DNA of 64,000 nucleotides, taken from NCBI RefSeq assembly GCF_025457605.1, contig NZ_JAMZFY010000002.1:186001-250000 (forward strand), in the 5' to 3' direction. Position numbers and translations under genes: made by a program. The notes under the pieces were generated by a model. That model worked only from the letters and a program-made list of their open reading frames with translations, made no database searches and was not told where the DNA came from. Every line of letters begins with the position of its first letter. The first letter of the stretch is position 1. Positions 1 to 64,000 of this stretch are shown one piece after another. Source of the stretch: Haloarcula laminariae. GTDB lineage: Archaea; Halobacteriota; Halobacteria; Halobacteriales; Haloarculaceae.

Positions 1-1
1 G

Positions 2-196
2 TTCGACCCCGTTGCGGGGATGGAAGGCCCGGACGACTACGTTCCCCACGTGACGATAGCCCGGGGTGGCGACCCCGAAGCGGCCCGGCGGCTGACCGAG
101 CGGGAGATAGAACCCGTCGAATGGGCCGTCGAGGAACTGGTCTTTTTCGACGCCGAGCGGGGCCAGTCGGTGAGTCGGGTGTCGCTCCCGGCGTGA
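2..196 (+). CDS. 2'-5' RNA ligase family protein, C-terminal part (5' end outside window)
   Basis: Open from the window edge in frame 2, so only the last 64 residues are seen. They contain HVTIAR, which fits the second HxT motif of the 2H phosphoesterase / 2'-5' RNA ligase (ThpR) family; the first HxT motif would lie upstream of the window. The family acts on 2',3'-cyclic phosphate or 2'-5' linked RNA ends. The ending with hydrophobic strand VEELVFFDAE and RVSLP fits the last strands of the fold. The assignment rests on one motif and the strand pattern, so it is good but not certain. Confidence 0.7.
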   Translation, partial: FDPVAGMEGPDDYVPHVTIARGGDPEAARRLTEREIEPVEWAVEELVFFDAERGQSVSRVSLPA

Positions 197-390
197 GCCG
201 ATTTGTCGGAGAGTCGGTCCGGGCTGTGGCGAACAGGCGGCACACGAGGACCCGGAGCGTCGTGCCGCGCACCCGCGTTCCGCTCCGGGGCAGTGGTCAG
301 CGCATAGTCGGAGGTGGTCCCGCCATCACCCATGAACCTCCGGAGGCGACGTAGCAACGCTTTTGCCGCCGCCCACCCTCGGCATCACGT

Positions 391-813
391 ATGGATTATC
401 GGTCCGTCGAGACTTCGGAGGAGTACGTCTGCCGGCTGGACCACGGCGCGGACTGGCGCGCCGAAATCGAGTCGCTGGCCGACGACGAAGGAATAGACGC
501 CGCGTTCTTCTACGGCCTGGGGGCCGTCAAGGACGCCGAGGTGTGGTTCTACGACCAGGACCGGATGGAGTACGACTCGATGGTCTTCTCGGAGCCGCTG
601 GAGGTCGCCGCCTGTATGGGGAACGTCTCGTGGCTCGACGGGGAGCGGTTCGCCCACACCCACGCCGTCCTCTCCCGTCCCGACGGCGAGGCCATCGCGG
701 GCCACCTCAACAGCGCGACAGTCTGGGCCGGCGAGCTGTACGTGCGCGCGTTCGACGCGGAGCTGGAGCGAGTCCACGACGAGCCGACCGACCTGGACCT
801 CTGGGAGCTGTAG
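391..813 (+). CDS. PPC/DUF296 domain protein
   Basis: 140 residues matching in full the plants-and-prokaryotes-conserved (PPC, DUF296) fold: N-terminal strand with D-Y-R-S-V-E, the central FFYGLGAVKDAEVWFYD segment, and the family's His-containing core FAHTHAVLSRPDG followed by GHLNSATVW, then a C-terminal VHDEPTDLDLWEL tail. Archaeal members are small trimeric proteins, often annotated as DNA-binding, but the biochemical role is not established. The stop codon directly abuts the start codon of polD2, so the two genes are probably co-transcribed. Confidence 0.85.
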   Translation: MDYRSVETSEEYVCRLDHGADWRAEIESLADDEGIDAAFFYGLGAVKDAEVWFYDQDRMEYDSMVFSEPLEVAACMGNVSWLDGERFAHTHAVLSRPDGEAIAGHLNSATVWAGELYVRAFDAELERVHDEPTDLDLWEL

Positions 814-3800
814 ATGCGCGAGGCCGACGAGCGCTACTTCGAGACGCTCGAAACGGAGCTCGACTCGGCCATGCGCGTCGCCGAGCGCGCCCGCGAGCGC
901 GGCGGCGACCCGAAGCCGGAGGTGGAGATTCCGACCGCCCGCGACATGGCCGACCGCGTCGAGAACATCCTCGGCATCGACGGCGTCGCCGAGCGGGTCC
1001 GCGAACTCGAAGGCGAGATGTCCCGCGAGGAGGCCGCCCTCGAACTCGTCGACGACTTCGTCGAGGGCACCGTCGGCGACTACGACACCCGCGAGGGGAA
1101 AGTCGAGGGCGCGGTCCGCACCGCGGTCGCCCTGCTGACCGAGGGCGTCGTCGCGGCCCCCATCGAGGGCATCGACCGCGTCGAGTTGCTCGAAAACGAC
1201 GACGGGACGGAGTTCATCAACGTCTACTACGCCGGCCCGATTCGCTCCGCCGGCGGGACGGCACAGGCGCTCTCAGTCCTCGTCGCCGACTACGCCCGTG
1301 CGCTGCTTGGCATCGAGCAGTACAACGCCCGCGAGGAGGAGGTCGGCCGCTACGCCGAGGAGATAGACCTCTACGACAAGGACACCGGCTTGCAGTACTC
1401 GCCCAAGGAAAAGGAGACGAAGTTCATCGCCGAGCACATGCCGATTATGCTGGACGGCGAGGCCACCGGCGACGAGGAGGTGTCGGGCTACCGGGACCTC
1501 GAACGGGTGGACTCCAACTCCGCCCGCGGCGGCATGTGTCTGGTGCTGGCGGAGGGTATCGCGCTGAAGGCGCCCAAGATTCAGCGCTACACTCGCAACC
1601 TGGACGAGGTCGACTGGCCCTGGCTCCAGGACCTCATCGACGGCACCATCGGCGAAGACAGCGAGGCCGACGAGGGGGAGGACGCGGACGACGGGGGCGA
1701 CGACGCGAGCGAGGATGGGGCCGACGATACTGACGAGCGGGCCGGCCCGCCACGGGTCGACCCGGCCAAGAAGTACCTCCGGGACCTCATCGCCGGCCGC
1801 CCCGTCTTCTCCCATCCCTCCAAGTCCGGGGGCTTCCGCCTGCGCTACGGCCGCGCCCGGAACCACGGCTTCGCGACCGCCGGGGTACATCCGGCGACGA
1901 TGCATCTCGTCGACGACTTCCTCGCCACCGGGACGCAGATAAAGACCGAGCGCCCGGGCAAGGCCGCCGGGGTCGTCCCCGTCGACAGCATCGAGGGGCC
2001 GACGGTGCGGCTTGCCAACGGCGACGTGCGCCGCATCGACGACGTGGAGACGGCCCGCGAGATCGGCAACGGCGTCGAGAAGATTCTGGACCTGGGGGAG
2101 TACCTCGTCAACTACGGCGAGTTCGTCGAGAACAACCACCCGCTCGCGCCCGCGTCCTACACCGTCGAGTGGTGGGAGCAGGACTTCGAAGCGGCGGGGG
2201 CCGACGTACAGGCGATGCGGGACGACCCGGGCGTCGACCTCGCAGAGCCCAGCGCCGCCGAAGCGCTCGACTGGGCCAGCGACTACGACGCGCCGCTGCA
2301 CCCCAAATACACCTACCTCTGGCACGACGTGACCATCGAGCAGTTTGAGGCGCTGGCCGACGCCGTCGAGTCGGCCGACGTGACAGCCACCGACGGGGCC
2401 GTCGTCGAGTCCCCGGAAGCGAGCGATGGCGACCTCGTCCTCGAAAACACCGACCTCGTCCGGCAGGCGCTCGAACGCCTGCTCGTCGAACACACCCAGG
2501 AGGACGACCGCCTGGTCGTCTCCGACTGGCTCCCGCTGGTCCGGACGCTGGGGTTCTCGCGGTCGCTCTCCCGGGACTGGACCCCCGACGACATCTCCGA
2601 ACACGCCCGGACCTACGGCGAGCAGGAGGCCGCCGACGCCATCGGCTACGTCGACGACGAGCTGGGCGACACGGCTGGTCGCAACGCCATCGAGGCGGTC
2701 AACGAGATATCCCCGTTCGAGGTCCGCGAGCGGGCGCCGACCCGCATCGGCAACCGGATGGGTCGGCCCGAGAAATCCGAGCGCCGGGACCTCTCGCCCG
2801 CGGTCCACACGCTCTTTCCCATCGGCGAGGCCGGCGGGGCACAGCGAGACGTGGCCGCCGCGACGAAGCACTCGGACTCGATGACGGAGACGCCGGGCCG
2901 CGTCGAGGTGGAAGTGGCCAGACGGCGCTGTCCCGACTGCGGCACCGAGGGCTACGAGGCCCGCTGTCCCGACTGCGACGCCATCGCCGAGACCGTCTAC
3001 GTCTGCCCGGACTGCGAGATGGAGGTCGAACCCGACGAGTCGGGTCGCGCGGAGTGTGACCGCTGTGAGACGCTGGCCTCCCCGACCCAGTACAGGGAAC
3101 TGGACCTCCAGGAGAGCTATCGGGACGCGCTACAGAACGCCGAGGAGCGCGAGACGGCCTTCGAGACGCTGAAGGCCGTCAAGGGGCTCACGAGCGAGAC
3201 CAAGCTCCCCGAGCCGATGGAGAAGGGCATCCTCCGGGCGAAACACGACGTCTCCGCGTTCAAGGACGGCACCGTCCGCTACGACATGACCGACCTGCCG
3301 GTGACGGCGCTCAGACCCGCGGAGCTCGACGTCGAACCCGAGCGCCTGCGGGCGCTCGGCTACGAGACCGACATCCACGGCGACCCCCTGACCCACCCCG
3401 ACCAGCTGTTCGAGCTGAAGGTCCAGGACATCGTCCTCTCGGAGGGGGCGGCCGAGCACATGCTCCAGACCGCCGCCTTCGTCGACGACCTGCTGGAGCA
3501 GTACTACGGTCTCGACCGCTACTACGAGTTCGACGACCGCGACGATTTGGTGGGCGAGCTCGTCTTCGGGATGGCCCCACACACCAGCGCGGCGACAGTC
3601 GGCAGAGTTGTCGGATTTACGTCAGCTGCCGTCGGGTACGCGCATCCGTACTTTCACGCGGCTAAGCGGCGCAACTGCGACGGAGACGAAGACTGTGTGA
3701 TGCTTCTCATGGATGGTTTGTTGAATTTTAGTAAATCCTATCTTCCTGATAAGAGAGGCGGCCGCATGGACGCCCCGCTCGTGATGTCCTCGCGTATCGA

Positions 3801-4428
3801 CCCGAGCGAAATCGACGACGAGGCCCACAACATGGACATCATGGAGCGGTACCCGCGGGAGTTCTACGAGGCGACCCGTGAACTCACAGACCCGGCGGAG
3901 GTCGAGGACATCATGACCATCGCCGAGGAGACGCTTGGCACCGACCGCGAGTACACCGATTTCCGCCACACGCACGACACCTCGGACATCGCGGCCGGAC
4001 CGGACCTCTCGGCGTACAAGACGCTGGGGTCGATGGAGGAGAAGATGGACGCACAGCTGCATCTCTCGCGGAAACTGCGAGCGGTCGTGGAATCGGACGT
4101 GGCCGAGCGCATCATCGAGTATCACTTCCTGCCCGACCTCATCGGGAACCTCCGGGCCTTCTCCCGCCAGGAGGTCCGCTGTCTGGACTGCGGCGAGAAG
4201 TACCGCCGGATGCCCCTGACCGGCGACTGCCGGGAGTGTGGCGGTCGCGTGAACCTCACGGTGCATCAGGGGTCGGTCAACAAGTACATCGACACCGCGA
4301 TTCGGGTCGCAGACGAGTTCGGCGCCAGAGACTACACCAAACAGCGGCTCAAGATTCTGGAGACGAAAATCGAGTCGGTGTTCCAGAACGACCACAACAA
4401 GCAGTCCGGCATCGCCGATTTCATGTGA
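814..4428 (+). CDS. polD2: DNA polymerase D large subunit (DP2)
   Basis: 1204 residues, the catalytic subunit of archaeal family D replicative polymerase. The invariant NCDGDED motif lies at residues 954-960 with Asp956 and Asp958 as the metal-binding pair. Two zinc-binding regions are visible: a cluster of CPDC pairs at about 705-755 and CLDC...CREC near residue 1122. An acidic, low-complexity insertion sits at about 283-312. The protein is contiguous and no intein is present, although this motif is the known intein site in several archaea. Codons from about residue 930 to 982 are much richer in A/T than the rest (see findings). The start ATG follows the upstream stop without a gap. The partner DP1 is encoded at 20693-22261. 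Confidence 0.97.
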   Translation: MREADERYFETLETELDSAMRVAERARERGGDPKPEVEIPTARDMADRVENILGIDGVAERVRELEGEMSREEAALELVDDFVEGTVGDYDTREGKVEGAVRTAVALLTEGVVAAPIEGIDRVELLENDDGTEFINVYYAGPIRSAGGTAQALSVLVADYARALLGIEQYNAREEEVGRYAEEIDLYDKDTGLQYSPKEKETKFIAEHMPIMLDGEATGDEEVSGYRDLERVDSNSARGGMCLVLAEGIALKAPKIQRYTRNLDEVDWPWLQDLIDGTIGEDSEADEGEDADDGGDDASEDGADDTDERAGPPRVDPAKKYLRDLIAGRPVFSHPSKSGGFRLRYGRARNHGFATAGVHPATMHLVDDFLATGTQIKTERPGKAAGVVPVDSIEGPTVRLANGDVRRIDDVETAREIGNGVEKILDLGEYLVNYGEFVENNHPLAPASYTVEWWEQDFEAAGADVQAMRDDPGVDLAEPSAAEALDWASDYDAPLHPKYTYLWHDVTIEQFEALADAVESADVTATDGAVVESPEASDGDLVLENTDLVRQALERLLVEHTQEDDRLVVSDWLPLVRTLGFSRSLSRDWTPDDISEHARTYGEQEAADAIGYVDDELGDTAGRNAIEAVNEISPFEVRERAPTRIGNRMGRPEKSERRDLSPAVHTLFPIGEAGGAQRDVAAATKHSDSMTETPGRVEVEVARRRCPDCGTEGYEARCPDCDAIAETVYVCPDCEMEVEPDESGRAECDRCETLASPTQYRELDLQESYRDALQNAEERETAFETLKAVKGLTSETKLPEPMEKGILRAKHDVSAFKDGTVRYDMTDLPVTALRPAELDVEPERLRALGYETDIHGDPLTHPDQLFELKVQDIVLSEGAAEHMLQTAAFVDDLLEQYYGLDRYYEFDDRDDLVGELVFGMAPHTSAATVGRVVGFTSAAVGYAHPYFHAAKRRNCDGDEDCVMLLMDGLLNFSKSYLPDKRGGRMDAPLVMSSRIDPSEIDDEAHNMDIMERYPREFYEATRELTDPAEVEDIMTIAEETLGTDREYTDFRHTHDTSDIAAGPDLSAYKTLGSMEEKMDAQLHLSRKLRAVVESDVAERIIEYHFLPDLIGNLRAFSRQEVRCLDCGEKYRRMPLTGDCRECGGRVNLTVHQGSVNKYIDTAIRVADEFGARDYTKQRLKILETKIESVFQNDHNKQSGIADFM

Positions 4429-4478
4429 GCGGGTCAGGAGGTGAGCGCGGTCCGGCGTTTATACCTCATGTTGGAGAC

Positions 4479-4642
4479 ATGAGCATGTATCAAACCGGTT
4501 CACGCGACGGCGCTGCCTGCTCGCGCTCGGGGTGAGCGGACTGGCGGGCTGTGCACAGTACAAGGTGGGGTCGGGCGGGACGACGGAGCTCCGACTGGTC
4601 GTCCCCCAGACGCTATCCGGCGCCGAGGCCGTCGCGCTCTGA
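4479..4642 (+). pseudogene. Remnant of a Tat-type lipoprotein gene
   Basis: In the frame starting at 4481 there is a 53-codon stretch reading RRRCLLALGVSGLAGC, a textbook haloarchaeal twin-arginine signal with lipobox, followed by about 30 residues and TGA at 4640-4642. No start codon exists in that frame after the upstream in-frame TGA; the nearby ATG at 4479 is in another frame and stops after 18 codons. The likely explanation is a one-base frameshift after the start plus loss of the mature domain. It lies in the 303-base gap after polD2, and nothing else was recognised there. Could also be a very short expressed peptide, but this seems less likely. Confidence 0.5.
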
Positions 4643-4731
4643 TACGGCGGCTTTCCAGGTCAGGCCGCAAGACGGGCGTCTGCCGGTCGTCCGATGGGTG
4701 CTTTTGGCGGTCCAATCGCATCGTAGTTGGT

Positions 4732-4941
4732 ATGACAACGCATCCCGAGCGAGTGGCGACGCCCCGGTCACCGGGCCTCCCCGAAAACCGCGAACGGCCG
4801 TCGGTTTCGACCGCCGTCAGAGAGCTACAGATAGCTCTCCTGGAGTGTCGCGTGGCCGCCTTAGAACAGCAACTCGAAGCCGAACGGGAGAAACGCCAGG
4901 CCGTCGTCGACCGGTACGAGCGACTGCTGGCGGAGCGGTGA
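4732..4941 (+). CDS. Small coiled-coil protein
   Basis: 69 residues. The N-terminal half is polar and proline-containing and the C-terminal half (about 30-69) is a heptad-rich helix, LQIALLECRVAALEQQLEAER, that predicts a coiled coil. Codon use with strong GC at third positions supports real coding. No known domain and no recognised function; it may be a dimeric accessory protein. It ends 5 bases before the convergent serA stop. Confidence 0.6.
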   Translation: MTTHPERVATPRSPGLPENRERPSVSTAVRELQIALLECRVAALEQQLEAEREKRQAVVDRYERLLAER

Positions 4942-4946
4942 CCGCG

Positions 4947-6533
4947 TTACTCGTCGCCCAGGGCGACGTAGGTCGTCTCGATGATGCGGTCGTCGGCGTT
5001 GAGTCGGTCGATGAGGTCGACGGCGGGCTTCTCGTCCAGGTTGTAGATGGAGAGCGCCTCCCCGCCGATGGTCTCGCGGCCGTTGAACATCCCGGCGATG
5101 TTGATGTCGGCCTCGCCTAGGGCGGTGCCGATGAAGCCGATGGTACCCGGTTCGTCACGGTTGCGGACGACGAGCATGTGCCCGTGGGGGACGGCCTCGA
5201 TGCGGTGGCCGTCGATGCGGACGATGCGGGACTCCTCGCCGCCGAACTGGGTCCCACAGACCGACACCGACTCCTCGCCGTCGGAGACGGTGACGGTGAT
5301 GAGGCTCTGGTAGTCCTCCGCCGAGGAGGTCTTTGACTCGGTCACGTCGATGCCGCGCTCCTCGGCTATCTGGGGGGCGTTGACGGCGTTGACCTGGATG
5401 TCCGAGGGGGTGAAGACGCCCTCCAGCGCGCTGGCGGTGACGTACTCGACGTCCTCGTCGGCGATGTCGCCGGCGTAGGTGACCTCGACGGAGCTCATGT
5501 GGCCGTCGAACAGCTGGACGGCGATGCGACCCGCCGTGGAGGCGAGTTCGAGGTACGGCTCGACGGCCTCGAAGGTGGCCCTGTCGAGCGAGGGGGCGTT
5601 GAGCGCGTTGGCGACGGGCTGGCCGTTGGCCGCGGCGATGATCTGCTCGGCCGTAGAGGTGGCGACGTTCTCCTGGGCGGCCTCGGTCGACGCCCCGAGG
5701 TGGGGTGTGACGATGACGTCGTCGACATCGAGCAGCGGGGAGTCCTCGGCGAGGGGCTCCTCGGCGAAGACGTCCAGGGCAGCGCCGTTGAGGATACCGT
5801 CTTCGACGGCTTCGGCGAGGGCGGGCTCGTCGATGATACCGCCGCGGGCGCAGTTGACGACGTAGCCGCCTTCGAGCAGGGCGAGCTCCTCCTCGCCGAT
5901 CATGTTCTCGGTCTCGGGGGTCAGCGGCGTGTGGATGGTGACGAAGTCGGCCGCCTCCAGGCAGTCTTCGAGGTCGTCGGCGAGCCTGGCACCGAACTGC
6001 TTGGCCCGCTCCTCGCTGATGTAGGGGTCGAAAGTGACGATGTCCATCCCCAGGCTGCCGAGTCGCTTGGCGACCTGCTGGCCGACGCGGCCGAAGCCGA
6101 CGACGCCGAGGGTCTTGTTGTTGACCTCGGTGCCGAGGAACTCGCCTTTGGCCCAGTCGCCGCCTTTGAGGCGGTCGTGGGCCTGTGGGATAGAGCGGGC
6201 GGTAGCGAAGGCCATCGCGACGCTGTGTTCGGCGGCGGCGCGGACGTTACCGTCGGGGGCGTTGGCGACGATGACCCCGTGGTCGGTGGCGGCGTCGATG
6301 TCGATGTTGTCGACGCCGATGCCGGCCCGACCGACGATGATGAGGTCGGGCGCCGCGGCGAGCACCTCGTCGGTGACCTCGGTGCCCGAGCGGACGATGA
6401 GCGCGTTGGCGTCCGAGACCGCATCGAGCAGCGCCTCGCCCTCGACGTCGTAGGCTGTGACTACCTCGTGGCCCGCCTCGCGTAACCGGTCGAGCCCGGC
6501 GTCTGCGATGGGGTCCGTGACGAGTACCTTCAT
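4947..6533 (-). CDS. serA: D-3-phosphoglycerate dehydrogenase
   Basis: 528 residues, full-length type-1 SerA. It oxidises 3-phosphoglycerate to 3-phosphohydroxypyruvate with NAD, the first step of serine synthesis. Seen: the N-terminal substrate domain (VLVTDPIADAGL), Rossmann motif GVVGFGRVGQQVAKRL near residues 145-160, catalytic-region signatures NCARGGIIDEPAL and TPHLGAST (His), an intervening ASB domain, and a C-terminal ACT domain starting about residue 450 (MLVVRNRDEPGTIGFIG) that usually mediates serine feedback. A TATA-like sequence lies about 25 bases before the ATG. The serB gene for the last step of the pathway is also in the window, at 24224-24856. Confidence 0.96.
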   Translation of the reverse strand: MKVLVTDPIADAGLDRLREAGHEVVTAYDVEGEALLDAVSDANALIVRSGTEVTDEVLAAAPDLIIVGRAGIGVDNIDIDAATDHGVIVANAPDGNVRAAAEHSVAMAFATARSIPQAHDRLKGGDWAKGEFLGTEVNNKTLGVVGFGRVGQQVAKRLGSLGMDIVTFDPYISEERAKQFGARLADDLEDCLEAADFVTIHTPLTPETENMIGEEELALLEGGYVVNCARGGIIDEPALAEAVEDGILNGAALDVFAEEPLAEDSPLLDVDDVIVTPHLGASTEAAQENVATSTAEQIIAAANGQPVANALNAPSLDRATFEAVEPYLELASTAGRIAVQLFDGHMSSVEVTYAGDIADEDVEYVTASALEGVFTPSDIQVNAVNAPQIAEERGIDVTESKTSSAEDYQSLITVTVSDGEESVSVCGTQFGGEESRIVRIDGHRIEAVPHGHMLVVRNRDEPGTIGFIGTALGEADINIAGMFNGRETIGGEALSIYNLDEKPAVDLIDRLNADDRIIETTYVALGDE

Positions 6534-6621
6534 ACCGGACCGAACTTACTGGGGCGGCATAACGCTTGTTTTCTCGGCGCGGCGTGGCCACTGTCGGCGA
6601 GCAAATCGGAAAAGTCCGGAG

Positions 6622-6789
6622 CTACCGCCACTCGGGGAGCGAGGCGGCGTCCGCGAGCGGGAGTGTCATGTACGCGTCGTCGGTCGAGACGTCCGCGATG
6701 ACGAACGTATCAGTCGGCCCTTCCTCGACGGAAGCCATGACCTCCGATTCGGCAGCAACCTGCGTTGGGGCAACCGTATCCGGCTCCAT
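6622..6789 (-). CDS. 55-residue conserved haloarchaeal protein
   Basis: Starts at the ATG complementary to 6787-6789 and ends at TAG (6622-6624). The C-terminal part, FVIADVSTDDAYMTLPLADAASLPEWR, is a pattern I recognise from small haloarchaeal orphans (I believe filed as DUF7556). Function unknown. A clear TATA box at 6811-6820 lies 22-31 bases ahead of the ATG, so the message is probably leaderless, which supports this start and that the gene is expressed. There is no signal peptide or membrane segment. Confidence 0.75.
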   Translation of the reverse strand: MEPDTVAPTQVAAESEVMASVEEGPTDTFVIADVSTDDAYMTLPLADAASLPEWR

Positions 6790-6810
6790 GCATGTGAATA
6801 TGTAACACCC

Positions 6811-6820
6811 GTATATAAAA
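6811..6820 (-). promoter_or_regulatory. TATA box of the 55-residue gene
   Basis: Minus-strand reading TTTTATATAC, 22-31 bases upstream of the ATG ending at 6789. This is the spacing expected for a leaderless haloarchaeal transcript. Confidence 0.6.
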
Positions 6821-6896
6821 ACTACGAAATCCGCGGAAGGCGCGGCGGTAGTATCAGGGTTTTGAACAGTCCCGGGGGAGGCTCAGCAACCGAAGC

Positions 6897-6925
6897 GGGG
6901 GCGTGTTTCGACCCCACACGCCCCC
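6897..6925. repeat. Perfect 10-bp inverted repeat
   Basis: GGGGGCGTGT at 6897-6906 and its exact complement ACACGCCCCC at 6916-6925, separated by nine bases. It is isolated between two divergent promoters, so it is not an obvious terminator; an operator or a small structured RNA is possible. Confidence 0.6.
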
Positions 6926-7156
6926 TATCGGGCGTTACAGGCGGCCAGCCGTTCCCAGCGAGGATATTCATCCCTGCGTCTGCGTGCCCGCCGTCACGTC
7001 GACAGCGCAGCTTACCGTTCGAAACGCCGGCGGACGAGCGGCGCTGTCGTGTGGATTCCCACACGTAGCCGGCGCCGACGGGACGGGTTCGAGCGCGACG
7101 GCCCGACGAGCCCGATGTTAACTACTTAGTAGGTGCGGGGCGGAGCTTTGGCCAGT

Positions 7157-8002
7157 ATGAACGTCGCAGACGCTATGACGCCGCGCTCGGAGGTCGTCAC
7201 GGTGGAAATTCCGGGCACCCGTGACGACGTGCTGGAGTATCTGCAGAAGCGGGCTTTCTCGTCAGTTCCCGTGATCAAAGAGACCGACGACGGCGAACAG
7301 TTCCGCGGACTCGTCTCCCGGGACGCCCTCATCAACCGGCCCGACGAGGACCAGCTGGCCCTGCTGGTCGATGAGGTCCCGACCATCACCGCCGACGCCA
7401 CCATCGAGGCGGCGGCCGAGCTGATGCTCGCGGAGGGGGAACGCCGGGTGCCGGTCGTCGACGGGCGCCTGGAGGGAATCATCACGGTGACTGACATCGT
7501 CCACGCCATCGCCAACGGCGACACCGTCGGCGACAGCGAGGTCGGCGGCCTGGCCCGCAGCGATATCAACTGTCTCTACGCCGGGAGCCCGCTGACCGTC
7601 GCCGAACGGGAGCTGTCCTACGCCGAAGTGCCCTACGGCGTCGTGCTCGACGACGACGGGGACATGGCGGGGATGCTCACCGTGGTCGACATCATCGAGG
7701 TCGCCCGCGTCGTGGAGGGCGAGGACGACACCGGCGACTCCATCGCCAACCAGGACGACGACTGGGCCTGGGAGGGTATCAAGGCCGTCGGCGGGCGCTA
7801 CATGCCCACGCGCAACGTCGAGATACCGGTCGAACCCGTCCGGGAGTTCATGACCGGCGACGTCGTCACCGTCAGCAAACGGCGCACCGCCAAGGAGGCC
7901 GCACAGCTGATGATAGAGCACGACATCGAGCAGATTCCGCTCGTCTCGGGCGACGAGCTCGTCGGTATCGTCCGTGACGTCGACCTGCTGGAGGGGCTAT
8001 GA
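7157..8002 (+). CDS. Four-CBS-domain protein
   Basis: 281 residues made of tandem CBS motifs, paired in two Bateman modules: residues about 1-125 (MNVADAMTPRSEVVTVEIPGT, then TITADATIEAAAELM) and about 130-281 (INCLYAGSPLTVAERE, then VREFMTGDVVTVSKRRTAKEAAQLM). CBS pairs bind adenosyl ligands such as AMP, ATP or SAM and act as energy sensors; there is no fused enzyme or transporter domain here, so the target is unknown. The ATG at 7157 was preferred over the in-frame GTG at 7133 because MNVADAMT is the usual beginning of a CBS domain. Its end overlaps the glyS start by four bases (ATGA), suggesting translational coupling. Confidence 0.9.
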   Translation: MNVADAMTPRSEVVTVEIPGTRDDVLEYLQKRAFSSVPVIKETDDGEQFRGLVSRDALINRPDEDQLALLVDEVPTITADATIEAAAELMLAEGERRVPVVDGRLEGIITVTDIVHAIANGDTVGDSEVGGLARSDINCLYAGSPLTVAERELSYAEVPYGVVLDDDGDMAGMLTVVDIIEVARVVEGEDDTGDSIANQDDDWAWEGIKAVGGRYMPTRNVEIPVEPVREFMTGDVVTVSKRRTAKEAAQLMIEHDIEQIPLVSGDELVGIVRDVDLLEGL

Positions 8003-9771
8003 ACGAGGGCGAGCGCCTGACCGAGCTGGCCAAGCGGCGGGGCTTTTACTTCCCCGCCGCGGGCGCCTACGGCGGCGCCGCCGGCTTCTGGACCTACGGG
8101 CCACAGGGCGCCGCCCTGAAGGACAACGTCGAGGACGCCTGGCGCGACCGCTTCGTCGTCCAGGCCGGCCACCAGGAAATCTCGGCCCCGGACGTGATGC
8201 CCGAACCCGTCTTCAAGGCCTCGGGCCACCTGGACGGCTTCGACGACATGATAATCGAGTGCGGGGAGTGTGGCGCGACCCACCGGGCCGACCACATCGT
8301 CGAGGACAACACGGATATCGAGGAGGCCGAATCGCTCCCCAACGAGGAGGTCATGGAGATCATAGCCGACCACGACATCCCCTGTCCCTCCTGTCAGGCG
8401 TCGCTGGCCGACGAGCCGGTCGATAACTTCAACCTGATGTTCGAGACGAACATCGGGCCGGGCACGTCCTCGCCGGGCTATCTGCGCCCCGAGACCGCCC
8501 AGGGCATCTTCGTCGAGTTCCCCCAGCTCTCGGAGTACGCCCGGAACCAGCTCCCCTTCGGCGTCGCACAGATAGGCAAGGCCTATCGCAACGAGATATC
8601 CCCCCGGAAATCTCTCGTGCGCGTGCGCGAGTTCACGCAGGCCGAACTGGAGCACTTCGTCGACCCCGAGGAGGACGAGCCGCCCCTCGAACAGGTGGCG
8701 GACGTGACCCTCCCCCTCTACTCGGGCGAGAGCCAGGAGGCCGAGGACGGCGGCGTCGAGCGACTGACGGTCCGCGAGGCCGTCGACGAGGGGGTCATCA
8801 CCAGCGACTGGGTCGCCTACTACCTGGGCGTCGCCCGTGACTGGTACGAGCGCATCGGTATCGACATGGACCGGTTCCGCTTTCGCCAGCACCTCCCCGG
8901 CGAGCTCGCTCACTACGCCTCGGACTGCTGGGACGCCGAGGCCGAGATCGACGGCGACTGGATAGAGATAACCGGCTTCGCCTACCGCGGCGACTACGAC
9001 CTGCAGAAACACGCCGAGCACTCCGGCGAGGACTACACCGTCTTCAAGCAGTACGACGAGCCGGTCACGGTCGAGCGCCCGACCGTCGACCCGGACATGA
9101 GCTATCTCGGGCCGGAGTTCGGCGGCGACGCGGGCGCGGTCGCGGACGCACTCGAAGCGCTCGCCGAGACCGACCCCGATGCCTTCGACGGCGAGGACGT
9201 GACGGTCGAAGTAGACGGCGAGGAGGCGACCGTTCCAGTCGAACAGACCGGCTTCAGCGTCGAGGAAGTGACCGAGAACGGCGAACACATCACGCCCCAC
9301 GTCGTCGAGCCGTCCTTCGGCGTCGGCCGGCTCATCTACACCGTGTTGGCCCACGCCTACCGGGAGGACGAGGTCGACGGCGAGGAGCGGACCTACCTCG
9401 AACTGCCGCCCGAGCAGGCCCCGACCACGGTCGGCGTCTTCCCGCTGATGGACCGGGACGGACTGGGCGAGTACGCCCGGGAACTGGCCGAGGCGCTCCG
9501 GCGGGCCGGCCACTCGGTCACCTACGACGACTCGGGCGCCATCGGCCGGCGCTACCGGCGCCAGGACGAAATCGGCACGCCCTACTGTGTCACCGTGGAC
9601 TACGAGTCCATCGGCGAACCGAAAGACGGCGAGGACCCAGACGACCTGCGGACCGACACCGTCACGCTCAGGGAGCGCGACTCCACGGCACAGAAACGGG
9701 TCTCCATCGACGGGTTGGCCGAGACCGTCGGGCGTCTCGTCGACGGCGACGTCGCCTTCGACGACCTGTAA
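7999..9771 (+). CDS. glyS: Glycyl-tRNA synthetase
   Basis: 590 residues, the class II alpha2-type GlyRS of archaea and eukaryotes, charging tRNA-Gly. Class II motifs are visible: motif 2 region AYRNEISPRKSLVRVREFTQAELEHFVDP, motif 3 region HVVEPSFGVGRLIYTVLAHAY, and a C-terminal anticodon-binding domain from about residue 470 (APTTVGVFPLMDRDGLGEYARELAEALR). A zinc-binding CGECGATHRADH...CPSCQ insertion lies near residues 91-133. It overlaps the CBS gene by four bases and is followed after one base by the dolichol kinase-like gene. Confidence 0.97.
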   Translation: MNEGERLTELAKRRGFYFPAAGAYGGAAGFWTYGPQGAALKDNVEDAWRDRFVVQAGHQEISAPDVMPEPVFKASGHLDGFDDMIIECGECGATHRADHIVEDNTDIEEAESLPNEEVMEIIADHDIPCPSCQASLADEPVDNFNLMFETNIGPGTSSPGYLRPETAQGIFVEFPQLSEYARNQLPFGVAQIGKAYRNEISPRKSLVRVREFTQAELEHFVDPEEDEPPLEQVADVTLPLYSGESQEAEDGGVERLTVREAVDEGVITSDWVAYYLGVARDWYERIGIDMDRFRFRQHLPGELAHYASDCWDAEAEIDGDWIEITGFAYRGDYDLQKHAEHSGEDYTVFKQYDEPVTVERPTVDPDMSYLGPEFGGDAGAVADALEALAETDPDAFDGEDVTVEVDGEEATVPVEQTGFSVEEVTENGEHITPHVVEPSFGVGRLIYTVLAHAYREDEVDGEERTYLELPPEQAPTTVGVFPLMDRDGLGEYARELAEALRRAGHSVTYDDSGAIGRRYRRQDEIGTPYCVTVDYESIGEPKDGEDPDDLRTDTVTLRERDSTAQKRVSIDGLAETVGRLVDGDVAFDDL

Positions 9772-9772
9772 G

Positions 9773-10363
9773 ATGGCCGACGAGGTCGCCCGCCGGCTCG
9801 TTCACGTGACGGGGTCAGCGGTGCCGCTTGGCTACCTGTTCGGCGGCGACCTCGTGGGCTGGCGGGTCGTCCAGCTGTTTCTCGCCGTCGCGCTGGTCCT
9901 CGTCGTCGTGCTGGAGTTCCTCCGGCTGTCGGTCGGGCTCGACTGGGCCATCTACGACCGGCTCACCCGCGAGTACGAACAGGACAACCCGGCCGGCTAC
10001 GCGCTGTACATCGTCGGCATGGCCGCGGTGGCCGGCGCGGTCGACGTCGGGCTCCCGACAGACGTCGCCGTCGCCGCGATGTTCATGCTGGCCATCGGGG
10101 ACCCCATCAGCGGCCTGCTCGGGTCGGCCGACGCCAGCAACGTCAAACAGGCGTGGGTGTTGCTCGTGATGTTCGGGGTCTGTACGCTGCTTGCCGCCCC
10201 GTTCGTCCCGACCGCGGCGGCGGTGCTCGGCGGGGTCGCGGCCACCTTCGCAGACGGGGTCAAACCGACCGTCGCCGGCTACGTCGTCGACGACAACTTC
10301 TCGATTCCGGTGTTCGGCGCCGCCGCGATGTGGGTCGGTGTCGTCGCCGTTCCGGGGCTCTGA
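9773..10363 (+). CDS. CTP-dependent dolichol kinase-like membrane protein
   Basis: 196 residues with about six hydrophobic segments. It matches the DGK1/SEC59-type kinase family: N-terminal EVARRLVHVTGSAVPLGYLF, a loop before DRLTREYEQDNP, the conserved IGDPISGLLG motif, and GGVAATFADGVKPTVAGYVVDDNFSIPV near the C-terminus, which resembles the cytidyl-nucleotide binding region. Such enzymes phosphorylate polyprenols or related lipids using CTP. The start ATG overlaps nothing but follows the glyS stop by one base, so it likely shares that operon. Substrate specificity (dolichol or other isoprenoid alcohol) cannot be read from the sequence. Confidence 0.8.
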   Translation: MADEVARRLVHVTGSAVPLGYLFGGDLVGWRVVQLFLAVALVLVVVLEFLRLSVGLDWAIYDRLTREYEQDNPAGYALYIVGMAAVAGAVDVGLPTDVAVAAMFMLAIGDPISGLLGSADASNVKQAWVLLVMFGVCTLLAAPFVPTAAAVLGGVAATFADGVKPTVAGYVVDDNFSIPVFGAAAMWVGVVAVPGL

Positions 10364-10438
10364 GGCCCGACAGCGCCCCGCTTCAGTTCCGCCGCGGTAC
10401 CTGAACCCTTAACCTCCGGCGGGGACTACGCCACGCCA

Positions 10439-12883
10439 ATGGCGACCACCGTCGACGGCGAGCACCTTGAACACCCGCTGGTCACCGATGGGTTCCTGGA
10501 GAACCGCCGGTACCAGGTCGAACTCGCCGACACCGCGAGCCGGGACCACACGCTGGTCTGTCTCCCGACCGGGCTGGGCAAGACGGCCGTCTCCCTGCTG
10601 GTCACGGCCCGGCGGCTCCACGATGTCGGCGGGAAATCCCTGCTGCTCGCGCCGACGAAACCCCTCGTCCAGCAACACGCCGAGTTCTACCGCGAGGCGC
10701 TGACGGTTCCCGACGACGAAATCGTCGTCTTCACCGGCGAGGTCCGCCCCGACGACCGCGCCGCCCTCTTCGAGGACGCCACCGTGGTCATCGCGACCCC
10801 GCAGGTCGTCGAGAACGACCTCGTGGGCAACCGCATCGACCTCACACGGGTAACGCACTGCACCTTCGACGAGTGCCACCGGGCGACCGGCGACTACGCC
10901 TACAACTACATCGCCGACCGCTACCACGCCGACGCCGCCGACCCGCTCGTCACCGCGATGAGCGCCTCGCCCGGGGACGACGAGGAGGGGATACTGCAGG
11001 TCTGTGAGAACCTCGGGCTCTCCGAGGTCGCGGTGATGACCGAGGACGACGCCGACGTCGCCGAGTACACCCACGACACGGACGTGGACTGGAAGCGAAT
11101 CGACCTGCCGGAGGTCGTCGTCGAGATACGGGACGGCATCAACGAGGTGGTCGCGGACCGGCTGGACCAGCTCCGGGAGCTCGGCGTCACCAACAAGTCA
11201 TCGCCGGACCTCTCCGAGCGGGACATCCAGGGGATGCAGGCCGAGCTCCGCAAGCTGATGAACAACGACCAGAGCGAGGGGTACCAGGGGATGAGCCTGC
11301 TGGCCGAGATCCGGAAGCTGCGGACCGCCGTCACCTACGTCGAGACCCAGAGCGTCGAGTCGCTGCGCCGCTACTTCGAGCGGCTGAAGGAGGCCGCCCG
11401 CTCCTCGGGGGCCTCGAAGGCCGACCAGCGCCTCGTCAGCGAGCCCAAAATCCGGGAGGCGATGCGGAAAGCCGAGAGCTACGACGACCTCCACCCCAAG
11501 TTCCGGCGGACCCGGATGCTGCTTGCCGAGACGCTGGGCATCGAGAACGGCGAGCGCGTCATCGTCTTCACCGAATCCCGTGACACCGCCGAGACGCTGG
11601 TCGATTTCCTCTCGGACCACTTCACCACACAGAAGTTCGTCGGACAGAGCGACACAGACGGCAGCGAGGGGATGACACAGACCGAACAGCAGGAGACCCT
11701 AGAGCGGTTCCGGAACGGGGAGTTCGAGGTGCTAGTCTCGACCTCCGTCGCCGAGGAGGGACTGGACGTACCGGAGGTCGACCTCGTCCTCTTCTACGAG
11801 CCGGTGCCGACGGCGATTCGGGCCATCCAGCGCAAGGGCCGGACTGGCCGCCAGGCGGAGGGTCGCGTCGTCGTCCTGCTCGCGAACGACACCCGTGACG
11901 AGGCCTACTTCTGGAAGGCCCGCAACGACCAGAAGCGGATGGCCAAGGAGTTAGACGAGCTCAAGAGCGTCGCCGGGGAGCTGTCGGCCGAGCTGGACCA
12001 GACCGGGCTGGACGACTACGAGGACAGCGAGGGGGACGGAAGTGGTACCGCGACGGAAACGGCCGCGAACGGTACCAGCGCCGACGACGGCCAAGCGGGG
12101 CTGGACGCGTTCGCCGGCCAGGACATGACCGCAAGCGAGAGCGACGACGCCGAGGCGACCGAAGCTGACGCTGCCGACGGCGATGACGGCGAGAGCGACG
12201 GGGTCGTCGCCAAAGCCGGTGGCGACGCCGACGATATCGAAATCGTCGCCGACCAGCGCGAACTGGACTCGACCATCGCCCGGGACCTCTCGACCCGGGA
12301 CGGTGTCGAGACGCGCCTGGAGACGCTGGCCGTCGGGGACTACGTGCTCTCGGACCGCGTCGCCGTCGAGCGAAAGACCGTCTCGGACTTCCTCGATACG
12401 CTGACCGGCGGCGACCGATCGATGTTCGAGCAGGTCGGCGACGCCGCCCGCAACTACGCGCGGCCGGTGGTCGTCATCGAGGGCGGCGACCTCTACGGCG
12501 AGCGCAACGTCCACGCGAAATCCATCAACGGCGCGCTGGCGTCGCTGGCCGTCGACTTCGGCGCGAGCGTCCTCCGAACCGACGACCAGGACGAGACCGC
12601 CGACCTGCTCGAGACTATCGCGACCCGCGAGCAGGACGACGGCGACCGAACGGTCAGCGTCCACGGCGAGAAACAGGCAAAGACCGTCGCGGAACAACAG
12701 GAGTACGTTGTCGCCTCGGTCGCCGAGGTCGGTCCGGTGACCGCCCGCAGCCTGCTCGAACAGTTCGGCAGTGTCGAGGCGGTGATGACCGCGACCCACG
12801 ACGAACTGCTCGACGTCGACGGCATCGGCGAGGTGACGGCCGAGCGAATCCGCTCGGTCGTCGGCGGCACGTACGACCCCTGA
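10439..12883 (+). CDS. hef: Hef helicase/nuclease (XPF/FANCM family)
   Basis: 814 residues. The N-terminal SF2 helicase has Walker A LPTGLGKTAVS (about residues 40-50), DECH box TFDECHRATGDY and motif VI QRKGRTGRQAEGRVV. It is followed by an acidic, low-complexity linker (about 520-590), an ERCC4 nuclease domain with the signature VERKTVSDF near residue 645, and a C-terminal helix-hairpin-helix pair (VDGIGEVTAERIR). Hef acts on stalled forks and branched DNA. The start ATG at 10439 is the first in frame with good spacing. Close to the origin locus, in line with the density of replication and repair genes in this window. Confidence 0.96.
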   Translation: MATTVDGEHLEHPLVTDGFLENRRYQVELADTASRDHTLVCLPTGLGKTAVSLLVTARRLHDVGGKSLLLAPTKPLVQQHAEFYREALTVPDDEIVVFTGEVRPDDRAALFEDATVVIATPQVVENDLVGNRIDLTRVTHCTFDECHRATGDYAYNYIADRYHADAADPLVTAMSASPGDDEEGILQVCENLGLSEVAVMTEDDADVAEYTHDTDVDWKRIDLPEVVVEIRDGINEVVADRLDQLRELGVTNKSSPDLSERDIQGMQAELRKLMNNDQSEGYQGMSLLAEIRKLRTAVTYVETQSVESLRRYFERLKEAARSSGASKADQRLVSEPKIREAMRKAESYDDLHPKFRRTRMLLAETLGIENGERVIVFTESRDTAETLVDFLSDHFTTQKFVGQSDTDGSEGMTQTEQQETLERFRNGEFEVLVSTSVAEEGLDVPEVDLVLFYEPVPTAIRAIQRKGRTGRQAEGRVVVLLANDTRDEAYFWKARNDQKRMAKELDELKSVAGELSAELDQTGLDDYEDSEGDGSGTATETAANGTSADDGQAGLDAFAGQDMTASESDDAEATEADAADGDDGESDGVVAKAGGDADDIEIVADQRELDSTIARDLSTRDGVETRLETLAVGDYVLSDRVAVERKTVSDFLDTLTGGDRSMFEQVGDAARNYARPVVVIEGGDLYGERNVHAKSINGALASLAVDFGASVLRTDDQDETADLLETIATREQDDGDRTVSVHGEKQAKTVAEQQEYVVASVAEVGPVTARSLLEQFGSVEAVMTATHDELLDVDGIGEVTAERIRSVVGGTYDP

Positions 12884-12970
12884 TTTCCATACCGGAACGC
12901 CGCGCCGTCCGCCGGCTGATGGGAACGTTGATTTGACAGCGCGAGCCACTCGAACGCGGAGGAGTAGACC

Positions 12971-13516
12971 GTGGGCGAACGCGAGAACCATCGACTCGAC
13001 TTCGAACTTCCGAACGTCGGGCGCGGGAGCGAGACGGTACAGTCCTGCGAACTGCTCGGCGACGGCGACTCCCTGCTCGTGGTGTTGCTGGGCAGCCACT
13101 ACTGTTCACGGTCCCGAAAACTCGTCCGGGCGCTGTCCGAACGCCACGACGCCTTTTCCCGGCGAGCCACGACGGTTGTCCCCGTGTTGCCCGACATCCG
13201 CGAGCGTGCCAGGCTGTGGGACCGGCAGTACGGCCTGCCGTTCCCGATGTTGGTCGACCCGAAACCCGACGGGGAACGCGAGACGACGAGCCGGGGCGGC
13301 GCCGACGGGTTCGGGGCGTTCGGACCGCTCCAGGAGTCGGTCGAATCGCTCCCGGCGGTTGCGCTCTGTCGCGGCGACGACGGCGGACTCTCCGTCGTCG
13401 CGACCGAAACCGAAGCGACGCTGGACGTGCCGGTCGTCGAGTCGCTGCTGGGCTTCGTCGACCGTCACCGGCCCGCGGACCCAAGGCCGGCCGACGACGC
13501 GGCAGTAGACAGCTAG
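12971..13516 (+). CDS. Thioredoxin-fold (peroxiredoxin-like) protein
   Basis: 181 residues starting with GTG, preceded by GGAGGAG about 4-10 bases upstream. The pattern fits an AhpC/TSA-like fold: LDFELPNVG at the start, then LLVVLLGSHYCSRSRKLVRAL with a single cysteine at the position of the active-site motif, VVPVLPDIRERARLWDRQYGLPFPMLVDPK, and LPAVALCRGDDGG. Canonical peroxiredoxins have a PxxxTxxC motif, which is not seen, so the peroxidase activity is doubtful. Its last four bases overlap the convergent gene at 13513-14301. Confidence 0.65.
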   Translation: MGERENHRLDFELPNVGRGSETVQSCELLGDGDSLLVVLLGSHYCSRSRKLVRALSERHDAFSRRATTVVPVLPDIRERARLWDRQYGLPFPMLVDPKPDGERETTSRGGADGFGAFGPLQESVESLPAVALCRGDDGGLSVVATETEATLDVPVVESLLGFVDRHRPADPRPADDAAVDS

Positions 13517-14301
13517 AACCGGACGGCGTCGAGGGCTTCGGCTGCCTCGCGGGCCGCACCGAGATGTTCGCGGGCGGTCCGCGGGTCGTCGCTCTCTGCG
13601 GCCCGCTGTGCGAACCGGTGGACCGTCTCCGCGAGCAGCGACTCGGCCGCCGACAGCTCCGCAGTCACCGAGTCGTCGGCGCTGCCACGGCGTCGGAACG
13701 GGGCCGAGGAGCGGGCCGTTGGTGAGGCGCCCGGCTCCGTCGCCGAGTCAGCCGAGCGAGTGTCGGTCCCTTGCGACCCGACGTCGCCCGCCGGCGCCCG
13801 GTTGGGGTCGGCCGAAGGGACCTCCCGCGTGGCGTCCCTGTCGGCGGCCGGCGGGTGTCCGGCGGCGTCGGCGGTTTGCTGGTCGGCAGCCGACGGCTCT
13901 CCCCCGGCGTCGCCGGCCGCGTCCGCAGTGTCGGCGCTCGCGTCCGCAGCACCGCTCGCCGGGGCCGCTGGGTCCGTCCCGTCCTGCGCAGCGGCGGCCC
14001 CGTCCTGCCCGTCGCCGAACTGGACCGTCGCGTCGTCGCTCGGGTCGGTCACCTCGATGTGGTCGCCGTCGGCGTCCGCCCCCGACTGGTCGCGAGCGAC
14101 CGGTTTCTGGCAGGTGGGACAGAACTCCTGGCCGTCGTAGCGGAAGATGGGGTCCCCACAGTCCGTGCAGTGGGCGTTGGTCATCGTCGCGCCCTTCAGC
14201 AGCAGCTCGCTCATCTGCTCGGTCGCCTCGCGCTTTTGCTCGTCCTCGCCGTACTTCTCGCGGAGTTTCTCGCGTTCGGCTTCCTTGTCGAAATCGCTCA
14301 T
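13513..14301 (-). CDS. Sjogren's/scleroderma autoantigen-1 type zinc-ribbon protein
   Basis: 262 residues. The N-terminal 80 residues form the SSSCA1 (Autoantigen p27) domain: a charged helix [32 protein letters not shown] followed by the zinc ribbon CTDCGDPIF...FCPTCQKPV. The middle (about 85-210) is a disordered Ala/Asp/Gly/Pro-rich region, and the final 50 residues ([24 protein letters not shown]) form a predicted helical bundle. The start was chosen at MSDFDKEAE, where homology to the domain begins; the open frame continues upstream without coding character. Archaeal function is unknown. Confidence 0.85.
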
Positions 14302-14473
14302 GTACGTGGACAGACGGGCGAACGGATTAGGGCTTGCGGGGGACGGTTGCGGCCAGCGGTGGAGGGGTCGGTTGAGCCGGCGCGGGCGAAGGCGACTGGG
14401 ACGCATCGGACGGGTGCAACAAGGGAGAGAAAAAGAAGCGTTTACCTCCCCGCGGCCCCGAATCCGACTCGGT

Positions 14474-15388
14474 ATGACAAAGGTAAGCATTGTCGGTGCG
14501 GCCGGAACCGTCGGTGCCGCCGCGGGCTACAGTATCGCGCTACGGGACATCGCCGACGAGCTCGTCTTCGTCGACATCCCGGACAAGGAGGAAGACACCG
14601 TCGGACAGGCCGCGGACACGAACCACGGCATCGCCTACGACTCCAACACCACGGTCCAACAGGGCGACTACGCCGACACCGCCGGCTCCGACGTGGTCGT
14701 CATCACGGCCGGCATCCCGCGCCAGCCCGGCCAGACCCGCATCGACCTCGCGGGCGACAACGCGCCCATCATGGAGGACATCCAGTCCTCGCTCGACGAG
14801 CACAACGACGACTACGTCTCCCTGACCACCTCCAACCCCGTCGACCTGCTTAACCGCCACCTCTACGAGGCCGGCGACCGGTCGCGCGAGCAGGTCATCG
14901 GCTTCGGCGGCCGGCTGGACTCGGCCCGTTTCCGCTACGTTCTCGCCGAGCGCTTCGACGCGCCGACGACAAACGTCGAGGCGACCATCCTGGGCGAGCA
15001 CGGCGACGCACAGGTCCCCGTCTTCTCGAAAGTCCGGGTCGACGGCCGCGACCCCACCTTCTCCGCCGACGAGCGCGAGGAGATTCTCTCCGACCTCCAG
15101 GAGTCCGCGATGGACGTCATCGAGCGCAAGGGCGCGACCCAGTGGGGCCCGGCACGGGGCGTCGCCCACATGGTCGAGGCCATCCTCCGGGACACCGGTG
15201 CGGTGTTCCCGGCGTCGGTCAAGCTAGAGGGGGAGTTCGGCCACGAGGACACCGCCTTCGGCGTCCCGGTCCGGCTTGGCAGTGACGGGGTCGAGGAGAT
15301 AATCGAGTGGGACCTGGAGGACTACGAACAGGAGCTGATGGCCGAAGCCGCCGAGAAGCTCGAAGAGCAGTACGACAAAATCTCGTAG
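14474..15388 (+). CDS. mdh: Malate dehydrogenase (LDH-like type)
   Basis: 304 residues matching the tetrameric halophilic malate dehydrogenase related to lactate dehydrogenases. It interconverts malate and oxaloacetate with NAD in the citric acid cycle. Visible: Rossmann loop [16 protein letters not shown], substrate-specificity loop region [16 protein letters not shown] with the Arg of malate dehydrogenases, catalytic pair region TSNPVDLL and the active-site histidine motif [19 protein letters not shown]-like GCGTTTACC lies about 30-38 bases in front of the ATG. Confidence 0.97.
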
Positions 15389-15400
15389 GGCGGTCGGCGG

Positions 15401-16057
15401 CTACTCCCGGATGGTCTCGGGCACCTGAATGGAGTAGTGGCCGTCCTCCTGCAGGGCGACGATGTACTCCTCGCGGTCGTACAGCTCCATCAGGTTCAGC
15501 TCGTACTGGCCGGGTTCGACGACCTTGATGGACTCGAACTGGTCGTTGAGCTCCTCGCGAAGCTCGCTGAGGTCCGGCCGGTCGCCGTCGTCGTCGGTCG
15601 GCGGTTCGACCGACGCCGCCGAGTCGGCGCCCGCCGGCTCGAACTCGCGGTCGCCCTCGCCCGTGTGGTCGGGCAGTTCGTCCGGGGAGACGACTTCCCC
15701 GCGAGCGCTCGCCTGCGCGGAGTTCTCCGTTCCGGCCGCGCCGGCGTCTATCTGGCCGTCCGTCCCGGTCGGCTCGGGGTCGGTCCCGCTATCGGTGTCG
15801 GCGCCGACTGTGGGTTCGCCGCTCGAACCGCCGACGATGTCCCGCACCGTCGCCGCCGTCTGCCCGACCGTCTTGGCGACGGTGCTGTTTCCGCCGGGAG
15901 GCTCCGGCGGCTCGGGCGGCTCCTCCGCCGTGGGCGAGCTATCGCTCCCCTCAGGCCGGAACTGGAACTTGTTGCCGCCGCAGTTCGGACAGCCCGACAG
16001 CATCTCCTGTGAGCCGTCCTCGAACCCGCGGCCGCAGTTCGTACACTGATGTGGCAT
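15401..16057 (-). CDS. oapC: Origin-associated zinc-ribbon protein OapC
   Basis: 218 residues: an N-terminal zinc ribbon (CTNCGRGFEDG...GCPNCGGNKFQF, residues 5-32), a long acidic Pro/Gly/Ser-rich linker, and a conserved C-terminal domain of about 60 residues (LREELNDQFESIKVVEPGQYELNLMELYDREEYIVALQEDGHYSIQVP). Matches OapC/ArvC, third gene of the oapABC cluster that flanks the main origin in haloarchaea. Its start overlaps the stop of oapB by one base, so it is the last gene of that operon. The molecular role is unknown. Confidence 0.88.
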   Translation of the reverse strand: MPHQCTNCGRGFEDGSQEMLSGCPNCGGNKFQFRPEGSDSSPTAEEPPEPPEPPGGNSTVAKTVGQTAATVRDIVGGSSGEPTVGADTDSGTDPEPTGTDGQIDAGAAGTENSAQASARGEVVSPDELPDHTGEGDREFEPAGADSAASVEPPTDDDGDRPDLSELREELNDQFESIKVVEPGQYELNLMELYDREEYIVALQEDGHYSIQVPETIRE

Positions 16058-16440
16058 TATTTCCGGGAGACCAGCGCGCTGATGAGGTTCTTGTCCTTGT
16101 GGAGGGTCTCTATCTGGTTGGCCGGCCCGATGACGGTGAGTTTCTTCGTCGACTCCTTGCCCATGATGCGGTCAAGCAGACTCGCGTCGGCCGCCTCGGA
16201 TTTGGGGTAGGTCTCTATCTCGATACCGTTGAACTCGTCGGGGCTTATCTCGGTCATCGTGACCTCGATGAGTTTGGACTCCTCGTCGGGCGAGAGGCCC
16301 TCTTCGAGGATGACGATGTTCCCGTCGCGCACGCCGTCGAGAATGAGCCGAATCTTCTCCATGGAGGTCAGGCCGTCCATGCGCTCCCCGCTGATGAGGT
16401 CGATCTGGACGCCGTCGCTTGGGTCTTTGACTTCTGCCAT
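16057..16440 (-). CDS. oapB: Origin-associated protein OapB (DUF2073)
   Basis: 127 residues, a complete DUF2073 protein: VQIDLISGERMDGLTSMEKIRLILDGVRDGNIVILEEGLSPDEESKLIEVTM, ending in KLTVIGPANQIETLHKDKNLISALVSRK. It is encoded four bases after oapA and overlaps oapC by one base. DUF2073 proteins nearly always sit beside an Era-like GTPase in archaea, as here, suggesting a physical partnership, but the function is not known. Confidence 0.9.
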   Translation of the reverse strand: MAEVKDPSDGVQIDLISGERMDGLTSMEKIRLILDGVRDGNIVILEEGLSPDEESKLIEVTMTEISPDEFNGIEIETYPKSEAADASLLDRIMGKESTKKLTVIGPANQIETLHKDKNLISALVSRK

Positions 16441-16444
16441 TATA

Positions 16445-17086
16445 TCACCCGAAGTACTCCGCTATCTTGTCGTAGACCTCGTCCATGTTGTCCCCTTCCA
16501 GGGCCGACAGCGGGATGGTCTCGTGCTGTGGGTAGGCGTTGCGGATGCGCTGGACCGACGAGTCCTCGAGGTCTATCTTGTTCGCGAGAATCAGGACCGG
16601 GAGGTCCTGGCTCTCGATGATACCGATGAGCATCGTGTTGACCTGCGTGAACGGGTCCGTCGCCGAATCGAGCACGTAGATGACGCCGTCGACGTCCTCG
16701 CGGAGCCAGTGCATCGCCTCGGCGACGCCTTCGGTGGCCTCGCGGGAGCGACGCACCGCGTCGTCTTTCTCCATGTCGTGTTCGAGGAACTCGGTGTAGT
16801 CGACCTTCGTCGTCACGCCCGGCGTGTCGACGATGTCGATTGTCACCTTCTTGCCGTCGCGCTCGATTTCGACGTTCTCCTTCCGGCGGGCGCGACGGGT
16901 CTCGTGGGGCACGTGGCTCTCCGGGCCGACGGCGTCGCCGGTCCAGTCGCGCGCGATGCGGTTCGCGAGGGTCGTCTTGCCCGCGTTGGGCGGTCCGTAG
17001 ATGCCGATACGCTTCGGGTCTTCCTCCGAGAACAGCGTCGATGCCGCCCTCGAAATGCTGTCTTTGAGATTTGTGAGCAGTCCCAT
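16445..17086 (-). CDS. oapA: Era-like GTPase OapA
   Basis: 213 residues. P-loop GIYGPPNAGKTTLANRIARDW (G1) at residues about 27-47, a switch region with Thr, G3 DTPGVTT, and G4 NKID in LILANKIDL. First gene of the oapA-oapB-oapC operon, transcribed away from the origin. A Shine-Dalgarno-like GGGAGGA at 17091-17097 with 5-base spacing from the ATG indicates a leadered message, unlike many genes in this window. The haloarchaeal oap genes are named for their position next to the orc1 origin; their exact contribution to replication is unresolved. Confidence 0.92.
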   Translation of the reverse strand: MGLLTNLKDSISRAASTLFSEEDPKRIGIYGPPNAGKTTLANRIARDWTGDAVGPESHVPHETRRARRKENVEIERDGKKVTIDIVDTPGVTTKVDYTEFLEHDMEKDDAVRRSREATEGVAEAMHWLREDVDGVIYVLDSATDPFTQVNTMLIGIIESQDLPVLILANKIDLEDSSVQRIRNAYPQHETIPLSALEGDNMDEVYDKIAEYFG

Positions 17087-17090
17087 CCTA

Positions 17091-17097
17091 TCCTCCC
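17091..17097 (-). promoter_or_regulatory. Shine-Dalgarno site of oapA
   Basis: Minus-strand GGGAGGA ending 5 bases before the ATG at 17086. It supports the chosen start. Confidence 0.6.
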
Positions 17098-17238
17098 GCC
17101 GCCCGGACGTGCCGGTATGGCGGCTTCTACCTCCAAGAGATGCGGGAATTCACTTAAGACTACGTCAGACAAATAAAACTTAGTTGACAGTACTTGTGGC
17201 GGGGAACAACGAAGCAGGTAGGGGCAGCCGAGACGGCC

Positions 17239-17260
17239 GTTCCACGCGAAACAGGGGGTG
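17239..17260 (+). promoter_or_regulatory. ORB-like element, oapA side
   Basis: GTTCCACGCGAAACAGGGGG followed by TG. It shares the GTTCCAC..GAAAC..GGGGTG core with the two strong boxes, in plus orientation. Confidence 0.65.
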
Positions 17261-17434
17261 AACTGGTACGTAACTGGCGGCAGCGCTTCGGGTAGAACGG
17301 CTCGTCTGGAATCCAGACCTGAGACCAGTCAGCTGCGGACGTGAAATCAGCGGTGCTGGAAAGGACCGAGACAGCGGCTGGGAATTCACGGCCACCTGGC
17401 ACACGATAGGGAGCGATGCGGTGGAAATATCGAG

Positions 17435-17458
17435 CCGGACGGGAAACGGGGGAGTCAG
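17435..17458 (+). promoter_or_regulatory. Degenerate ORB-like element
   Basis: Contains GGACGGGAAACGGGGGAGT: the GAAACGGGGG core is kept, but the left half is divergent. A weak Orc1 site at best. Confidence 0.35.
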
Positions 17459-17582
17459 GTGCCGGGAGGGGTCGGACGAGAGATAGTCCCTCGCTGTCAC
17501 GGGCGAGGCCGATACAGTACGGGAAACGCCAGCCGCAGACCGGGAGGGAGCCGTGACCGGCCGGGACGGATAGAGAGGGATG

Positions 17583-17613
17583 CCCCCCACCCCTTCGTTT
17601 CAGGTGGAACGGG
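17583..17613 (-). promoter_or_regulatory. Strong origin recognition box, left of the unwinding element
   Basis: Minus strand reads GTTCCACCTGAAACGAAGGG then GTGGGGGG. This is the haloarchaeal ORB core plus the terminal G-string. It forms an inverted pair with 17855-17886. Confidence 0.85.
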
Positions 17614-17689
17614 GAACAGGCCCGGGAGGGGTCCGGCGCGACAGCAGTTTAGGGGGAGTGATGAGTCGAGCGGACGCGAGCGAAACTAT

Positions 17690-17815
17690 GGATTACAGGC
17701 TGGAAACTATCTCTAGGAATAGTCTAGAATAAGAAGAGTAGAATGAGTGTTCTTTTCTTTCTAGTACGGTTTTGGTTGTGTAGTATGTGTTATAAATCTT
17801 TCCTAGACTAGACGG
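17690..17815. other. AT-rich putative DNA unwinding element
   Basis: The most AT-rich stretch of the origin, between the two strong inverted ORBs. It carries TTCTTTTCTTT and GTTATAAATCTTTCC, and is bounded by the 8-bp inverted repeat TCTAGGAA (17712-17719) / TTCCTAGA (17800-17807). Confidence 0.7.
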
Positions 17816-17854
17816 ACACTGCAGTTCACGCTGACCCCCACCCACCCTTCTTCT

Positions 17855-17886
17855 CCGTTCCACCCGAAACGAAGGGGTGGGGGGGT
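17855..17886 (+). promoter_or_regulatory. Strong origin recognition box, right of the unwinding element
   Basis: Plus strand reads GTTCCACCCGAAACGAAGGG from 17857, then GTGGGGGGG with a run of seven G at 17879-17885. Only one base differs from the left box in the 20-base core. Confidence 0.85.
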
Positions 17887-18113
17887 CTAGTGGATATCGT
17901 GGTCATCGTTTCCATCTCTCATTCAGACACGCCGGAACAATCCCCTACTGACGAACCTGCGGCGATGCCGGTCTCCCCACTCACTGGTTCGACCCGCCCC
18001 GAGTTCCAGTGCAACCACATATCGAACTGAACCGGGGATGGTACTGGTATCGCTCCCCGGAACGGCGCGGGTAACCCGCTAGTGGTCCGTCTAGCGGCGC
18101 TGAGCGGTTCTGA

Positions 18114-18136
18114 GACCCCCGTTTCCCCTCCAGTCG
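18114..18136 (-). promoter_or_regulatory. Degenerate ORB-like element near orc1
   Basis: Minus strand reads GGAGGGGAAACGGGGGTC. The GAAAC-GGGGGT core is present, the GTTCCAC half is not. Position upstream of the orc1 promoter suggests a minor Orc1 site. Confidence 0.35.
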
Positions 18137-18153
18137 AACTGTGGCTTGGACCG

Positions 18154-18165
18154 AAATATTTAATA
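18154..18165 (+). promoter_or_regulatory. TATA box upstream of orc1
   Basis: AAATATTTAATA. Transcription would start near 18185, exactly at the ATG of a 34-codon open frame and about 129 bases ahead of the orc1 start. No better TATA box lies closer to orc1. Confidence 0.55.
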
Positions 18166-18184
18166 TCTATTCAGCCACGGGTTC

Positions 18185-18289
18185 ATGTGGTTCAACTGGA
18201 CGCACCTGCGCGCGTGGTCACTCCCAGAGGGTGGCCGAAACGCGCTCCTCACGTCCGATACAGCGGTTCGCAGGCCTCACTCCACCTGA
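18185..18289 (+). CDS. Possible 34-residue upstream ORF of orc1
   Basis: ATG at 18185 lies 20-31 bases downstream of the TATA box, fitting leaderless translation; the frame closes at TGA 18287-18289 and is in the same phase as orc1. The peptide starts MWFNWTHLRAW and has no recognised similarity. It could be a regulatory leader peptide for orc1, or an accident of an untranslated leader. Too short for codon statistics. Confidence 0.35.
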   Translation: MWFNWTHLRAWSLPEGGRNALLTSDTAVRRPHST

Positions 18290-18304
18290 AATGGTGGGGT
18301 CAAC
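18280..18304 (+). promoter_or_regulatory. ORB-like element directly before orc1
   Basis: Reads CTCCACCTGAAATGGTGGGG then TCAAC, ending ten bases before the orc1 ATG. TCCACCTGAAA and TGGGGT match the strong boxes with a changed centre. The placement would suit autoregulation by Orc1. Confidence 0.5.
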
Positions 18305-18313
18305 TTCCCGAGT

Positions 18314-19858
18314 ATGACTGATTCAAACGACGACCCGGAGGCGACTATCGATCCGGACGAGGACGGCGGCGATCCGACAGCGCTCGGTTCGACAGACGAC
18401 CAATCGGTGCCGGACCTCGACGATGTCGTTCTCGACAATCTCGACACGGGCACGGGCGAGGCCTCCGACGAGGCCTCCCGCGGCCTCTTCGACGACCTGC
18501 TCGAGGGCGAACCGATATTCGAGAACAAGGAGGTCCTGCGACCGTCCTACACGCCCCACAAGCTCCCACACCGAGAGGAGCAGATAAACAACATGGCGAC
18601 CATCCTCGTCACCGCGCTCCGCGGGGACACGCCCTCGAACATCCTCATCTACGGGAAGACCGGGACGGGCAAGACCGCGAGCGCAAAGTTCGTCAGTGAG
18701 GAACTGGAGACCACGTCACAGAAGTACGAGGTCCCCTGCGAGGTCGAGTACATCAACTGCGAGGTGACGGACACCCAGTACCGGGTGCTCGCACAGCTCG
18801 CGAACAAGTTCATCAACAAGAACATAGACGTCATCGACGAGCGCATCGACGAGCTTGAAGACCTCCGGTCCCGGGCGCGGGAGGACGCGAGCGAACTCTC
18901 CGACACCGACTACGACTCGCTGTCGGCCCTCGATGCGGCCATCGACGACCTCGAAGCGGAGAAAGACGAGTTCGAGGAGGTCCCTATGACCGGGTGGCCC
19001 ACCGACCGCGTCTACAGCTCCTTCTTCGACGCCGTCGACTACCACGAACGGGTCGTCGTCATCATGCTCGACGAGATAGACAAGCTCGTCGAGAAGTCGG
19101 GCGACGACACCCTCTATAACCTCTCGCGAATGAACTCCGAACTGGAGAACTCCCGTGTGTCCATCATGGGCATCTCGAACGACCTGAAGTTCACCGACTT
19201 CCTGGACCCGCGGGTCAAGTCCAGCCTCGGCGAGGAGGAGATCGTCTTCCCGCCCTACGACGCCAACCAGCTGCGGGATATCCTCCAGGCCCGTGCCGAC
19301 GTGGCGTTCAAGGGCGACGCGCTCACCGACGACGTCATCCCGCTGTGTGCGGCCTTCGCCGCACAGGAACACGGGGACGCCCGCCGGGCGCTGGACCTCC
19401 TCCGCACCGCCGGCGAACTCGCCGAGCGCGACCAGATAGACGACGTCGAGGAGGACCACGTCCGCCAGGCCCAGGAGAAAATCGAACTGGACCGCGTGGT
19501 GGAGGTGGTCCGCACCCTCCCCACCCAGTCGAAAATCGTCCTCTTTGCCATCATCCTGCTGGAGAAAAACGGCGTCCACAACATCAACACCGGCGAGGTG
19601 TTCAACATCTACAAGAACCTCTGTGCGGAGATCGACGCCGACGTGCTGACACAGCGCCGCGTGACCGACCTCATCTCCGAACTCGACATGCTCGGCATCG
19701 TCAACGCCGTCGTCGTCTCGAAGGGCCGCTACGGCCGGACGAAGGAGATATCGCTGTCAGTCCCGACCGAAGAGACCGAGGCCGTCCTGCTCAGCGACTC
19801 CCGACTCGGCGATATCGACGACGTCCAGCCGTTCGTCCAGGCCCGCTTCGACAACTGA
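18314..19858 (+). CDS. orc1: Orc1/Cdc6 origin-binding initiator
   Basis: 514 residues, the initiator that binds ORBs and loads the MCM helicase. An acidic N-terminal extension of about 70 residues precedes the AAA+ domain. Walker A GKTGTGKT is at 114-121, Walker B VVVIMLDEID near 246-255, and a sensor region ISNDLKFTDFLDPRVKSSL follows. The C-terminal winged helix (about 400-510; ILLEKNGVHNINTGEVFNIYKNL...RRVTDLISELDMLGIV) contacts the ORB. Length and N-terminal extension match the Orc1 type linked to oriC1. It reads away from the origin and is preceded by an ORB-like box that may serve for self-control. Confidence 0.97.
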   Translation: MTDSNDDPEATIDPDEDGGDPTALGSTDDQSVPDLDDVVLDNLDTGTGEASDEASRGLFDDLLEGEPIFENKEVLRPSYTPHKLPHREEQINNMATILVTALRGDTPSNILIYGKTGTGKTASAKFVSEELETTSQKYEVPCEVEYINCEVTDTQYRVLAQLANKFINKNIDVIDERIDELEDLRSRAREDASELSDTDYDSLSALDAAIDDLEAEKDEFEEVPMTGWPTDRVYSSFFDAVDYHERVVVIMLDEIDKLVEKSGDDTLYNLSRMNSELENSRVSIMGISNDLKFTDFLDPRVKSSLGEEEIVFPPYDANQLRDILQARADVAFKGDALTDDVIPLCAAFAAQEHGDARRALDLLRTAGELAERDQIDDVEEDHVRQAQEKIELDRVVEVVRTLPTQSKIVLFAIILLEKNGVHNINTGEVFNIYKNLCAEIDADVLTQRRVTDLISELDMLGIVNAVVVSKGRYGRTKEISLSVPTEETEAVLLSDSRLGDIDDVQPFVQARFDN

Positions 19859-19934
19859 CGCCCGGTCGAGCTGAAACCTCACGCGCCGATTGCACCGCTG
19901 TTGTAAATCGGCTACGCTTGCGTTCCACAGAACC

Positions 19935-20588
19935 CTAGCCGGCCGTCGCGGTGGTCGGCTGTGCGGCCTGATTCCAGCCCAGTCGAATCTCGCCGAGCAG
20001 CGGGACCCGGTACTCGGCGGTACCGATGACCCACTCCGGTTTCACGGGCTCGCTGATAGGGTTCGAACCAATCTGGTCGTACTTTCTGTTCGACAGCTCG
20101 TTGTCCCCTTTCGTGATGAACCCGGCGTGTGGTGCCGGGCAGTTAGTCAGCTCCGAGCAGTTGTCCGCGTCCCCGATGAACTCGGGTTCGGCGCGGCTGT
20201 ACCAGTTTTCGCCGTCTTCGACGTACAACATCGCCCGGTGGATGATCGGCGTCCGCCGCTCGCTTCCGTCGGGCTTGTAGACGATAACGTCCCCCCGCTG
20301 CTCGAAGCGAACGTATTCCTCACCGCGCTGGTTCGTCACGACGCCGTGGACCGCGTTCGGGCCCGCGAATCGCTCTTCCTCCATCACGAACACGAGGTCG
20401 CCCTTCTCGATGTGAGGGTCCATACTCGGGCTCTCGATGGCGACGAGCGGCGGCCAGACCCCGCTGACGGCAAAGAGCAACAGACCGACGAGGAGCACGG
20501 CGCCGGCGCTCCCGACAATATCCATCCCGTACTGGACGAACTGCGGGGGCTCCTCGCCACTCGAAGGCGGCCCGTCGTCGCCGGACAT
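19935..20588 (-). CDS. sec11: Signal peptidase I (Sec11 type, S26B)
   Basis: 217 residues from the ATG at 20588 (the open frame extends upstream without support). One membrane segment at about 22-45, then the catalytic serine in ESPSMDPH (Ser55), His117 in IIHRAM, and Asp162 in TKGDNE. The Ser-His-Asp arrangement is that of archaeal/eukaryotic Sec11 enzymes rather than the bacterial Ser-Lys dyad. It removes Sec signal peptides outside the membrane. No clear C-terminal membrane helix. Its position between orc1 and polD1 is a conserved haloarchaeal order. Confidence 0.92.
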   Translation of the reverse strand: MSGDDGPPSSGEEPPQFVQYGMDIVGSAGAVLLVGLLLFAVSGVWPPLVAIESPSMDPHIEKGDLVFVMEEERFAGPNAVHGVVTNQRGEEYVRFEQRGDVIVYKPDGSERRTPIIHRAMLYVEDGENWYSRAEPEFIGDADNCSELTNCPAPHAGFITKGDNELSNRKYDQIGSNPISEPVKPEWVIGTAEYRVPLLGEIRLGWNQAAQPTTATAG

Positions 20589-20692
20589 TCGTACACGCCC
20601 GTAGCGGGAGGCGAGCAATCAACGTTCCGTTGTCGCAATCCGCTCCGGTACCGTCCGCTAGTCTTTTGCTGACCGACGCGTTGAGAGCTACT

Positions 20693-22261
20693 GTGCCACT
20701 CTCGACCCCGGCCCGTATCGTCAGCGAGCTGGCCAGCCGCGGCTACAACGCCGAGCCGGAGGCCGTCACGCGGCTGGCCGGGGCGCCGGAGTCCGAGACA
20801 GCGCTCGAACGCGCACTGGAAACGATGCCCGACGACGCGCTGAAGCTCACCGCCGACCACGTCGATTCGGTCCTGGACCGGTCGGAGTCGCGGGCCGATG
20901 CCACATCTACACCCCGGAGCGATGTCGATAGTGGGGCCGAGAACCTCACTACCGAAGACCCCTCTGTTTCAACTGGAGCCGCGGGCCCGGAGTCGACAGA
21001 CAGCGGAAACGTCGCTCCAGTTGAAACGAAGGGGTCTCGCGACGTCGACGTCTCCCAGCGGGCCATCGAGGTCGCCAACGACATGACCGGCGACTCGACG
21101 GGGACCGGGGAGTACAACGATTTCGTCCAGGTGTTCCGTGACCGCTACGAGAAGCTCGCGAGCAAGCTTCGGGGCCGGGTCAACCACCGGCCGACCGACG
21201 CCATCGAGAACATGGGCGGGGGAAGCGAGGCCGCGCTCATCGGGATGGTCTCCGATATCCGCTCGACGGCCAGCGGCCACTGGCTGGTCGAACTGGAAGA
21301 TACGAACGGCACCTTCCCGTGTCTCGTGATGAAAGACCGCCCCATCGCCGACCTCGTCCAGCAGCTACTGCTCGACGAGGTCATCGCCGTCGACGGGACC
21401 CTGGCCGACGACGCCGGAATCCTGTTCGTCGACTCGCTACATTTCCCCGACGTCCCCCGGACCCACTCCCCCTCGACCGCCGACCGGCACGTCCAGGCCG
21501 CGCTCATCTCCGACGTCCACGTCGGCAGCCAGGAGTTCATGGCCGACGCCTGGCACCGGTTTACCGACTGGCTCCACACCCCCGAAGCCGAGCACGTCGA
21601 GTATCTGCTCATCGCCGGCGACATGGTCGAGGGCGTCGGCATCTACCCCGAGCAGGACGAGGAACTGGACATCATCGACATCTACGAGCAGTACGAGCAG
21701 TTCTCGGAGTACCTCAAGGAGGTGCCCGCGGACATGGAGATACGGATGATTCCGGGCAACCACGACGCCGTCCGGCTGGCCGAACCCCAGCCCGGCTTCG
21801 ACGAGGAGCTCCGCGATATCATGTCCGCCCACGACGCCTCCATCCACTCGAACCCGGCCCTCGTCACCGTCGAAGGGGTCACTATCCTGATGTACCACGG
21901 CGTCTCGCTGGACGAGGTCATCGCGGAGCTCCCCGACGAGAAGGCCAGCTACGAGGAGCCCCACAAGGCGATGTACCAGCTCCTGAAGAAGCGCCACGTC
22001 GCCCCCCAGTACGGCGGCCACACTCGGCTCGCACCCGAAGACAGGGACTACCTCGTCATGGAGGAGGTCCCCGACGTGTTCCACACGGGCCACGTCCACA
22101 AACTCGGCTGGGGGAAGTACCACAACGTGCTGGCGCTGAACTCCGGGTGCTGGCAGGCCCAGACGGAGTTCCAGAAGTCCGTCAACATCGACCCCGACGC
22201 CGGGTTCGCCCCGATTCTCGACCTGGACACGCTGGATATGACGGTCCGTAAGTTCACCTGA
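20693..22261 (+). CDS. polD1: DNA polymerase D small subunit (DP1)
   Basis: 522 residues from GTG at 20693; homologs begin with the same MPL.TPARIVSEL.SRGYNAE segment, so the TTG at 20630 was not used. Residues 1-70 are helical; about 70-140 is a disordered linker that carries two ORB-like DNA elements; an OB fold follows (AALIGMVSDIRSTASGHWLVELEDTNGTFPCLV); and a calcineurin-like phosphoesterase domain ends the protein, with LISDVHVGS, AGDMVEGVG, GNHDAVR and FHTGHVHKLG. This is the 3'-5' proofreading subunit that pairs with DP2 (814-4428). A three-hairpin intergenic element begins directly after the stop. Confidence 0.96.
   Translation: MPLSTPARIVSELASRGYNAEPEAVTRLAGAPESETALERALETMPDDALKLTADHVDSVLDRSESRADATSTPRSDVDSGAENLTTEDPSVSTGAAGPESTDSGNVAPVETKGSRDVDVSQRAIEVANDMTGDSTGTGEYNDFVQVFRDRYEKLASKLRGRVNHRPTDAIENMGGGSEAALIGMVSDIRSTASGHWLVELEDTNGTFPCLVMKDRPIADLVQQLLLDEVIAVDGTLADDAGILFVDSLHFPDVPRTHSPSTADRHVQAALISDVHVGSQEFMADAWHRFTDWLHTPEAEHVEYLLIAGDMVEGVGIYPEQDEELDIIDIYEQYEQFSEYLKEVPADMEIRMIPGNHDAVRLAEPQPGFDEELRDIMSAHDASIHSNPALVTVEGVTILMYHGVSLDEVIAELPDEKASYEEPHKAMYQLLKKRHVAPQYGGHTRLAPEDRDYLVMEEVPDVFHTGHVHKLGWGKYHNVLALNSGCWQAQTEFQKSVNIDPDAGFAPILDLDTLDMTVRKFT
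20956..20979 (-). promoter_or_regulatory. ORB-like element inside polD1 (left)
   Basis: Minus strand reads GCTCCAGTTGAAACAGAGGG then GTCT. It matches the ORB core (TCCA..TGAAAC..AGGGGT) and is the mirror partner of 21014-21037. Confidence 0.7.
21014..21037 (+). promoter_or_regulatory. ORB-like element inside polD1 (right)
   Basis: Reads GCTCCAGTTGAAACGAAGGG then GTCT; TGAAACGAAGGGGT is identical to the core of the strong left origin box. It differs from the left element of this pair by only two central bases (22 of 24 identical), with 34 bases between them. Confidence 0.75.
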
Positions 22262-22395
22262 ACCTTTTTCCTCGTCGCCCTTCCTTGCGAGCCTTCGGCT
22301 CGCTGCGGGAGGGCTCCTCGAAAAACGTTCGCGAAAAAGGCCGGAATCGGCGTGTGGCGCCGATTCCGGGGAAACCGCTCGCTGGTGACGAGCGG
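22262..22395. repeat. Three-hairpin intergenic element, copy 1
   Basis: Begins one base after the polD1 stop. Order: CCTTTTTC (22263-22270); hairpin 1 with GCGAGCC (22287-22293) / GGCTCGC (22297-22303) and outer GCCCT/AGGGC; a conserved 31-base block (22314-22344) that ends in GAAAAAGGCCGG; hairpin 2 of 12 bp (22341-22369, loop TGTGG); hairpin 3 CCGCTCG (22375-22381) / CGAGCGG (22389-22395). CCTTTTTC pairs with GAAAAAGG, closing the first part. The same architecture recurs at 41531-41649. Confidence 0.75.
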
Positions 22396-22608
22396 TATGC
22401 TGGTGGACAGCCTGCCTTTCCCCGTCTTCGCGCGATGGAACGCGCTCACGGCCACAGCGTCGGTGTCCCAGTACGGTCGTCGTCACCCGTGGATGCCCCG
22501 GCCGAGTGTTGTCATCAACTGACCCGCAAATTCGCCGCAATCGGCGACCACCGGCCGCTGTCGCCGCCCAGTAGGGAATTAAGGGGGTAGCCGTTCAACG
22601 TCCGCTGT
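22396..22608. other. Rest of the polD1-metY gap
   Basis: No gene recognised. A TATA-like GGAATTAAGG at about 22574-22583, roughly 26-35 bases before the metY ATG, is the likely metY promoter. Confidence 0.4.
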
Positions 22609-23901
22609 ATGAGCGACGACGACCACGGATTCGAGACGGACGCCCTGCACGTCGGCCAGGAAGAGCCGGACAGCGAAGCCCGCGCCCGGGCGCCGCCCAT
22701 CTACCAGACGACCTCCTACGTCTTCGAGGACGCGGAAGACGCGGCCGCCCAGTTCGCACTCGAAAAGCCGGGCCACATCTACTCCCGGCTGATGAACCCC
22801 ACCGTCGGGCAGCTTCAGGAGCGACTGGCCGCACTGGAAGGCGGGGTCGGTGCCGTCGCCACCGCGTCGGGGATGGCGTCGCTCAATCTGGCGACGTTCC
22901 TGCTCGCGGACGTGGGCGACAACGTCGTCACCGCCTCCTCGCTGTACGGCGGGACGTACACCTACTACACCCACACCGCGCCCCGAAACGGCGTCGAGAC
23001 CCGCTTCGTCGACACGCTCGACTACGACGCCTACGAGGAAGCCATCGACGACGACACGGCCTACGTCCACTGTGAGACTATCGGCAACCCCGCACTGGTA
23101 ACCCCGGACCTCCAGCGCCTGGCCGACATCGCCCACGACCACGGGGCGCCCTTCTTCGTGGACAACACGTTCGCGACGCCGTATCTCTGCAACCCCCTCG
23201 AACACGGCGCCGACCTGGTCTGGAACTCCACGACCAAGTGGATTCACGGCCACGGCACCACCGTCGGCGGCGTCCTCGTCGACGGCGGCTCGTTCCCCTG
23301 GGACGAGTACAGCGACAAGTACCCGGAAATCGCCGGCGACAACCCCGCCTACCACGGCGTCAACTTCGAGGAGCGCTTCGGCGACGCCGCCTTCACCTAC
23401 GCCGCCATCGCCCGCGGACTGCGCGACCTGGGCTGCCAGCAGTCCCCCTTCGACGCCTGGCAGACGATGCAGGGCTTGGAGACCCTGCCCGCGAGAATGG
23501 ACCGCCACTGCGACAACGCCATGGCCGTCGCGGAGTTCCTCTCCGACCACCCCGAGGTCTCGTGGGTCACCTACCCAGGCCTCGACGACCACGAGACCCA
23601 CGAGGCCGCAAGCGAATACCTGGACGGCGGCTACGGCGGCATGATAACGTTCGGCCTCGACGCCGGCTACGACGCCGCCCGCTCGACCGTGGAGTCGACC
23701 GAGATAGCGAGCCTGCTCGCCAACGTCGGCGACGCGAAGACGCTCATCATCCACCCCGCGAGCACCACCCACCAGCAGCTCACCGAGGAGGAACAGGCCG
23801 CCGCCGGGGTCACCGACGACATGGTCCGCCTCTCCGTCGGGACCGAAGCCGTCGACGACATCATCGCCGACCTCGACCAGGCTATTACCGCGTCGTCGTA
23901 G
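22609..23901 (+). CDS. metY: O-acetylhomoserine aminocarboxypropyltransferase (sulfhydrylase)
   Basis: 430 residues, a Cys/Met-metabolism PLP enzyme of the long (MetY) type. It makes homocysteine from O-acetylhomoserine and sulfide. Features: FETDALHVGQEEPDSEARARAPPIYQTTSY at the N-terminus, IYSRLMNPTV, ATASGMASLNL, FFVDNTFATPYLCNPL, the PLP-lysine region WNSTTKWIHGHGTTVGG, and LLANVGDAKTLIIHPASTTH near the end. The insertion DKYPEIAGDNPAYHGVNFEERFG is typical for MetY and absent in cystathionine enzymes. A metX acetyltransferase gene, often adjacent, is not present here. Confidence 0.93.
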   Translation: MSDDDHGFETDALHVGQEEPDSEARARAPPIYQTTSYVFEDAEDAAAQFALEKPGHIYSRLMNPTVGQLQERLAALEGGVGAVATASGMASLNLATFLLADVGDNVVTASSLYGGTYTYYTHTAPRNGVETRFVDTLDYDAYEEAIDDDTAYVHCETIGNPALVTPDLQRLADIAHDHGAPFFVDNTFATPYLCNPLEHGADLVWNSTTKWIHGHGTTVGGVLVDGGSFPWDEYSDKYPEIAGDNPAYHGVNFEERFGDAAFTYAAIARGLRDLGCQQSPFDAWQTMQGLETLPARMDRHCDNAMAVAEFLSDHPEVSWVTYPGLDDHETHEAASEYLDGGYGGMITFGLDAGYDAARSTVESTEIASLLANVGDAKTLIIHPASTTHQQLTEEEQAAAGVTDDMVRLSVGTEAVDDIIADLDQAITASS

Positions 23902-24082
23902 GCGGGCCCGCCTTCTCGCTGCCGCCGTTTCCCGCGTCGAGCGGTCTGCTACGCTGTCTCATCTCACCAGAATCGGGTCTTTTTGTGTCTATGCGTACAA
24001 CTCGGCCCATCGGAATCTGTGGTACCAAAGAAATAAGTCGAATTAGGCCCAAATATTGTCACACAAATCGGAGCTGTCTCCC

Positions 24083-24220
24083 ATGCCCGTGCTCGAACGC
24101 CTCACGAACACGCTGGGCCGGAGTAAGTCCTACGTCTGTCGGTTCTGTCGGCTCACTTTCGACCGGGAGCGACGCAACTGTCCGGCCTGTGGCTGTGGCC
24201 CGATAGAGCCCGACCGCTGA
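24083..24220 (+). CDS. Small zinc-ribbon protein (45 residues)
   Basis: Reads MPVLERLTNTLGRSKSYVCR, then FCRLTFDRERRNCPACGCGPIEPDR. Two cysteine pairs (CRFC and CPAC) form a one-domain zinc ribbon of the CPxCG type common among haloarchaeal small proteins. An AT-rich patch (CAAATATTGTC, about 24050-24060) lies 23-33 bases in front of the ATG and may be its promoter. No partner can be named from the context. Confidence 0.75.
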   Translation: MPVLERLTNTLGRSKSYVCRFCRLTFDRERRNCPACGCGPIEPDR

Positions 24221-24223
24221 GAG

Positions 24224-24856
24224 TTACAGCACGCCCCGCTCTTCCAGCAGCACGTACAGTTCGTCCATCGTCGAGACGGTCACGTCACACGCCGGTTCGA
24301 CGGCCGGTTTCGGCTCGAAACCGATAGCCAGGCCGGCCACTTCGAGCATCGGCAGGTCGTTCGCCCCGTCGCCGACGGCGATGGTGTCCTCGCGGTCCTC
24401 GCCGACGATGGCCGTCGCCACTTCTAGGGCGTCGTCTTTCGTCCCCTCGATGAGCGGGCCGCGGACGTTCCCCGAGAGCTTCCCGTCGACGACGGGCAGG
24501 CGGTTCGCGACGATGGCGTCGACCTCGACCCCCTCCTTTTCGAGTGCGGCGTCCACCCCGCGGTCGAACCCGCCGGTGAGGATGGCGACGTAGTGGCCCG
24601 CCTCGCGCAGCGCCGCGATGACCTCGGCCGCGCCGGAGCGGAGCTCCACGTCGTCGAAGGCGGCCTGGGCCTGCTCGTCGGGGAGGTCCGCAAGCAGTTC
24701 ACACCGCTGGCGCAGGCTCTCGGCGTACTCGATTTCGTTGTTCATCGCCCGCTCGGTGATGTCGGCCATGTCCTGGGCGGTGCCGTTCTGGTTGCCCAGC
24801 AGCACGGTCATCTCCGAGTCGGAGAGGGTGCCGTCGAAGTCGAAGGCGACTAGCAT
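24224..24856 (-). CDS. serB: Phosphoserine phosphatase
   Basis: 210 residues from the ATG at 24856, where the HAD motif starts (MLVAFDFDGTLSDSE). Motif II with Thr in VAILTGGFDRGV, and motif III/IV AVGDGANDLPMLEVAGLAIGF. The cap region FADLPDEQAQAAF and the DTIAVGDGAND signature fit SerB, which removes phosphate from phosphoserine in the last step of serine synthesis. The in-frame extension up to 24931 lacks homology. It ends three bases before the stop of the convergent zinc-ribbon gene. Confidence 0.9.
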   Translation of the reverse strand: MLVAFDFDGTLSDSEMTVLLGNQNGTAQDMADITERAMNNEIEYAESLRQRCELLADLPDEQAQAAFDDVELRSGAAEVIAALREAGHYVAILTGGFDRGVDAALEKEGVEVDAIVANRLPVVDGKLSGNVRGPLIEGTKDDALEVATAIVGEDREDTIAVGDGANDLPMLEVAGLAIGFEPKPAVEPACDVTVSTMDELYVLLEERGVL

Positions 24857-24997
24857 TGCCCGGTGATTACGCCCCGGGGGTTTCAAACTATCCGGTTTGC
24901 CCCGCTCGTACGGACCGTTGTAGCGATGCACCGGCCTGTGTCGACGCTCGCTAACAGCGCCTAGTCAACTCTCGGATAGTTAAAATATAGCTACCAA

Positions 24998-25006
24998 CAT
25001 TTATTA
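24998..25006 (+). promoter_or_regulatory. TATA box of the DoxX gene
   Basis: CATTTATTA, 25-33 bases upstream of the ATG at 25031; supports a leaderless start there and not at the in-frame upstream codon at 25013. Confidence 0.55.
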
Positions 25007-25030
25007 GCTCCCGTGTTAGTCCATACCACA

Positions 25031-25585
25031 ATGTCGTCACAGGAAGTCCAACTCCGGAGCACCGTCGCGGGATTCACCGCGGAGGGGAAGCTACACACAC
25101 TGAGCGTCTGGTTCATCCTCGCGCTGCGGTTGATGATGGGACTCGCGTTCTTCCAGAGCGGTTTCGATAAGGTGGTCTCCGGAAGCTTCAGTGCCGCAGG
25201 CTATCTACAGAACGCGCCGCCATCCAACGGCAGCCCCGCGGCTGACCTCTTCGTTTCGATGGGGAACACGCCGTGGTTCGTGGACTTCGTCAACGTCGCC
25301 GTCCCGTGGGGAGAGGTTCTCATCGGCCTCGGCCTCGTATTCGGCGTACTGACGCGTCTCGCGGCGTTCTGGGGCGCGTTCCTGATGCTGCTGTTTTACC
25401 TCGGGAACTGGGATATCGCCCACGGCTACATCAACGGTGATTTCGCGTATATGCTCGTCTTCCTCTCGGTCGCCGCCTTCGGTGCCGGCCGCGTTCTCGG
25501 CCTCGACCAGTACATCGAACAGTACGACATCGGCGGACAACCGCTCGTCGAACGGTATCCGTGGACTCGGTACCTCCTCGGGTAA
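25031..25585 (+). CDS. DoxX family membrane protein
   Basis: 184 residues with four hydrophobic segments, in the DoxX pattern: FILALRLMMGLAFFQSGFDKVVSGSF at the first helix, a short extracytoplasmic loop, VNVAVPWGEVLIGLGLVFGVLTRLAAFWGAFLML, and YMLVFLSVAAFGAGRVLGLDQYIE at the end. The family is linked to quinone or thiol redox functions but most members are uncharacterised. There is no partner DoxA-like gene, so thiosulfate oxidation is not implied. Confidence 0.8.
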   Translation: MSSQEVQLRSTVAGFTAEGKLHTLSVWFILALRLMMGLAFFQSGFDKVVSGSFSAAGYLQNAPPSNGSPAADLFVSMGNTPWFVDFVNVAVPWGEVLIGLGLVFGVLTRLAAFWGAFLMLLFYLGNWDIAHGYINGDFAYMLVFLSVAAFGAGRVLGLDQYIEQYDIGGQPLVERYPWTRYLLG

Positions 25586-25722
25586 CGGGTACTCTCCCCC
25601 TTCAAAACGGTCTCCAGGAGTGACCAGCGTTAGATACGCGGCTCTGCTTGCCGATTCAGCCGCGCCAGTTCGGGCCGTAATTCTGTGTCGAGAAATCCCG
25701 CTCCCGAGTCCCGCTTCCCGTC

Positions 25723-26346
25723 TCAGAGGAACAGTCCGAACGGCGCGGCGACCACGCCGAACAGCGCGAAGGCGTAGACGGCGTCTATCCAGAGGAACTC
25801 CAGTGCGTTGAACAGCATGGAGACGGCGACAAGCGGGTAGCCGACGAACCGCAGGAGGCTGTCCGTCTCCTTCGACCGGTCCCACAGCGCGTCGGTCGGT
25901 TCGGCGTTCGGGAAGGCGTGTGCTGCGACCGCGAAACCGGGGTAGAACCCGGCCCACCAGGCCAGCCCGCCCGTTCCCTCGACGATACCCGCGAGCTGCA
26001 AGGCGACGAACCCGCCAAACAGGCAGAGAGCCAGCAGCGTCGTCACGAAAAAGGGCCCCAGAACGACGCCGAACAGGTCCGAGTACTGCCCGACGGCCCC
26101 GTGGTTCGTGAACGCCTCGACCCGCTCGTCCTCTCCGGGCGACTCGCCGGGGTCGAGAACCCGCGAGACCTCCGCCAACGCCGCTTCCGTGTCCGGAATC
26201 TCGTCCAGATTCACGTCGTCGTCGACGGCCAGCCGCGCGGACGGCACGCCGTATGACTCGTCGAACCGCTCCTGGACGATGCCGTTGACGATCATCCCGG
26301 GGAAAGTTACGATATTGAACACGAGACCGACGAGCCCGAACACCAT
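25723..26346 (-). CDS. Uncharacterised four-helix membrane protein
   Basis: 207 residues. A membrane segment near the start (MVFGLVGLVFNIVTFPGMIVNG), a soluble acidic region at about 30-85, then three more segments (LGPFFVTTLLALCLFGGFVALQ, AWWAGFYPGFAVAAHAFPN, VYAFALFGVVAAPFGLFL). HAFPNAEPTDALW recalls archaeal membrane proteins of the DUF3267/M50-adjacent type, but no HExxH motif is present, so no protease call is made. A TATA box at 26373-26384 and a GGCCTG-N6-CAGGCC palindrome lie just upstream. Confidence 0.7.
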   Translation of the reverse strand: MVFGLVGLVFNIVTFPGMIVNGIVQERFDESYGVPSARLAVDDDVNLDEIPDTEAALAEVSRVLDPGESPGEDERVEAFTNHGAVGQYSDLFGVVLGPFFVTTLLALCLFGGFVALQLAGIVEGTGGLAWWAGFYPGFAVAAHAFPNAEPTDALWDRSKETDSLLRFVGYPLVAVSMLFNALEFLWIDAVYAFALFGVVAAPFGLFL

Positions 26347-26348
26347 AT

Positions 26349-26366
26349 GGCCTGCCTAATCAGGCC
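26349..26366. promoter_or_regulatory. Palindromic operator candidate GGCCTG-N6-CAGGCC
   Basis: Perfect 6-bp arms with a 6-base spacer, between the TATA box (26373-26384, minus strand) and the start codon at 26346. The location would block transcription when occupied. Confidence 0.4.
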
Positions 26367-26429
26367 CGACTGTATTAATATTTACTATGGAAACAAGATG
26401 AAAAATGGCGCTCGGCTCGTCGGGGGCGA

Positions 26430-28625
26430 CTACGGCTTCGGCGGCGGGCCGTCGTAGGCGTCCATGTCCTGATAGAAGTTCAGCAGCGCGAACTTGAGTT
26501 TCTCGGGGCCGATGTCGACCATCTCCGTGCGCTCCTCGGGCGGGAATCGCCCCCGGACGGCGTAGTCGTGCATCTCCATCTCGGCGGCCTCGGTGTAGCG
26601 CTTGTCCAGCAGGATGCGCGCGCCGAAGTCCTCGGGCGAGCGGACTACCCGGCCGACGGCCTGGCGGGTCTTGCGGACGGTGGGTATCTCGACGGCGTAG
26701 CGCCAGCCGGCGTCATCGCCGTCGACGGGTTTCCCGTGGTCGGTCTCCCCGAACGCGGTCTGGTAGGCGTCCTGAACCGCCTCCATCCGGTCGTCGAGGT
26801 GGGGGTAGGGGACCCCGAGGACGACGACGGTCCGGGCGTCGTCGCCGTCGTAGCTCACGCCCTCGCCCAGGGTGCCCCACAGCGAGGTAAAGAGAACGGC
26901 GCCGTCGTCGTCGGTGAAAGCCGACCGCAGGTCGCGGGCTTGCTTGCCCGGTTCGTCCAGGTAGCGGGTCCCGCTGACGGCGACCATCTGGTGGTAGCGT
27001 TCGGCCTCGCTGTAGGAGGGGCAGAACACGAGCGTGTTGCCCGGCGTAAAGCGGATGATGTCTTCGAGCGTCCGCGCTATCGTCCGCTGGGTCTCGGGGT
27101 CGTCGCGTTCGCTGGAAAACAGCGCGGGCCCGGAGACGGCGTAGGTCCGCCGGCGCTCCTCGGGGAACTGGTCGCCGTAGGCCATCGTCACGGGGTCGTC
27201 CAGCCCGACGACGTCCTCGGTCACGTCGAACGGGCGCAGCGTCGCGCTCATCAGGACGGCGGCGTGTAAGTCGTCGAACAGCTCGCGGGTCACCCGCTCG
27301 GGGATGCAGGTGTAGAGTTCGGCGCGGCCGTAGACCTCGCCCGAGGATTCGTCCCGGCGGACGCTGACGACGGGGTACTGCCCCGTGGCGTCCGACTCCG
27401 AGAGCCAGTCGGACAGAAAGCCGGCGGCCTGGAGCGTCTGGCACTCCTTGCGGGTGTCCAGCTCCCCCTCCTTGAACTGCTCCTCGTAGCGCTCGTCCAG
27501 TTCCCGCCCCAGGTCCAGCGCGTGGTCGACCTCCTCGTGAAAGCCCGGCCCGCTGTAGTTCCGGAAGAACGCGAGCGTCAGGTCGTCCTTCCGGTCGTCG
27601 TTGGCGATAGTGATGTCGTCCCAGTGTTCGTCGACGGCCTCGCGGTCGCCGAAGCCGAAGCTGTCCTCGTAGGTCTCGGCCAGCGCGTCCCGGAACGTCC
27701 CCAGCACGTTCACGGCGTTCTCCGCGCGGGCGTCCTCGACGCCCGACAGCTCCTCTATCGCCTGGTCGAGCGTGTTCTCGGTGAGGGTCCGTCGGGCGTG
27801 GTCCCGCGCCGCGGACTCGACGTTGTGGGCCTCGTCGAAGACGGCGATGATGTCCTCGGGGTCCCGGCCGATCCAGCGGAAGAACTGCTCGCGGATGGTC
27901 GGGTCCAGCAGGTGGTGGTAGTTGCAGACGACGAGGTCGACGCCCTCCATCCCCTCCTTGAGCAGCTCGTAGCCACACATGCCGCGGTCGCCGGCGTACT
28001 CGTAGACGTCGTCGGGCGTGCGCACGTCGTCGTAGAGCCAGGCGTAGAAGTCGCTGGTGTCGACGGTGAGGTTGCGGTAGTAGTGGTCACACGTCGAGCG
28101 CTCGGTTTCGAGTTCCTCCATCTCCTCTTGGAGGTCCCGCAGCTCCTCGACGACGGCGTTTCTGGCCTCCATCGCCTCGCTGTCACCCTCTTGGCCCGCC
28201 GCCAGCAGCTCCCCCTCGCGGTCCTCAAGCTGGGCGATGTCGGTCTCGACGTCGACGAGTTCCCGCGTGGTGTCCCGCAGCGCCTGACACTCCTCGTAGT
28301 CTACATCGATGTGACACATCGACCCCTTTCCGCGGAAGACGACCGCGCGCAGTCGCTCCTGCTGGGTTATCGCGCGGGCGTCCTCGACGAACTGGCGCAT
28401 CTGCTGGTGGACGTTGGTCGTGATGACGACGGTCTTGCCGGTCTCGCGGGCGTGTTCCAGCGCCGGCACGAGCGAGGCGAGCGTCTTCCCCGTCCCGCAG
28501 GCCCCCTCGAAGAGGACGTCGTCGCCCTCGTCGAGGGCCTCGTAGATGGTGGCCATCGCCTCCCGCTGGTGGTCGTAGGGCTCGTCGTAGGGGAAAAAGC
28601 GCAGATAGCCGTCGTCGGTCGTCAC
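26430..28625 (-). CDS. XPD/DinG-type Fe-S DNA helicase
   Basis: 731 residues, SF2 5'-3' helicase of the Rad3/XPD group. Walker A GACGTGKT at residues 41-48, DEAH box AVFDEAHNVE, and motif VI QAVGRVVRSPEDFG near the C-terminus. Cysteines of a 4Fe-4S domain lie between motifs I and II (MCHIDVDYEEC, STCDHYY, MCGYELL). A coiled region LEDREGELLAAGQEGDSEAMEARNAVVEELRDLQEEMEELE within that domain is a haloarchaeal insertion. Likely role in repair or fork processing; general haloarchaeal XPD homolog, exact substrates not known. Confidence 0.92.
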   Translation of the reverse strand: MTTDDGYLRFFPYDEPYDHQREAMATIYEALDEGDDVLFEGACGTGKTLASLVPALEHARETGKTVVITTNVHQQMRQFVEDARAITQQERLRAVVFRGKGSMCHIDVDYEECQALRDTTRELVDVETDIAQLEDREGELLAAGQEGDSEAMEARNAVVEELRDLQEEMEELETERSTCDHYYRNLTVDTSDFYAWLYDDVRTPDDVYEYAGDRGMCGYELLKEGMEGVDLVVCNYHHLLDPTIREQFFRWIGRDPEDIIAVFDEAHNVESAARDHARRTLTENTLDQAIEELSGVEDARAENAVNVLGTFRDALAETYEDSFGFGDREAVDEHWDDITIANDDRKDDLTLAFFRNYSGPGFHEEVDHALDLGRELDERYEEQFKEGELDTRKECQTLQAAGFLSDWLSESDATGQYPVVSVRRDESSGEVYGRAELYTCIPERVTRELFDDLHAAVLMSATLRPFDVTEDVVGLDDPVTMAYGDQFPEERRRTYAVSGPALFSSERDDPETQRTIARTLEDIIRFTPGNTLVFCPSYSEAERYHQMVAVSGTRYLDEPGKQARDLRSAFTDDDGAVLFTSLWGTLGEGVSYDGDDARTVVVLGVPYPHLDDRMEAVQDAYQTAFGETDHGKPVDGDDAGWRYAVEIPTVRKTRQAVGRVVRSPEDFGARILLDKRYTEAAEMEMHDYAVRGRFPPEERTEMVDIGPEKLKFALLNFYQDMDAYDGPPPKP

Positions 28626-28680
28626 TGGAGATGGGTTGGCCGTTCTCGGGCAAAAGGGTTCGGCTCGGGACGGCGGCAGT

Positions 28681-29655
28681 TCAGGCCGCTTCCGGCTCGA
28701 TGTACACTTTCCGGATGTCGCCGTTCGCGGCCGTCAACTCGTCTTCGATAGCCGTTATCGCGTCGTCCATCGCCCCGGTTTCGAGCCCGTCGACAAAGGC
28801 GATGTCCGCCGAGACGATTACCTCGTTGGGGCCGAAATACACCGTCCGGAAGTCGACGATGGAGTCGACGTGCTCGTTGGCGGTGATGATGTCACGGAGG
28901 CGCTTGCCCTCGTCGGCCGGGAGGCTCTCGCCAAGCAGGAGCCGCTTGTTCTCCCAGGCCAGCGCCAGCGCAAAGCCCATCAGCATGACGCCGATGAGGA
29001 CCGCCGAAATCTGGTCGTAGACGGGGTTGTCGGTCATCTGTGCGAGGACGAGCCCGACCAGCGCGATGATGATACCCACGAGTGCGATGGTGTCCTCGGT
29101 CAGCGCGGTCAGGGTGGTCACGTCGCTGGTCTTGCGGAACGCCTCGCGGTAACTGTCCCAGTCGTTGCGGTCCATCTGGCGTTGCATCTCCGCGCGGGCC
29201 TTTATCAGCGCGTAGGTCTCGAAGGCGAAGGCCCCCAGCAGGACGGTGTAGTTGACCCACAGCGGGTCGAGCCACGCCGGCGGCGTGAAGCTGAGAAAGA
29301 GGAACTCGACGGCCTCGCCCGCCTCGGGGCCGGCGTGGCCGCCGTGGGCCGTCAGTTCGTTGTACCCGTGTTTCAGGCTCTCCCAGCCCGCGATGCCGAA
29401 CAGGAACACGGAGACGAGAAAGCTGTAGAAGAACTGCGACTTGCCGTAGCCGAAGGGGTGCTGTCGGTCGGCCTCCCGGCCCGAAAACCGGATACCGATG
29501 AGGAGGAACACCTGGTTGCCGGTGTCGGAGATGGAGTGGTAGGTCTCCGAGAGCATCGCGGCGCTCCCCGTCAGCAGGAAGCCGAAGAACTTCAGGATGG
29601 CAATGGCTCCGTTGGCGACGAGCGCGGCCATGACGACTGATTTGCTGCCTGCCAT
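28681..29655 (-). CDS. Cation diffusion facilitator (CDF) transporter
   Basis: 324 residues. Membrane domain with SETYHSISDTGNQ in helix 2 (HxxxD metal site) and QHPFGYGKSQFFYSF before helix 3. Its second half is elongated relative to YiiP, with AHGGHAGPEAGEAVEFLFLSF between helices 3 and 4, close to the SLC30A9/ZnT9-like subgroup. A cytoplasmic C-terminal domain (DIITANEHVDSIVDFRTVYFGPNEVIVSADIAF) ends the protein. Exports divalent metals against protons; zinc, iron or manganese cannot be told apart. Confidence 0.9.
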   Translation of the reverse strand: MAGSKSVVMAALVANGAIAILKFFGFLLTGSAAMLSETYHSISDTGNQVFLLIGIRFSGREADRQHPFGYGKSQFFYSFLVSVFLFGIAGWESLKHGYNELTAHGGHAGPEAGEAVEFLFLSFTPPAWLDPLWVNYTVLLGAFAFETYALIKARAEMQRQMDRNDWDSYREAFRKTSDVTTLTALTEDTIALVGIIIALVGLVLAQMTDNPVYDQISAVLIGVMLMGFALALAWENKRLLLGESLPADEGKRLRDIITANEHVDSIVDFRTVYFGPNEVIVSADIAFVDGLETGAMDDAITAIEDELTAANGDIRKVYIEPEAA

Positions 29656-29721
29656 TACTCCCGACTCACGAGGACGAGTGAAAGTGGTTCTGGATTTACG
29701 TCTCCAGCCGAAAGGAAGCGC

Positions 29722-30231
29722 ATGCTCACCGTCATCTCCGACACCCACGGCACCGACGAGCACCGTCTGACCGGGCGCACGCTCGATGCGGTCCGGGACG
29801 CCGACCGCGTCGTCCACGCCGGCGATTTCACGACCAAAGCCGTCTACGACGCCATCGACGCCGAAGCGAGCGCGCTCACCGCCGTCGCCGGCAACAACGA
29901 ACGCCCGGCGCTTCGCGAGCGACTGCCGACCGAGGCGTCCGTCGAGTGGAACGGCTACCAGATTCTCGTGGTCCACGGGCACCGACACTCCGACACCGCA
30001 CTCGGCGTGCTGGCCCGACAGGAAGCCGCCGACATCGTCGTCGTCGGCCACTCCCACCGCCCCGAAATCGGCGAGCTGGACGGCCGCCTGCTGGTCAATC
30101 CCGGGAGCTACGCCGACCCGCGCCGCTACCGCCCGGCACACGCCGAACTCGACACGGAAGACGGCACCCTCCGGGTCCGACTGCGTTCGCCCGACGGCGA
30201 GAGCTTCGAGACGGTCACGCGGCCGCGCTGA
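29722..30231 (+). CDS. YfcE/MJ0936-type metallophosphoesterase
   Basis: 169 residues. Five motifs of the calcineurin-like phosphoesterase fold: VISDTHGTDEH, HAGDFTTK, AGNNERPA, VVHGHRHS and VVGHSHRPE, coordinating two metal ions. The small size and the short C-terminal sheet (GRLLVNPGSYADPRRYRP) match MJ0936/YfcE phosphodiesterases. The natural substrate is unknown. Confidence 0.92.
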   Translation: MLTVISDTHGTDEHRLTGRTLDAVRDADRVVHAGDFTTKAVYDAIDAEASALTAVAGNNERPALRERLPTEASVEWNGYQILVVHGHRHSDTALGVLARQEAADIVVVGHSHRPEIGELDGRLLVNPGSYADPRRYRPAHAELDTEDGTLRVRLRSPDGESFETVTRPR

Positions 30232-30290
30232 GAGACGGCCCCGGGGCGCTCCCCGAAACCTCTTTGTCCGGTGGCCGTCAACCGCCGGCT

Positions 30291-30422
30291 ATGATAGAGG
30301 TCGGGCTGCTCACCTGGGTGCTTCTGGCCCTCGTCCTGGGCTTTTTCTTCTTCATGTACCTGATGGTCCGCCGGACCATCCTCGGGTTCAAAGAGGGGAT
30401 GCGGGGCGACCGCGAGAAGTAG
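30291..30422 (+). CDS. 43-residue membrane protein
   Basis: MIEVGLLTWVLLALVLGFFF continues with FMYLMVRRTILGFKEGMRGDREK: one membrane helix with the positively charged end on the cytoplasmic side. Small conserved haloarchaeal membrane orphan; I believe it belongs to a DUF family of that lineage. Encoded between the phosphodiesterase and the peptidase, 59 bases after the former. Function unknown. Confidence 0.7.
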   Translation: MIEVGLLTWVLLALVLGFFFFMYLMVRRTILGFKEGMRGDREK

Positions 30423-30465
30423 CCGCCGTCGAAAACGGTTTGGGCCCGTCGCCGGACTCACACGT

Positions 30466-31545
30466 ATGGACCCGCGAATCCGCGAACACGCGTCCGTCAT
30501 CGTCGACCACTCCATCGACCTGGAGGCCGGCGACGACCTCGTCATCGACGCCCACCCCGTCGCCGAGGACCTCGTCGTCGCGCTCCACGAACTCGCCGCC
30601 GACCGCGGCGCGAACCCGCTGGTCGTCCAGGACCGCCTGGGCGAGCGCTACCAGCGGGCCTTCCTCCGGAACCGCGAGGAGTTCGAGACGCCCGGCCACA
30701 TGGAGGCGCTGTACGAGGCCATGGACAAGTACATCGCCATCCGGGCGAACGCGAACGTCACCGAGACCAGCGACGTCGACCCCGAGACCAACGCCGCCTA
30801 CCAGCAGGCGATGCAACCGCTGCTCTCCGAGCGGCTCTCGAAGCCGTGGTGTCTCACGCAGTACCCCGCCGCGGCCAACGCCCAGCTGGCGGGCATGTCC
30901 ACCGAGGCCTACGAGGACTTCGTCTGGGACGCCGTCAACAAGGACTGGGACGCGGTCCGTGAACACCAGTCCCAGATGGTCGACATCCTCGACCCCGCCG
31001 ACGAGGTCCGCATCGTCTCCGGCGAGACCACCGACGTGACGATGTCCGTCGCCGGCAACCCGACGCTCAACGACTACGGCGAGAAGAACCTCCCCGGCGG
31101 CGAGGTGTTCACCGCGCCCGTGGCCGACAGCGTCGAGGGCGAGGTGCTGTTCGACAAGCCACTCTACCACCAGGGACGGGAGGTTACCGACGTGTTCCTC
31201 CGCTTCGAGGCCGGCGAAGTCGTTGAGCACAGCGCCGGCAAGAACGAGGCCCTCCTGTCGGAAGTGCTCGACACCGACGAGGGCGCGAGCCGCCTGGGCG
31301 AACTCGGCATCGGGATGAACCGCGCCATCGACCGTTTCACCTACAACATGCTGTTCGACGAGAAGATGGGCGACACCGTCCACATGGCCGTCGGGCGGGC
31401 CTACGAGGACACCGTCGGCGAGGACAACGAGCAGAACGACTCCGCGGTCCACGTCGACATGATAGTGGACATGTCCGAGGACTCCTTTATCGAGGTGGAC
31501 GGCGAACGCGTCCAGGAGGACGGGACGTTCGTCTTCGAGGAGTAG
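30466..31545 (+). CDS. M29 family aminopeptidase
   Basis: 359 residues, co-catalytic metallopeptidase of the thermophilic aminopeptidase (AmpS/T) type. The N-terminal domain begins DPRIREHASVIVDHSIDLEAGDDLVIDAHP; metal ligands are expected in the C-terminal domain in NLPGGEVFTAPVADSVEGEVLFDK (Glu), then ERFTYNMLFDEKMGDTVHMAVGRAY-like segments with His and Tyr, and SAVHVDMIVDM (His/Asp). Length and order fit. It removes N-terminal residues from peptides in the cytoplasm. Confidence 0.9.
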   Translation: MDPRIREHASVIVDHSIDLEAGDDLVIDAHPVAEDLVVALHELAADRGANPLVVQDRLGERYQRAFLRNREEFETPGHMEALYEAMDKYIAIRANANVTETSDVDPETNAAYQQAMQPLLSERLSKPWCLTQYPAAANAQLAGMSTEAYEDFVWDAVNKDWDAVREHQSQMVDILDPADEVRIVSGETTDVTMSVAGNPTLNDYGEKNLPGGEVFTAPVADSVEGEVLFDKPLYHQGREVTDVFLRFEAGEVVEHSAGKNEALLSEVLDTDEGASRLGELGIGMNRAIDRFTYNMLFDEKMGDTVHMAVGRAYEDTVGEDNEQNDSAVHVDMIVDMSEDSFIEVDGERVQEDGTFVFEE

Positions 31546-31569
31546 TCTCCGCGCGACCAGTGGCGCGGT

Positions 31570-33936
31570 TCAGTCGCCGCTCCCGTCACCGACTATCCGG
31601 GTAGACTCGTCGGTGCCGTCTCCGTCGACCGTTGCCGCCTCCGGGCCCGTCTCGGCCGCGGCCGGGTCGAACACGTCTGTCTCGGCGGTTGTCGTCCCGT
31701 CGATTTCGAACGTCGCCAGCAACTGCGTGAGTTCGCTCGCCCGCTCCGAGAGCTGTTCCACGTCCGATTCGACGCGTTCGACGGCGCTCGCCTGTTCGGT
31801 CGTGGTGTCGGCGACCCGTCCGGCCTGCTCGGCGGTCCGGTCGCTGATGTCGCCGACCGTCTCGACCATCGAAACGACTTCCTGCGTGGAGCCGGCCTGT
31901 TCGTCGGTCACGCCGTCTATCTCCCGCATTCCGCTCGTCGCCGCTTCGATGTCGTCCACGATACCGTCGAACGCGGTCAGGGCGTCACCGACCGTCTCCG
32001 TCCCGGTGTCGACTTTGCGCTGGGCCTCGTGCATCTCCTCGACGGTTCGCTCGACCTGCCCGCGCATCCGTTCGATGGACGACTCGATGTCCCCAGTCGC
32101 CTCGACCGTCCGGTCGGCCAGGGTCTTCACCTCGTCGGCGACGACGGCGAACCCGTCGCCGTCTGTCTCCGCACGGGCCGCCTCGATGTTGGCGTTGAGC
32201 GCCAGCATCGTCGTCTGGTCGGCGATATCGGAGATGAGGTTTGTGACTGTCTCGATGTCGCTCATCGCCGCGTCCAGTTGCTCGACCTCCGCGACGGCCT
32301 GGTCGGTCGAGGCCGCTATCTCGTCGAGCGTGTCGGCCGCGCTGGTTGCGGCGGTTCGTCCCTCGCGACTCCGGTCGAGCGCCTCGTCGGCGCGCCGCCG
32401 GACCGTGTCGGCGGTCGAGGCCATCTCCTCGACGGTCGCCGAGAGCGACTCCATCTCGCTCCAGACGGTCTGGAGCTCCTCTGACTGGTGGTCGGCCTCG
32501 TCGGCCATCTCGACGACGGCGCTTCGGGCGGCTTCGCTGTGGTCGTGGACCGACGCGACGGTGGCCGAGACGTCGCTGCTCGCCGACTGGACGGCCTCGC
32601 TGAACGACCGCACCTCGTGGATGGTCGCCTCCCACTCGTCCATCATCTCGTTGTACGCGGTCGCGATTCGGGACATCGCGTCCGTCTCGGCGTCGGTCGG
32701 CAGCCGCCGGGTGAGGTCACCGTCGGCACAGGCCGCCATTACCTCGCTGTACTGGCCGGCCTGTGATTCCAGTCGCTCGTTCAGTTCTACCGCCTCCTCA
32801 CGGGCCTGCTCGGCGTTCGAACGCGCGTCCTCGGCCCGCTCGCGTTCGACCTCCGCCTCGTCGATTTTCTCCCCGAGGGACCGGCGCATCTCGTCGAGAC
32901 CGGTGTACACGGCCCCGAACTCGTCCCGCCGGCTACTCTCGATGGCGCTGTCGAGGTCCCCGTCACGGAGTGTCTCCGTCTTCTCGGCGAGGTCGTTGAC
33001 CGACCGAATCGTGTTCCGGCCGATAGTCACGCCGATAGCAGCGAGACCCACTAACAGCGCACCGACCAACCCGAGTATCTGCCTGGAGACGGTGTTTCGG
33101 AGCGCGTACGCCTCCGATGTCGGCTGTCTGTTGGTTACGACCCACGGCATCTCGCTGACCTGCGCGTGCGCGACAGCCACGTCTTCCCCGGCCGTCTCGG
33201 TGTGGAAGCCGGACGCCTCTTGGCCGAGATTCGCACCGATTGGGTCCCGGGTGAGCAGCGTCTCCCGGTCTGACGATAGGATGACCGTCCCGCTGGCGTT
33301 GACGACCGTTACCGTCGTTTGCAACTCGTTTTCCTCGTGCGTCCCGACGGTCTGTTCGGAGAGTCGGGCCAGGTCCACGACCGCGAGGACCACCCGACTG
33401 TCGTGGCTGGGCGTCGTCGCCGTGACGAGGACCGCGGGGGTCCCGTCCGCCGTCCGGAACGGGTCCGAGTACGTCGTCCCGGTCTGGCTTCCGTCCCGAT
33501 TTGCTGTCGCTCTCAGCTGTTCGGAGACGTTCGCCTCCAGTGTCCCACCGGATGTGACACCCGTACCGTCGCCGGTACTGACCACCACTGTCCCCGATGT
33601 CGTATTCACCAGATGGGTCCCCGCAATCGCGTCGCGCTCGGATATCCGGGTGAGGAGATCTGACGTTTGGTGCGCGTCGCCCGACCGAACAGCCGCCGTC
33701 CGCGTGACGGAAACGAGCTGCTGGTCGGTCAGCTTGTGCCAGTTGTGTAACTGGTCCGCTTCGCTATCGGCGGTCGCTGTCAGATGCTGCTGGGTCTCCG
33801 TCGTAATCTTCGCATCAACGGTCGTGTATATCGTCAGACCGATTCCGCTCGTCAACAGCGCGACTGTCACGAGCGCGAGTACGAACTTCGCTCCGTAGCT
33901 CCCACGTATATCCAGCGTTCCTCGTAACGAGCTCAC
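31570..33936 (-). CDS. Membrane-bound methyl-accepting chemotaxis transducer
   Basis: 788 residues starting with GTG at 33936. Membrane helix 1 at about 15-40, an extracytoplasmic Cache-like sensor (about 40-285), helix 2 near 288-308 ([20 protein letters not shown]), a HAMP domain, a coiled region with a second HAMP-like segment ([32 protein letters not shown]), and the signalling tip [37 protein letters not shown] near 640. Couples to CheW/CheA, which lie outside the window. The ligand cannot be inferred. The TATA box at 33957-33966 matches a leaderless GTG start. Confidence 0.93.
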
Positions 33937-33956
33937 AGATGCGACTGTGCGAAGCC

Positions 33957-33966
33957 GTTATATTAT
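33957..33966 (-). promoter_or_regulatory. TATA box of the chemotaxis transducer
   Basis: Minus strand ATAATATAAC, 21-30 bases before the GTG at 33936. It decides the start codon. Confidence 0.5.
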
Positions 33967-34103
33967 GGTTGATATTACAGGTATTTATCTCTCTATATCC
34001 GGTACGTACCGCCGTCGTATCCCCGGAATAACGGAGGCTATTTCGCCTGTTTACCGCCGTAGCTGACAGGAAGCTTATGCGCTCTGGTCGTCTACTGCCC
34101 GGT

Positions 34104-34478
34104 ATGAGCGACTCCCCCTCACTGCTCGTCCGCGCCGTCTGGTTCGTCTTCGTTGGCTGGTGGCTGACCGGCCTCTGGCTCTCCGTCGCCTGGTTCCTGA
34201 ACGTCACCATCGTCGGCATCCCGCTGGGTATCAAGATGATAAACAAAGTGCCGTTCGTCCTCTCGCTGAAGCAGCGCGACCGGCTCGTCGACGGGGCCGA
34301 GCGCCGGTCGCAGTACTCCGTCCCCGTGCGAGCGGTGTGGTTCGTCTTCGTCGGCTGGTGGGCCAGCGGCCTCTGGACCGGCGTCGCCTACGCCCTGACG
34401 CTCTCTATCGTCGGCATCCCGCTGGCGGTGTGGATGTACAACAAGCTCCCCTTCGTGGTCTCGCTGTACAGCTACTAG
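34104..34478 (+). CDS. YccF-type membrane protein
   Basis: 124 residues composed of two copies of one module: LLVRAVWFVFVGWWLTGLWLSVAWFLNVTIVGIPLGIKMINKVPFVLSL and VPVRAVWFVFVGWWASGLWTGVAYALTLSIVGIPLAVWMYNKLPFVVSL. Each gives a pair of membrane helices. This internal duplication is the mark of the YccF family. Function unknown. It overlaps the end of the convergent next gene by four bases. Confidence 0.88.
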   Translation: MSDSPSLLVRAVWFVFVGWWLTGLWLSVAWFLNVTIVGIPLGIKMINKVPFVLSLKQRDRLVDGAERRSQYSVPVRAVWFVFVGWWASGLWTGVAYALTLSIVGIPLAVWMYNKLPFVVSLYSY

Positions 34479-35317
34479 TCCAGCCGTCGGTCCTCGCTGT
34501 CGACCGAGACCAGCAGCGTCGGCCGGTCGCGCTGGGCGCTGCAATCGCTGCCCCGCTCGACGGCGTAGGTCATCGGCTCGGTCCGGTTGCGGTCTATCTG
34601 GAGGTCCGCGACGATGGGGAAGGTCCGCGTGGTGTCGCCGGCGATGGTGTCGGGCTGTGCGTAGCCCGGGTACTCGTAGGAGAGGTACGGTTCGCGGTCC
34701 GGCATGGTGTCGCCGCCGACCAGACAGCCACTGAGCGACGGGAGCGAGAGCGCCCGGGTGAAGACGAAGTTGTTACTCGCTGTCAGCGTCCCGACCCGTC
34801 GTTCCCGCTCTCCGTACGGGTTTGGCCCATCTTCGACCGGTTGGACGGTGACCGACGACTCTGTCGTCAGGTCGTACGTCACGTCGCCCCCGACGGCGTC
34901 GACGCCGACCAGCGCGACGCTGACGAGCAGGAGTCCCACCGCGACGCCGACGGCCTGCCGGCGCGGGACTGTTATTATCCCCTCCCGAAGCAGATACCCC
35001 AGTGCGACGAACAGGGCGGCCGAAAACGCCAGCAGCGCGAAGGTTCCCGTCTCGCTCGGCCCGTATCGGATGACGACGTAGCCCACGAAGACGATGTAGC
35101 TGACCCCCGCCAGGGCGAAGGCCACCACGTCCAGTACGTCGCGCTTGACCGTGAGGCCGGCGAGGAACAGGGCGACGAACAGCAGGAACAACAGCGCCGC
35201 CTTGACCGTAATCGAGAGTGTGAACACGACGTCGCGCGAGAAGTACAGGAGCGCCGCGGCGGCGAAGACCACGCCCAGGGCGTACAGTAACTTCCCGCTG
35301 TCGATTGCGAGTTTCAT
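34475..35317 (-). CDS. Haloarchaeal membrane protein with extracytoplasmic C-terminal domain
   Basis: 280 residues. Five to six hydrophobic helices in the first 140 residues (ALGVVFAAAALLYF, AALLFLLFVALFLAGL, VVAFALAGVSYIVFVGYVVI, FALLAFSAALFVALGYLL, VAVGLLLVSVALVGV), then a polar C-terminal half with two cysteines (SLSGCLVGG and GSDCSAQRD) that may form a disulfide outside the cell. No recognised family. Sits on its own between convergent YccF and the radical SAM gene. Confidence 0.7.
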   Translation of the reverse strand: MKLAIDSGKLLYALGVVFAAAALLYFSRDVVFTLSITVKAALLFLLFVALFLAGLTVKRDVLDVVAFALAGVSYIVFVGYVVIRYGPSETGTFALLAFSAALFVALGYLLREGIITVPRRQAVGVAVGLLLVSVALVGVDAVGGDVTYDLTTESSVTVQPVEDGPNPYGERERRVGTLTASNNFVFTRALSLPSLSGCLVGGDTMPDREPYLSYEYPGYAQPDTIAGDTTRTFPIVADLQIDRNRTEPMTYAVERGSDCSAQRDRPTLLVSVDSEDRRLD

Positions 35318-35417
35318 GGAGGGTTCGTTTCGAGGTAACGAACCGCTAACATATCAAGGCCACTGCTCCCGCCCCCGGTACGCGAGTCGCTGCTCACGGC
35401 GACGAAGCGCAGTACAA

Positions 35418-36446
35418 TCAGTCGTCGGCGGTCGCCCGGCCGCTACCGGTTCCGCCCGACAGCGGAGTCCGTTCGACTACGGTCCCGTCGTAGGTCGGGT
35501 ACTGCTCGACGAGTTCGCCCTTGGGCACGTCGCCGTCCTCGACCATCTCCTCCAGCAGCCACCAGGCGAGCTCGACGTGGTCGCTCTTGACGGCGTAGAA
35601 CTCCTCGGGGACGCCCAGCTCTTTCAGTCGGGCCTCGCCGACCCACGCCTTCCCGTAGACGAGCGTGCCGTCCTCGGTGACATCGTCGAACTCCCGGCGG
35701 ATGTTCTTGGCCATCCGTTTGAGCCGGGAGCGGTGCTGGGCGGCGTCCTTGAAGACGCTGGTACAGAAGTACACCTTCTCGTGGTCGCCCATCTGTTCGA
35801 GGATGTCGTGGGAGCCCTCGACGGCGCTCATGTGGTCCTCCTTGAGCTCGAACCCCTCCTCCTGCATCCGGCGGTAGTTCCCGTCGGACATCTCGAACTC
35901 GTTGATGTTACAGAAGTCCGCGGCGCCCTCGTCGAGGAACTCCAGGAACTCCGGTTCGGCGCGGATACCGGGAATCTCGAAGGCCGGCGTCAGCCCCTCC
36001 TCGCGGGCGATATAGAGGATCTCCTCCCACTCGGTCCCGTGCATGTCGCCCCACAGTTCCAGGGGCGGGTGGAAGCGAATCTCGTCCAGTCCCGCCTCGG
36101 AGAGCCGGCGCATGTTCTCGCGGCCGCCGGTGATACCCGTGTACAGGTGGGTGTGGTGGTCCCCGCCGAACTCGTCTTTCAGCAGTTCCAGGTAGTGACA
36201 GGTCCGGTCGAGCACCTCCTGTGGCTCGCCGCCGGTGATGGAGGTCCCCAGCGCGCTCATGCGCTTTGCCTCCTCGATGACGTCGCTGTCGTCCTCGACG
36301 GGACGCTCGTTGGCGTACATCTGGGTGACGTTCTTGCGGTTCTCCCCGAGGGGGCAGTAGAAGCAGTCCCGCTGGTCGCAGTAGCCGTAGACGAACAGCA
36401 CCATCTTCCCGCCTTTGGCGCACTGTTCGCAGCCCTCGGAAATCAT
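35418..36446 (-). CDS. Radical SAM protein with unusual cysteine spacing
   Basis: 342 residues. The cluster-binding segment reads CDQRDCFYC (Cys23, Cys28, Cys31), i.e. CX4CX2C where most radical SAM enzymes have CX3CX2C. An extra CEQC pair precedes it (Cys6, Cys9). The SAM-binding GGEP motif (GTSITGGEPQEVL) and the barrel strand HLYTGITGG and IRFHPPLELWG are intact. The C-terminal part has KVYFCTSVFKDAAQHRSRLKRMA. Substrate unknown; no recognisable partner peptide or biosynthesis gene adjoins it. Similar proteins are seen in many haloarchaea, sometimes annotated as wyosine-like, which is not supported here. Confidence 0.85.
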   Translation of the reverse strand: MISEGCEQCAKGGKMVLFVYGYCDQRDCFYCPLGENRKNVTQMYANERPVEDDSDVIEEAKRMSALGTSITGGEPQEVLDRTCHYLELLKDEFGGDHHTHLYTGITGGRENMRRLSEAGLDEIRFHPPLELWGDMHGTEWEEILYIAREEGLTPAFEIPGIRAEPEFLEFLDEGAADFCNINEFEMSDGNYRRMQEEGFELKEDHMSAVEGSHDILEQMGDHEKVYFCTSVFKDAAQHRSRLKRMAKNIRREFDDVTEDGTLVYGKAWVGEARLKELGVPEEFYAVKSDHVELAWWLLEEMVEDGDVPKGELVEQYPTYDGTVVERTPLSGGTGSGRATADD

Positions 36447-36588
36447 CGTATACGGCTAGAACCGCGCCCAGCGGGAAAAAGCGTGCGCATCGTCCCGGCC
36501 GTGGTGTGGGTCGGCATGGGACGGCAGCGGTACCCGCCACCGCTCGCCTTCCCGCGGCCTTATTCCGACAGCACTCCCATGCACCCGC

Positions 36589-37911
36589 ATGGACGCCGCC
36601 GCCCGCAGACGCGGGCTCGCCATCGTGCTGGCCGTGGTCTTTCTGGACCTGCTCGGCTTCGGCATCATCATCCCCATCCTCCCCTACTACACCCGCTCGT
36701 TCCCGGGCGGGACGGAGTTCGTCATCGGCCTGCTGGCGGCGTCGTACTCGGCGACGCAGTTCGTCTTCGCGCCGCTTCTGGGGTCGCTGTCGGACCGCGT
36801 CGGCCGCCGACCGGTGCTGGTGGTCTCGCTGCTTGGCTCCGTCGTCGCCTGGACGGTCTTCGGGCTGGCCGAGGCGCTGTGGCTCCTCTTTCTCGCCCGG
36901 ATGCTGGCCGGCGCGATGGGCGGGAACCTCTCGACGGCACAGGCCTACGTCGCCGACGTGACGCCGCCCGAGCGACGGGCCACGGCGCTCGGCTACATCG
37001 GCGCCGCGTTCGGGCTGGGGTTCATCTTCGGGCCGGGCATCGGCGCAGTGTTGAGCTTCGACGCGACCATCGCCGCCGTCGACGCGCTCGCGCCCGCCGC
37101 CGTTCCCATCACCCGCTTCTCGCTGCCGAGCTTCGCGGCCGCCTTCTTCAGCCTCTGTGGCGTGGTCGTCGCGCTGGCCTTCCTGCCCGAGTCCCGCACG
37201 CCCGACGGCGGAGCGCCCCGCGGCGACCGCACCTCCGCCGTCGCCCAGCTCCGGGCCGCCGTCGCTACGCCGGGCCTGCGGGAGCTGTTGACCGCCTTCT
37301 TCCTCGTCTCCGTCGCCTTCTCGGGCGTCACGGTCATGTTCATCCCCTACGTCGCCGACATCTACGGCTACACGGCGGCCCAGAGCGCGCTGCTGCTCAC
37401 GTACATCGGGCTGCTCGCGGTCCTCACACAGGGCGTGCTCATCGGGCGTCTGACGGCTCGCTACGGCCCGGTCCCGCTGGCTGTCGCGGGCGCGATGCTG
37501 CTCGCCGTCGCCACCGGCCTGCTCCCGTTCTCCCGGCCGCTCGGCGGACTGCTGCCGGACCTCTCGGGGCTCGTCCCCGTCCTCACGCCCGACCTGCTGG
37601 GGCTGCTGGCGGTGTTGACTCTGCTCCCGGTCGGCAACGGCGTCCTCTCGGTGACGCTGACGGCGCTGGTCTCCCGGCGGGCCAGCGCGGACCTGCAGGG
37701 GAGCGCCTTCGGCGTCACGCAGGGCGCGGGCAGCCTCGCCCGCACCGTCGGCCCGCCGGTGATGGGCGGGCTCTACGCCGGCGTCGGCTACTGGGCGCCC
37801 TTCGTCGTCGGGGCCCTCCTGCTTCTCCCGGTCGTCGCGCTGGTCGCCCGGCTGGGCAGGGACGCGGCCGCGGCCGACGCCCGGCCGGCCGACCCGGGCC
37901 ACGTCAGATAG
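36589..37911 (+). CDS. Major facilitator superfamily transporter
   Basis: 440 residues with about 12 membrane helices. MFS loop 2-3 motif GSLSDRVGRRPVLV (residues near 66-80), the helix-1 start RRGLAIVLAVVFLDLLGFGIIIPILPYY, GAMGGNLSTAQAYVADVTPPERRATALGYIGAAFGLGFIFGPGIGAVL (helix 4-5, motif C as in drug/proton antiporters) and a long central loop. The overall pattern is the tetracycline/multidrug-resistance exporter subfamily. Substrate unknown. Confidence 0.9.
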   Translation: MDAAARRRGLAIVLAVVFLDLLGFGIIIPILPYYTRSFPGGTEFVIGLLAASYSATQFVFAPLLGSLSDRVGRRPVLVVSLLGSVVAWTVFGLAEALWLLFLARMLAGAMGGNLSTAQAYVADVTPPERRATALGYIGAAFGLGFIFGPGIGAVLSFDATIAAVDALAPAAVPITRFSLPSFAAAFFSLCGVVVALAFLPESRTPDGGAPRGDRTSAVAQLRAAVATPGLRELLTAFFLVSVAFSGVTVMFIPYVADIYGYTAAQSALLLTYIGLLAVLTQGVLIGRLTARYGPVPLAVAGAMLLAVATGLLPFSRPLGGLLPDLSGLVPVLTPDLLGLLAVLTLLPVGNGVLSVTLTALVSRRASADLQGSAFGVTQGAGSLARTVGPPVMGGLYAGVGYWAPFVVGALLLLPVVALVARLGRDAAAADARPADPGHVR

Positions 37912-38014
37912 ACACGCCGTCGGCGTGTCGCCGGTCCAGAGCGGCGCGGCGTCGCGAATGCGAACGCGTGGCGCGCCCGAAGACAGTTAAACGACGCCGG
38001 CGTACAGCCGACCA

Positions 38015-39115
38015 ATGCTGCTGGTGCTGTGTGTGGACCTGGACGACGACCTCGGTCGCAAGACCGACATCGAGACGCCCGTCGTCGGTCGCGACAACGT
38101 CGTCGACGCAGCCGTCGCACTGGCCAGCGCGGACCCGGAGGACTCGGACGTGAACGTCCTCTTCGAGGGGGTCCACATCGCCGACGAGATAGACGACGAG
38201 CCGGTCGAGGTCGCGGCCGTCACCGGCGTCGACGCCGGGGACGTGGCCGCAAACCGGGCCGTCGGCGAGGAGGTCGACACCGTGCTGGCCTCGCTGACGG
38301 CGAGCGAGGACGTCCGGGCCCTGGTCGTCACCGACGGGGCCCAGGACGAGTCCGTGGTGCCGGTCATCCGCTCGCGCATCCGCATCGACGGCGTGCGCCG
38401 CGTCGTCGTCCGCCAGGCACAGGACCTCGAATCGATGTACTACACTATCAAGCAGGTGCTCGACGACCCCGAGACCCGCGGGACGATTCTCGTACCGCTC
38501 GGTATCCTCCTGCTCATCTACCCGATGACCATCGCCGTCGAGTCGCTCGGCTATCCGGGGTCGGCGCTGGGCATCATCTCGGGGCTGCTCGGGCTGTACG
38601 TCCTCGGGCGCGGGCTCGGCGTCGAGCGCATCCTGGACAAGGCCGTCAGCCGCGCGACGTCGGGCTTTTACGGCGGCCGCGTCACCATCATCACCTACGT
38701 CGTCGCCGCGGCCCTGCTCGCCATCGGCGGCGTCAGCGGCGTCAACACCTACGAGGCCCAGCCCAAACCCCTCTCGGCCGTCGAGGTGCTCGCGTCGCTG
38801 GTCAACGGCGCCGTCCAGTGGTTCGCCGCCGCGGGTATCACCTCCAGTCTGGGCCGCGTCACGGACGAGTACCTCCACGGCGTCTTCGAGTGGCGCTATC
38901 TCAACGCCCCCTTCTACGTGCTCGCCATCGGCGGCGTGCTCCACGGGCTCTCGGCCTTCTTCCTCGGCAGCCGCACGCTGGAGTACCTCGCCGTCGTCCT
39001 CACCGGCGGCACGCTGCTGGGGCTCGCGAGCACGCTCGCGTTCGCCATCGCCGAATCCCGGCTGGAGGGCGCCAAGCGCCACAACCAAGGCCCCAGCGGC
39101 CCCTCCTCCGAGTGA
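38015..39115 (+). CDS. DUF373 membrane protein
   Basis: 366 residues. N-terminal soluble domain (about 1-140: MLLVLCVDLDDDLGRKTDIETPVVGRDNVVDAAVALASADPEDSDVN...RIRIDGVRRVVVRQAQDLES), then about seven membrane helices (TILVPLGILLLIYPMTIAVESL to VVLTGGTLLGLASTLAFAIAES). It is the archaeal DUF373 family, function not known. A TATA-like CAGTTAAACG at 37985-37994 is 21-30 bases ahead of the ATG. Overlaps the next gene by one base (TGATG). Confidence 0.9.
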   Translation: MLLVLCVDLDDDLGRKTDIETPVVGRDNVVDAAVALASADPEDSDVNVLFEGVHIADEIDDEPVEVAAVTGVDAGDVAANRAVGEEVDTVLASLTASEDVRALVVTDGAQDESVVPVIRSRIRIDGVRRVVVRQAQDLESMYYTIKQVLDDPETRGTILVPLGILLLIYPMTIAVESLGYPGSALGIISGLLGLYVLGRGLGVERILDKAVSRATSGFYGGRVTIITYVVAAALLAIGGVSGVNTYEAQPKPLSAVEVLASLVNGAVQWFAAAGITSSLGRVTDEYLHGVFEWRYLNAPFYVLAIGGVLHGLSAFFLGSRTLEYLAVVLTGGTLLGLASTLAFAIAESRLEGAKRHNQGPSGPSSE

Positions 39116-39411
39116 TGTACGTCTCCCGTGCCGTCAGGAGCCTCCGCGAGGACCCCATCGAGGGCGAGTCAGTCGCGCTCGCGCTGACGACCGCCGACGA
39201 CGCCGACGTCGAGGCCGTGGCCGCGGCCGCCGAGGCGGCCGGCGCGACTGTCGAGCGCCGCCTCCAGTTCGACGACCTCGCCGTCTCGGTGGCCCACGAG
39301 GGGATAGCCGACGTCTGTGCCATCGACGGTATCGACGCCGTCGAGACGACCGACGCCATCGCCATCACGACCGAGGCGGCGACCGACGAGGACGTCGAAC
39401 TCGACGGCTGA
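39115..39411 (+). CDS. Small protein co-transcribed with DUF373
   Basis: 98 residues, MYVSRAVRSLREDPIEGESV onwards, with an alpha/beta pattern (SVALALTTADDADVEAVAAAAEAAGATVERRLQFDDLAVSVAHEGIADVCAIDGIDAVETTDAI) that resembles a ferredoxin-like fold. Starts on the DUF373 stop codon, so translation is coupled. No family recognised beyond haloarchaea. Confidence 0.75.
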   Translation: MYVSRAVRSLREDPIEGESVALALTTADDADVEAVAAAAEAAGATVERRLQFDDLAVSVAHEGIADVCAIDGIDAVETTDAIAITTEAATDEDVELDG

Positions 39412-39445
39412 CCCTCGGCCGTCTCGTCCCCGCGACCGTCGCAGT

Positions 39446-39479
39446 ATACCGGCCCCTGGCGCCCGATACGCCGGTATCG
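39446..39479. terminator. Hairpin after the DUF373 operon
   Basis: ATACCGGC (39446-39453) can pair with GCCGGTAT (39470-39477); alternatively CGATAC (39464-39469) pairs with GTATCG (39474-39479). Followed by TTGTTT. Could end the upstream transcript or shape the leader of the next gene. Confidence 0.35.
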
Positions 39480-39564
39480 TGCCGTTGTTTAGCTCGGTAA
39501 CCGGTGATAACTCACCGCGCTCCGAAGTCGCAACTAATTCATATTCGTTGACTAATAATGCCGT

Positions 39565-41322
39565 ATGAGCGCGCTCACCCATCCCGTCGTGGTGCTGGGG
39601 GGACTCTCGACGGCGCTCGCGCTGTGTCTCGCCGCGGTGACGTGGCACCAGCGCGAGACGCGGGGCGCGCGGACCTACACGCTGTTGCTGGTCGCGCTTG
39701 CGGTCTGGACGGCGCTCTACGTCGGGCAACTGCTGGTGCCCACGGCGGCGGGCAAGCGCCCCTGGTTCGTCGCCCGCCACGCGATGGGGCCGCTGTTTGC
39801 CGTGGCGTTCTGGCTCTTTACCGCCCGGTACACCGACCGCCACGAGATGCTCGACCGCCGGCTGCTGGGCCCCATCGCCGCCGCCGGACTGGCCTTCGTC
39901 GGCCTGGTCCTCCTGAACCCCGGCGGGCTGTACTGGTCGGCGCTCTCGCTCGACCCGATGGGACCGCTCCTCCTGCTCGAACTCACCCTCGGCCCGCTGT
40001 TCTGGCTCAACTGCGTCTACATCTTCGGCGTCGTCGCTGCCGCCCACGTCGTCATCGTCTCGGCCTGGAAGCGGACGTTCGACAGTTACCGCCCGCAGCT
40101 GCTCGTGATGACCGCCATCGGCTGCGTCGAGTTTGCCCTCGCCGTCCTCTTTCTCTCGGAACACACCGCGCTGCTACCGGCGCTGAACCCCTGGCCCAAC
40201 GTCCAACTCATCAGCTACGGGGCCATTATCGCCGCCCTCCCTATCGGCTGGTCGTACGTCAACGGCTTCTTCTTCGACCGCCGGCCCCTGGCCCATCGGG
40301 CCGTCATCGAGAGCATGGACGACGCCGTCTACGTCGTCGACCGCGAGGGGACGATTCGCTACACGAACCCGCTGGGGAACCGACTGGTGGGGCGCCCGCC
40401 CGACGCCGACGCCCCGACCGCCCCCGCCGCCGAGGTCTTCGCGGCTCGGCCGACGCTCCTGTCCTGTTACGAACAGGCCGGCGACGCCGTCGACGACGCG
40501 ACCCTGGCCTGCGAGATAGACGGCGAGCAGCGCTTTTACGACATCCGCGTCTCGACGATTACCGACTCCATCGGGGAGCCGTCCGGCGCCGTCGTCGTCG
40601 GCCGCGACATCACCGAGGAGCGCCGCCAGCGCGGGCAGCTCCGCGTCCGCACCGCGCAGCTCGAACGCCAGAACGAACGGCTGGACCAGTTCGGCCAGTA
40701 CGTCTCACACGACCTGCGCAACCCCATCCAGGTCGCCTCGGGCTACGTCGAACTCGCCCGCGAGACGGGGGACCTCTCGCGGCTGGACGACATCGACCGC
40801 GCCATCCGCCGGATGAGCGAGATGGTCGAGGACCTCAGGGAGCTGACCGCCGTCGACCGCGACACCCTCGACGTGGAGCGGGTCAACGTCGCCCGGGCCG
40901 CCCACACCGCCTGGGCGCACGTCGACACCGACGGCGCCACGCTCCGGGTGCCCGAAAACGACATCATCCTCGCCGACAGCGACTACCTGCTCCACGTCTT
41001 CGAGAACCTCTTCCGGAACTCGATAGACCACGGCCGCCCCGACGAGGCCGCCGACGCAATCGGCGACGGCGGCGCGCTCACTGTCACCGTCGGCCCGCTC
41101 GATAACGGCTTCTTCGTCGCCGACGACGGCGTCGGCATCCCCGAGAGCGAGCGCGACGCCGTCCTCGACCACGGCTACACCACGGACGACGGCGGCACCG
41201 GCCTGGGGATGGCTATCGTCCGCACTGTCGCTGACGCCCACGAGTGGGCCGTCACCGTCACCGAGAGCGAGTCCGGCGGCGCCCGCTTCGAGTTTCACCA
41301 CGTCGAGGTGCCGGGAGAGTGA
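39565..41322 (+). CDS. Membrane sensor histidine kinase (7TM-PAS-HisKA-HATPase)
   Basis: 585 residues. The first 230 residues form seven membrane helices of the haloarchaeal histidine kinase N-terminal type (HPVVVLGGLSTALALCLAAVTW to LISYGAIIAALPIGWSYVNGFFF). A PAS domain follows (HRAVIESMDDAVYVVDREGTIRYTNPLGNRL), then a linker helix, the phospho-acceptor motif QYVSHDLRNPIQVASGYVEL and ATPase boxes FENLFRNSIDHG (N), FFVADDGVGIPESERDAVLDHG (G1) and GGTGLGMAIVRTV (G2). No response regulator gene is adjacent. The signal is unknown. Confidence 0.92.
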   Translation: MSALTHPVVVLGGLSTALALCLAAVTWHQRETRGARTYTLLLVALAVWTALYVGQLLVPTAAGKRPWFVARHAMGPLFAVAFWLFTARYTDRHEMLDRRLLGPIAAAGLAFVGLVLLNPGGLYWSALSLDPMGPLLLLELTLGPLFWLNCVYIFGVVAAAHVVIVSAWKRTFDSYRPQLLVMTAIGCVEFALAVLFLSEHTALLPALNPWPNVQLISYGAIIAALPIGWSYVNGFFFDRRPLAHRAVIESMDDAVYVVDREGTIRYTNPLGNRLVGRPPDADAPTAPAAEVFAARPTLLSCYEQAGDAVDDATLACEIDGEQRFYDIRVSTITDSIGEPSGAVVVGRDITEERRQRGQLRVRTAQLERQNERLDQFGQYVSHDLRNPIQVASGYVELARETGDLSRLDDIDRAIRRMSEMVEDLRELTAVDRDTLDVERVNVARAAHTAWAHVDTDGATLRVPENDIILADSDYLLHVFENLFRNSIDHGRPDEAADAIGDGGALTVTVGPLDNGFFVADDGVGIPESERDAVLDHGYTTDDGGTGLGMAIVRTVADAHEWAVTVTESESGGARFEFHHVEVPGE

Positions 41323-41452
41323 TGACACGTTCGACTGCGGTCCATCTGCCCGCACGCCGGGCCAGTGCCCCGGCGTACGCGCTACCCGAACTGTCCGACG
41401 CAGCCGCCCGATTCGCACGGTTTTTGACGGTGCCCCGTTTTGTCCTCCGTGT

Positions 41453-41527
41453 GGGCACATAGCTCAGCCCGGATAGAGCGTCGGACTTCTAATCCGACGG
41501 TCGTGGGTTCGAATCCCACTGTGCCCG
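41453..41527 (+). tRNA. tRNA-Arg (anticodon UCU)
   Basis: 75 bases. Acceptor GGGCACA pairs with TGTGCCC (41520-41526), discriminator G. D-arm GCTC...GAGC; anticodon stem TCGGA/TCCGA around the loop CTTCTAA (anticodon TCT); T-arm with GTTCGAATC. No intron. CCA is not encoded. A three-hairpin element starts four bases downstream. Confidence 0.95.
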
Positions 41528-41530
41528 TCG

Positions 41531-41649
41531 ACCTTTTTCGGCGTCGGGTTCGCGCTCCACGCGAACCACTCCTTGAAAAACGTCGATGAAAAAGGCCGGC
41601 ATCTCGCTCCGCTCGATGCCGGTGAACCGCGCTCGCTTCACTCGCGCGG
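41531..41649. repeat. Three-hairpin intergenic element, copy 2
   Basis: Same order of parts as 22262-22395: CCTTTTTC (41532-41539); hairpin 1 GGTTCGCG (41547-41554) / CGCGAACC (41560-41567); conserved 31-base block (41569-41599, 26 of 31 identical to copy 1) ending GAAAAAGGCCGG; hairpin 2 CCGGCATC (41596-41603) / GATGCCGG (41615-41622); hairpin 3 CCGCGC (41627-41632) / GCGCGG (41644-41649). Stem sequences differ from copy 1 but pairing is conserved. Confidence 0.75.
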
Positions 41650-41837
41650 ACATCCCGGCGGGGATTCGGTACCGTGTTTTGAACACTGTGGTACGGTACA
41701 ACTTGACGAGTACACCGGTTGGATGGGGACAGCAGTGACGCGGGCGATCGGCGTCGACCAATCGTCGTTTGACCAACTGACACGACACTTCTGACGGAGG
41801 AGCGATACCCCGTCTCCCCCTCGGAGTTCGGCTACTG
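41650..41837. other. Rest of the tRNA-Arg to hemAT gap
   Basis: No gene recognised. A nested inverted repeat, GTACC (41669-41673) / GGTAC (41690-41694) with inner GTGTT/AACAC, is present. It may end transcription from either side. Confidence 0.35.
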
Positions 41838-43406
41838 TCACTCCGTCAGCCGCCGCACGGTCTGGGACACCTCCTCTATCGTGGCGGCCTGTTCCTCGTT
41901 GGCGGCGGCGATCTGCTTGGCCTCGTCGGCGACGGTGTCGGCCTGTGCGACGAGTTCGTCGAGCATACTCGCGACCTCCTCGGTGCTCGCGGCCTGTTCG
42001 TCGGTCGCATCGGAGACCTCGCGGATGCCCTGGGCGGTTTCCTGGACGGCCTCGGCGATGTCGTCGAGCAGTTTCATCGCTTCTTCGACGCGCTCGATGC
42101 CGGCCTCGATCTGCTCGGTCGTCTCGTCTAGGCTCTCGACGGTGTCTTCGGTGTCGTCCTCGATGGCGCCGACGAGGGTCTCTATCTCCTGGGCGCGCTC
42201 CTGGGAGTCGCCGGCCAGTGACTTGACCTCGTCGGCGACGACGGCGAAGCCGCTCCCGGCCTCGCCGGCGCGGGCGGCCTCGATGGAGGCGTTCAGCGCG
42301 AGGATGTTGGTCTGCTCGGCGATGTCATTGATGACCTCGACGACGGCGTCGATTTCCCCGACGCGGTCCTGCAGTTCGTCGACGTCTTCCGAGACCTCGT
42401 CGACGGCCTCGCCGACGTCGTCCATCACGCCCATCGCATCGTCGGCGGCGTCCTGGCCGTCCTCGGCGAGGTCGCGGGCCCGTTGGCTGCTACCCTCGAC
42501 CTCGTTGGCGCTGGCGGCGACCTCCTCGACGGTGGCGCTCATGTTCGACACCTCGCTCGCGATGGACTGGATGCGCTCGGACTGGTCGTCGGTCAGGTCG
42601 GATATCTGCTGTGAGGACCGGGTGACGTCGCCGGCCGAGTCACGGAGCTCGGCCATCGGGGTTTCGAGGTCCTCCTCGACCTCCGTGGCGAGCTTTTGGT
42701 GGCGCTCGATCTCCGCTTCGAGCTGCTGGCTGTAGGAGTGGATGTACGTGTCCGCGACGACCTGCATGTCCAGATTGATGATGCGCAGGACCGACATGAT
42801 GTCCTCGCGGAGATCGGCGATTCCCTCGTCGACCACGTCCTGGACGATATCCAGGGTGTCTCCGGGCGCGCCCGCTTCGGCCGTGGCGGTACCGCCGTCC
42901 GTCGCGGCGTCGCCAAGCGCCGCTTCGACCTGCTCCGTGATGTGCTCGCTCGCCCGCTCGGTGAGCAAGGGGAGGATGAGGTCGTAGTAGACCCCGTACT
43001 GACCGATGTACTGTTTCATCGGCATCTCGAGGATGTCGTGGAGCTTGCCGATGCGGGCGCGGTTCTTGAAGTACTCCTCGTCGTACTCGCCGTCGGTGAG
43101 CGTCACGAAGTACGCTCGCTGAGTGTCTTTCAGGGCGTCGACGGCTTTCGGCGACCGGCCGATGACCTCCACCGTCTCGTCGTACTGTGTGAGGTTCTCG
43201 TAGAACGCGTCGGCGATGGCGTCCGCGTTGTCCTCGAACAGCGGTTGGAGGGACTCGAGGCGCCGTCTGTCGGCCGCGTCGAAGTTGATGAACTCTTTCC
43301 GCCAGTCTATCTCGCTGCGGTCCAGGCCGATCTCCTCGACGAGCGAGTCGATGTCGACCTGGTCGTTCAGCCCGCCCTGCCCGAACATCGCCGTGTAGTC
43401 TGTCAT
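41838..43406 (-). CDS. hemAT: Globin-coupled soluble aerotaxis transducer HemAT
   Basis: 522 residues. The first 180 form a globin-like sensor: the heme-proximal histidine is His123 in RARIGKLHDILEMPMKQYIGQY, the same number as in HemAT of Halobacterium. The remainder is a methyl-accepting signalling domain with [38 protein letters not shown]. There is no membrane helix, so this is a cytoplasmic oxygen sensor for phobic or tactic responses. Starts at 43406, where the TATA box 43428-43437 gives a leaderless start; the upstream open frame to 43538 is not used. Confidence 0.95.
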   Translation of the reverse strand: MTDYTAMFGQGGLNDQVDIDSLVEEIGLDRSEIDWRKEFINFDAADRRRLESLQPLFEDNADAIADAFYENLTQYDETVEVIGRSPKAVDALKDTQRAYFVTLTDGEYDEEYFKNRARIGKLHDILEMPMKQYIGQYGVYYDLILPLLTERASEHITEQVEAALGDAATDGGTATAEAGAPGDTLDIVQDVVDEGIADLREDIMSVLRIINLDMQVVADTYIHSYSQQLEAEIERHQKLATEVEEDLETPMAELRDSAGDVTRSSQQISDLTDDQSERIQSIASEVSNMSATVEEVAASANEVEGSSQRARDLAEDGQDAADDAMGVMDDVGEAVDEVSEDVDELQDRVGEIDAVVEVINDIAEQTNILALNASIEAARAGEAGSGFAVVADEVKSLAGDSQERAQEIETLVGAIEDDTEDTVESLDETTEQIEAGIERVEEAMKLLDDIAEAVQETAQGIREVSDATDEQAASTEEVASMLDELVAQADTVADEAKQIAAANEEQAATIEEVSQTVRRLTE

Positions 43407-43427
43407 GGGGGCACAGACTGGCCTCCG

Positions 43428-43437
43428 ATATTTATAC
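43428..43437 (-). promoter_or_regulatory. TATA box of hemAT
   Basis: Minus strand GTATAAATAT, 22-31 bases before the ATG at 43406. Confidence 0.6.
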
Positions 43438-43570
43438 CTGCGTCGCGGATATTCACGATTGATACCGACGGGGGGTTCGACGGCGGGGCCGGCGTGGCCC
43501 TCTCCGCGGCGATATCCGTCCCGTCTGGCAGGTCGCAAGCGTTTTGCCGGCGGCCGGTGTACGCCGGGAT

Positions 43571-44023
43571 ATGGCCGATTGTCCGCTCGCCGACGACTGC
43601 CCTAGCTTCACAGAACGCATCGAGGGGATGGGGTGTACGCACTACGGCGATCGCGGGGGTGCCGAGTGGTGTAACCACTACAACCAACCCATCTCGGACC
43701 TGAAGAGCCAGCCCGTCAAGCCGGGCCAGGAGGTCGTCGTCGAAGTGGACGATATCCACGAGAGCGGGGCCGGCGTCGGCCGGACCGAGGACGGCTTCAT
43801 CGTCATGGTCGACGGCGTCCTGCCGCCGGCCAGGTCGAAGGTCCAGATAACCAAGGTGCGGTCGAACCACGCGCGAGCGGACGAAATCGAGCGGCTGGAG
43901 CTCGAGGACGGCGAGGGTAGCGAAGACGCCGACGACGCGGACGAGGAGGGCGGCTACCAGGGCGACGATGACGACGAGGACGACGAGCGGCTGGGCAGCC
44001 GCGACAACTTCTGGGGCAGCTAG
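43571..44023 (+). CDS. TRAM-domain protein with N-terminal cysteines
   Basis: 150 residues. N-terminal region with four cysteines (CPLADDC, GMGCTHYG, EWCNHY) that could bind zinc, then a TRAM domain at about 55-105 (VKPGQEVVVEVDDIHESGAGVGRTEDGFIVMVDGVLPPARSKVQITKV) and an acidic C-terminal tail (about 110-150). TRAM domains bind RNA and occur in tRNA-modifying enzymes; archaeal stand-alone versions act as RNA chaperones. A run of six T (44033-44038) follows the stop. Confidence 0.85.
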   Translation: MADCPLADDCPSFTERIEGMGCTHYGDRGGAEWCNHYNQPISDLKSQPVKPGQEVVVEVDDIHESGAGVGRTEDGFIVMVDGVLPPARSKVQITKVRSNHARADEIERLELEDGEGSEDADDADEEGGYQGDDDDEDDERLGSRDNFWGS

Positions 44024-44032
44024 GGCACGGAC

Positions 44033-44038
44033 TTTTTT
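44033..44038 (+). terminator. Poly-T terminator candidate after the TRAM gene
   Basis: TTTTTT flanked by GGGC and GCCC, ten bases after the stop codon; poly-U tracts end haloarchaeal transcripts. Confidence 0.4.
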
Positions 44039-44063
44039 GCCCGACTCCCCCGTCTATGCGGAC

Positions 44064-44846
44064 ATGGACCTCGAACTGGCGGGCAATGCGGTGTTGTGTA
44101 CGGCGGCGACGAGCGGACTCGGACGGGCCAGCGCCGAGCGGTTCGCACGCGAGGGCGCGGACGTGGCGGTCTGTGGAACGACACCGGAACACGTCGCGGA
44201 GACACGCGAGGCCCTCGAAGGCATCGGTGACGGCGACGTCCTGGCCGTCGAGGCCGACATCACCGACCCCGACGAGATAGAGGCGCTCGTCGAGGAGACC
44301 GTCGACCGGTTCGGCGGGCTGGACCACGTCGTCACGAGCGCGGGCGGCCCCGCACCCGGCCCGTTCATGGAGACGACCGAGCGCCAGTGGTACACCGCCT
44401 ACGACCTGCTGGTGATGAGCGTCGTCTGGACGACGCGGGCGGCCTACCCCCACCTCGAGGCCTCCGACGCCGGGACCGTCGTCAACATCACTTCGAGCTC
44501 GGTCCGGGAGGTCATCGACGACCTCGTCCTCTCGAATGCCGTTCGGCGAGCGGTCATCGGTCTGATGAAGACCCAGGCCCGCGAGTTCGCCCCCGAAGTG
44601 CGGGTCAACGCCGTCCTCCCGGGCACCCACGAGACGCCGCGAATCGAGGAAATCGTCGAGTCCGGCGTCGAGCGCGGCGAGTACGACTCCTACGAGGAGG
44701 GCCTCGAAGCGTGGTCCGACGCGCCGCTGGGGCGGGTCGGTCAGCCCGAGGAACTCGGCGACGTGGTCGCGTACCTCTCGTCGGCCCGGTCGTCGTACGT
44801 CACCGGGACCGCGCTGGCCGTTGACGGTGGCATGATGCGGAGCTAG
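44064..44846 (+). CDS. Short-chain dehydrogenase/reductase with altered catalytic site
   Basis: 260 residues. The Rossmann fold is clear (VLCTAATSGLGRASAERFAREGADVAVCG; NAG-equivalent TSAGGPAPGPF; VVNITSSS). The catalytic YxxxK position reads SNAVR in DLVLSNAVRRAVIGLMKT, so both the tyrosine and lysine are replaced. The terminal GTALAVDGGMM motif is intact. The family is annotated 3-oxoacyl-reductase-like, but with this site its chemistry is uncertain. The gene is followed by tandem 61-bp repeats. Confidence 0.85.
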   Translation: MDLELAGNAVLCTAATSGLGRASAERFAREGADVAVCGTTPEHVAETREALEGIGDGDVLAVEADITDPDEIEALVEETVDRFGGLDHVVTSAGGPAPGPFMETTERQWYTAYDLLVMSVVWTTRAAYPHLEASDAGTVVNITSSSVREVIDDLVLSNAVRRAVIGLMKTQAREFAPEVRVNAVLPGTHETPRIEEIVESGVERGEYDSYEEGLEAWSDAPLGRVGQPEELGDVVAYLSSARSSYVTGTALAVDGGMMRS

Positions 44847-44875
44847 CGAGGAAGCGACCGAAGGGAGCTTCCTCG
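44847..44875. terminator. Hairpin after the SDR gene
   Basis: CGAGGAAGC (44847-44855) and GCTTCCTCG (44867-44875), a perfect 9-bp stem with 11-base loop, starting at the stop codon and running into the first tandem repeat. Confidence 0.45.
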
Positions 44876-45037
44876 TAGCGGAACGGGGAGCGTAGCGACC
44901 CGTGGAGCAGGCGGGAGACCGAAGGGAGCTTCCTCGTAGCGGAACGGGGAGCGTAGCGACCCGTGGAGCAGGCGGGAGACCGAAGGGAGCTTCCTCGTAG
45001 CGGAACGGGGAGCGTAGCGACCCGTGGAGCAGGCGAG
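44857..45037. repeat. Three tandem copies of a 61-bp unit
   Basis: Units start at 44857, 44918 and 44979, each beginning ACCGAAGGGAGCTTCCTCGT; the last is slightly shortened at its end. They are virtually identical. There are no spacers, so this is not a CRISPR. It fills most of the gap between the SDR and the membrane protein at 45109; the unit is not a multiple of three and lies outside genes. Confidence 0.9.
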
Positions 45038-45078
45038 ACCAGCAGCTCTGCGGCTCACTCCGTTCACCGCGTCGCTTT

Positions 45079-45107
45079 CGAGGGTCCTCCCGGTGGTCGG
45101 ACCCTCG
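45079..45107 (-). terminator. Hairpin terminator for the following minus-strand gene
   Basis: CGAGGGTCC (45079-45087) and GGACCCTCG (45099-45107), a perfect 9-bp stem, directly beyond the stop codon of the gene at 45109-45336. Confidence 0.5.
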
Positions 45108-45108
45108 C

Positions 45109-45336
45109 CTACTCCGGCGGCTGGAACCGGTCGCGGGCGGCGCCGTCGCCGGTCGCGAGCTGCCACACCAACAGTCCGAGACAGACCAGCGCGACGGCGG
45201 CTGTCGCGATGTAGCCGGCGCTGCCGACGGCAAACAGCTGGTCGGGAAAGAGCGCGGCGAGGACGAGCAGGCCGACGGCAGCGAGCCCGGACAGCAGCGG
45301 CACGACCGTGAGCCAGAACTGCCGGAGGACACCCAT
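45109..45336 (-). CDS. Small two-helix membrane protein
   Basis: 75 residues: MGVLRQFWLTVVPLLSGLAA, then VGLLVLAALFPDQLFAVGSAGYIATAAVALVCLGLLVWQLATGDGAARDRFQPPE. Two membrane helices with a short loop and a polar C-terminus. Family unknown. Followed by a perfect hairpin terminator, which supports that it is a real, separately transcribed gene. Confidence 0.65.
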   Translation of the reverse strand: MGVLRQFWLTVVPLLSGLAAVGLLVLAALFPDQLFAVGSAGYIATAAVALVCLGLLVWQLATGDGAARDRFQPPE

Positions 45337-45384
45337 ACCCGCCCACTCGCCGGCGACTGTAATGTCAGTTTTGACAAGAAGCTG

Positions 45385-45672
45385 TCACCACGTCTCGATG
45401 GTACCCTCGTCGATGTCCTCCACACAGCCCTGGCAGTCGGGGTGGTCGGGGTCGAAACACTCCGGCCGGGCCCGCTCGTCGAGCGAGACGGCGCGGCGGT
45501 CGGCGTGGCGGCGACAGACGATGCGCGCCCGCCCGTCCTCGTCCCGCGGGAGTCCCGCCATCGCGGCCCGTTTCCCGTCGCTGAAGGCGCGTTTGGCCTC
45601 CGAGAGCTGGTTTCCGACCGACCGGAGGCTCCCGCTGATGAAGCGTCCGAGGCGGTCGTCGTCGTCGGCCAT
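45385..45672 (-). CDS. Small cysteine-containing haloarchaeal protein
   Basis: 95 residues from MADDDDRLGRF. The C-terminal part ARIVCRRHADRRAVSLDERARPECFDPDHPDCQGCVEDIDEGTIETW has four cysteines (VC, EC, DCQGC) that could bind zinc. It resembles a conserved haloarchaeal family (I believe DUF7091). The in-frame upstream codon at 45696 was not used because conservation begins at MADD. Function unknown. Confidence 0.75.
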   Translation of the reverse strand: MADDDDRLGRFISGSLRSVGNQLSEAKRAFSDGKRAAMAGLPRDEDGRARIVCRRHADRRAVSLDERARPECFDPDHPDCQGCVEDIDEGTIETW

Positions 45673-45742
45673 ACCCACGCTATCGGCCGCCGGCAAATCA
45701 ATCTTCCCGACGGGGCCAGCTGCTCACCAGTTGGCCGTCCCC

Positions 45743-45752
45743 GGCTTTCACT
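45743..45752 (+). promoter_or_regulatory. Upstream half of a 10-bp inverted repeat around the rpa3 promoter
   Basis: GGCTTTCACT; its exact complement AGTGAAAGCC is at 45831-45840, one base before the rpa3 ATG. The TATA box TTTATAAC (45773-45780) lies between them. Confidence 0.4.
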
Positions 45753-45772
45753 TTCACCACGCTAAACGAGAG

Positions 45773-45780
45773 TTTATAAC
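45773..45780 (+). promoter_or_regulatory. TATA box of rpa3-rpap3
   Basis: TTTATAAC, about 62-69 bases before the ATG, so the message carries a leader of roughly 35-40 bases. That leader can fold: TTCGGGTG (about 45796-45803) with CACCGAA (45809-45815), one bulge. Confidence 0.5.
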
Positions 45781-45841
45781 CGAAGCCGACCAACCTTCGG
45801 GTGTCTCCCACCGAAAAACAAAGCGGAGACAGTGAAAGCCA

Positions 45842-46783
45842 ATGTCAGAGACAGATTTGCGTACCCACGCCGAAGAGATACACGAGCAGTTTTCCGACCA
45901 GCTAGATATCGACGTCGACGACGTCGAGGAGCGACTTGACACGCTGGTCAACGAGTACAAGGTACCCGCGACCGAGGCCCGGCGCAGCGTCGTCAACACC
46001 TACCTGGACGAGGCCGGGATGGAGCGCGACCAGCTCGGCGGCGGGAACGGCGGCAACGAACAGGTCGACCTCGCGGACGTCGACGCCCCCGAGGAGTGGG
46101 TCGACATCCGCGCGACCGTCGTCGAGCTATGGGAGCCCCGCGCCGACGCCGTGGCCCAGGTCGGGCTGCTGGGCGACGAGACGGGCACCATCAAGTTCAC
46201 CAAGTGGTCGAAATCCGACCTGCCGGAACTGGAGGAGGGCAAGTCCTACAGCCTCCGAAACGTCGTCACCGACGAGTACCAGGGCCGGTTCTCGGTCAAA
46301 CTCAACCGGACGACGACCATCGAGGAGCTGGACGAGGAGATAGCGGTCGGCGACGACAGCGTCGAGGTCGAGGGCGCGCTGGTCGACATCCAGTCGGGCT
46401 CGGGGCTCATCAAGCGCTGTCCGGAGGAGGACTGCACTCGCGTCCTCCAGAACGGCCGCTGTAGCGAACACGGCGAGGTCGAAGGGGAGTTCGACCTCCG
46501 AATCAAGGGCGTCTTAGACGACGGCGAGGAGGTCACGGAGGTCATCTTCGACGAGGAGGCCACGGAGAAACTCACCGGCATCACCCTCGAAGAGGCCAAG
46601 GAGATGGCGATGGACGCGCTCGATACGACCGTCGTCGCGGACGAGATGCGCGCCGACATCCTCGGGCGCTACTACAGGGTCACTGGTCCGACCTTCGGAC
46701 GCTACGTCCTGGCGGACGAGCAGGAGCGGCTGCGCGGGCCCGTGGATGCGGACGAACTACTCATCAAAGCGAGGTCGATATAG
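45842..46783 (+). CDS. rpa3: Replication protein A, RPA3 type
   Basis: 313 residues, single-stranded DNA-binding protein. N-terminal helical domain (1-60), OB fold at about 75-165 (WVDIRATVVELWEPRADAVAQVGLLGDETGTIKFTKWSKSDLPELEEGKSYSLRNVVTDEY), and a zinc finger CPEEDC...GRCSEH near 195-217 followed by a second OB-like segment. The single full OB fold, length and the adjacent RPA-associated gene match haloarchaeal RPA3 rather than RPA1 or RPA2. Functions in replication and repair. Its stop directly adjoins the next start. Confidence 0.92.
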   Translation: MSETDLRTHAEEIHEQFSDQLDIDVDDVEERLDTLVNEYKVPATEARRSVVNTYLDEAGMERDQLGGGNGGNEQVDLADVDAPEEWVDIRATVVELWEPRADAVAQVGLLGDETGTIKFTKWSKSDLPELEEGKSYSLRNVVTDEYQGRFSVKLNRTTTIEELDEEIAVGDDSVEVEGALVDIQSGSGLIKRCPEEDCTRVLQNGRCSEHGEVEGEFDLRIKGVLDDGEEVTEVIFDEEATEKLTGITLEEAKEMAMDALDTTVVADEMRADILGRYYRVTGPTFGRYVLADEQERLRGPVDADELLIKARSI

Positions 46784-47392
46784 ATGGCTACTACCCCAAC
46801 CCGCGAAGTCGCCCGGCGCGTCTTCGCACGAGAGTTCAACGACGCGAGTTACACGTTCAAGGAGTCCGACGACGACCGAGCGCCGGTGTACGTCCTCCTG
46901 CCGACTGGCCAGCGGGCCAACCGCGTGTTCCTCGTCGGCACCCTCACCGAGACCGAGGACGTCGGCGAGGACAGCGAGTACTGGCAGGGGCGGGTCGTCG
47001 ACCCGAACGGCGACACGTTCTTCATGTACGCCGGGCAGTACCAGCCCGACGCCGCCTCGATGCTGCGCGAGCTGGAGCCGCCGGCCTACGTCGCCGTTGT
47101 GGGCAAGCCCCGAACCTACGAGACCGACGAGGGCGACGTGAACGTCTCGGTGCGCCCCGAGTCCATCTCGGAGGTCGACGAGGCGACGCGTGACCGCTGG
47201 GTCGTCGAGGCGGCCGAGCGGACCCTCGAACGCATCCGACGCTTCACCGACGCCGACCCGGAGGGCCCGGACGTCGACGAGTACGTCCGGATGGCCCACG
47301 AGGAGTACGGCGACGACGTGGAGCCGTACCGCCAGTCCGTCGTCGGCGCCTTAGAGAGCATGGAAGACGCCGCGGAAGCCAGCGCCGACTGA
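46784..47392 (+). CDS. rpap3: RPA-associated protein RPAP3
   Basis: 202 residues, COG3390 type: an OB fold (REVARRVFAREFNDASYTFKESDDDRAPVYVLLPTGQRANRVFLVGTLTETEDV...YWQGRVVDPNGDTFFMYAGQYQPDAASMLRELEPPAYVAVVGK) and a helical C-terminus (RFTDADPEGPDVDEYVRMAHEEYGDDVEPYRQSVVGALESM). In Haloferax the corresponding gene is required with rpa3, and the two form a complex. The start immediately follows the rpa3 stop, consistent with one operon. Confidence 0.92.
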   Translation: MATTPTREVARRVFAREFNDASYTFKESDDDRAPVYVLLPTGQRANRVFLVGTLTETEDVGEDSEYWQGRVVDPNGDTFFMYAGQYQPDAASMLRELEPPAYVAVVGKPRTYETDEGDVNVSVRPESISEVDEATRDRWVVEAAERTLERIRRFTDADPEGPDVDEYVRMAHEEYGDDVEPYRQSVVGALESMEDAAEASAD

Positions 47393-47413
47393 CGGTCCGT
47401 CGCGCTCGGTTTT

Positions 47414-47830
47414 TCAGAGTTCGAGCAGCTCGAGCAGCGTGCCGTCGGGGTCCCGGATAAAGCAGATACGGGTCCCGCTCTCGGTGGTCTGTGGATCGGC
47501 GATGGGCTCGACGCTCTCGGGCAGCGAGTCGTACACCGCGTCGAGGTCGTCGACCTCCAGCCCGAGGTGGTTCGCTCCGGGCTGATTGAGTTCGGTCTCG
47601 GCGGCCCGCTCGCCTTCGGGCGTGTACTCGACGAGTTCGATGCGGGCGTCGCCGGCCTCCAGGTGGGCAAACTGCGCGCTCGCGCCGTCGATACCCACGC
47701 CGGTGGCGAACGCCTCCCCGCCGACGGCGAACTCGCTCAGCACCTCGAGGCCGAGCGTGTCGCGATAGAAGGCGATAGCGCGGTCGAGGTCGCTCACGGT
47801 GACGGCGAAATGGTGTGCGGTCGGGTCCAT
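47414..47830 (-). CDS. VOC (glyoxalase/bleomycin-resistance) family protein
   Basis: 138 residues. Two beta-alpha-beta-beta-beta modules: HHFAVTVSDLDRAIAFYRDTLGLEVLSEFAVGGEAF and ANHLGLEVDDLDAVYDSLPESVEP, with metal-ligand candidates His7 and a C-terminal Glu in DPDGTLLELLEL. The pattern is that of methylmalonyl-CoA epimerase or lactoylglutathione lyase-like proteins; the substrate is not clear from the sequence. Confidence 0.85.
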   Translation of the reverse strand: MDPTAHHFAVTVSDLDRAIAFYRDTLGLEVLSEFAVGGEAFATGVGIDGASAQFAHLEAGDARIELVEYTPEGERAAETELNQPGANHLGLEVDDLDAVYDSLPESVEPIADPQTTESGTRICFIRDPDGTLLELLEL

Positions 47831-47907
47831 ACCGTCGCGTCGTGGCGGCGCTGGTAAACCGTTTCGCGTGTCGTTGCCTGCTGTAGCGTGCGAGCGTCTG
47901 ACAAACG

Positions 47908-47915
47908 ATTATATA
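47908..47915 (+). promoter_or_regulatory. TATA box of the RHH-like gene
   Basis: ATTATATA, 27-34 bases before the ATG at 47942; leaderless arrangement. Confidence 0.55.
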
Positions 47916-47941
47916 CCAGGGGAGACGAGTAGGACACAACG

Positions 47942-48379
47942 ATGGGGAACAAGAACAAGACTATCTCGTTCCGGGTCAGCGAGGACAAGTTCGAGACCCT
48001 CCGGGAGATAGCGGAGGAACGCGACATCTCGCTGTCGGCGGTCTTTCGCGACTACGTCGACACGCTCGTCGACCACGACGGGCAGGTGACTGTCGCGCCG
48101 GACCACGAGATCGAGGCCGCAAACGCCGAGGAGACCAACGCCGAGAGCTTCCCGCCGAAAGTCGAGGTGCCAAAGAGCTTCGTCCGCGAGCACGAGCGCC
48201 TCGAACTGGAAGCAGAACACCTCCGCGAGCAACTGGAGGAACACAAGCGCTACGTCACCAAACTGCGCACGCAACTGGACGAGATGGACCAGGACGAGGT
48301 CATCCACCTCGAGGACTTAGACGAGGGCGAGGAGGAGGACGCCTCCTACCGCATCGGCAGCTTCGACGACGAGTACTAG
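47942..48379 (+). CDS. Ribbon-helix-helix-like protein with coiled coil
   Basis: 145 residues. Residues 5-45 (NKTISFRVSEDKFETLREIAEERDISLSAVFRDYVDTLV) have the beta-strand-helix-helix pattern of CopG/Arc-type DNA-binding proteins. A polar stretch follows, then a helix of about 35 residues with heptads (FVREHERLELEAEHLREQLEEHKRYVTKLRTQLDEMD), and an acidic end. Probably a dimeric transcription regulator that uses the coiled coil for higher assembly. A leaderless start is supported by the TATA box. Confidence 0.75.
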   Translation: MGNKNKTISFRVSEDKFETLREIAEERDISLSAVFRDYVDTLVDHDGQVTVAPDHEIEAANAEETNAESFPPKVEVPKSFVREHERLELEAEHLREQLEEHKRYVTKLRTQLDEMDQDEVIHLEDLDEGEEEDASYRIGSFDDEY

Positions 48380-48467
48380 CTCGGGTTGACTGGCTGTTTT
48401 CGGCCGTCACTGGCCTGTCGATTCCGGATTCCTTCTCGGCCGTCTCCACAGGCCCACGCGACGGCGC

Positions 48468-48923
48468 CTATCTGGCCAGGTTGTTTCGGCGCTCGCCGGC
48501 CAGTCGCTCCATCTCGCGGTTGCCGTCCACGCCCGCGAGCGTCTCGATGGCTTCCAGCGTTCGGATGCTGTTGTCCAGAAAGGAGAGGACGTCGCCGGGG
48601 TAGGCATACAGCATGTAGTCGTCGGTCATCACGTCGACGATGGCGTCCGGCCCGAGCCCCTGTTCGCGCAGTTCCAGCAGGTAGGTCATGAACTTCCGCT
48701 CCGGGCAGCCACAGTGCGGGGCGGCCTGGCACTCACAGTCCATGAAGTCCTCCGCGAAATCCAGCACCCGCTCCCGGGAGGCGTCGTCGAGCTTCGCCAG
48801 CCCCTCGCCCTGGAAGAGGATGTCGAGCGTCGCCCCCTTGAACGCCCCTTTCGGGAAGCTCGTCTCCAGCTGGGAGGCGAGCTGCTGGTGGTTCTTGACG
48901 TATATCTTGTCCGTGATAGCCAC
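48468..48923 (-). CDS. DUF5814-like protein
   Basis: 151 residues. Conserved haloarchaeal sequence: IYVKNHQQLASQLETSFPKGAFKGATLDILFQGEGLAKLDDASRERVLDFAEDFMDCECQAAPHCGCPERKFMTYLLELREQGLGPDAIVDVMTDDYMLYAYPGDVLSFLD. The CECQAAPHCGCPE cysteine cluster suggests a metal or Fe-S site. The same region occurs at the C-terminus of some archaeal superfamily II helicases, so it may act with such an enzyme, but here it stands alone. Confidence 0.75.
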   Translation of the reverse strand: MAITDKIYVKNHQQLASQLETSFPKGAFKGATLDILFQGEGLAKLDDASRERVLDFAEDFMDCECQAAPHCGCPERKFMTYLLELREQGLGPDAIVDVMTDDYMLYAYPGDVLSFLDNSIRTLEAIETLAGVDGNREMERLAGERRNNLAR

Positions 48924-49154
48924 GCGTAGCCGTCCGTAGTCGCCGGGCGAGTAAAAGCGTCCCGGGACGGCTCACCGGCGTCACGACCGCGGAACGGAGA
49001 CGTACCGCAGGCGACACCGTAGGAGCTCCGCTCTCGCTCGCGCGGGGCACTATCTACACGCCTCCTGTAACGCGGCACCGGTGGGGCAGGCGCCCGCCAC
49101 TGAATCGACCGGGGTTCCCCGTGACCGGGCGGGGACAGCCGAATACCGGTCACC

Positions 49155-49625
49155 CTAGTTCCTGACCACGGAGACCGCGGTCCCAAGCAGGAAGAGTGCG
49201 CCGAACCCCATCACGAGCAACGGCTTGTCGCTCTGCTCGTGTTTGAGGTACGCGTTTCCGGGGGCCGACGGTCGGACGTAGGCGTCTACGGTCTGGCCGG
49301 CCGCGTACCCGTCGAGTTGTGCTCTCGCCTCGGATTCGCTGTCGAACTCCCGTGGCAACTCACCGGGATAGACGTTCGTGGAGGTGTATCGCTCGCCGTC
49401 GTAGGTGTAGTTGAACGTCACGCGCGGGGTGTAGCTCGTCCCGTGTTGCTTCTTGGTAGACTCGACCCCGGTCGAGATGACAGTCGCTTCGACCGTCTCC
49501 GACGAGCCCAGTGCGGTCGATTGCGCCGCGTAACTGTACCCCCCGTAGCCGAGCGTTCCGAGTCCGAGAAGCACCGCGAGCGCGACCTGAAGCGTTCCGG
49601 ACGGGCCGTTGAAGCTAAGCTCCAT
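49155..49625 (-). CDS. DUF3592 membrane protein
   Basis: 156 residues. A membrane helix near the start (LQVALAVLLGLGTLGYGGYSY), an extracytoplasmic beta domain (VEATVISTGVESTKKQHGTSYTPRVTFNYTYDGERYTSTNVYPGELPREFDSESEARAQLDGYAAGQTVDAYVRPSAPGNAYL) that matches DUF3592, and a second helix at the end (PLLVMGFGALFLLGTAVSVV). Function unknown. The 231-base gap before it, towards 48923, holds nothing I recognise. Confidence 0.8.
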   Translation of the reverse strand: MELSFNGPSGTLQVALAVLLGLGTLGYGGYSYAAQSTALGSSETVEATVISTGVESTKKQHGTSYTPRVTFNYTYDGERYTSTNVYPGELPREFDSESEARAQLDGYAAGQTVDAYVRPSAPGNAYLKHEQSDKPLLVMGFGALFLLGTAVSVVRN

Positions 49626-49752
49626 GTATGGGCGGGGACGCGATGGGACCGTAAAACCGGCTGCTGTTTCCCCGCTGCAACGACAGCCCAGTCTCCGGTC
49701 GTGGTGGCGTCACGCTGTGGGGTGGACACGCCACTCGTCGCGGGGCCGTTCG

Positions 49753-50310
49753 TCAGTCCAGCTCTCTGACGACTTCCGCGGGGTTTCCCCGAACGACGAC
49801 GTCGTCCGGGACGTCCCGGGTGACTACGGCCCCCGACGCCACCACCGACCGGTCGCCGACCTCGACGCCGGGATTGAGGACGGCCTGGCCCCCGATCCAG
49901 ACGTCGTCGCCCACGGTGACCGGTTTGCCGTACTCCTTGCCCTCGGCTCGCTCGACCGCGTCGAGCGGGTGGGTCGCCGTGTAGACGTGGACGGACGGTC
50001 CCAGCAGACACCGGTCCCCGAACTCGATGGCACAGACGTCGAGGAAGACACAGCCGAAGTTCGCGAAAAAGCGGTCACCGACGCTGATCTGGTCCCCGTA
50101 GTCACACCGGACGGGCGGCTCGACGGTCGGCTCCTCGCCGACCTCGCCGAACAGCTCGTCGAGGAGCAGCAGTCGGCTCTCCCGGTCGGTCGCCGCCGTC
50201 CGGTTGTACAACCGGACCAGTTCCCGCGCGCGCTCCCGTGCGGCGACGAGTTCCGGGTCCCGCGGGTCGTACAGCTCCCCGGCGAGCATCTTCTTTTTCT
50301 CGGTGGGCAT
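49753..50310 (-). CDS. Sugar O-acetyltransferase (LacA/Maa/NodL family)
   Basis: 185 residues from MPTEKKKMLAGELYDP, the typical N-terminal motif of the family; an ATG three codons upstream (50319) is possible. The C-terminal two thirds are left-handed beta-helix repeats (IEFGDRCLLGPSVHVYTATHPLD, PVTVGDDVWIGGQAVLNPGVEVGDRSVVASGAVVTRDVPDDVVVRGNPAEVVREL), with the catalytic histidine in TATHPLD. Transfers acetyl from acetyl-CoA to a sugar; substrate unknown. Confidence 0.92.
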   Translation of the reverse strand: MPTEKKKMLAGELYDPRDPELVAARERARELVRLYNRTAATDRESRLLLLDELFGEVGEEPTVEPPVRCDYGDQISVGDRFFANFGCVFLDVCAIEFGDRCLLGPSVHVYTATHPLDAVERAEGKEYGKPVTVGDDVWIGGQAVLNPGVEVGDRSVVASGAVVTRDVPDDVVVRGNPAEVVRELD

Positions 50311-50435
50311 ACGAGTCATTTCGGCGACGAACGGATAGCACTGGTGTCCGCTATCCGGTCCCGTGCGGAGCGGTCACGCACAAACCGCTGTCTGAGCCTC
50401 TTGAGCCCTTACCCAATACCCAGTTGACAGTCGAC

Positions 50436-50591
50436 ATGATGACACGAAGACTGTCTGTCTCCCTCGTTCCGGTCTCGGTGACGATAGCGGGCTGTTCCGT
50501 CGTCCAGAGCCAAAGCACACCGACGGCGGAACCGACTGGTGTTTCACCCGACGAGATACCGGGCGTTTCGGACGGGACGATGACGACGTGA
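50436..50591 (+). pseudogene. Truncated lipoprotein gene
   Basis: 51 codons: MMTRRLSVSLVPVSVTIAGC then SVVQSQSTPTAEPTGVSPDEIPGVSDGTMTT. A signal sequence with lipobox and the short linker that in haloarchaeal lipoproteins precedes a large domain (PGVSDGTMTD-like boundary), but the reading frame stops there. The 265 bases after it show no continuing coding in any frame. Either a remnant or a very short lipopeptide. Confidence 0.5.
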
Positions 50592-50823
50592 GGTGCGTGC
50601 TGGTCTGAGGTCGGCCGCTCCCGGCCGACTGTCCGAGAACTGCCGTTGCGGGGCCTCGTTGGACGCCGCTTCTCGTGTCTTCTATGAGATTCGTGAGTGT
50701 CGCCCGCCACCCATGTCTGACAGGTACTGGACACTACGTTCGGACTCTTGACATTCAGTTGTCTGGTCAGCGACCGACTCTACGGTCTGTTTTTAATTTT
50801 TACTCGAATTCGTGTCAGAGCAC

Positions 50824-50831
50824 GTTTATTA
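50824..50831 (+). promoter_or_regulatory. TATA box of the winged-helix gene
   Basis: GTTTATTA, 26-33 bases before the ATG at 50857; leaderless arrangement. A GGGAGGTAG sequence immediately before the ATG would be part of the promoter and not of the message. Confidence 0.5.
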
Positions 50832-50856
50832 CCCTCTGGCCTCCAGTGGGAGGTAG

Positions 50857-51114
50857 ATGCCACAGTACCAGATCGAGGAAGACATCCTCGACTACCTCTC
50901 GACTGCGGGACCCGCGAACAAACGATTCATCCGCCGAGCGCTGGCCCAGCAGTGGGAGGTTCGAATTACGTACTCGATGCTTGAACCCCTGCTGGAAAAG
51001 CTGTGCGAAGAGGGCGTCCTGTCCGCCGACCAGTCCGGCTCCATGGTCAGATACGACGTCAGTTACGAACGGAAACGCGACCTCTCGGCCAGCAAGGGTC
51101 GCATCAACGCCTGA
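50857..51114 (+). CDS. Small winged-helix-like protein
   Basis: 85 residues: MPQYQIEEDILDYLSTAGPA, then NKRFIRRALAQQWEVRITYSMLEPLLEKLCEEGVLSADQSGSMVRYDVSYERKRDLSASKGRINA. The helix-turn-helix pattern with a beta wing (GSMVRYDVSY) is that of small archaeal wHTH regulators. It stands alone with its own promoter. No target can be inferred. Confidence 0.75.
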   Translation: MPQYQIEEDILDYLSTAGPANKRFIRRALAQQWEVRITYSMLEPLLEKLCEEGVLSADQSGSMVRYDVSYERKRDLSASKGRINA

Positions 51115-51312
51115 CAAACGGGACCTCTCTGGTTCAAAGCGGGCACTCCTTTCTCGCCGGCCGCCAGTCGCTTTCGTCTACCAGTCGCCCTCGCCGCCAC
51201 CCCGCCGTCTCGTACAGCTGCGCGCCCGTGTCCGTGCGGGGACGAGGGACCCGACCGTGATACCTGGCCCCCACCTGCTGGCGCTGTCAGCGCACCGCCG
51301 TCGCCCCGGTAC

Positions 51313-52119
51313 TCACCACGGCGCGAAGTCGGGGTCGATGAGCCGCTCGTCGTAGTCGAGACCGTCGATTCGTGACAGCTCCTCATCGTCGAGCGTGAGC
51401 TGCTGGCTCTCCCAGTTCGCCCGGATGTGGGCCTCACTGGTCGCCTTCGGAATCGCGACGATGTCGCGCTGGCGGAGCCACGCCAGCGCGACCTGCACCT
51501 CGCTGGCGTCGTGCGCGTCGGCGATTTCGGTCAGCTCCGGCACGTCGGCCACCTTCCCCCGGGCGATGGGCGCGTAGGCGACGACGGCGACGTCCTCGTC
51601 CTCGCAGTACGCCCGGAGCTCGTCCTGCTGGAGGAGCGGGTGCAGCTCGACCTGGTTCGCGACGATGGGCGCCGCGGAGTGCTCCTGTGCGGTCGCCATC
51701 TGCTCGGGCGTGAAGTTGCTCACGGCGACGTTCTCGACAAGCCCCTCGTCGTAGAGCTCGTTGAACGCTGCCATCGTCTCGTCGGCCTCGTAGCTCCCCG
51801 CCGGCCAGTGGACGTAGAGCACGTCGACGTAGTCCAGCCCGAGCCGGTCGAGGCTCGCCTCCGCGGCGGGGACCACGTCGTCGCCGGCGAGGTCGTCGTA
51901 CCAGAGCTTCGTCGCGACGACGACCTCCTCCCGGGGCACCGACGCGGCCTCGATGCCGGCGCCGACCGCCGCCTCGTTGTCGTAGTACGCCGCGGTGTCG
52001 ATGTGACGATACCCCATCTCCAGGGCCGTCCTGACGCTCTCGGTCGCCTGCTCGCCCGTGTTCTTGTACGTGCCGAGACCGAGCGCCGGCAGCCCGTTCG
52101 TGACGGTTGGAACGTCCAT
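51313..52119 (-). CDS. Aldo/keto reductase
   Basis: 268 residues. Catalytic tetrad segments HIDTAAYYDNEAAVG (Asp, Tyr), VVVATKLWYDD (Lys) and DVLYVHWPAGSYE (His), and the NADPH-binding end AIPKATSEAHIRANW. An AKR3/AKR5-type enzyme reducing aldehydes or ketones; the substrate is unknown. MDVPTVTNGLPALGLGTYKNTG gives the usual N-terminus; the in-frame extension to 52179 is not supported. Confidence 0.92.
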   Translation of the reverse strand: MDVPTVTNGLPALGLGTYKNTGEQATESVRTALEMGYRHIDTAAYYDNEAAVGAGIEAASVPREEVVVATKLWYDDLAGDDVVPAAEASLDRLGLDYVDVLYVHWPAGSYEADETMAAFNELYDEGLVENVAVSNFTPEQMATAQEHSAAPIVANQVELHPLLQQDELRAYCEDEDVAVVAYAPIARGKVADVPELTEIADAHDASEVQVALAWLRQRDIVAIPKATSEAHIRANWESQQLTLDDEELSRIDGLDYDERLIDPDFAPW

Positions 52120-52221
52120 AGCCGATGGTCGGTACGGAGGCCCGTTAGCCCCTCGATTTCGACTCGAACCGACGGCCACCCGGCCAAACGCTTACCACTG
52201 CCAGACCCTCAGAACGAACGG

Positions 52222-52950
52222 ATGGATGTCGCACTGCTCACCGTCGGCGACGAACTGCTGGCCGGTGACACGGAGAACACGAACGCGTCGTGGCTGAGCC
52301 GCCAGCTGACGGCGGCGGGGGCGACCGTGACTCGCGTGCTGACCGTGCCCGACAGCGAGCCGGTCATCGCCGACGCCGCCGCCCGGTATCGCGAGGCGTT
52401 CGACGCGGTCATCGTCACCGGCGGTATCGGCGGGACGCCCGACGATGTGACGAAAGCCGGCGTCGCACAGGCCTTCGGTCGCGACCTCGTCGTCCCCGCG
52501 GACGTCCGGGCGCATCTCGAAGCGAAGGCCGACCAGTTCGCCGCCGACAACCCCGAGATGGTCGACCGCTACGACATGGACCTGGACCTCGACGCGTGGG
52601 CGTCGGTCCCCGAGGGCGGCCAGGCGCTGCTGACCGACGAGAGCTTCGCCGTCGGCTGTGTCGTCGAGAACGTCTACGTCCTCCCCGGCGTCCCCGAGGA
52701 GCTGAAAGCGATGTACGCGACCGTCGCCGACGCGTTCGGCGGCGACCGCACGACGGAGACCATCTACACGCCGGCGCCGGAGGGCGCCCTGGTCGGGGCG
52801 ATTACGACCGCCCGCGAGCGGTTCGACGTCGCCGTCGGGAGCTACCCCCGGAAAGCCGACGCGCCGGGCCGGGTGAAAGTGACCGGCGACGACCCGGCCG
52901 CCGTCGCCGACGCGGCGGCGTGGCTCCGCGAGCGAATCGAGACGGAGTGA
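52222..52950 (+). CDS. CinA N-terminal domain (molybdopterin-binding-like) protein
   Basis: 242 residues corresponding to the COG1058 domain: LLTVGDELLAGDTENTNASWLSRQLTAAGATVTRVLTVPD, TGGIGGTPDDVTKAGVAQAFG, and NVYVLPGVPEELKAMYATV. No C-terminal deamidase domain is present. In other organisms the domain hydrolyses ADP-ribose or pyridine nucleotide pyrophosphates; in archaea this is not shown. Stands alone between two divergent and convergent neighbours. Confidence 0.9.
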   Translation: MDVALLTVGDELLAGDTENTNASWLSRQLTAAGATVTRVLTVPDSEPVIADAAARYREAFDAVIVTGGIGGTPDDVTKAGVAQAFGRDLVVPADVRAHLEAKADQFAADNPEMVDRYDMDLDLDAWASVPEGGQALLTDESFAVGCVVENVYVLPGVPEELKAMYATVADAFGGDRTTETIYTPAPEGALVGAITTARERFDVAVGSYPRKADAPGRVKVTGDDPAAVADAAAWLRERIETE

Positions 52951-53087
52951 GCGGCCGCTCCCGCCCCCAATCGGGGACTCGGCCGTGTCGCTGGTGGCGG
53001 GTCTCGTGCGATGGCGGCGCACAGGGGGGTCCGTTCCGTAACGTATTTCTGTGCCAGCGAAGTACCTCAGAACGCCTTAGCCAGCGT

Positions 53088-53160
53088 GTCCGGGCTGGGG
53101 TAGTGGCATCCTTTAGCCTTGTGGTGGCTAAGAGGCGGGTTCAATTCCCGCGCCCGGACC
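53088..53160 (+). tRNA. tRNA-His (anticodon GUG)
   Basis: 73 bases. Acceptor GTCCGGG (53088-53094) with CCCGGAC (53153-53159) and discriminator C at 53160, typical of tRNA-His. Anticodon stem TAGCC/GGCTA around the loop TTGTGGT (anticodon GTG). T-arm GGTTCAATTCC. The base before position 1 is T, so the G(-1) of tRNA-His must be added after transcription, presumably by a Thg1-like enzyme. Confidence 0.92.
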
Positions 53161-53214
53161 TCCTACTGTTTCACACCGATAGCCTCCGGTCTCGCATGCG
53201 ACCGCTCGTCGGGA

Positions 53215-53508
53215 TTACCCCGAGTCGGGCGCCTCGTGTTCGCTGACGACGGTGACGACCTGCAGCGCCTTCCGGGAGGCGTCGTCCTCGCCGTCGACGA
53301 GGGTGACGGGCACGCGGACGCTCTGGATGAGCCACTCGTCCGTGTCGTCCTGGCCCATCCGGACGCTGCTCCCCGGCACTTCCGACTCGGCGAGTTCTGC
53401 CGCCCAGTCCGGCGTTTCGAGGTCGTCCAACTCGTCGCCGTCCCGAAACCGCACGTGGTAGTGGTCGCCGTGCTCCTCGACCGCTTTCACCGTCAGCTGT
53501 GAACTCAT
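53215..53508 (-). CDS. Conserved haloarchaeal hypothetical protein
   Basis: 97 residues, MSSQLTVKAVEEHGDHYHVR then FRDGDELDDLETPDWAAELAESEVPGSSVRMGQDDTDEWLIQSVRVPVTLVDGEDDASRKALQVVTVVSEHEAPDSG. Mostly beta strands with an acidic surface, no cysteine, no signal sequence. I do not recognise a characterised family. It faces the tRNA-His gene. Confidence 0.65.
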   Translation of the reverse strand: MSSQLTVKAVEEHGDHYHVRFRDGDELDDLETPDWAAELAESEVPGSSVRMGQDDTDEWLIQSVRVPVTLVDGEDDASRKALQVVTVVSEHEAPDSG

Positions 53509-53662
53509 GTCAACACAGTGGCGCTCCGCGCGGATAGCCGGACGACTTGCGAGTGCAACCCCGCCGCCTGCCCCCGACAGCGCTCCCGGACCGCGGGCGC
53601 GACACGCACAGCCGACGGACGCCCCAAACTGCCTTCACTGCCGTCGCCGTAGCGGCCGACAG

Positions 53663-54064
53663 ATGTCCCGTCGCCTGGCGCCGCTCAAACGCCCGCTACT
53701 GTATCTGATGGCTCCCGCGTACGTCGTCGCGGGGCTCCTCCATTTCGTCGTCCCCGGGCTGTACGCCCAGATTGTCCCTCCGATGTTGCCCGCGCCGCTC
53801 GCGCTCGTCTACCTCTCCGGACTCGCGGAAGTCGCGGTCGGTCTCGGGCTCCTGTGGCCGCCCACCCGGCGGTACGCGGCGTGGGCGACAATCGCGCTTC
53901 TCCTCGCTGTCTTCCCCGCGAACGTCTACATGGCGACCAGCGGAGTCGTCGTCTCGGGGATGCCGGGCGGGGGCGACCCGTCCCCGCTCGTTCGCTGGGG
54001 ACGGTTACCGCTCCAGGGCGTCCTGATACTGTGGGCGTACTGGTATACGGACGCGGAGTCCTGA
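53663..54064 (+). CDS. DoxX-like membrane protein, short form
   Basis: 133 residues with four helices: LLYLMAPAYVVAGLLHFVVPGLYAQIVPPMLPAPLALVYLSGLAEVAVGLGLLWPPTRRYAAWATIALLLAVFPANVYMA. HFVVP.LY..I.PP.LP and E.A.G.GL are the signature of the DoxX-like (DUF417/YfiD-type) subfamily. Distinct from the DoxX protein at 25031. Start MSRRLAPLKRPLLYLMAPAY was taken at 53663; the upstream open frame has poor coding character. Function unknown. Confidence 0.8.
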   Translation: MSRRLAPLKRPLLYLMAPAYVVAGLLHFVVPGLYAQIVPPMLPAPLALVYLSGLAEVAVGLGLLWPPTRRYAAWATIALLLAVFPANVYMATSGVVVSGMPGGGDPSPLVRWGRLPLQGVLILWAYWYTDAES

Positions 54065-54129
54065 CGGGCCTGTCGTCTGTGCTAGTCGAGTTCAACGGGC
54101 ACAATGCTCCAGATACTGGATTCGTCCGT

Positions 54130-54148
54130 TTCGAACATGGTGTTCGAA
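54130..54148. terminator. Perfect palindrome between convergent genes
   Basis: TTCGAACA (54130-54137), TGG, TGTTCGAA (54141-54148). An 8-bp stem with 3-base loop between the 3' ends of the DoxX-like gene and bgaH; it could stop both transcripts or be a DNA-binding site. Confidence 0.45.
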
Positions 54149-54181
54149 TCCGGTGGACCCGCCGGCGAGGCGGGGCTCTCC

Positions 54182-56176
54182 TCAGTCGAGTGAGAGTTCC
54201 GCCGTCGTTCCCTCGTATATCGCCGCGTCGAAGGCGCCGACGGTCTCGCTACCGACGACCCAGCGGGCGTCGTCGGGGACCGAGACGGTGACCGGGTCGC
54301 TCGTGAAGTTCGTCACCCAGGTGTAGCCGTCGCGATGGGCGGCCCTGACACCGCTGGGCAGCCGCTCGGAGTGGGCCACGTCCGCCCGCTCCAGCATGTC
54401 CGAGACCACCGCGTCGGCGAGCCCGCTCTCGGGCCAGACGCCGCAGTAGGCGGCGTGACCCGCGCCGAACTCGTGTTCCGTGACCGCCGCACGACCGTCG
54501 CCGACGCCGCCGACGTGTGAGCCGACGGCGCTGGCGTCGTCGGGGTCGAGCCACTCGGCGAAGGTGCGGTAGCTGTAGGTCTCCCCGTCGTAGGCGACGC
54601 GCCGGTCCAGCTGCTCGGGGACGGACTCGTGCTGGTCGACGGTCGCGCCGACGAGGTCCGAAAGCGGGCCGGGCGCGGGCGCGTCGGGGAGCTTGTTGAA
54701 GCGGTCCTTGGCGCCCGAACGGACCGTGAGCAGGAGCTCCGTCCCGTCTTCGACCTCGGCTTCGAGCGCCCCGGCGAGCTCCTCGTCGACGAGGTGGAGC
54801 GCGGGTGCGACGATGGCGTCGTACCCCGAGAGGTCCCGGTCGGGGTGGACGACGTCGGCCTGGACCGACCGGGCCCGGAGCGCGGCGTAGAACTGGCGCA
54901 TGTGGGTCCAGTACTCCCAGTCGGGGGCGTGGGGCTGGATGTTCGTCGCCCAGAGGTTGTCGTACTCGTGCAACACGGCGACGTCGGCGTCGACCGGGTC
55001 CAGGTCCAGCTCGGCAAGCTCCGTGGCCGTCCGGTCGGCGTCGTGGTAGCCCCTGTCGGGCGAGCCGTCCTGCTTGCGGAGGCCCGCGTGGTACTGCTCT
55101 TGGCCCTCCCGGCAGCGGCGCCACCGGAAGTACAGCACCTCGTCGGCGCCGTGGGCGACGGCGTGATGGGCCCACAGCCGCATGGCTCCCTCGCCGGGCT
55201 GTGGGGCATAGGGCGGCCAGTTCACGTCGCCTGGCTGTTGTTCCATCACCCAGAACGGCTGCTGTTTGGCCCCGCGGTAGAGGTCGTGGTTCATCCCGAC
55301 CTGGTCCGGGTCGCCGGCCCGCAGTTCGTCGGCGCTGGCGGCCCCGGGCCGTCGGTCCTGGGCGAACCCGGTGGGGTAGGAGTCCCACGTCATCAGGTCC
55401 AGGTCGTCGGCAAAGCGGTAGGCGTCACAGGAGTCGAAATCGCCCATGAAGTTGTGGGCGACGAACCAATCGTCGTTTGCCTCCCGCAGTAGCTCCGAGT
55501 GGATGGCGTTGTAGTCGACGGCGCTCTCGGCGCTGAACCGGTAGTAGTCCAGCAGCCGCGAGGGGTGGTGTTCGGCGGCCGTGTGCCGCGGCGGGTCGAC
55601 CTCGTCGAACGACCGGAGGTGCTGGCTCCAGAAGCTCGTCCCCCAGGCCTCGTTGAGCGACTCGACGTCGCCGTAGGTGTCGCCGAGCCACTCCCGGAAC
55701 GCGGTCGCGCAGTCGTCACACCAGCACCGAATCGTCTCGTGACAGCCGTACTCGTTGTCGGTCTGCCAGCCGGCGACGTGGGGGTTGTCCGCGAACCGCT
55801 CGGCCATCGTCGAGACGATACGGCGGGTCTGGTCGCGGTACTCCGGGGAGTTGAAGCAGTAGTGCCGGCGGCTCCCGTAGTGTCGGGTAGTCCCGTCGGG
55901 CTCCTCCTGGAGTATCGAGGGGTGCTCGTCGACGAGCCACTTCGGGGGCGTCGCCGTCGGCGTACACAGCACCGCCTCCATCCCGTGGTCGCCGATTATC
56001 GAGACCGCCTCTTCGAGCCACGAGAGGTCTATCTCGCCGGGCTCGGGCTCGATGCGGGACCAGGAGAACTCGCCCATGCGGACGTAGTCGAGGCCGGCCT
56101 CGGCCATCTGCTCGACGTCCCGCTCCCAGCGCTCCCGGGGCCAGTGCTCGGGGAAGTAACAGACGCCGACAGTCAT
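54182..56176 (-). CDS. bgaH: Beta-galactosidase (GH42, BgaH type)
   Basis: 664 residues, nearly the length of the characterised Haloferax BgaH. MTVGVCYFPEHWPRERWERD begins the GH42 barrel; acid/base Glu142 in GWQTDNEYGCHET and nucleophile Glu312 in FWVMEQQPGDVNWPP. Cysteines in CWCDDC (about 151-157) belong to the zinc site of GH42 enzymes. A trimerisation domain (about 390-600) and a short C-terminal domain follow. No signal peptide, so it hydrolyses imported beta-galactosides in the cytoplasm. Last gene of the operon that begins with the binding protein at 62523; overlaps the SDR by four bases. Confidence 0.96.
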   Translation of the reverse strand: MTVGVCYFPEHWPRERWERDVEQMAEAGLDYVRMGEFSWSRIEPEPGEIDLSWLEEAVSIIGDHGMEAVLCTPTATPPKWLVDEHPSILQEEPDGTTRHYGSRRHYCFNSPEYRDQTRRIVSTMAERFADNPHVAGWQTDNEYGCHETIRCWCDDCATAFREWLGDTYGDVESLNEAWGTSFWSQHLRSFDEVDPPRHTAAEHHPSRLLDYYRFSAESAVDYNAIHSELLREANDDWFVAHNFMGDFDSCDAYRFADDLDLMTWDSYPTGFAQDRRPGAASADELRAGDPDQVGMNHDLYRGAKQQPFWVMEQQPGDVNWPPYAPQPGEGAMRLWAHHAVAHGADEVLYFRWRRCREGQEQYHAGLRKQDGSPDRGYHDADRTATELAELDLDPVDADVAVLHEYDNLWATNIQPHAPDWEYWTHMRQFYAALRARSVQADVVHPDRDLSGYDAIVAPALHLVDEELAGALEAEVEDGTELLLTVRSGAKDRFNKLPDAPAPGPLSDLVGATVDQHESVPEQLDRRVAYDGETYSYRTFAEWLDPDDASAVGSHVGGVGDGRAAVTEHEFGAGHAAYCGVWPESGLADAVVSDMLERADVAHSERLPSGVRAAHRDGYTWVTNFTSDPVTVSVPDDARWVVGSETVGAFDAAIYEGTTAELSLD

Positions 56177-56949
56177 CGTTCCTCCCGGTAGTCCGGCAAG
56201 AAGTCGTCCTGGAGGACGGCCGTGCGCCCCCCGTCGACCGTTATGGTGCTCCCCGTGACGAACGCGGCGTCGTCGCTCGCGACGAACGCGACGGCGCCGG
56301 CGACGTCCTCTGGCGTTCCCAGTCGTCCTGTCGGGTGGATGCTCTCGAGTTCCCGGCGGCGCTCCGGCTCCATATCGCCGGTGGTCCGGTCGACTTCGAC
56401 CCACCCGGGCGCGACGGTGTTGACCCGGATTCGCGGGCCGAAGTCGACGGCCATCGCGCGGGTCATCCCGTTGATGCCCGCCTTGACGGCGTTGTACGGG
56501 AAGATGTCGGGCGTGGTCGCCATCGAGTGGTTCGAGGACATGTTGACGATGGCCCCCGACTCCATGTGTTCGTAGGCGTGTTTCGCGGCCAGCCAGAACG
56601 CCCGGAAGTCCGTCTCGACGACGAACGACCAGTCCTCTATCGTCGCCTCGTCGGCGCCGGTGTAGGTCTCGACGCCGGCGTTGTTGACCAGCACGTCCAG
56701 GCCGCCGAACTCGGCGACGGTCGCCTCGACGAGCGTCTCGATGTCGTCGGGCTCGCGCATGTCGGCCCGGACGAAGCGGGCGGTTCCGCCGGCCTCTCGG
56801 ATGGTCTCGACGACGTCTTCGCCGTCGTCCTCGGAGCGACCCGAGACGACGACGCTCGCGCCCTCGGCCGCGAGCCGTTCGGCGACGCCGGCGCCGATGC
56901 CTCTGGTCGAGCCCGTGACGATAGCGGTAGTATCTTCGAAGCGGTTCAT
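56173..56949 (-). CDS. Sugar 1-dehydrogenase-like SDR
   Basis: 258 residues, classical SDR: cofactor loop AIVTGSTRGIGAGVAERL (TGxxxGIG), NNAGVETYTGA, catalytic Ser in MSSNHS and YNAVK (Tyr, Lys), and the terminal GSTITVDGGR. The arrangement recalls glucose/galactose 1-dehydrogenases of the SDR family. In this operon, between beta-galactosidase and galactonate dehydratase, oxidation of galactose to galactonolactone is the plausible reaction. The cofactor (NAD or NADP) is not certain. One base separates it from the dehydratase gene. Confidence 0.8.
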   Translation of the reverse strand: MNRFEDTTAIVTGSTRGIGAGVAERLAAEGASVVVSGRSEDDGEDVVETIREAGGTARFVRADMREPDDIETLVEATVAEFGGLDVLVNNAGVETYTGADEATIEDWSFVVETDFRAFWLAAKHAYEHMESGAIVNMSSNHSMATTPDIFPYNAVKAGINGMTRAMAVDFGPRIRVNTVAPGWVEVDRTTGDMEPERRRELESIHPTGRLGTPEDVAGAVAFVASDDAAFVTGSTITVDGGRTAVLQDDFLPDYREER

Positions 56950-56950
56950 C

Positions 56951-58099
56951 TTACCACTCCGCGACGCTCCCGTCGTCGTGACGCCAGACCGGGTTGTGCC
57001 AGTTGACCTCGCCGGCCTGCATCCGGACGTAGCTGTGGTCGATATCGATACCCAGTCCCGGCCCCTCGGGCAGGTCGACGTAGCCGTCACGGTAGTTGAA
57101 CACCGAGGGGTCCTTGAGATAGTCCTGCACGTCGCTGGTCTCGTTGTAGTGGATATCGAGGCTCTGCTCCTGGATGAGCGCGTTCGGCGAGCAGGCGTCG
57201 ACCTGGAGACAGGCCGCCAGTGCGATGGGGCCCAGCGGGCAGTGGGGCGCCATCGCCACGTCGTAGGCCTCCGCCATCGAGGCTATCTTCTTGACCTCGG
57301 TGATGCCGCCGGCGTGCGAGAGGTCGGGCTGGATGATGTCCACACAGCCGTCCTCGAAGACCTCCTTGAAGTCCCACCGGGAGAACATCCGCTCGCCGGT
57401 CGCGATGGGGGTGGTCGTGTGACGCGCGAGCTCCGGGAGCGCGTCGTTGTGCTCGGGCAACACCGGCTCCTCGATGAACATCGGGTCGTACGGCTCCAGG
57501 GCCGCGGCGAGTTTCTTCGCCATCGACTTCGAGACGCGGCCGTGGAAGTCGACGCCGATGTCTATCTTCTCGCCGACGGCGTCCCGGACAGCGGCGAGGC
57601 GGTCCTCGGCGGCACGGACGGCCGACGGGGAGTCGACCCGGCGGAGTTCGGCCGTGGCGTTCATCTTCAACGCGGTAAAGCCCTCCTCGACTTTCTCGCG
57701 AGCGGCGTCGGCGACGCCTTCGGGCCGGTCCCCGCCGACCCACTGGTAGACCCGCATCCGGTCGCGGGCCTTCCCGCCGAGCAGTTCGTAGACGGGCATG
57801 TCGTGGTGTTTCCCCTTGATGTCCCACAGCGCCTGGTCGATACCGGCGATGGCGGACATCAGGACGGGACCGCCGCGGTAGAACCCGCCGCGGTACATCG
57901 TCTGCCAGTGGTCCTCGATGCGCATCGGGTCCTTCCCCAGCAGGTAGGTGTCGAGCAGTTCTTCGACGGCCGTTCTGACGGTGCGAGCGCGGCCCTCGAC
58001 GACTGGTTCGCCCCAGCCGACGATTCCCTCGCTCGTCTCGAGACGCAGGAACAGCCATCGCGGCGGCACTTCGTAGAGGTCGTAGTCAGTGATAATCAT
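56951..58099 (-). CDS. dgoD: D-galactonate dehydratase family (enolase superfamily)
   Basis: 382 residues. The barrel has metal ligands in IDIGVDFHGRVS (Asp), FIEEPVLPEH (Glu) and TPIATGERMFSRWDFKEVF (Glu), and the base His in DLSHAGGITEVKKIA / MAPHCPLGPIAL. The HGR and APHCPLGPIALAA signatures match GalD-type galactonate dehydratases, giving 2-keto-3-deoxygalactonate. The context (bgaH, sugar dehydrogenase, sugar importer) supports galactonate over other acid sugars. Functions within the Halobacterial De Ley-Doudoroff route; kinase and aldolase are elsewhere. Confidence 0.9.
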   Translation of the reverse strand: MIITDYDLYEVPPRWLFLRLETSEGIVGWGEPVVEGRARTVRTAVEELLDTYLLGKDPMRIEDHWQTMYRGGFYRGGPVLMSAIAGIDQALWDIKGKHHDMPVYELLGGKARDRMRVYQWVGGDRPEGVADAAREKVEEGFTALKMNATAELRRVDSPSAVRAAEDRLAAVRDAVGEKIDIGVDFHGRVSKSMAKKLAAALEPYDPMFIEEPVLPEHNDALPELARHTTTPIATGERMFSRWDFKEVFEDGCVDIIQPDLSHAGGITEVKKIASMAEAYDVAMAPHCPLGPIALAACLQVDACSPNALIQEQSLDIHYNETSDVQDYLKDPSVFNYRDGYVDLPEGPGLGIDIDHSYVRMQAGEVNWHNPVWRHDDGSVAEW

Positions 58100-58100
58100 G

Positions 58101-59225
58101 TTACTCAGGTTGTGCGACGTAGTCTTGGACGGAGACGTCGGTCTCGTCGGTCATCGTCTTCAGCGACTCCCCGGTCTCGGGGTCGAAGAGGTACAGCGCC
58201 GTCTCCTCGAAGCCGAACTGGACGGTCTCGTCGGGGCTCGGCCGCAGGCTGGCGTCGATTCGGGCGGTCAGGTCGACGTCGCCGAGCTCCATGTAACAGA
58301 AGTTCTCGTTGCCCATCTGCTCGACGACGGTCACCGACGCCGCGATGCCGTCCTCGACGAGGGTCATGTCCTCGGGCCGGATGCCCACGCGGACGCGGTC
58401 GTACCCCTCGACCGGAGTCGGGTCGTCGAGCTGGTAACTGAATCCGCCGGGCCCCGTCAGGCGGCCGTCCTCGACGGTCGCGCTCATCAGGTTGATCGAC
58501 GGGGAGCCGATGAAGTTCGCGACGAACTCGTTGTTCGGGGTGCGGTAGACCTCCTCGGCGGTGCCGACCTGCTGGAGCTCGCCGTCGTCCATGATGGCGA
58601 TGCGGTCGCCCATCGCCATCGCCTCCGTCTGGTCGTGAGTGACGTAGACGGTGGTGACGCCGAGCTCGTGTTGCAGCTCCTGGAGCTCGGTCCGCATCTG
58701 GGCGCGAAGCTTCGCGTCTAAGTTACTCAGCGGCTCGTCCATCAGGAACACCTCGGGGTCCCGGACGATGGCCCGCCCCAGCGCGACGCGCTGTTGCTGG
58801 CCGCCCGAGAGCGCCTTCGGCTTCTTTTCGAGGAGTTCCTCGATGCCGAGCATCTCCGCGGTGTCCCGGACCCGGCGGGTTATCTCCTCGGAGTCGAGCT
58901 CCGTCGAGAGCCGCAGCCCGAACCCGATGTTGCGCTCCACGTTCATGTGGGGGTACAGCGCGTAGTTCTGGAACACCATCGCCACGTCGCGGTCACGCGC
59001 ACGGAGGCCGGTGACATCCTCGTCGTCGAACGTGATGGTGCCTGACGTTACCTCTTCGAGTCCGGCGACGCTGCGCAGCGTCGTCGTCTTGCCACACCCC
59101 GAGGGACCGACCAGGACGAGGAACTCCCCGTCCCGGATGGTCAAATCGAGGTCGTTGACGGCGACGATGGTGCGCCCGTTGTCGCTGAACTCCTTTCGTA
59201 CCGTGTCGAGATTGATTTGTGCCAT
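58101..59225 (-). CDS. Sugar ABC transporter ATP-binding protein (MalK/UgpC type)
   Basis: 374 residues. Walker A GPSGCGKTTTLRSVAGLE, Q-loop FQNYALYPHM, signature ALSGGQQQRVALGRAIV, Walker B VFLMDEPLSNLDAKLR and H-loop THDQTEAMAMGDRIAIM. The C-terminal domain from about 240 carries TOBE folds (VRVGIRPEDMTLVEDGIAASVTVVEQMGNENFCYMELGDVDLTARI) as in MalK-like importers. Powers uptake with the two permeases encoded upstream. Encoded in the middle of the sugar operon. Confidence 0.94.
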   Translation of the reverse strand: MAQINLDTVRKEFSDNGRTIVAVNDLDLTIRDGEFLVLVGPSGCGKTTTLRSVAGLEEVTSGTITFDDEDVTGLRARDRDVAMVFQNYALYPHMNVERNIGFGLRLSTELDSEEITRRVRDTAEMLGIEELLEKKPKALSGGQQQRVALGRAIVRDPEVFLMDEPLSNLDAKLRAQMRTELQELQHELGVTTVYVTHDQTEAMAMGDRIAIMDDGELQQVGTAEEVYRTPNNEFVANFIGSPSINLMSATVEDGRLTGPGGFSYQLDDPTPVEGYDRVRVGIRPEDMTLVEDGIAASVTVVEQMGNENFCYMELGDVDLTARIDASLRPSPDETVQFGFEETALYLFDPETGESLKTMTDETDVSVQDYVAQPE

Positions 59226-59228
59226 TGA

Positions 59229-60074
59229 TTACTCCTTGACCGAGCCTGCGAGAATCCCGCTGACGAAGTGGCGCTGGAGGAACAGGAACACCAGGAACAG
59301 CGGGATGATGCTGAGCGCCGCCGCGACCATGATCTGGTCGTAGTAGACGCGCTGGGCGCCGACCAGTTCGTTGATAGCCACCGGAATGGTGTACTTGCCC
59401 TGTTCGAGCACGACCAGCGGGTACAGAAAGAGGTTCCACTGGAACAGGAACAGGACGATGGCCAGGGCCGCCAGCGACGACTTCATCGTCGGGAGCGCGA
59501 TACGGTAGTAGAGCTGGAACTCCGTCGCCCCGTCGATGCGCGCCGACTCCAGCAGGGCGTCGGGAATCTGTCTCATGTTCTGGCGCATCAGGAAGATGCC
59601 CAGCGGGTTGGCCGCCCACGGCAGGATGATGGCCCAGTAGGAGTTCGAGAGCCCCATCTGGGAGATCATCAGGAACAGCGGGATGACGAGCAGCTGGATA
59701 GGCAGCGTCAGCGTCGCCAGAATCGAGTAGAATATCGGCTCCTTGAACTTGAACTCGTACTTCGCGAAGGCGAACCCGCCCATCGAACACAGCACGAGCG
59801 ACAGGAGGGTGTAGACGACTGCGATGAACACCGAGTTCCCGATGCTCTGGATGAAGTCGACGCTCTCGCGGGACTGCAGCGCGTCGAGATTCGCCAGGAA
59901 GTTCGAGCCGGGCAACAGCTGGATGTCGGTTCCGGCCGAGAGGAACGCCTGTTCGGGTAGCGTCGAGGCGACGACAATCCAGTAGATGGGAACGACCATC
60001 AGCAGCGTCGCCAGCAACACGAAGGTGTAGCCGAGGAACCGCCAGGCGGCCTCGTCGCGACTGAGATTACGCAT
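59229..60074 (-). CDS. Sugar ABC transporter permease (MalG type)
   Basis: 281 residues with six helices, from ATG at 60074 (a GTG three codons earlier at 60083 is possible). The EAA loop for the ATPase reads DALLESARIDGATEFQLYYRIALPTMKSSLA. N-terminal region WRFLGYTFVLLATLLMVVPIYWIVVAS, loop, and C-terminal end LQRHFVSGILAGSVKE match MalG-like carbohydrate permeases. The start overlaps the end of the MalF-type gene by eight bases, so translation is coupled. Confidence 0.93.
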   Translation of the reverse strand: MRNLSRDEAAWRFLGYTFVLLATLLMVVPIYWIVVASTLPEQAFLSAGTDIQLLPGSNFLANLDALQSRESVDFIQSIGNSVFIAVVYTLLSLVLCSMGGFAFAKYEFKFKEPIFYSILATLTLPIQLLVIPLFLMISQMGLSNSYWAIILPWAANPLGIFLMRQNMRQIPDALLESARIDGATEFQLYYRIALPTMKSSLAALAIVLFLFQWNLFLYPLVVLEQGKYTIPVAINELVGAQRVYYDQIMVAAALSIIPLFLVFLFLQRHFVSGILAGSVKE

Positions 60075-61191
60075 CGGAATCACTCCCGATGCGGAGCTGC
60101 GCGATAGACAGCAGGGCGACGATACCCACCAGCACGACGGTCATCGCGCTGGCGTAGCCGAGCTGGAACTGCTGGAACGCGATGTTGTAGATGTACACCA
60201 CCAGCGTCCGGGTGGCCGACAGCGGCGCGCCCCCCTGGGAAATTATCAGCGGTTCGGAGAACAGCCGGAAGGTCCCGATAGTCGAGGTGACGACCACGAA
60301 CAACAGGACCGGGCGCAGCTGCGGGAGCGTGACGTAGCGGAACTTCTCCCAGCGGCTCGCGCCGTCTATCTCGGCGGCCTCGTAGAGCTGCTTCGGGACG
60401 CTCTGAAGCCCCGCCAGCAGGATAATCATGTTGTAGCCCGTCCAGCGCCAGGTGACTGCGCCGACCAGCGATACGCGCGGCCAGAAGCCGGTGCCAAGCA
60501 CCGACTTGAGCGGGCCGGGCAACAGCGCCGTCCCGCCACTGAGCCACGGTATCGTCGGGAGCCCGACCATCTGGAAGACGCTGTTGACGAGCCCGTTGTC
60601 CTGCAACAGCAGCAGGAAGACCGTGGCGTACGCGACGAGGTTGGCGGCGACCGGTAGCGCGATAGTCGTCCTGAACAGCCCCTTGAACCGCATCCAGGAG
60701 GCGTTCAGCGCGAGCGCGAGCGCCAGGCCGAGAACGATCATCAGCGGCACCTGCACGAGGAGGATAAACGTCGTGTTCGCCAGGGCGTTTTGGAACAGCG
60801 TATCGCCTAGCAGCCGCTGGTAGTTCTGGAGCCCGACGAACTCCAGTTGGGCCATCCGCGTCAGCCGGTACTGTATCGGTCCGACGTCGATCCAGAACAG
60901 CGTCGTAGTGCTGATTCCCTCGTAGGTGTGAAAAGACAGGAACACCGTATAGAGGACCGGGAACAGCAGGAACGCGCTGAACAGCACGAAAAACGGTGCC
61001 AGGAAGAGGTACGGGACGCCGACCGAGAACGGCAGCTTGTCGGCGGCCGCGCGCGTCCGGCGTATCTGTCGCTGTCGGAGCGGACGGACGGCGTCTATCA
61101 CCGACTCCCACACCGGGGCGACGGCCTCGCCGGCCCGCTCGCGGACCGCGTCGAATTTGTCCCTAACCGGGTCTGAATACTTGGTTGACAT
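60067..61191 (-). CDS. Sugar ABC transporter permease (MalF/UgpA type)
   Basis: 374 residues. A long N-terminal cytoplasmic extension of about 60 residues (SDPVRDKFDAVRERAGEAVAPVWESVIDAVRPLRQRQIRRTRAAADKL), then the first membrane helix (VPYLFLAPFFVLFSAFLLFPVLYTVFLSFHTY) and about five more. EAA loop QLYEAAEIDGASRWEKFRYVTLPQLRPVL. Pairs with the MalG-type permease to form the membrane channel. The extension is longer than in most homologs; whether it is functional is open. Confidence 0.92.
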   Translation of the reverse strand: MSTKYSDPVRDKFDAVRERAGEAVAPVWESVIDAVRPLRQRQIRRTRAAADKLPFSVGVPYLFLAPFFVLFSAFLLFPVLYTVFLSFHTYEGISTTTLFWIDVGPIQYRLTRMAQLEFVGLQNYQRLLGDTLFQNALANTTFILLVQVPLMIVLGLALALALNASWMRFKGLFRTTIALPVAANLVAYATVFLLLLQDNGLVNSVFQMVGLPTIPWLSGGTALLPGPLKSVLGTGFWPRVSLVGAVTWRWTGYNMIILLAGLQSVPKQLYEAAEIDGASRWEKFRYVTLPQLRPVLLFVVVTSTIGTFRLFSEPLIISQGGAPLSATRTLVVYIYNIAFQQFQLGYASAMTVVLVGIVALLSIAQLRIGSDSDA

Positions 61192-61209
61192 GAAAGGGTG
61201 GTGTCGGTG

Positions 61210-62523
61210 TTACGCGAGGTCCCGACCGGTCCGGTCGGCGACCTGCTGTGCTGCCGTGTCGACAGCCTCTTTCGGTGAGATCTGCCCGTTGATCATGCGG
61301 TCGAACTCGCTGTTGATGGCCTTGGTGATCTCGGGGGTGTCGGTGGTGTATTTGTAGGTGGGGATGTTCGGCGCGATTTCGGCGAACAGCCGACCGGCGG
61401 CCTGTCCGCCGAGGAACTCCGACCCCTGGTCGAAGACGTCCGACTCGTAGGCGGGCTTGTAGGCCGGGAAGAGGCCGTACTCCTCGTACATCGTGACCTG
61501 CTGTTCCTTCGTGCCGAGCGCGAACTGCATGTAGTCCCAGCCTCGCCGGGCCTTGGCCTCGCTGACCTGGTCGGCGATGATGAGGTTCGAACCGCCCCAG
61601 TTGGTGGCGCGATTGCCGCCGGACTCGTAGGCCGGCGGGCGCATCACTCGCCACTTCCCGGCGGTGTCCCCGACTTCGGATTTCAGTGTCCCCTCCAGCC
61701 ACGCGCCGCTCAGTATCGTGGTGATTGTCCCCTCGCTGGCGCGGCTGAACCACTCGCTGGACCAGGAGGCGACGCTGGACGTGATTCCGGCGTCGTGTGC
61801 CTCCTTCATCTGGCGAGCGACGCGGAGGGACTTCTCGGAGTTGATGTTGACCGCACCGCTGTCGGTGAAGGGAAGCCCGCCCAGTTGACGGAACATCATC
61901 CGCCAGACGCCGTCGTAGTCGTTGGGCGGTAGATTCAACATCGCGACGTCGTCGGGCAACTTCTCGCCCTCCGCGATGAACTCGTCCCACGTCTCGATAC
62001 CGTCCATGTCCAGTCCGTGTTCATCTGCCACGTCGTTGCGGTAGAACGCGGCGACCGGGCCGACGTCCCACGGGAGCGCGTACGTCCCCCCGTCCTTGGT
62101 GAGCGGCCCCCACTTCCCGGAGACGAACTCGTCCCGGATACCGGCGTCGTCGATCCAGTCGCCGATGTCGCGCAGGCCGCCCGTGTCGACCCAGGCGGCC
62201 GCGTCGACGCTCTCCATCGTGGCGACGGCCGGCGCGCCCGACCCCGAGAGAACACGCGACCGGAACTTGTCTTTCATGTTCGAGCGACCGAACTGCTCGA
62301 CGGTGATGTCGCCGCCGTGTTCTTCCTCGTAGGGTTCGTCGACGGTGTCCAGGGCCTTCGCTGCCACGTCCCAGCTCCAGGCCGTGGCGCTCGAGGCCAT
62401 ATCCCCGTTGGAACCGTCAGGGCCTGACTGGTCGCCCGTACCACAGCCGGCCAGGCCCGCGAGTCCAGCCGCACTCAGTTGTAAGACGCGTCGTCGGTCG
62501 AGTCCGCTATTTGAGTCAGTCAT
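61210..62523 (-). CDS. Extracellular sugar-binding lipoprotein
   Basis: 437 residues. The Tat lipoprotein signal RRRVLQLSAAGLAGLAGC has the lipid-anchored cysteine at residue 27. The rest is a bacterial-type ABC solute-binding fold (TAWSWDVAAKALDTVDEPYEEEHGGDITVEQFGRSNMKDKF..., VATMESVDAAAWVDTGGLRDIGDWI, YALPWDVGPVAAFYRNDVADEHGLD). First gene of the operon. Delivers the sugar (probably a galactoside) to the permease pair. A TATA box at 62551-62560 gives a leaderless start at 62523; the ATG at 62538 is not used. Confidence 0.93.
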   Translation of the reverse strand: MTDSNSGLDRRRVLQLSAAGLAGLAGCGTGDQSGPDGSNGDMASSATAWSWDVAAKALDTVDEPYEEEHGGDITVEQFGRSNMKDKFRSRVLSGSGAPAVATMESVDAAAWVDTGGLRDIGDWIDDAGIRDEFVSGKWGPLTKDGGTYALPWDVGPVAAFYRNDVADEHGLDMDGIETWDEFIAEGEKLPDDVAMLNLPPNDYDGVWRMMFRQLGGLPFTDSGAVNINSEKSLRVARQMKEAHDAGITSSVASWSSEWFSRASEGTITTILSGAWLEGTLKSEVGDTAGKWRVMRPPAYESGGNRATNWGGSNLIIADQVSEAKARRGWDYMQFALGTKEQQVTMYEEYGLFPAYKPAYESDVFDQGSEFLGGQAAGRLFAEIAPNIPTYKYTTDTPEITKAINSEFDRMINGQISPKEAVDTAAQQVADRTGRDLA

Positions 62524-62550
62524 CGGCGCTAGTCTCATCCATGATAGTAC

Positions 62551-62560
62551 ATTATTTAAG
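62551..62560 (-). promoter_or_regulatory. TATA box of the sugar operon
   Basis: Minus strand CTTAAATAAT, 28-37 bases before the ATG of the binding protein at 62523. Confidence 0.5.
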
Positions 62561-62667
62561 AGTTTTGCTAATTAGGTAGTGGGCAGGTAATCCCGACGCC
62601 GTATGGCACTTTTCGTTAATTTGGGCCCGGTGATTATCGATATAGATAATATTTCTTATCATTCGTG

Positions 62668-62688
62668 TTGTTCACCGATAGTGAACAA
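62668..62688. promoter_or_regulatory. Operator copy 1, GTTCA-N7-TGAAC
   Basis: TTGTTCAC, CGATA, GTGAACAA: perfect 8-bp arms. It lies about 110 bases upstream of the operon TATA box. Confidence 0.6.
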
Positions 62689-62797
62689 ACGGTCTGTCGA
62701 CCCAGCGAAGATATGGGTGTATCGGGACATAAAGTCGCTCACGCGGCGTTTCTCGGGATTTCACCGAGTCTATGGGCACGGCGGCGGACAGCACTCC

Positions 62798-62814
62798 GTT
62801 CACTCTTGACGAAC
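62798..62814. promoter_or_regulatory. Operator copy 2, one mismatch
   Basis: GTTCA, CTCTTGA, CGAAC: one base off the consensus, abutting the TATA-like CAATTATCC of the IclR gene and 31 bases before its ATG. Suits autoregulation. Confidence 0.5.
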
Positions 62815-62844
62815 AATTATCCCTCACGCCGCCTATAGCCGACT

Positions 62845-63570
62845 ATGGACGAGTCGTACCCAGTACAGGCGACCGCGACGACGATACGGGTCACCGAGGC
62901 GCTGCTCGAGCGAAATCAGGCGGGCGTGACGGAACTCGCCACGGCGCTCGACCTCTCGAAGGGGGCCGTACACAACCATCTCCAGACGCTCCACCGCATG
63001 GAGTTCGTCGTCCGCGACGGCCGTCAGTACCGGGTCAGCTCCCGGTTTCTCGACGTCGCCTCGCGCGCCCGCGATGGGAACCCGGTGTACCGCGCCGCCC
63101 GGGGCGAGGTCGCCCAGCTCGCCCGCTCCAGCGGCGAGGTGGCATCGCTGGTCGTCGAGGAACACGGGAAGGCGGTGTACGTCCTGGTCACGGGCGGGGA
63201 GGACGGACAGACCGCCATACGCGAGGGCCGTCGGCGCCCGCTCTACACCGACGCCGCCGGGAAGGCGATTCTGGCACACCTGCCCGAAGACGAGGTCCGG
63301 GACCTCACCGGCACCATACCCGAGGACGAGACGGCGCTGTCCAGGGAACTGCGGACGGTCCGTGAACAGAGCGTCGCCTTCGACCGCGAGGAGCGGGCGG
63401 ACGGGACGCGGAGCGTGGCCGCTGCCGTGACGACCGAAGACGGGCGGCCGGTCGGCGCGGTGTGTGTCTCCGGGCCCGCCAATCGGATGAGCGGGAAACG
63501 GCTCGAAGAGGACATTACCGGCCTTGTTGTCAGCAGCGCGAATAGTATCGCAGTCGACCTATCGAAATAG
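62845..63570 (+). CDS. IclR family transcription regulator
   Basis: 241 residues. N-terminal winged helix-turn-helix (residues 8-65: TIRVTEALLERNQAGVTELATALDLSKGAVHNHLQTLHRMEFVVRDGRQYRVSSRF) and a C-terminal effector-binding IclR domain (PLYTDAAGKAILAHLPEDEV, and FDREERADGTRSVAAAVTTEDGRPVGAVCVSGPANRM). It is divergent from the sugar operon, and four copies of one palindrome surround it, which makes it the prime candidate to bind them. A galactose-type ligand is inferred from context only. Confidence 0.92.
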   Translation: MDESYPVQATATTIRVTEALLERNQAGVTELATALDLSKGAVHNHLQTLHRMEFVVRDGRQYRVSSRFLDVASRARDGNPVYRAARGEVAQLARSSGEVASLVVEEHGKAVYVLVTGGEDGQTAIREGRRRPLYTDAAGKAILAHLPEDEVRDLTGTIPEDETALSRELRTVREQSVAFDREERADGTRSVAAAVTTEDGRPVGAVCVSGPANRMSGKRLEEDITGLVVSSANSIAVDLSK

Positions 63571-63617
63571 CTAGTTGTGTAGATATTTGCCGATATACGG
63601 CGGCCCACTGAAAGCCT

Positions 63618-63634
63618 GTTCAGCAGTTCTGAAC
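63618..63634. promoter_or_regulatory. Operator copy 3, GTTCA-N7-TGAAC
   Basis: GTTCAG, CAGTT, CTGAAC: perfect 6-bp arms, about 216 bases before the ATG of the partial gene at 63850. Confidence 0.55.
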
Positions 63635-63717
63635 GAAGCTGATATAACAATACTTGAGATGCCTACGGACACTCTAGCTAACGCTGTCGAACCCTATGAG
63701 ACGGACCCGGAGAAAAG

Positions 63718-63736
63718 CGTTCACGTATACTGAACG
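63718..63736. promoter_or_regulatory. Operator copy 4, GTTCA-N7-TGAAC
   Basis: CGTTCA, CGTATAC, TGAACG: perfect 6-bp arms, about 114 bases before the ATG at 63850. Copies 3 and 4 lie in an AT-richer, gene-free stretch (63571-63849). Confidence 0.55.
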
Positions 63737-63849
63737 AATTCGATTATTTTCCCGGCGAACGCTGATATCAGTCTGACTACGCAAATATCCGAAAACCGGA
63801 GGCATACGCCCTCCAAACAGCTATTACGGTTCGACTACGGTGGTGGCGT

Positions 63850-64000
63850 ATGGTTCAGGTCGACGTGGGCGGGACGGTCCTTCAGTTCGCGCCCGAGACG
63901 GCTCGCGTATCGCTCCGTGCGGACGGGACGACACTGGCGTCCGGCCGGGTCGTCGCCGAACTCGGCACCGACCGGTATCCGCGTACCGATAGCTATCACG
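63850..64000 (+). CDS. Partial protein, 5' end of a gene leaving the window
   Basis: 50 codons: MVQVDVGGTVLQFAPETARV, then SLRADGTTLASGRVVAELGTDRYPRTDSYH. A beta-rich beginning without a signal peptide, of the sort found at the N-terminus of cytoplasmic glycoside hydrolases such as alpha-galactosidases. Only the beginning is seen, so this is a guess from context: two operator copies lie in front of it and the neighbours process galactosides. Confidence 0.45.
   Translation, partial: MVQVDVGGTVLQFAPETARVSLRADGTTLASGRVVAELGTDRYPRTDSYH

Follow-up and report, generated by a model that had tools for sequence, protein, structure and literature searches.

What are the two intergenic elements that lie behind polD1 and a tRNA-Arg gene in a 64,000-nucleotide stretch of the Haloarcula laminariae genome (the window), and what keeps the arms of their hairpins matched while the stems diverge? 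A sequence-only reading of this DNA had described a shared order of CCTTTTTC, hairpin, 31-base block, hairpin and hairpin, and had proposed a structured RNA or a terminator/processing module and not a decaying repeat. We found this order to be identical in copies 1 and 2, the 31-base block to agree at 26 of its 31 positions (5 differ) and all three hairpins to have unlike stem sequences between the copies with the arms still paired. The linkage to gene 3' ends was also borne out. Copy 1 begins within the polD1 stop codon (TGA, 22259-22261) and sits directly 3' of this gene, which encodes the small subunit of DNA polymerase D (protein domains DNA_pol_E_B and Metallophos), and copy 2 abuts tRNA-Arg.

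Order and positions therefore stood as described, while the extents and the outermost pairing had to be redrawn. From sequence, covariance model and folding, copy 1 spans about 22260-22401 and copy 2 about 41528-41653, both on the forward strand, and hairpin 1 is nested in a longer helix, P1, that reaches bases 5' of CCTTTTTC. The P1 5' arm of copy 1, GAACCTTTTTC (22260-22270, +), carries a top-strand T5C tract (T 22265-22269) and pairs, with one C.C mismatch, with the 3' arm GAAAAACGTTC (22320-22330, +), the bottom strand of which is a T5C tract. Folding places hairpin H1 (GCCCTTCC..GGGAGGGC; 22277-22314, +) just after a CGTC at 22273-22276, hairpin H2 at 22341-22369 (+) and hairpin H3 at 22374-22396 (+), followed by ATGCT (22397-22401); a second bottom-strand tract, CCTTTTTC (22333-22340, -), adjoins H2. 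The parts of copy 2 are the 5' arm TCGACCTTTTTC with its top-strand T5C tract (41528-41539, +; T 41534-41538), H1 (GGTTCGCG..CGCGAACC; 41547-41567, +), the 3' arm GAAAAACGTCGA (41575-41586, +), again a T5C tract on the bottom strand, the second bottom-strand tract CCTTTTTC adjoining H2 (41588-41595, -), H2 (41596-41622, +) and H3 (41627-41649, +), the hairpins again from folding and the last with a short stem of 6 bp. The RNA folding z-scores were -5.9 for copy 1 and -3.8 for copy 2, and none of 200 shuffles folded equally well. A covariance model (R1) built from 18 other family members, one from the same genome and neither window copy among them, recovered both copies when the window was searched with filters off (E values of 2e-18 and 7e-27); a third match was copy 2 on the opposite strand, and the window held no other credible match.

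P1, which the first description had missed, is the main helix: the bases right before CCTTTTTC pair with the 31-base block according to the scheme NNAC-c-TTTTTC / GAAAAA-c-GTNN. In a non-redundant set of 87 of 130 copies, each less than 85% similar to one another, the two bases 5' of A-CC pair with the two bases 3' of GT in 87/87 and 86/87 copies, compared with shuffled means of 61 and 46 for these two varying pairs. The C.C mismatch within P1 is retained in 84/87 copies, a second A-run is conserved though unpaired, and P1 is never flipped to A5/T5 (87/87), the strand of the T tracts being fixed. Divergent forms of P1 are altered on both arms, as CTAAATTTT/AAAATTTAG at locus L165 and as CCACGTTTTT/AAAAACGTGG in another case, and in another family as TGGAccTTTTT/AAAAAtcTCCA. 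A pairing of CCTTTTTC with GAAAAAGG, the folding program's choice for copy 1, was rejected since it is the other pairing that persists in CGTTTTT variants and in divergent subtypes. The unit of P1 plus three hairpins measures 125-145 bp, with variable hairpin lengths, and has the consensus NN-A-C-c-TTTTTC [nnCGTC-H1-RCTCCYG] AAAAA-c-GT-NN-n-Y-GAAAAAGG, H2, GTGAA, H3, ATGCT. Both window copies have CGTC at the foot of H1, as do many further copies, and in the CCGCTC and CACGGGG subtypes it is replaced. Columns 19 and 48 of alignment A2, at the same foot, covary without being a standard pair: GTC goes with CTCC and GTT with CGCC (C.T to T.G), a hint that the mismatch is recognised. Other hairpin modules occur inside some elements, in the linker (ACGTGG..TGGCGAAAAAGG) or in H1 (TCTGCTCACGGGC..) (loci L132, L143, L145, L196 and L352; L026, L079, L143, L223 and L229).

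The window copies are no mere pair; they belong to a dispersed, unnamed family that is order-wide in Halobacteriales. A core pattern with up to 3 mismatches matched 11 places in the H. laminariae genome and its reversed control none, while R1 found about 29 distinct copies in this genome and matches in 75 of 88 relatives and 39 of 45 genera. Copy numbers run to tens per salt-loving archaeal genome, and many of the per-genome counts are to be read as "at least". Among the named genera that carry the core are Haloarcula, Halorientalis, Natronomonas, Halomarina, Halosimplex, Halovenus and Salinibaculum. Matches in 197 genomes drawn from across the phylum were confined to 24, each a member of Halobacteriales; the few bacterial matches to the core pattern are due to chance, the CCTTTTTC arm being missing, and none of the 13 pattern matches in viral contigs contains the element. 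As the sequence-only reading had supposed, the family has no name: an Rfam search of the element gave no match, and no earlier description was found in the literature searched, most subscription papers lying outside that search. Halobacteriales thus gain a gene-end repeat family of their own, carried by most sampled genomes and absent from Rfam. That reading had named the want of further copies in related genomes, or of significant covariation in a larger alignment, as grounds for giving up the idea. Copies were many and covariation very strong, so that neither ground applied. Its view that this is not a decaying repeat was upheld.

Does the covariation mean that the element acts as RNA? Of the cells in the alignment of 18 sequences, 98.8% are paired; changes on both sides number 79 and one-sided changes none, and hence the stems show not a single one-sided G-U step. 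From 186 elements, 329 distinct hairpins were compared; 253 of these are perfect palindromes, and the 94 mismatches comprise 17 G.T, 23 A.C and 54 others, with no excess of wobble pairs read on either strand. In tRNA stems at the same loci, by comparison, 9 of 10 mismatches are G.T (p about 1e-5, the control being small). Selection for an RNA read from one strand or the other would be expected to raise one of the two wobble classes; as neither is enriched, compensatory change is no proof of RNA, and this part of the earlier argument loses support, while the terminator-like role that it also offered gives the best fit. Covariation is thus strong as in a structured RNA, without the enrichment in tolerated G-U wobble that would go with it. 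The earlier proposal of a structured RNA in the 3' UTR, acting in processing, stability or as a small RNA, can still draw on the very strong folding and covariation, the conserved unpaired bases, the fixed orientation behind genes and the recurrence of the same architecture across several families. We nevertheless consider it improbable given the wobble data and the T5C tract at the 5' end, which should halt forward transcripts ahead of H1-H3. A caution for RNA discovery follows, namely that very strong covariation can arise from DNA palindromes and that missing G-U steps expose it.

The hairpin arms look instead as if they were matched as DNA, a pattern that would fit copying, replacement or recency. 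About 15 stems occur with their loop in both orientations, which suggests DNA-level inversion or template switching. These stems and the 253 perfect palindromes could be taken to mean that GC-rich palindromes simply arise and are kept perfect through template switching, as a chance or mutational by-product with no function. The conserved unpaired sequence, the C.C mismatch in 84/87 copies, the fixed T-tract strand and the architecture common to several families need selection or common descent and argue strongly against such a by-product, which we regard as very improbable.

The genomic position of the element points to gene ends. With genes around 115 copies called simply by codon composition, the sequence just upstream is the end of a forward gene in 72 and of a tRNA in 9, about 50 of the stop codons precede CCTTTTTC by 1-5 nt, a convergent gene ends within 200 nt downstream in 77, and in only 8 does neither neighbour end at the element. 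The 29 copies of the H. laminariae genome comprise 11 between convergent genes, 13 between same-direction genes, 4 with a neighbour on one side only and 1 between divergent genes. The single divergent call is probably a miscall, since a forward stop codon sits directly at the element.

With moderate confidence, we read the element as a dispersed Halobacteriales DNA palindrome whose role at gene 3' ends is that of a two-way transcription terminator. A T5C tract is present on the top strand in 119/130 copies and two T5 tracts on the bottom strand in 126/130, counts to be read with a search pattern that favours both; 6 of the 25 T5 runs in the window lie within the two elements. Archaeal T-tract terminators are marked by a T4-T7 run in the coding strand past the gene, and the element has this mark. 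Termination reached 95% when T5C was inserted in a Haloferax reporter (PMC7237163), and good binding of Methanococcus aCPSF1 needed two U4 tracts (PMC8716108). In the proposed mechanism, the top-strand T5C tract a few bases past the stop codon or tRNA end would stop forward transcripts. This tract is one arm of the palindrome P1, and therefore the bottom strand has a T5 tract too; together with the second T5 tract beside the GC-rich H2, it would stop convergent transcripts. The hairpins would be kept matched as DNA and not as RNA, and copies would be gained, lost and exchanged via recombination or transposition. Judged from sequence, both a termination activity and termination as the selected function are likely. 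Compared with the aCPSF1/FttA-dependent T-tract (T5C) terminators of archaea, the element shares the T5C tract just behind genes and has two U tracts on its bottom strand with a hairpin adjoining, whereas the known terminators are short tracts with no repeat family, palindrome or two-way design (PMC7237163, PMC8716108), the activity of the element being putative. The family makes the evolution of archaeal terminators testable.

Several observations sit less easily with termination. A simple T tract would suffice to terminate, so termination alone leaves P1, H1, H2, H3 and the conserved C.C mismatch unexplained. Some genes that lack the element at the same locus also have no T5 tract nearby, and the element is therefore not required there. 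The C after T5 is not universal across subtypes, type B having T5A and T5G. The median 3' UTR in Haloferax, 97 nt (PMC7237163), exceeds the few bases expected here.

The element also turns over between species. At the polD1 locus, 20 of 30 congeners have a T5 element at the stop codon, a few more keep divergent remnants and others have none; at the tRNA-Arg locus it is present in about 9 congeners. At two further loci the subtype and the stop codon switch together between species, and a gene-end identity of 0.96 is found alongside an element identity as low as 0.64. In roughly one fifth of the copies (about 22/116), the end of the neighbouring gene recurs as a flanking direct repeat, scored at 19 or above with a 99th percentile of 13 in controls. 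These flanking repeats measure 23-94 bp, mostly start at the stop codon and end 0-12 bp 5' of CCTTTTTC. For one gene, the duplication is seen in 7 of 30 species, its inner breakpoint being almost constant. In species L356, two unlike elements lie upstream of the gene end, enclosed by gene-end copies that are identical, so that elements evolve faster than the sequence beside them. Tandem arrays measured 8.7 x 171 bp and 3 x 186 bp, the former in Salinibaculum litoreum CP046866 (L041, L064), where 8.7 identical 171-bp units consist of the element plus the 3' end of the neighbour gene. The element is often swapped between species, and whole-element replacement and gene-end duplications point to a recombining DNA element. 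These duplications may reveal how it spreads, which we find the most surprising point of the system.

Two simple origins of the repeats were rejected. A tandem duplication of element plus gene end, after which the first element was lost, accounts for the remnant cases only (L113, L041/L064) and fails at L039, whose outer copy lies directly against the stop codon of the neighbour, and at L030, which has no remnant at all. A diversity-generating retroelement was dismissed given that the gene-end copies read (L005, L009) differ not only at adenines.

The same turnover bears on a REP- or MITE-like origin, in which the element would be a non-autonomous mobile palindrome spreading as DNA, perhaps as a folded single-stranded hairpin recognised by a trans-acting enzyme, with the gene-end position left by the loss of insertions elsewhere and termination incidental. 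Presence, absence and subtype vary at orthologous sites, tandem arrays and flanking direct repeats of 23-94 bp are present, pairing is at the DNA level, and the conserved C.C mismatch and the CGTC tag at the foot of H1 are as in CGTC-tagged REPs (PMC3733652). Yet stop codons 1-5 nt before a T tract on a fixed strand look functional, and no mobilising gene emerged from the TnpA/TnpB count and IS605-flank comparisons. Two elements lie near 53 TnpA/TnpB loci, as expected by chance, IS605 flanks show no excess of elements, copy number tracks neither TnpA nor TnpB counts, and ten genomes without TnpA still carry 17-39 copies. Spread is apparently by a non-IS605 route, and we consider a mobile palindrome with incidental termination a somewhat unlikely account. 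Flank-linker covariation had prompted the idea of IS200/IS605-style guide-target pairing, which was dropped because the NNN in duplicated cases belongs to the element and not to the target, and because a TnpA/TnpB link is absent.

Returning to the two-way terminator, a tentative and on present evidence unlikely extension is that it spreads by itself: it would insert at or behind stop codons (non-HUH), duplicate 60-95 bp of gene end and leave the gene intact with a new stop codon and terminator supplied. If true, gene 3' ends have been remodelled across a whole archaeal order.

The closest known repeat systems each differ from the element in some respects. Integron attC sites are conserved in fold, variable in sequence and located just behind stop codons. 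The element shares the fold conservation and the stop-codon position with them but lacks cassette arrays, and neither attC boxes nor a link to an integrase are apparent. REP elements, above all the CGTC-tagged ones, likewise are short palindromes downstream of genes with variable stems, an unpaired CGTC at the hairpin foot and no dedicated transposase (PMC3733652). REPs, however, are reported in bacteria as single hairpins of 20-40 bp, the CGTC-tagged ones having a single stem of 8-9 bp and a loop of 4-5 nt (PMC3733652), while the element spans 125-145 bp with three hairpins and T5 tracts and lacks the CGTC tag in some subtypes. The PATEs and small mobile repeats (SMRs) of Haloquadratum are transposase-free haloarchaeal repeats with palindromes or inverted ends too, and the mobilisation of SMRs is unknown (PMC3119063). 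PATEs relate to IS605 ends, having a near-terminal palindrome in common with IS605/IS1341 ends (PMC3119063); the element has no such link, its proximity to TnpA/TnpB being at chance. SMR copies are >95% identical within a type, produce no target duplication and target other mobile elements (PMC3119063), whereas this family is far more diverse (87/130 copies <85% similar), is located at gene ends and is flanked by gene-end repeats.

Further features were seen around the two window loci. At 22413-22427, a second conserved block, GCCTGCCYTTCCCCG, is followed by a hairpin; this pair also occurs at 34 places in related loci, often 10-60 nt 3' of H3. Matches to the tRNA-Arg(TCT) of the window (41452-41529) in congeners L167-L182 measure about 106 nt and not 78, and the one in L174 breaks at positions 40/41, a sign that many congeners may have an intron in the anticodon loop of this tRNA. 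In five others (L158, L159, L162, L163 and L166), an insert of 90-150 bp comes after tRNA-Arg; it contains a hairpin that resembles a T arm in antisense, and beyond it the tRNA 3' end occurs a second time.
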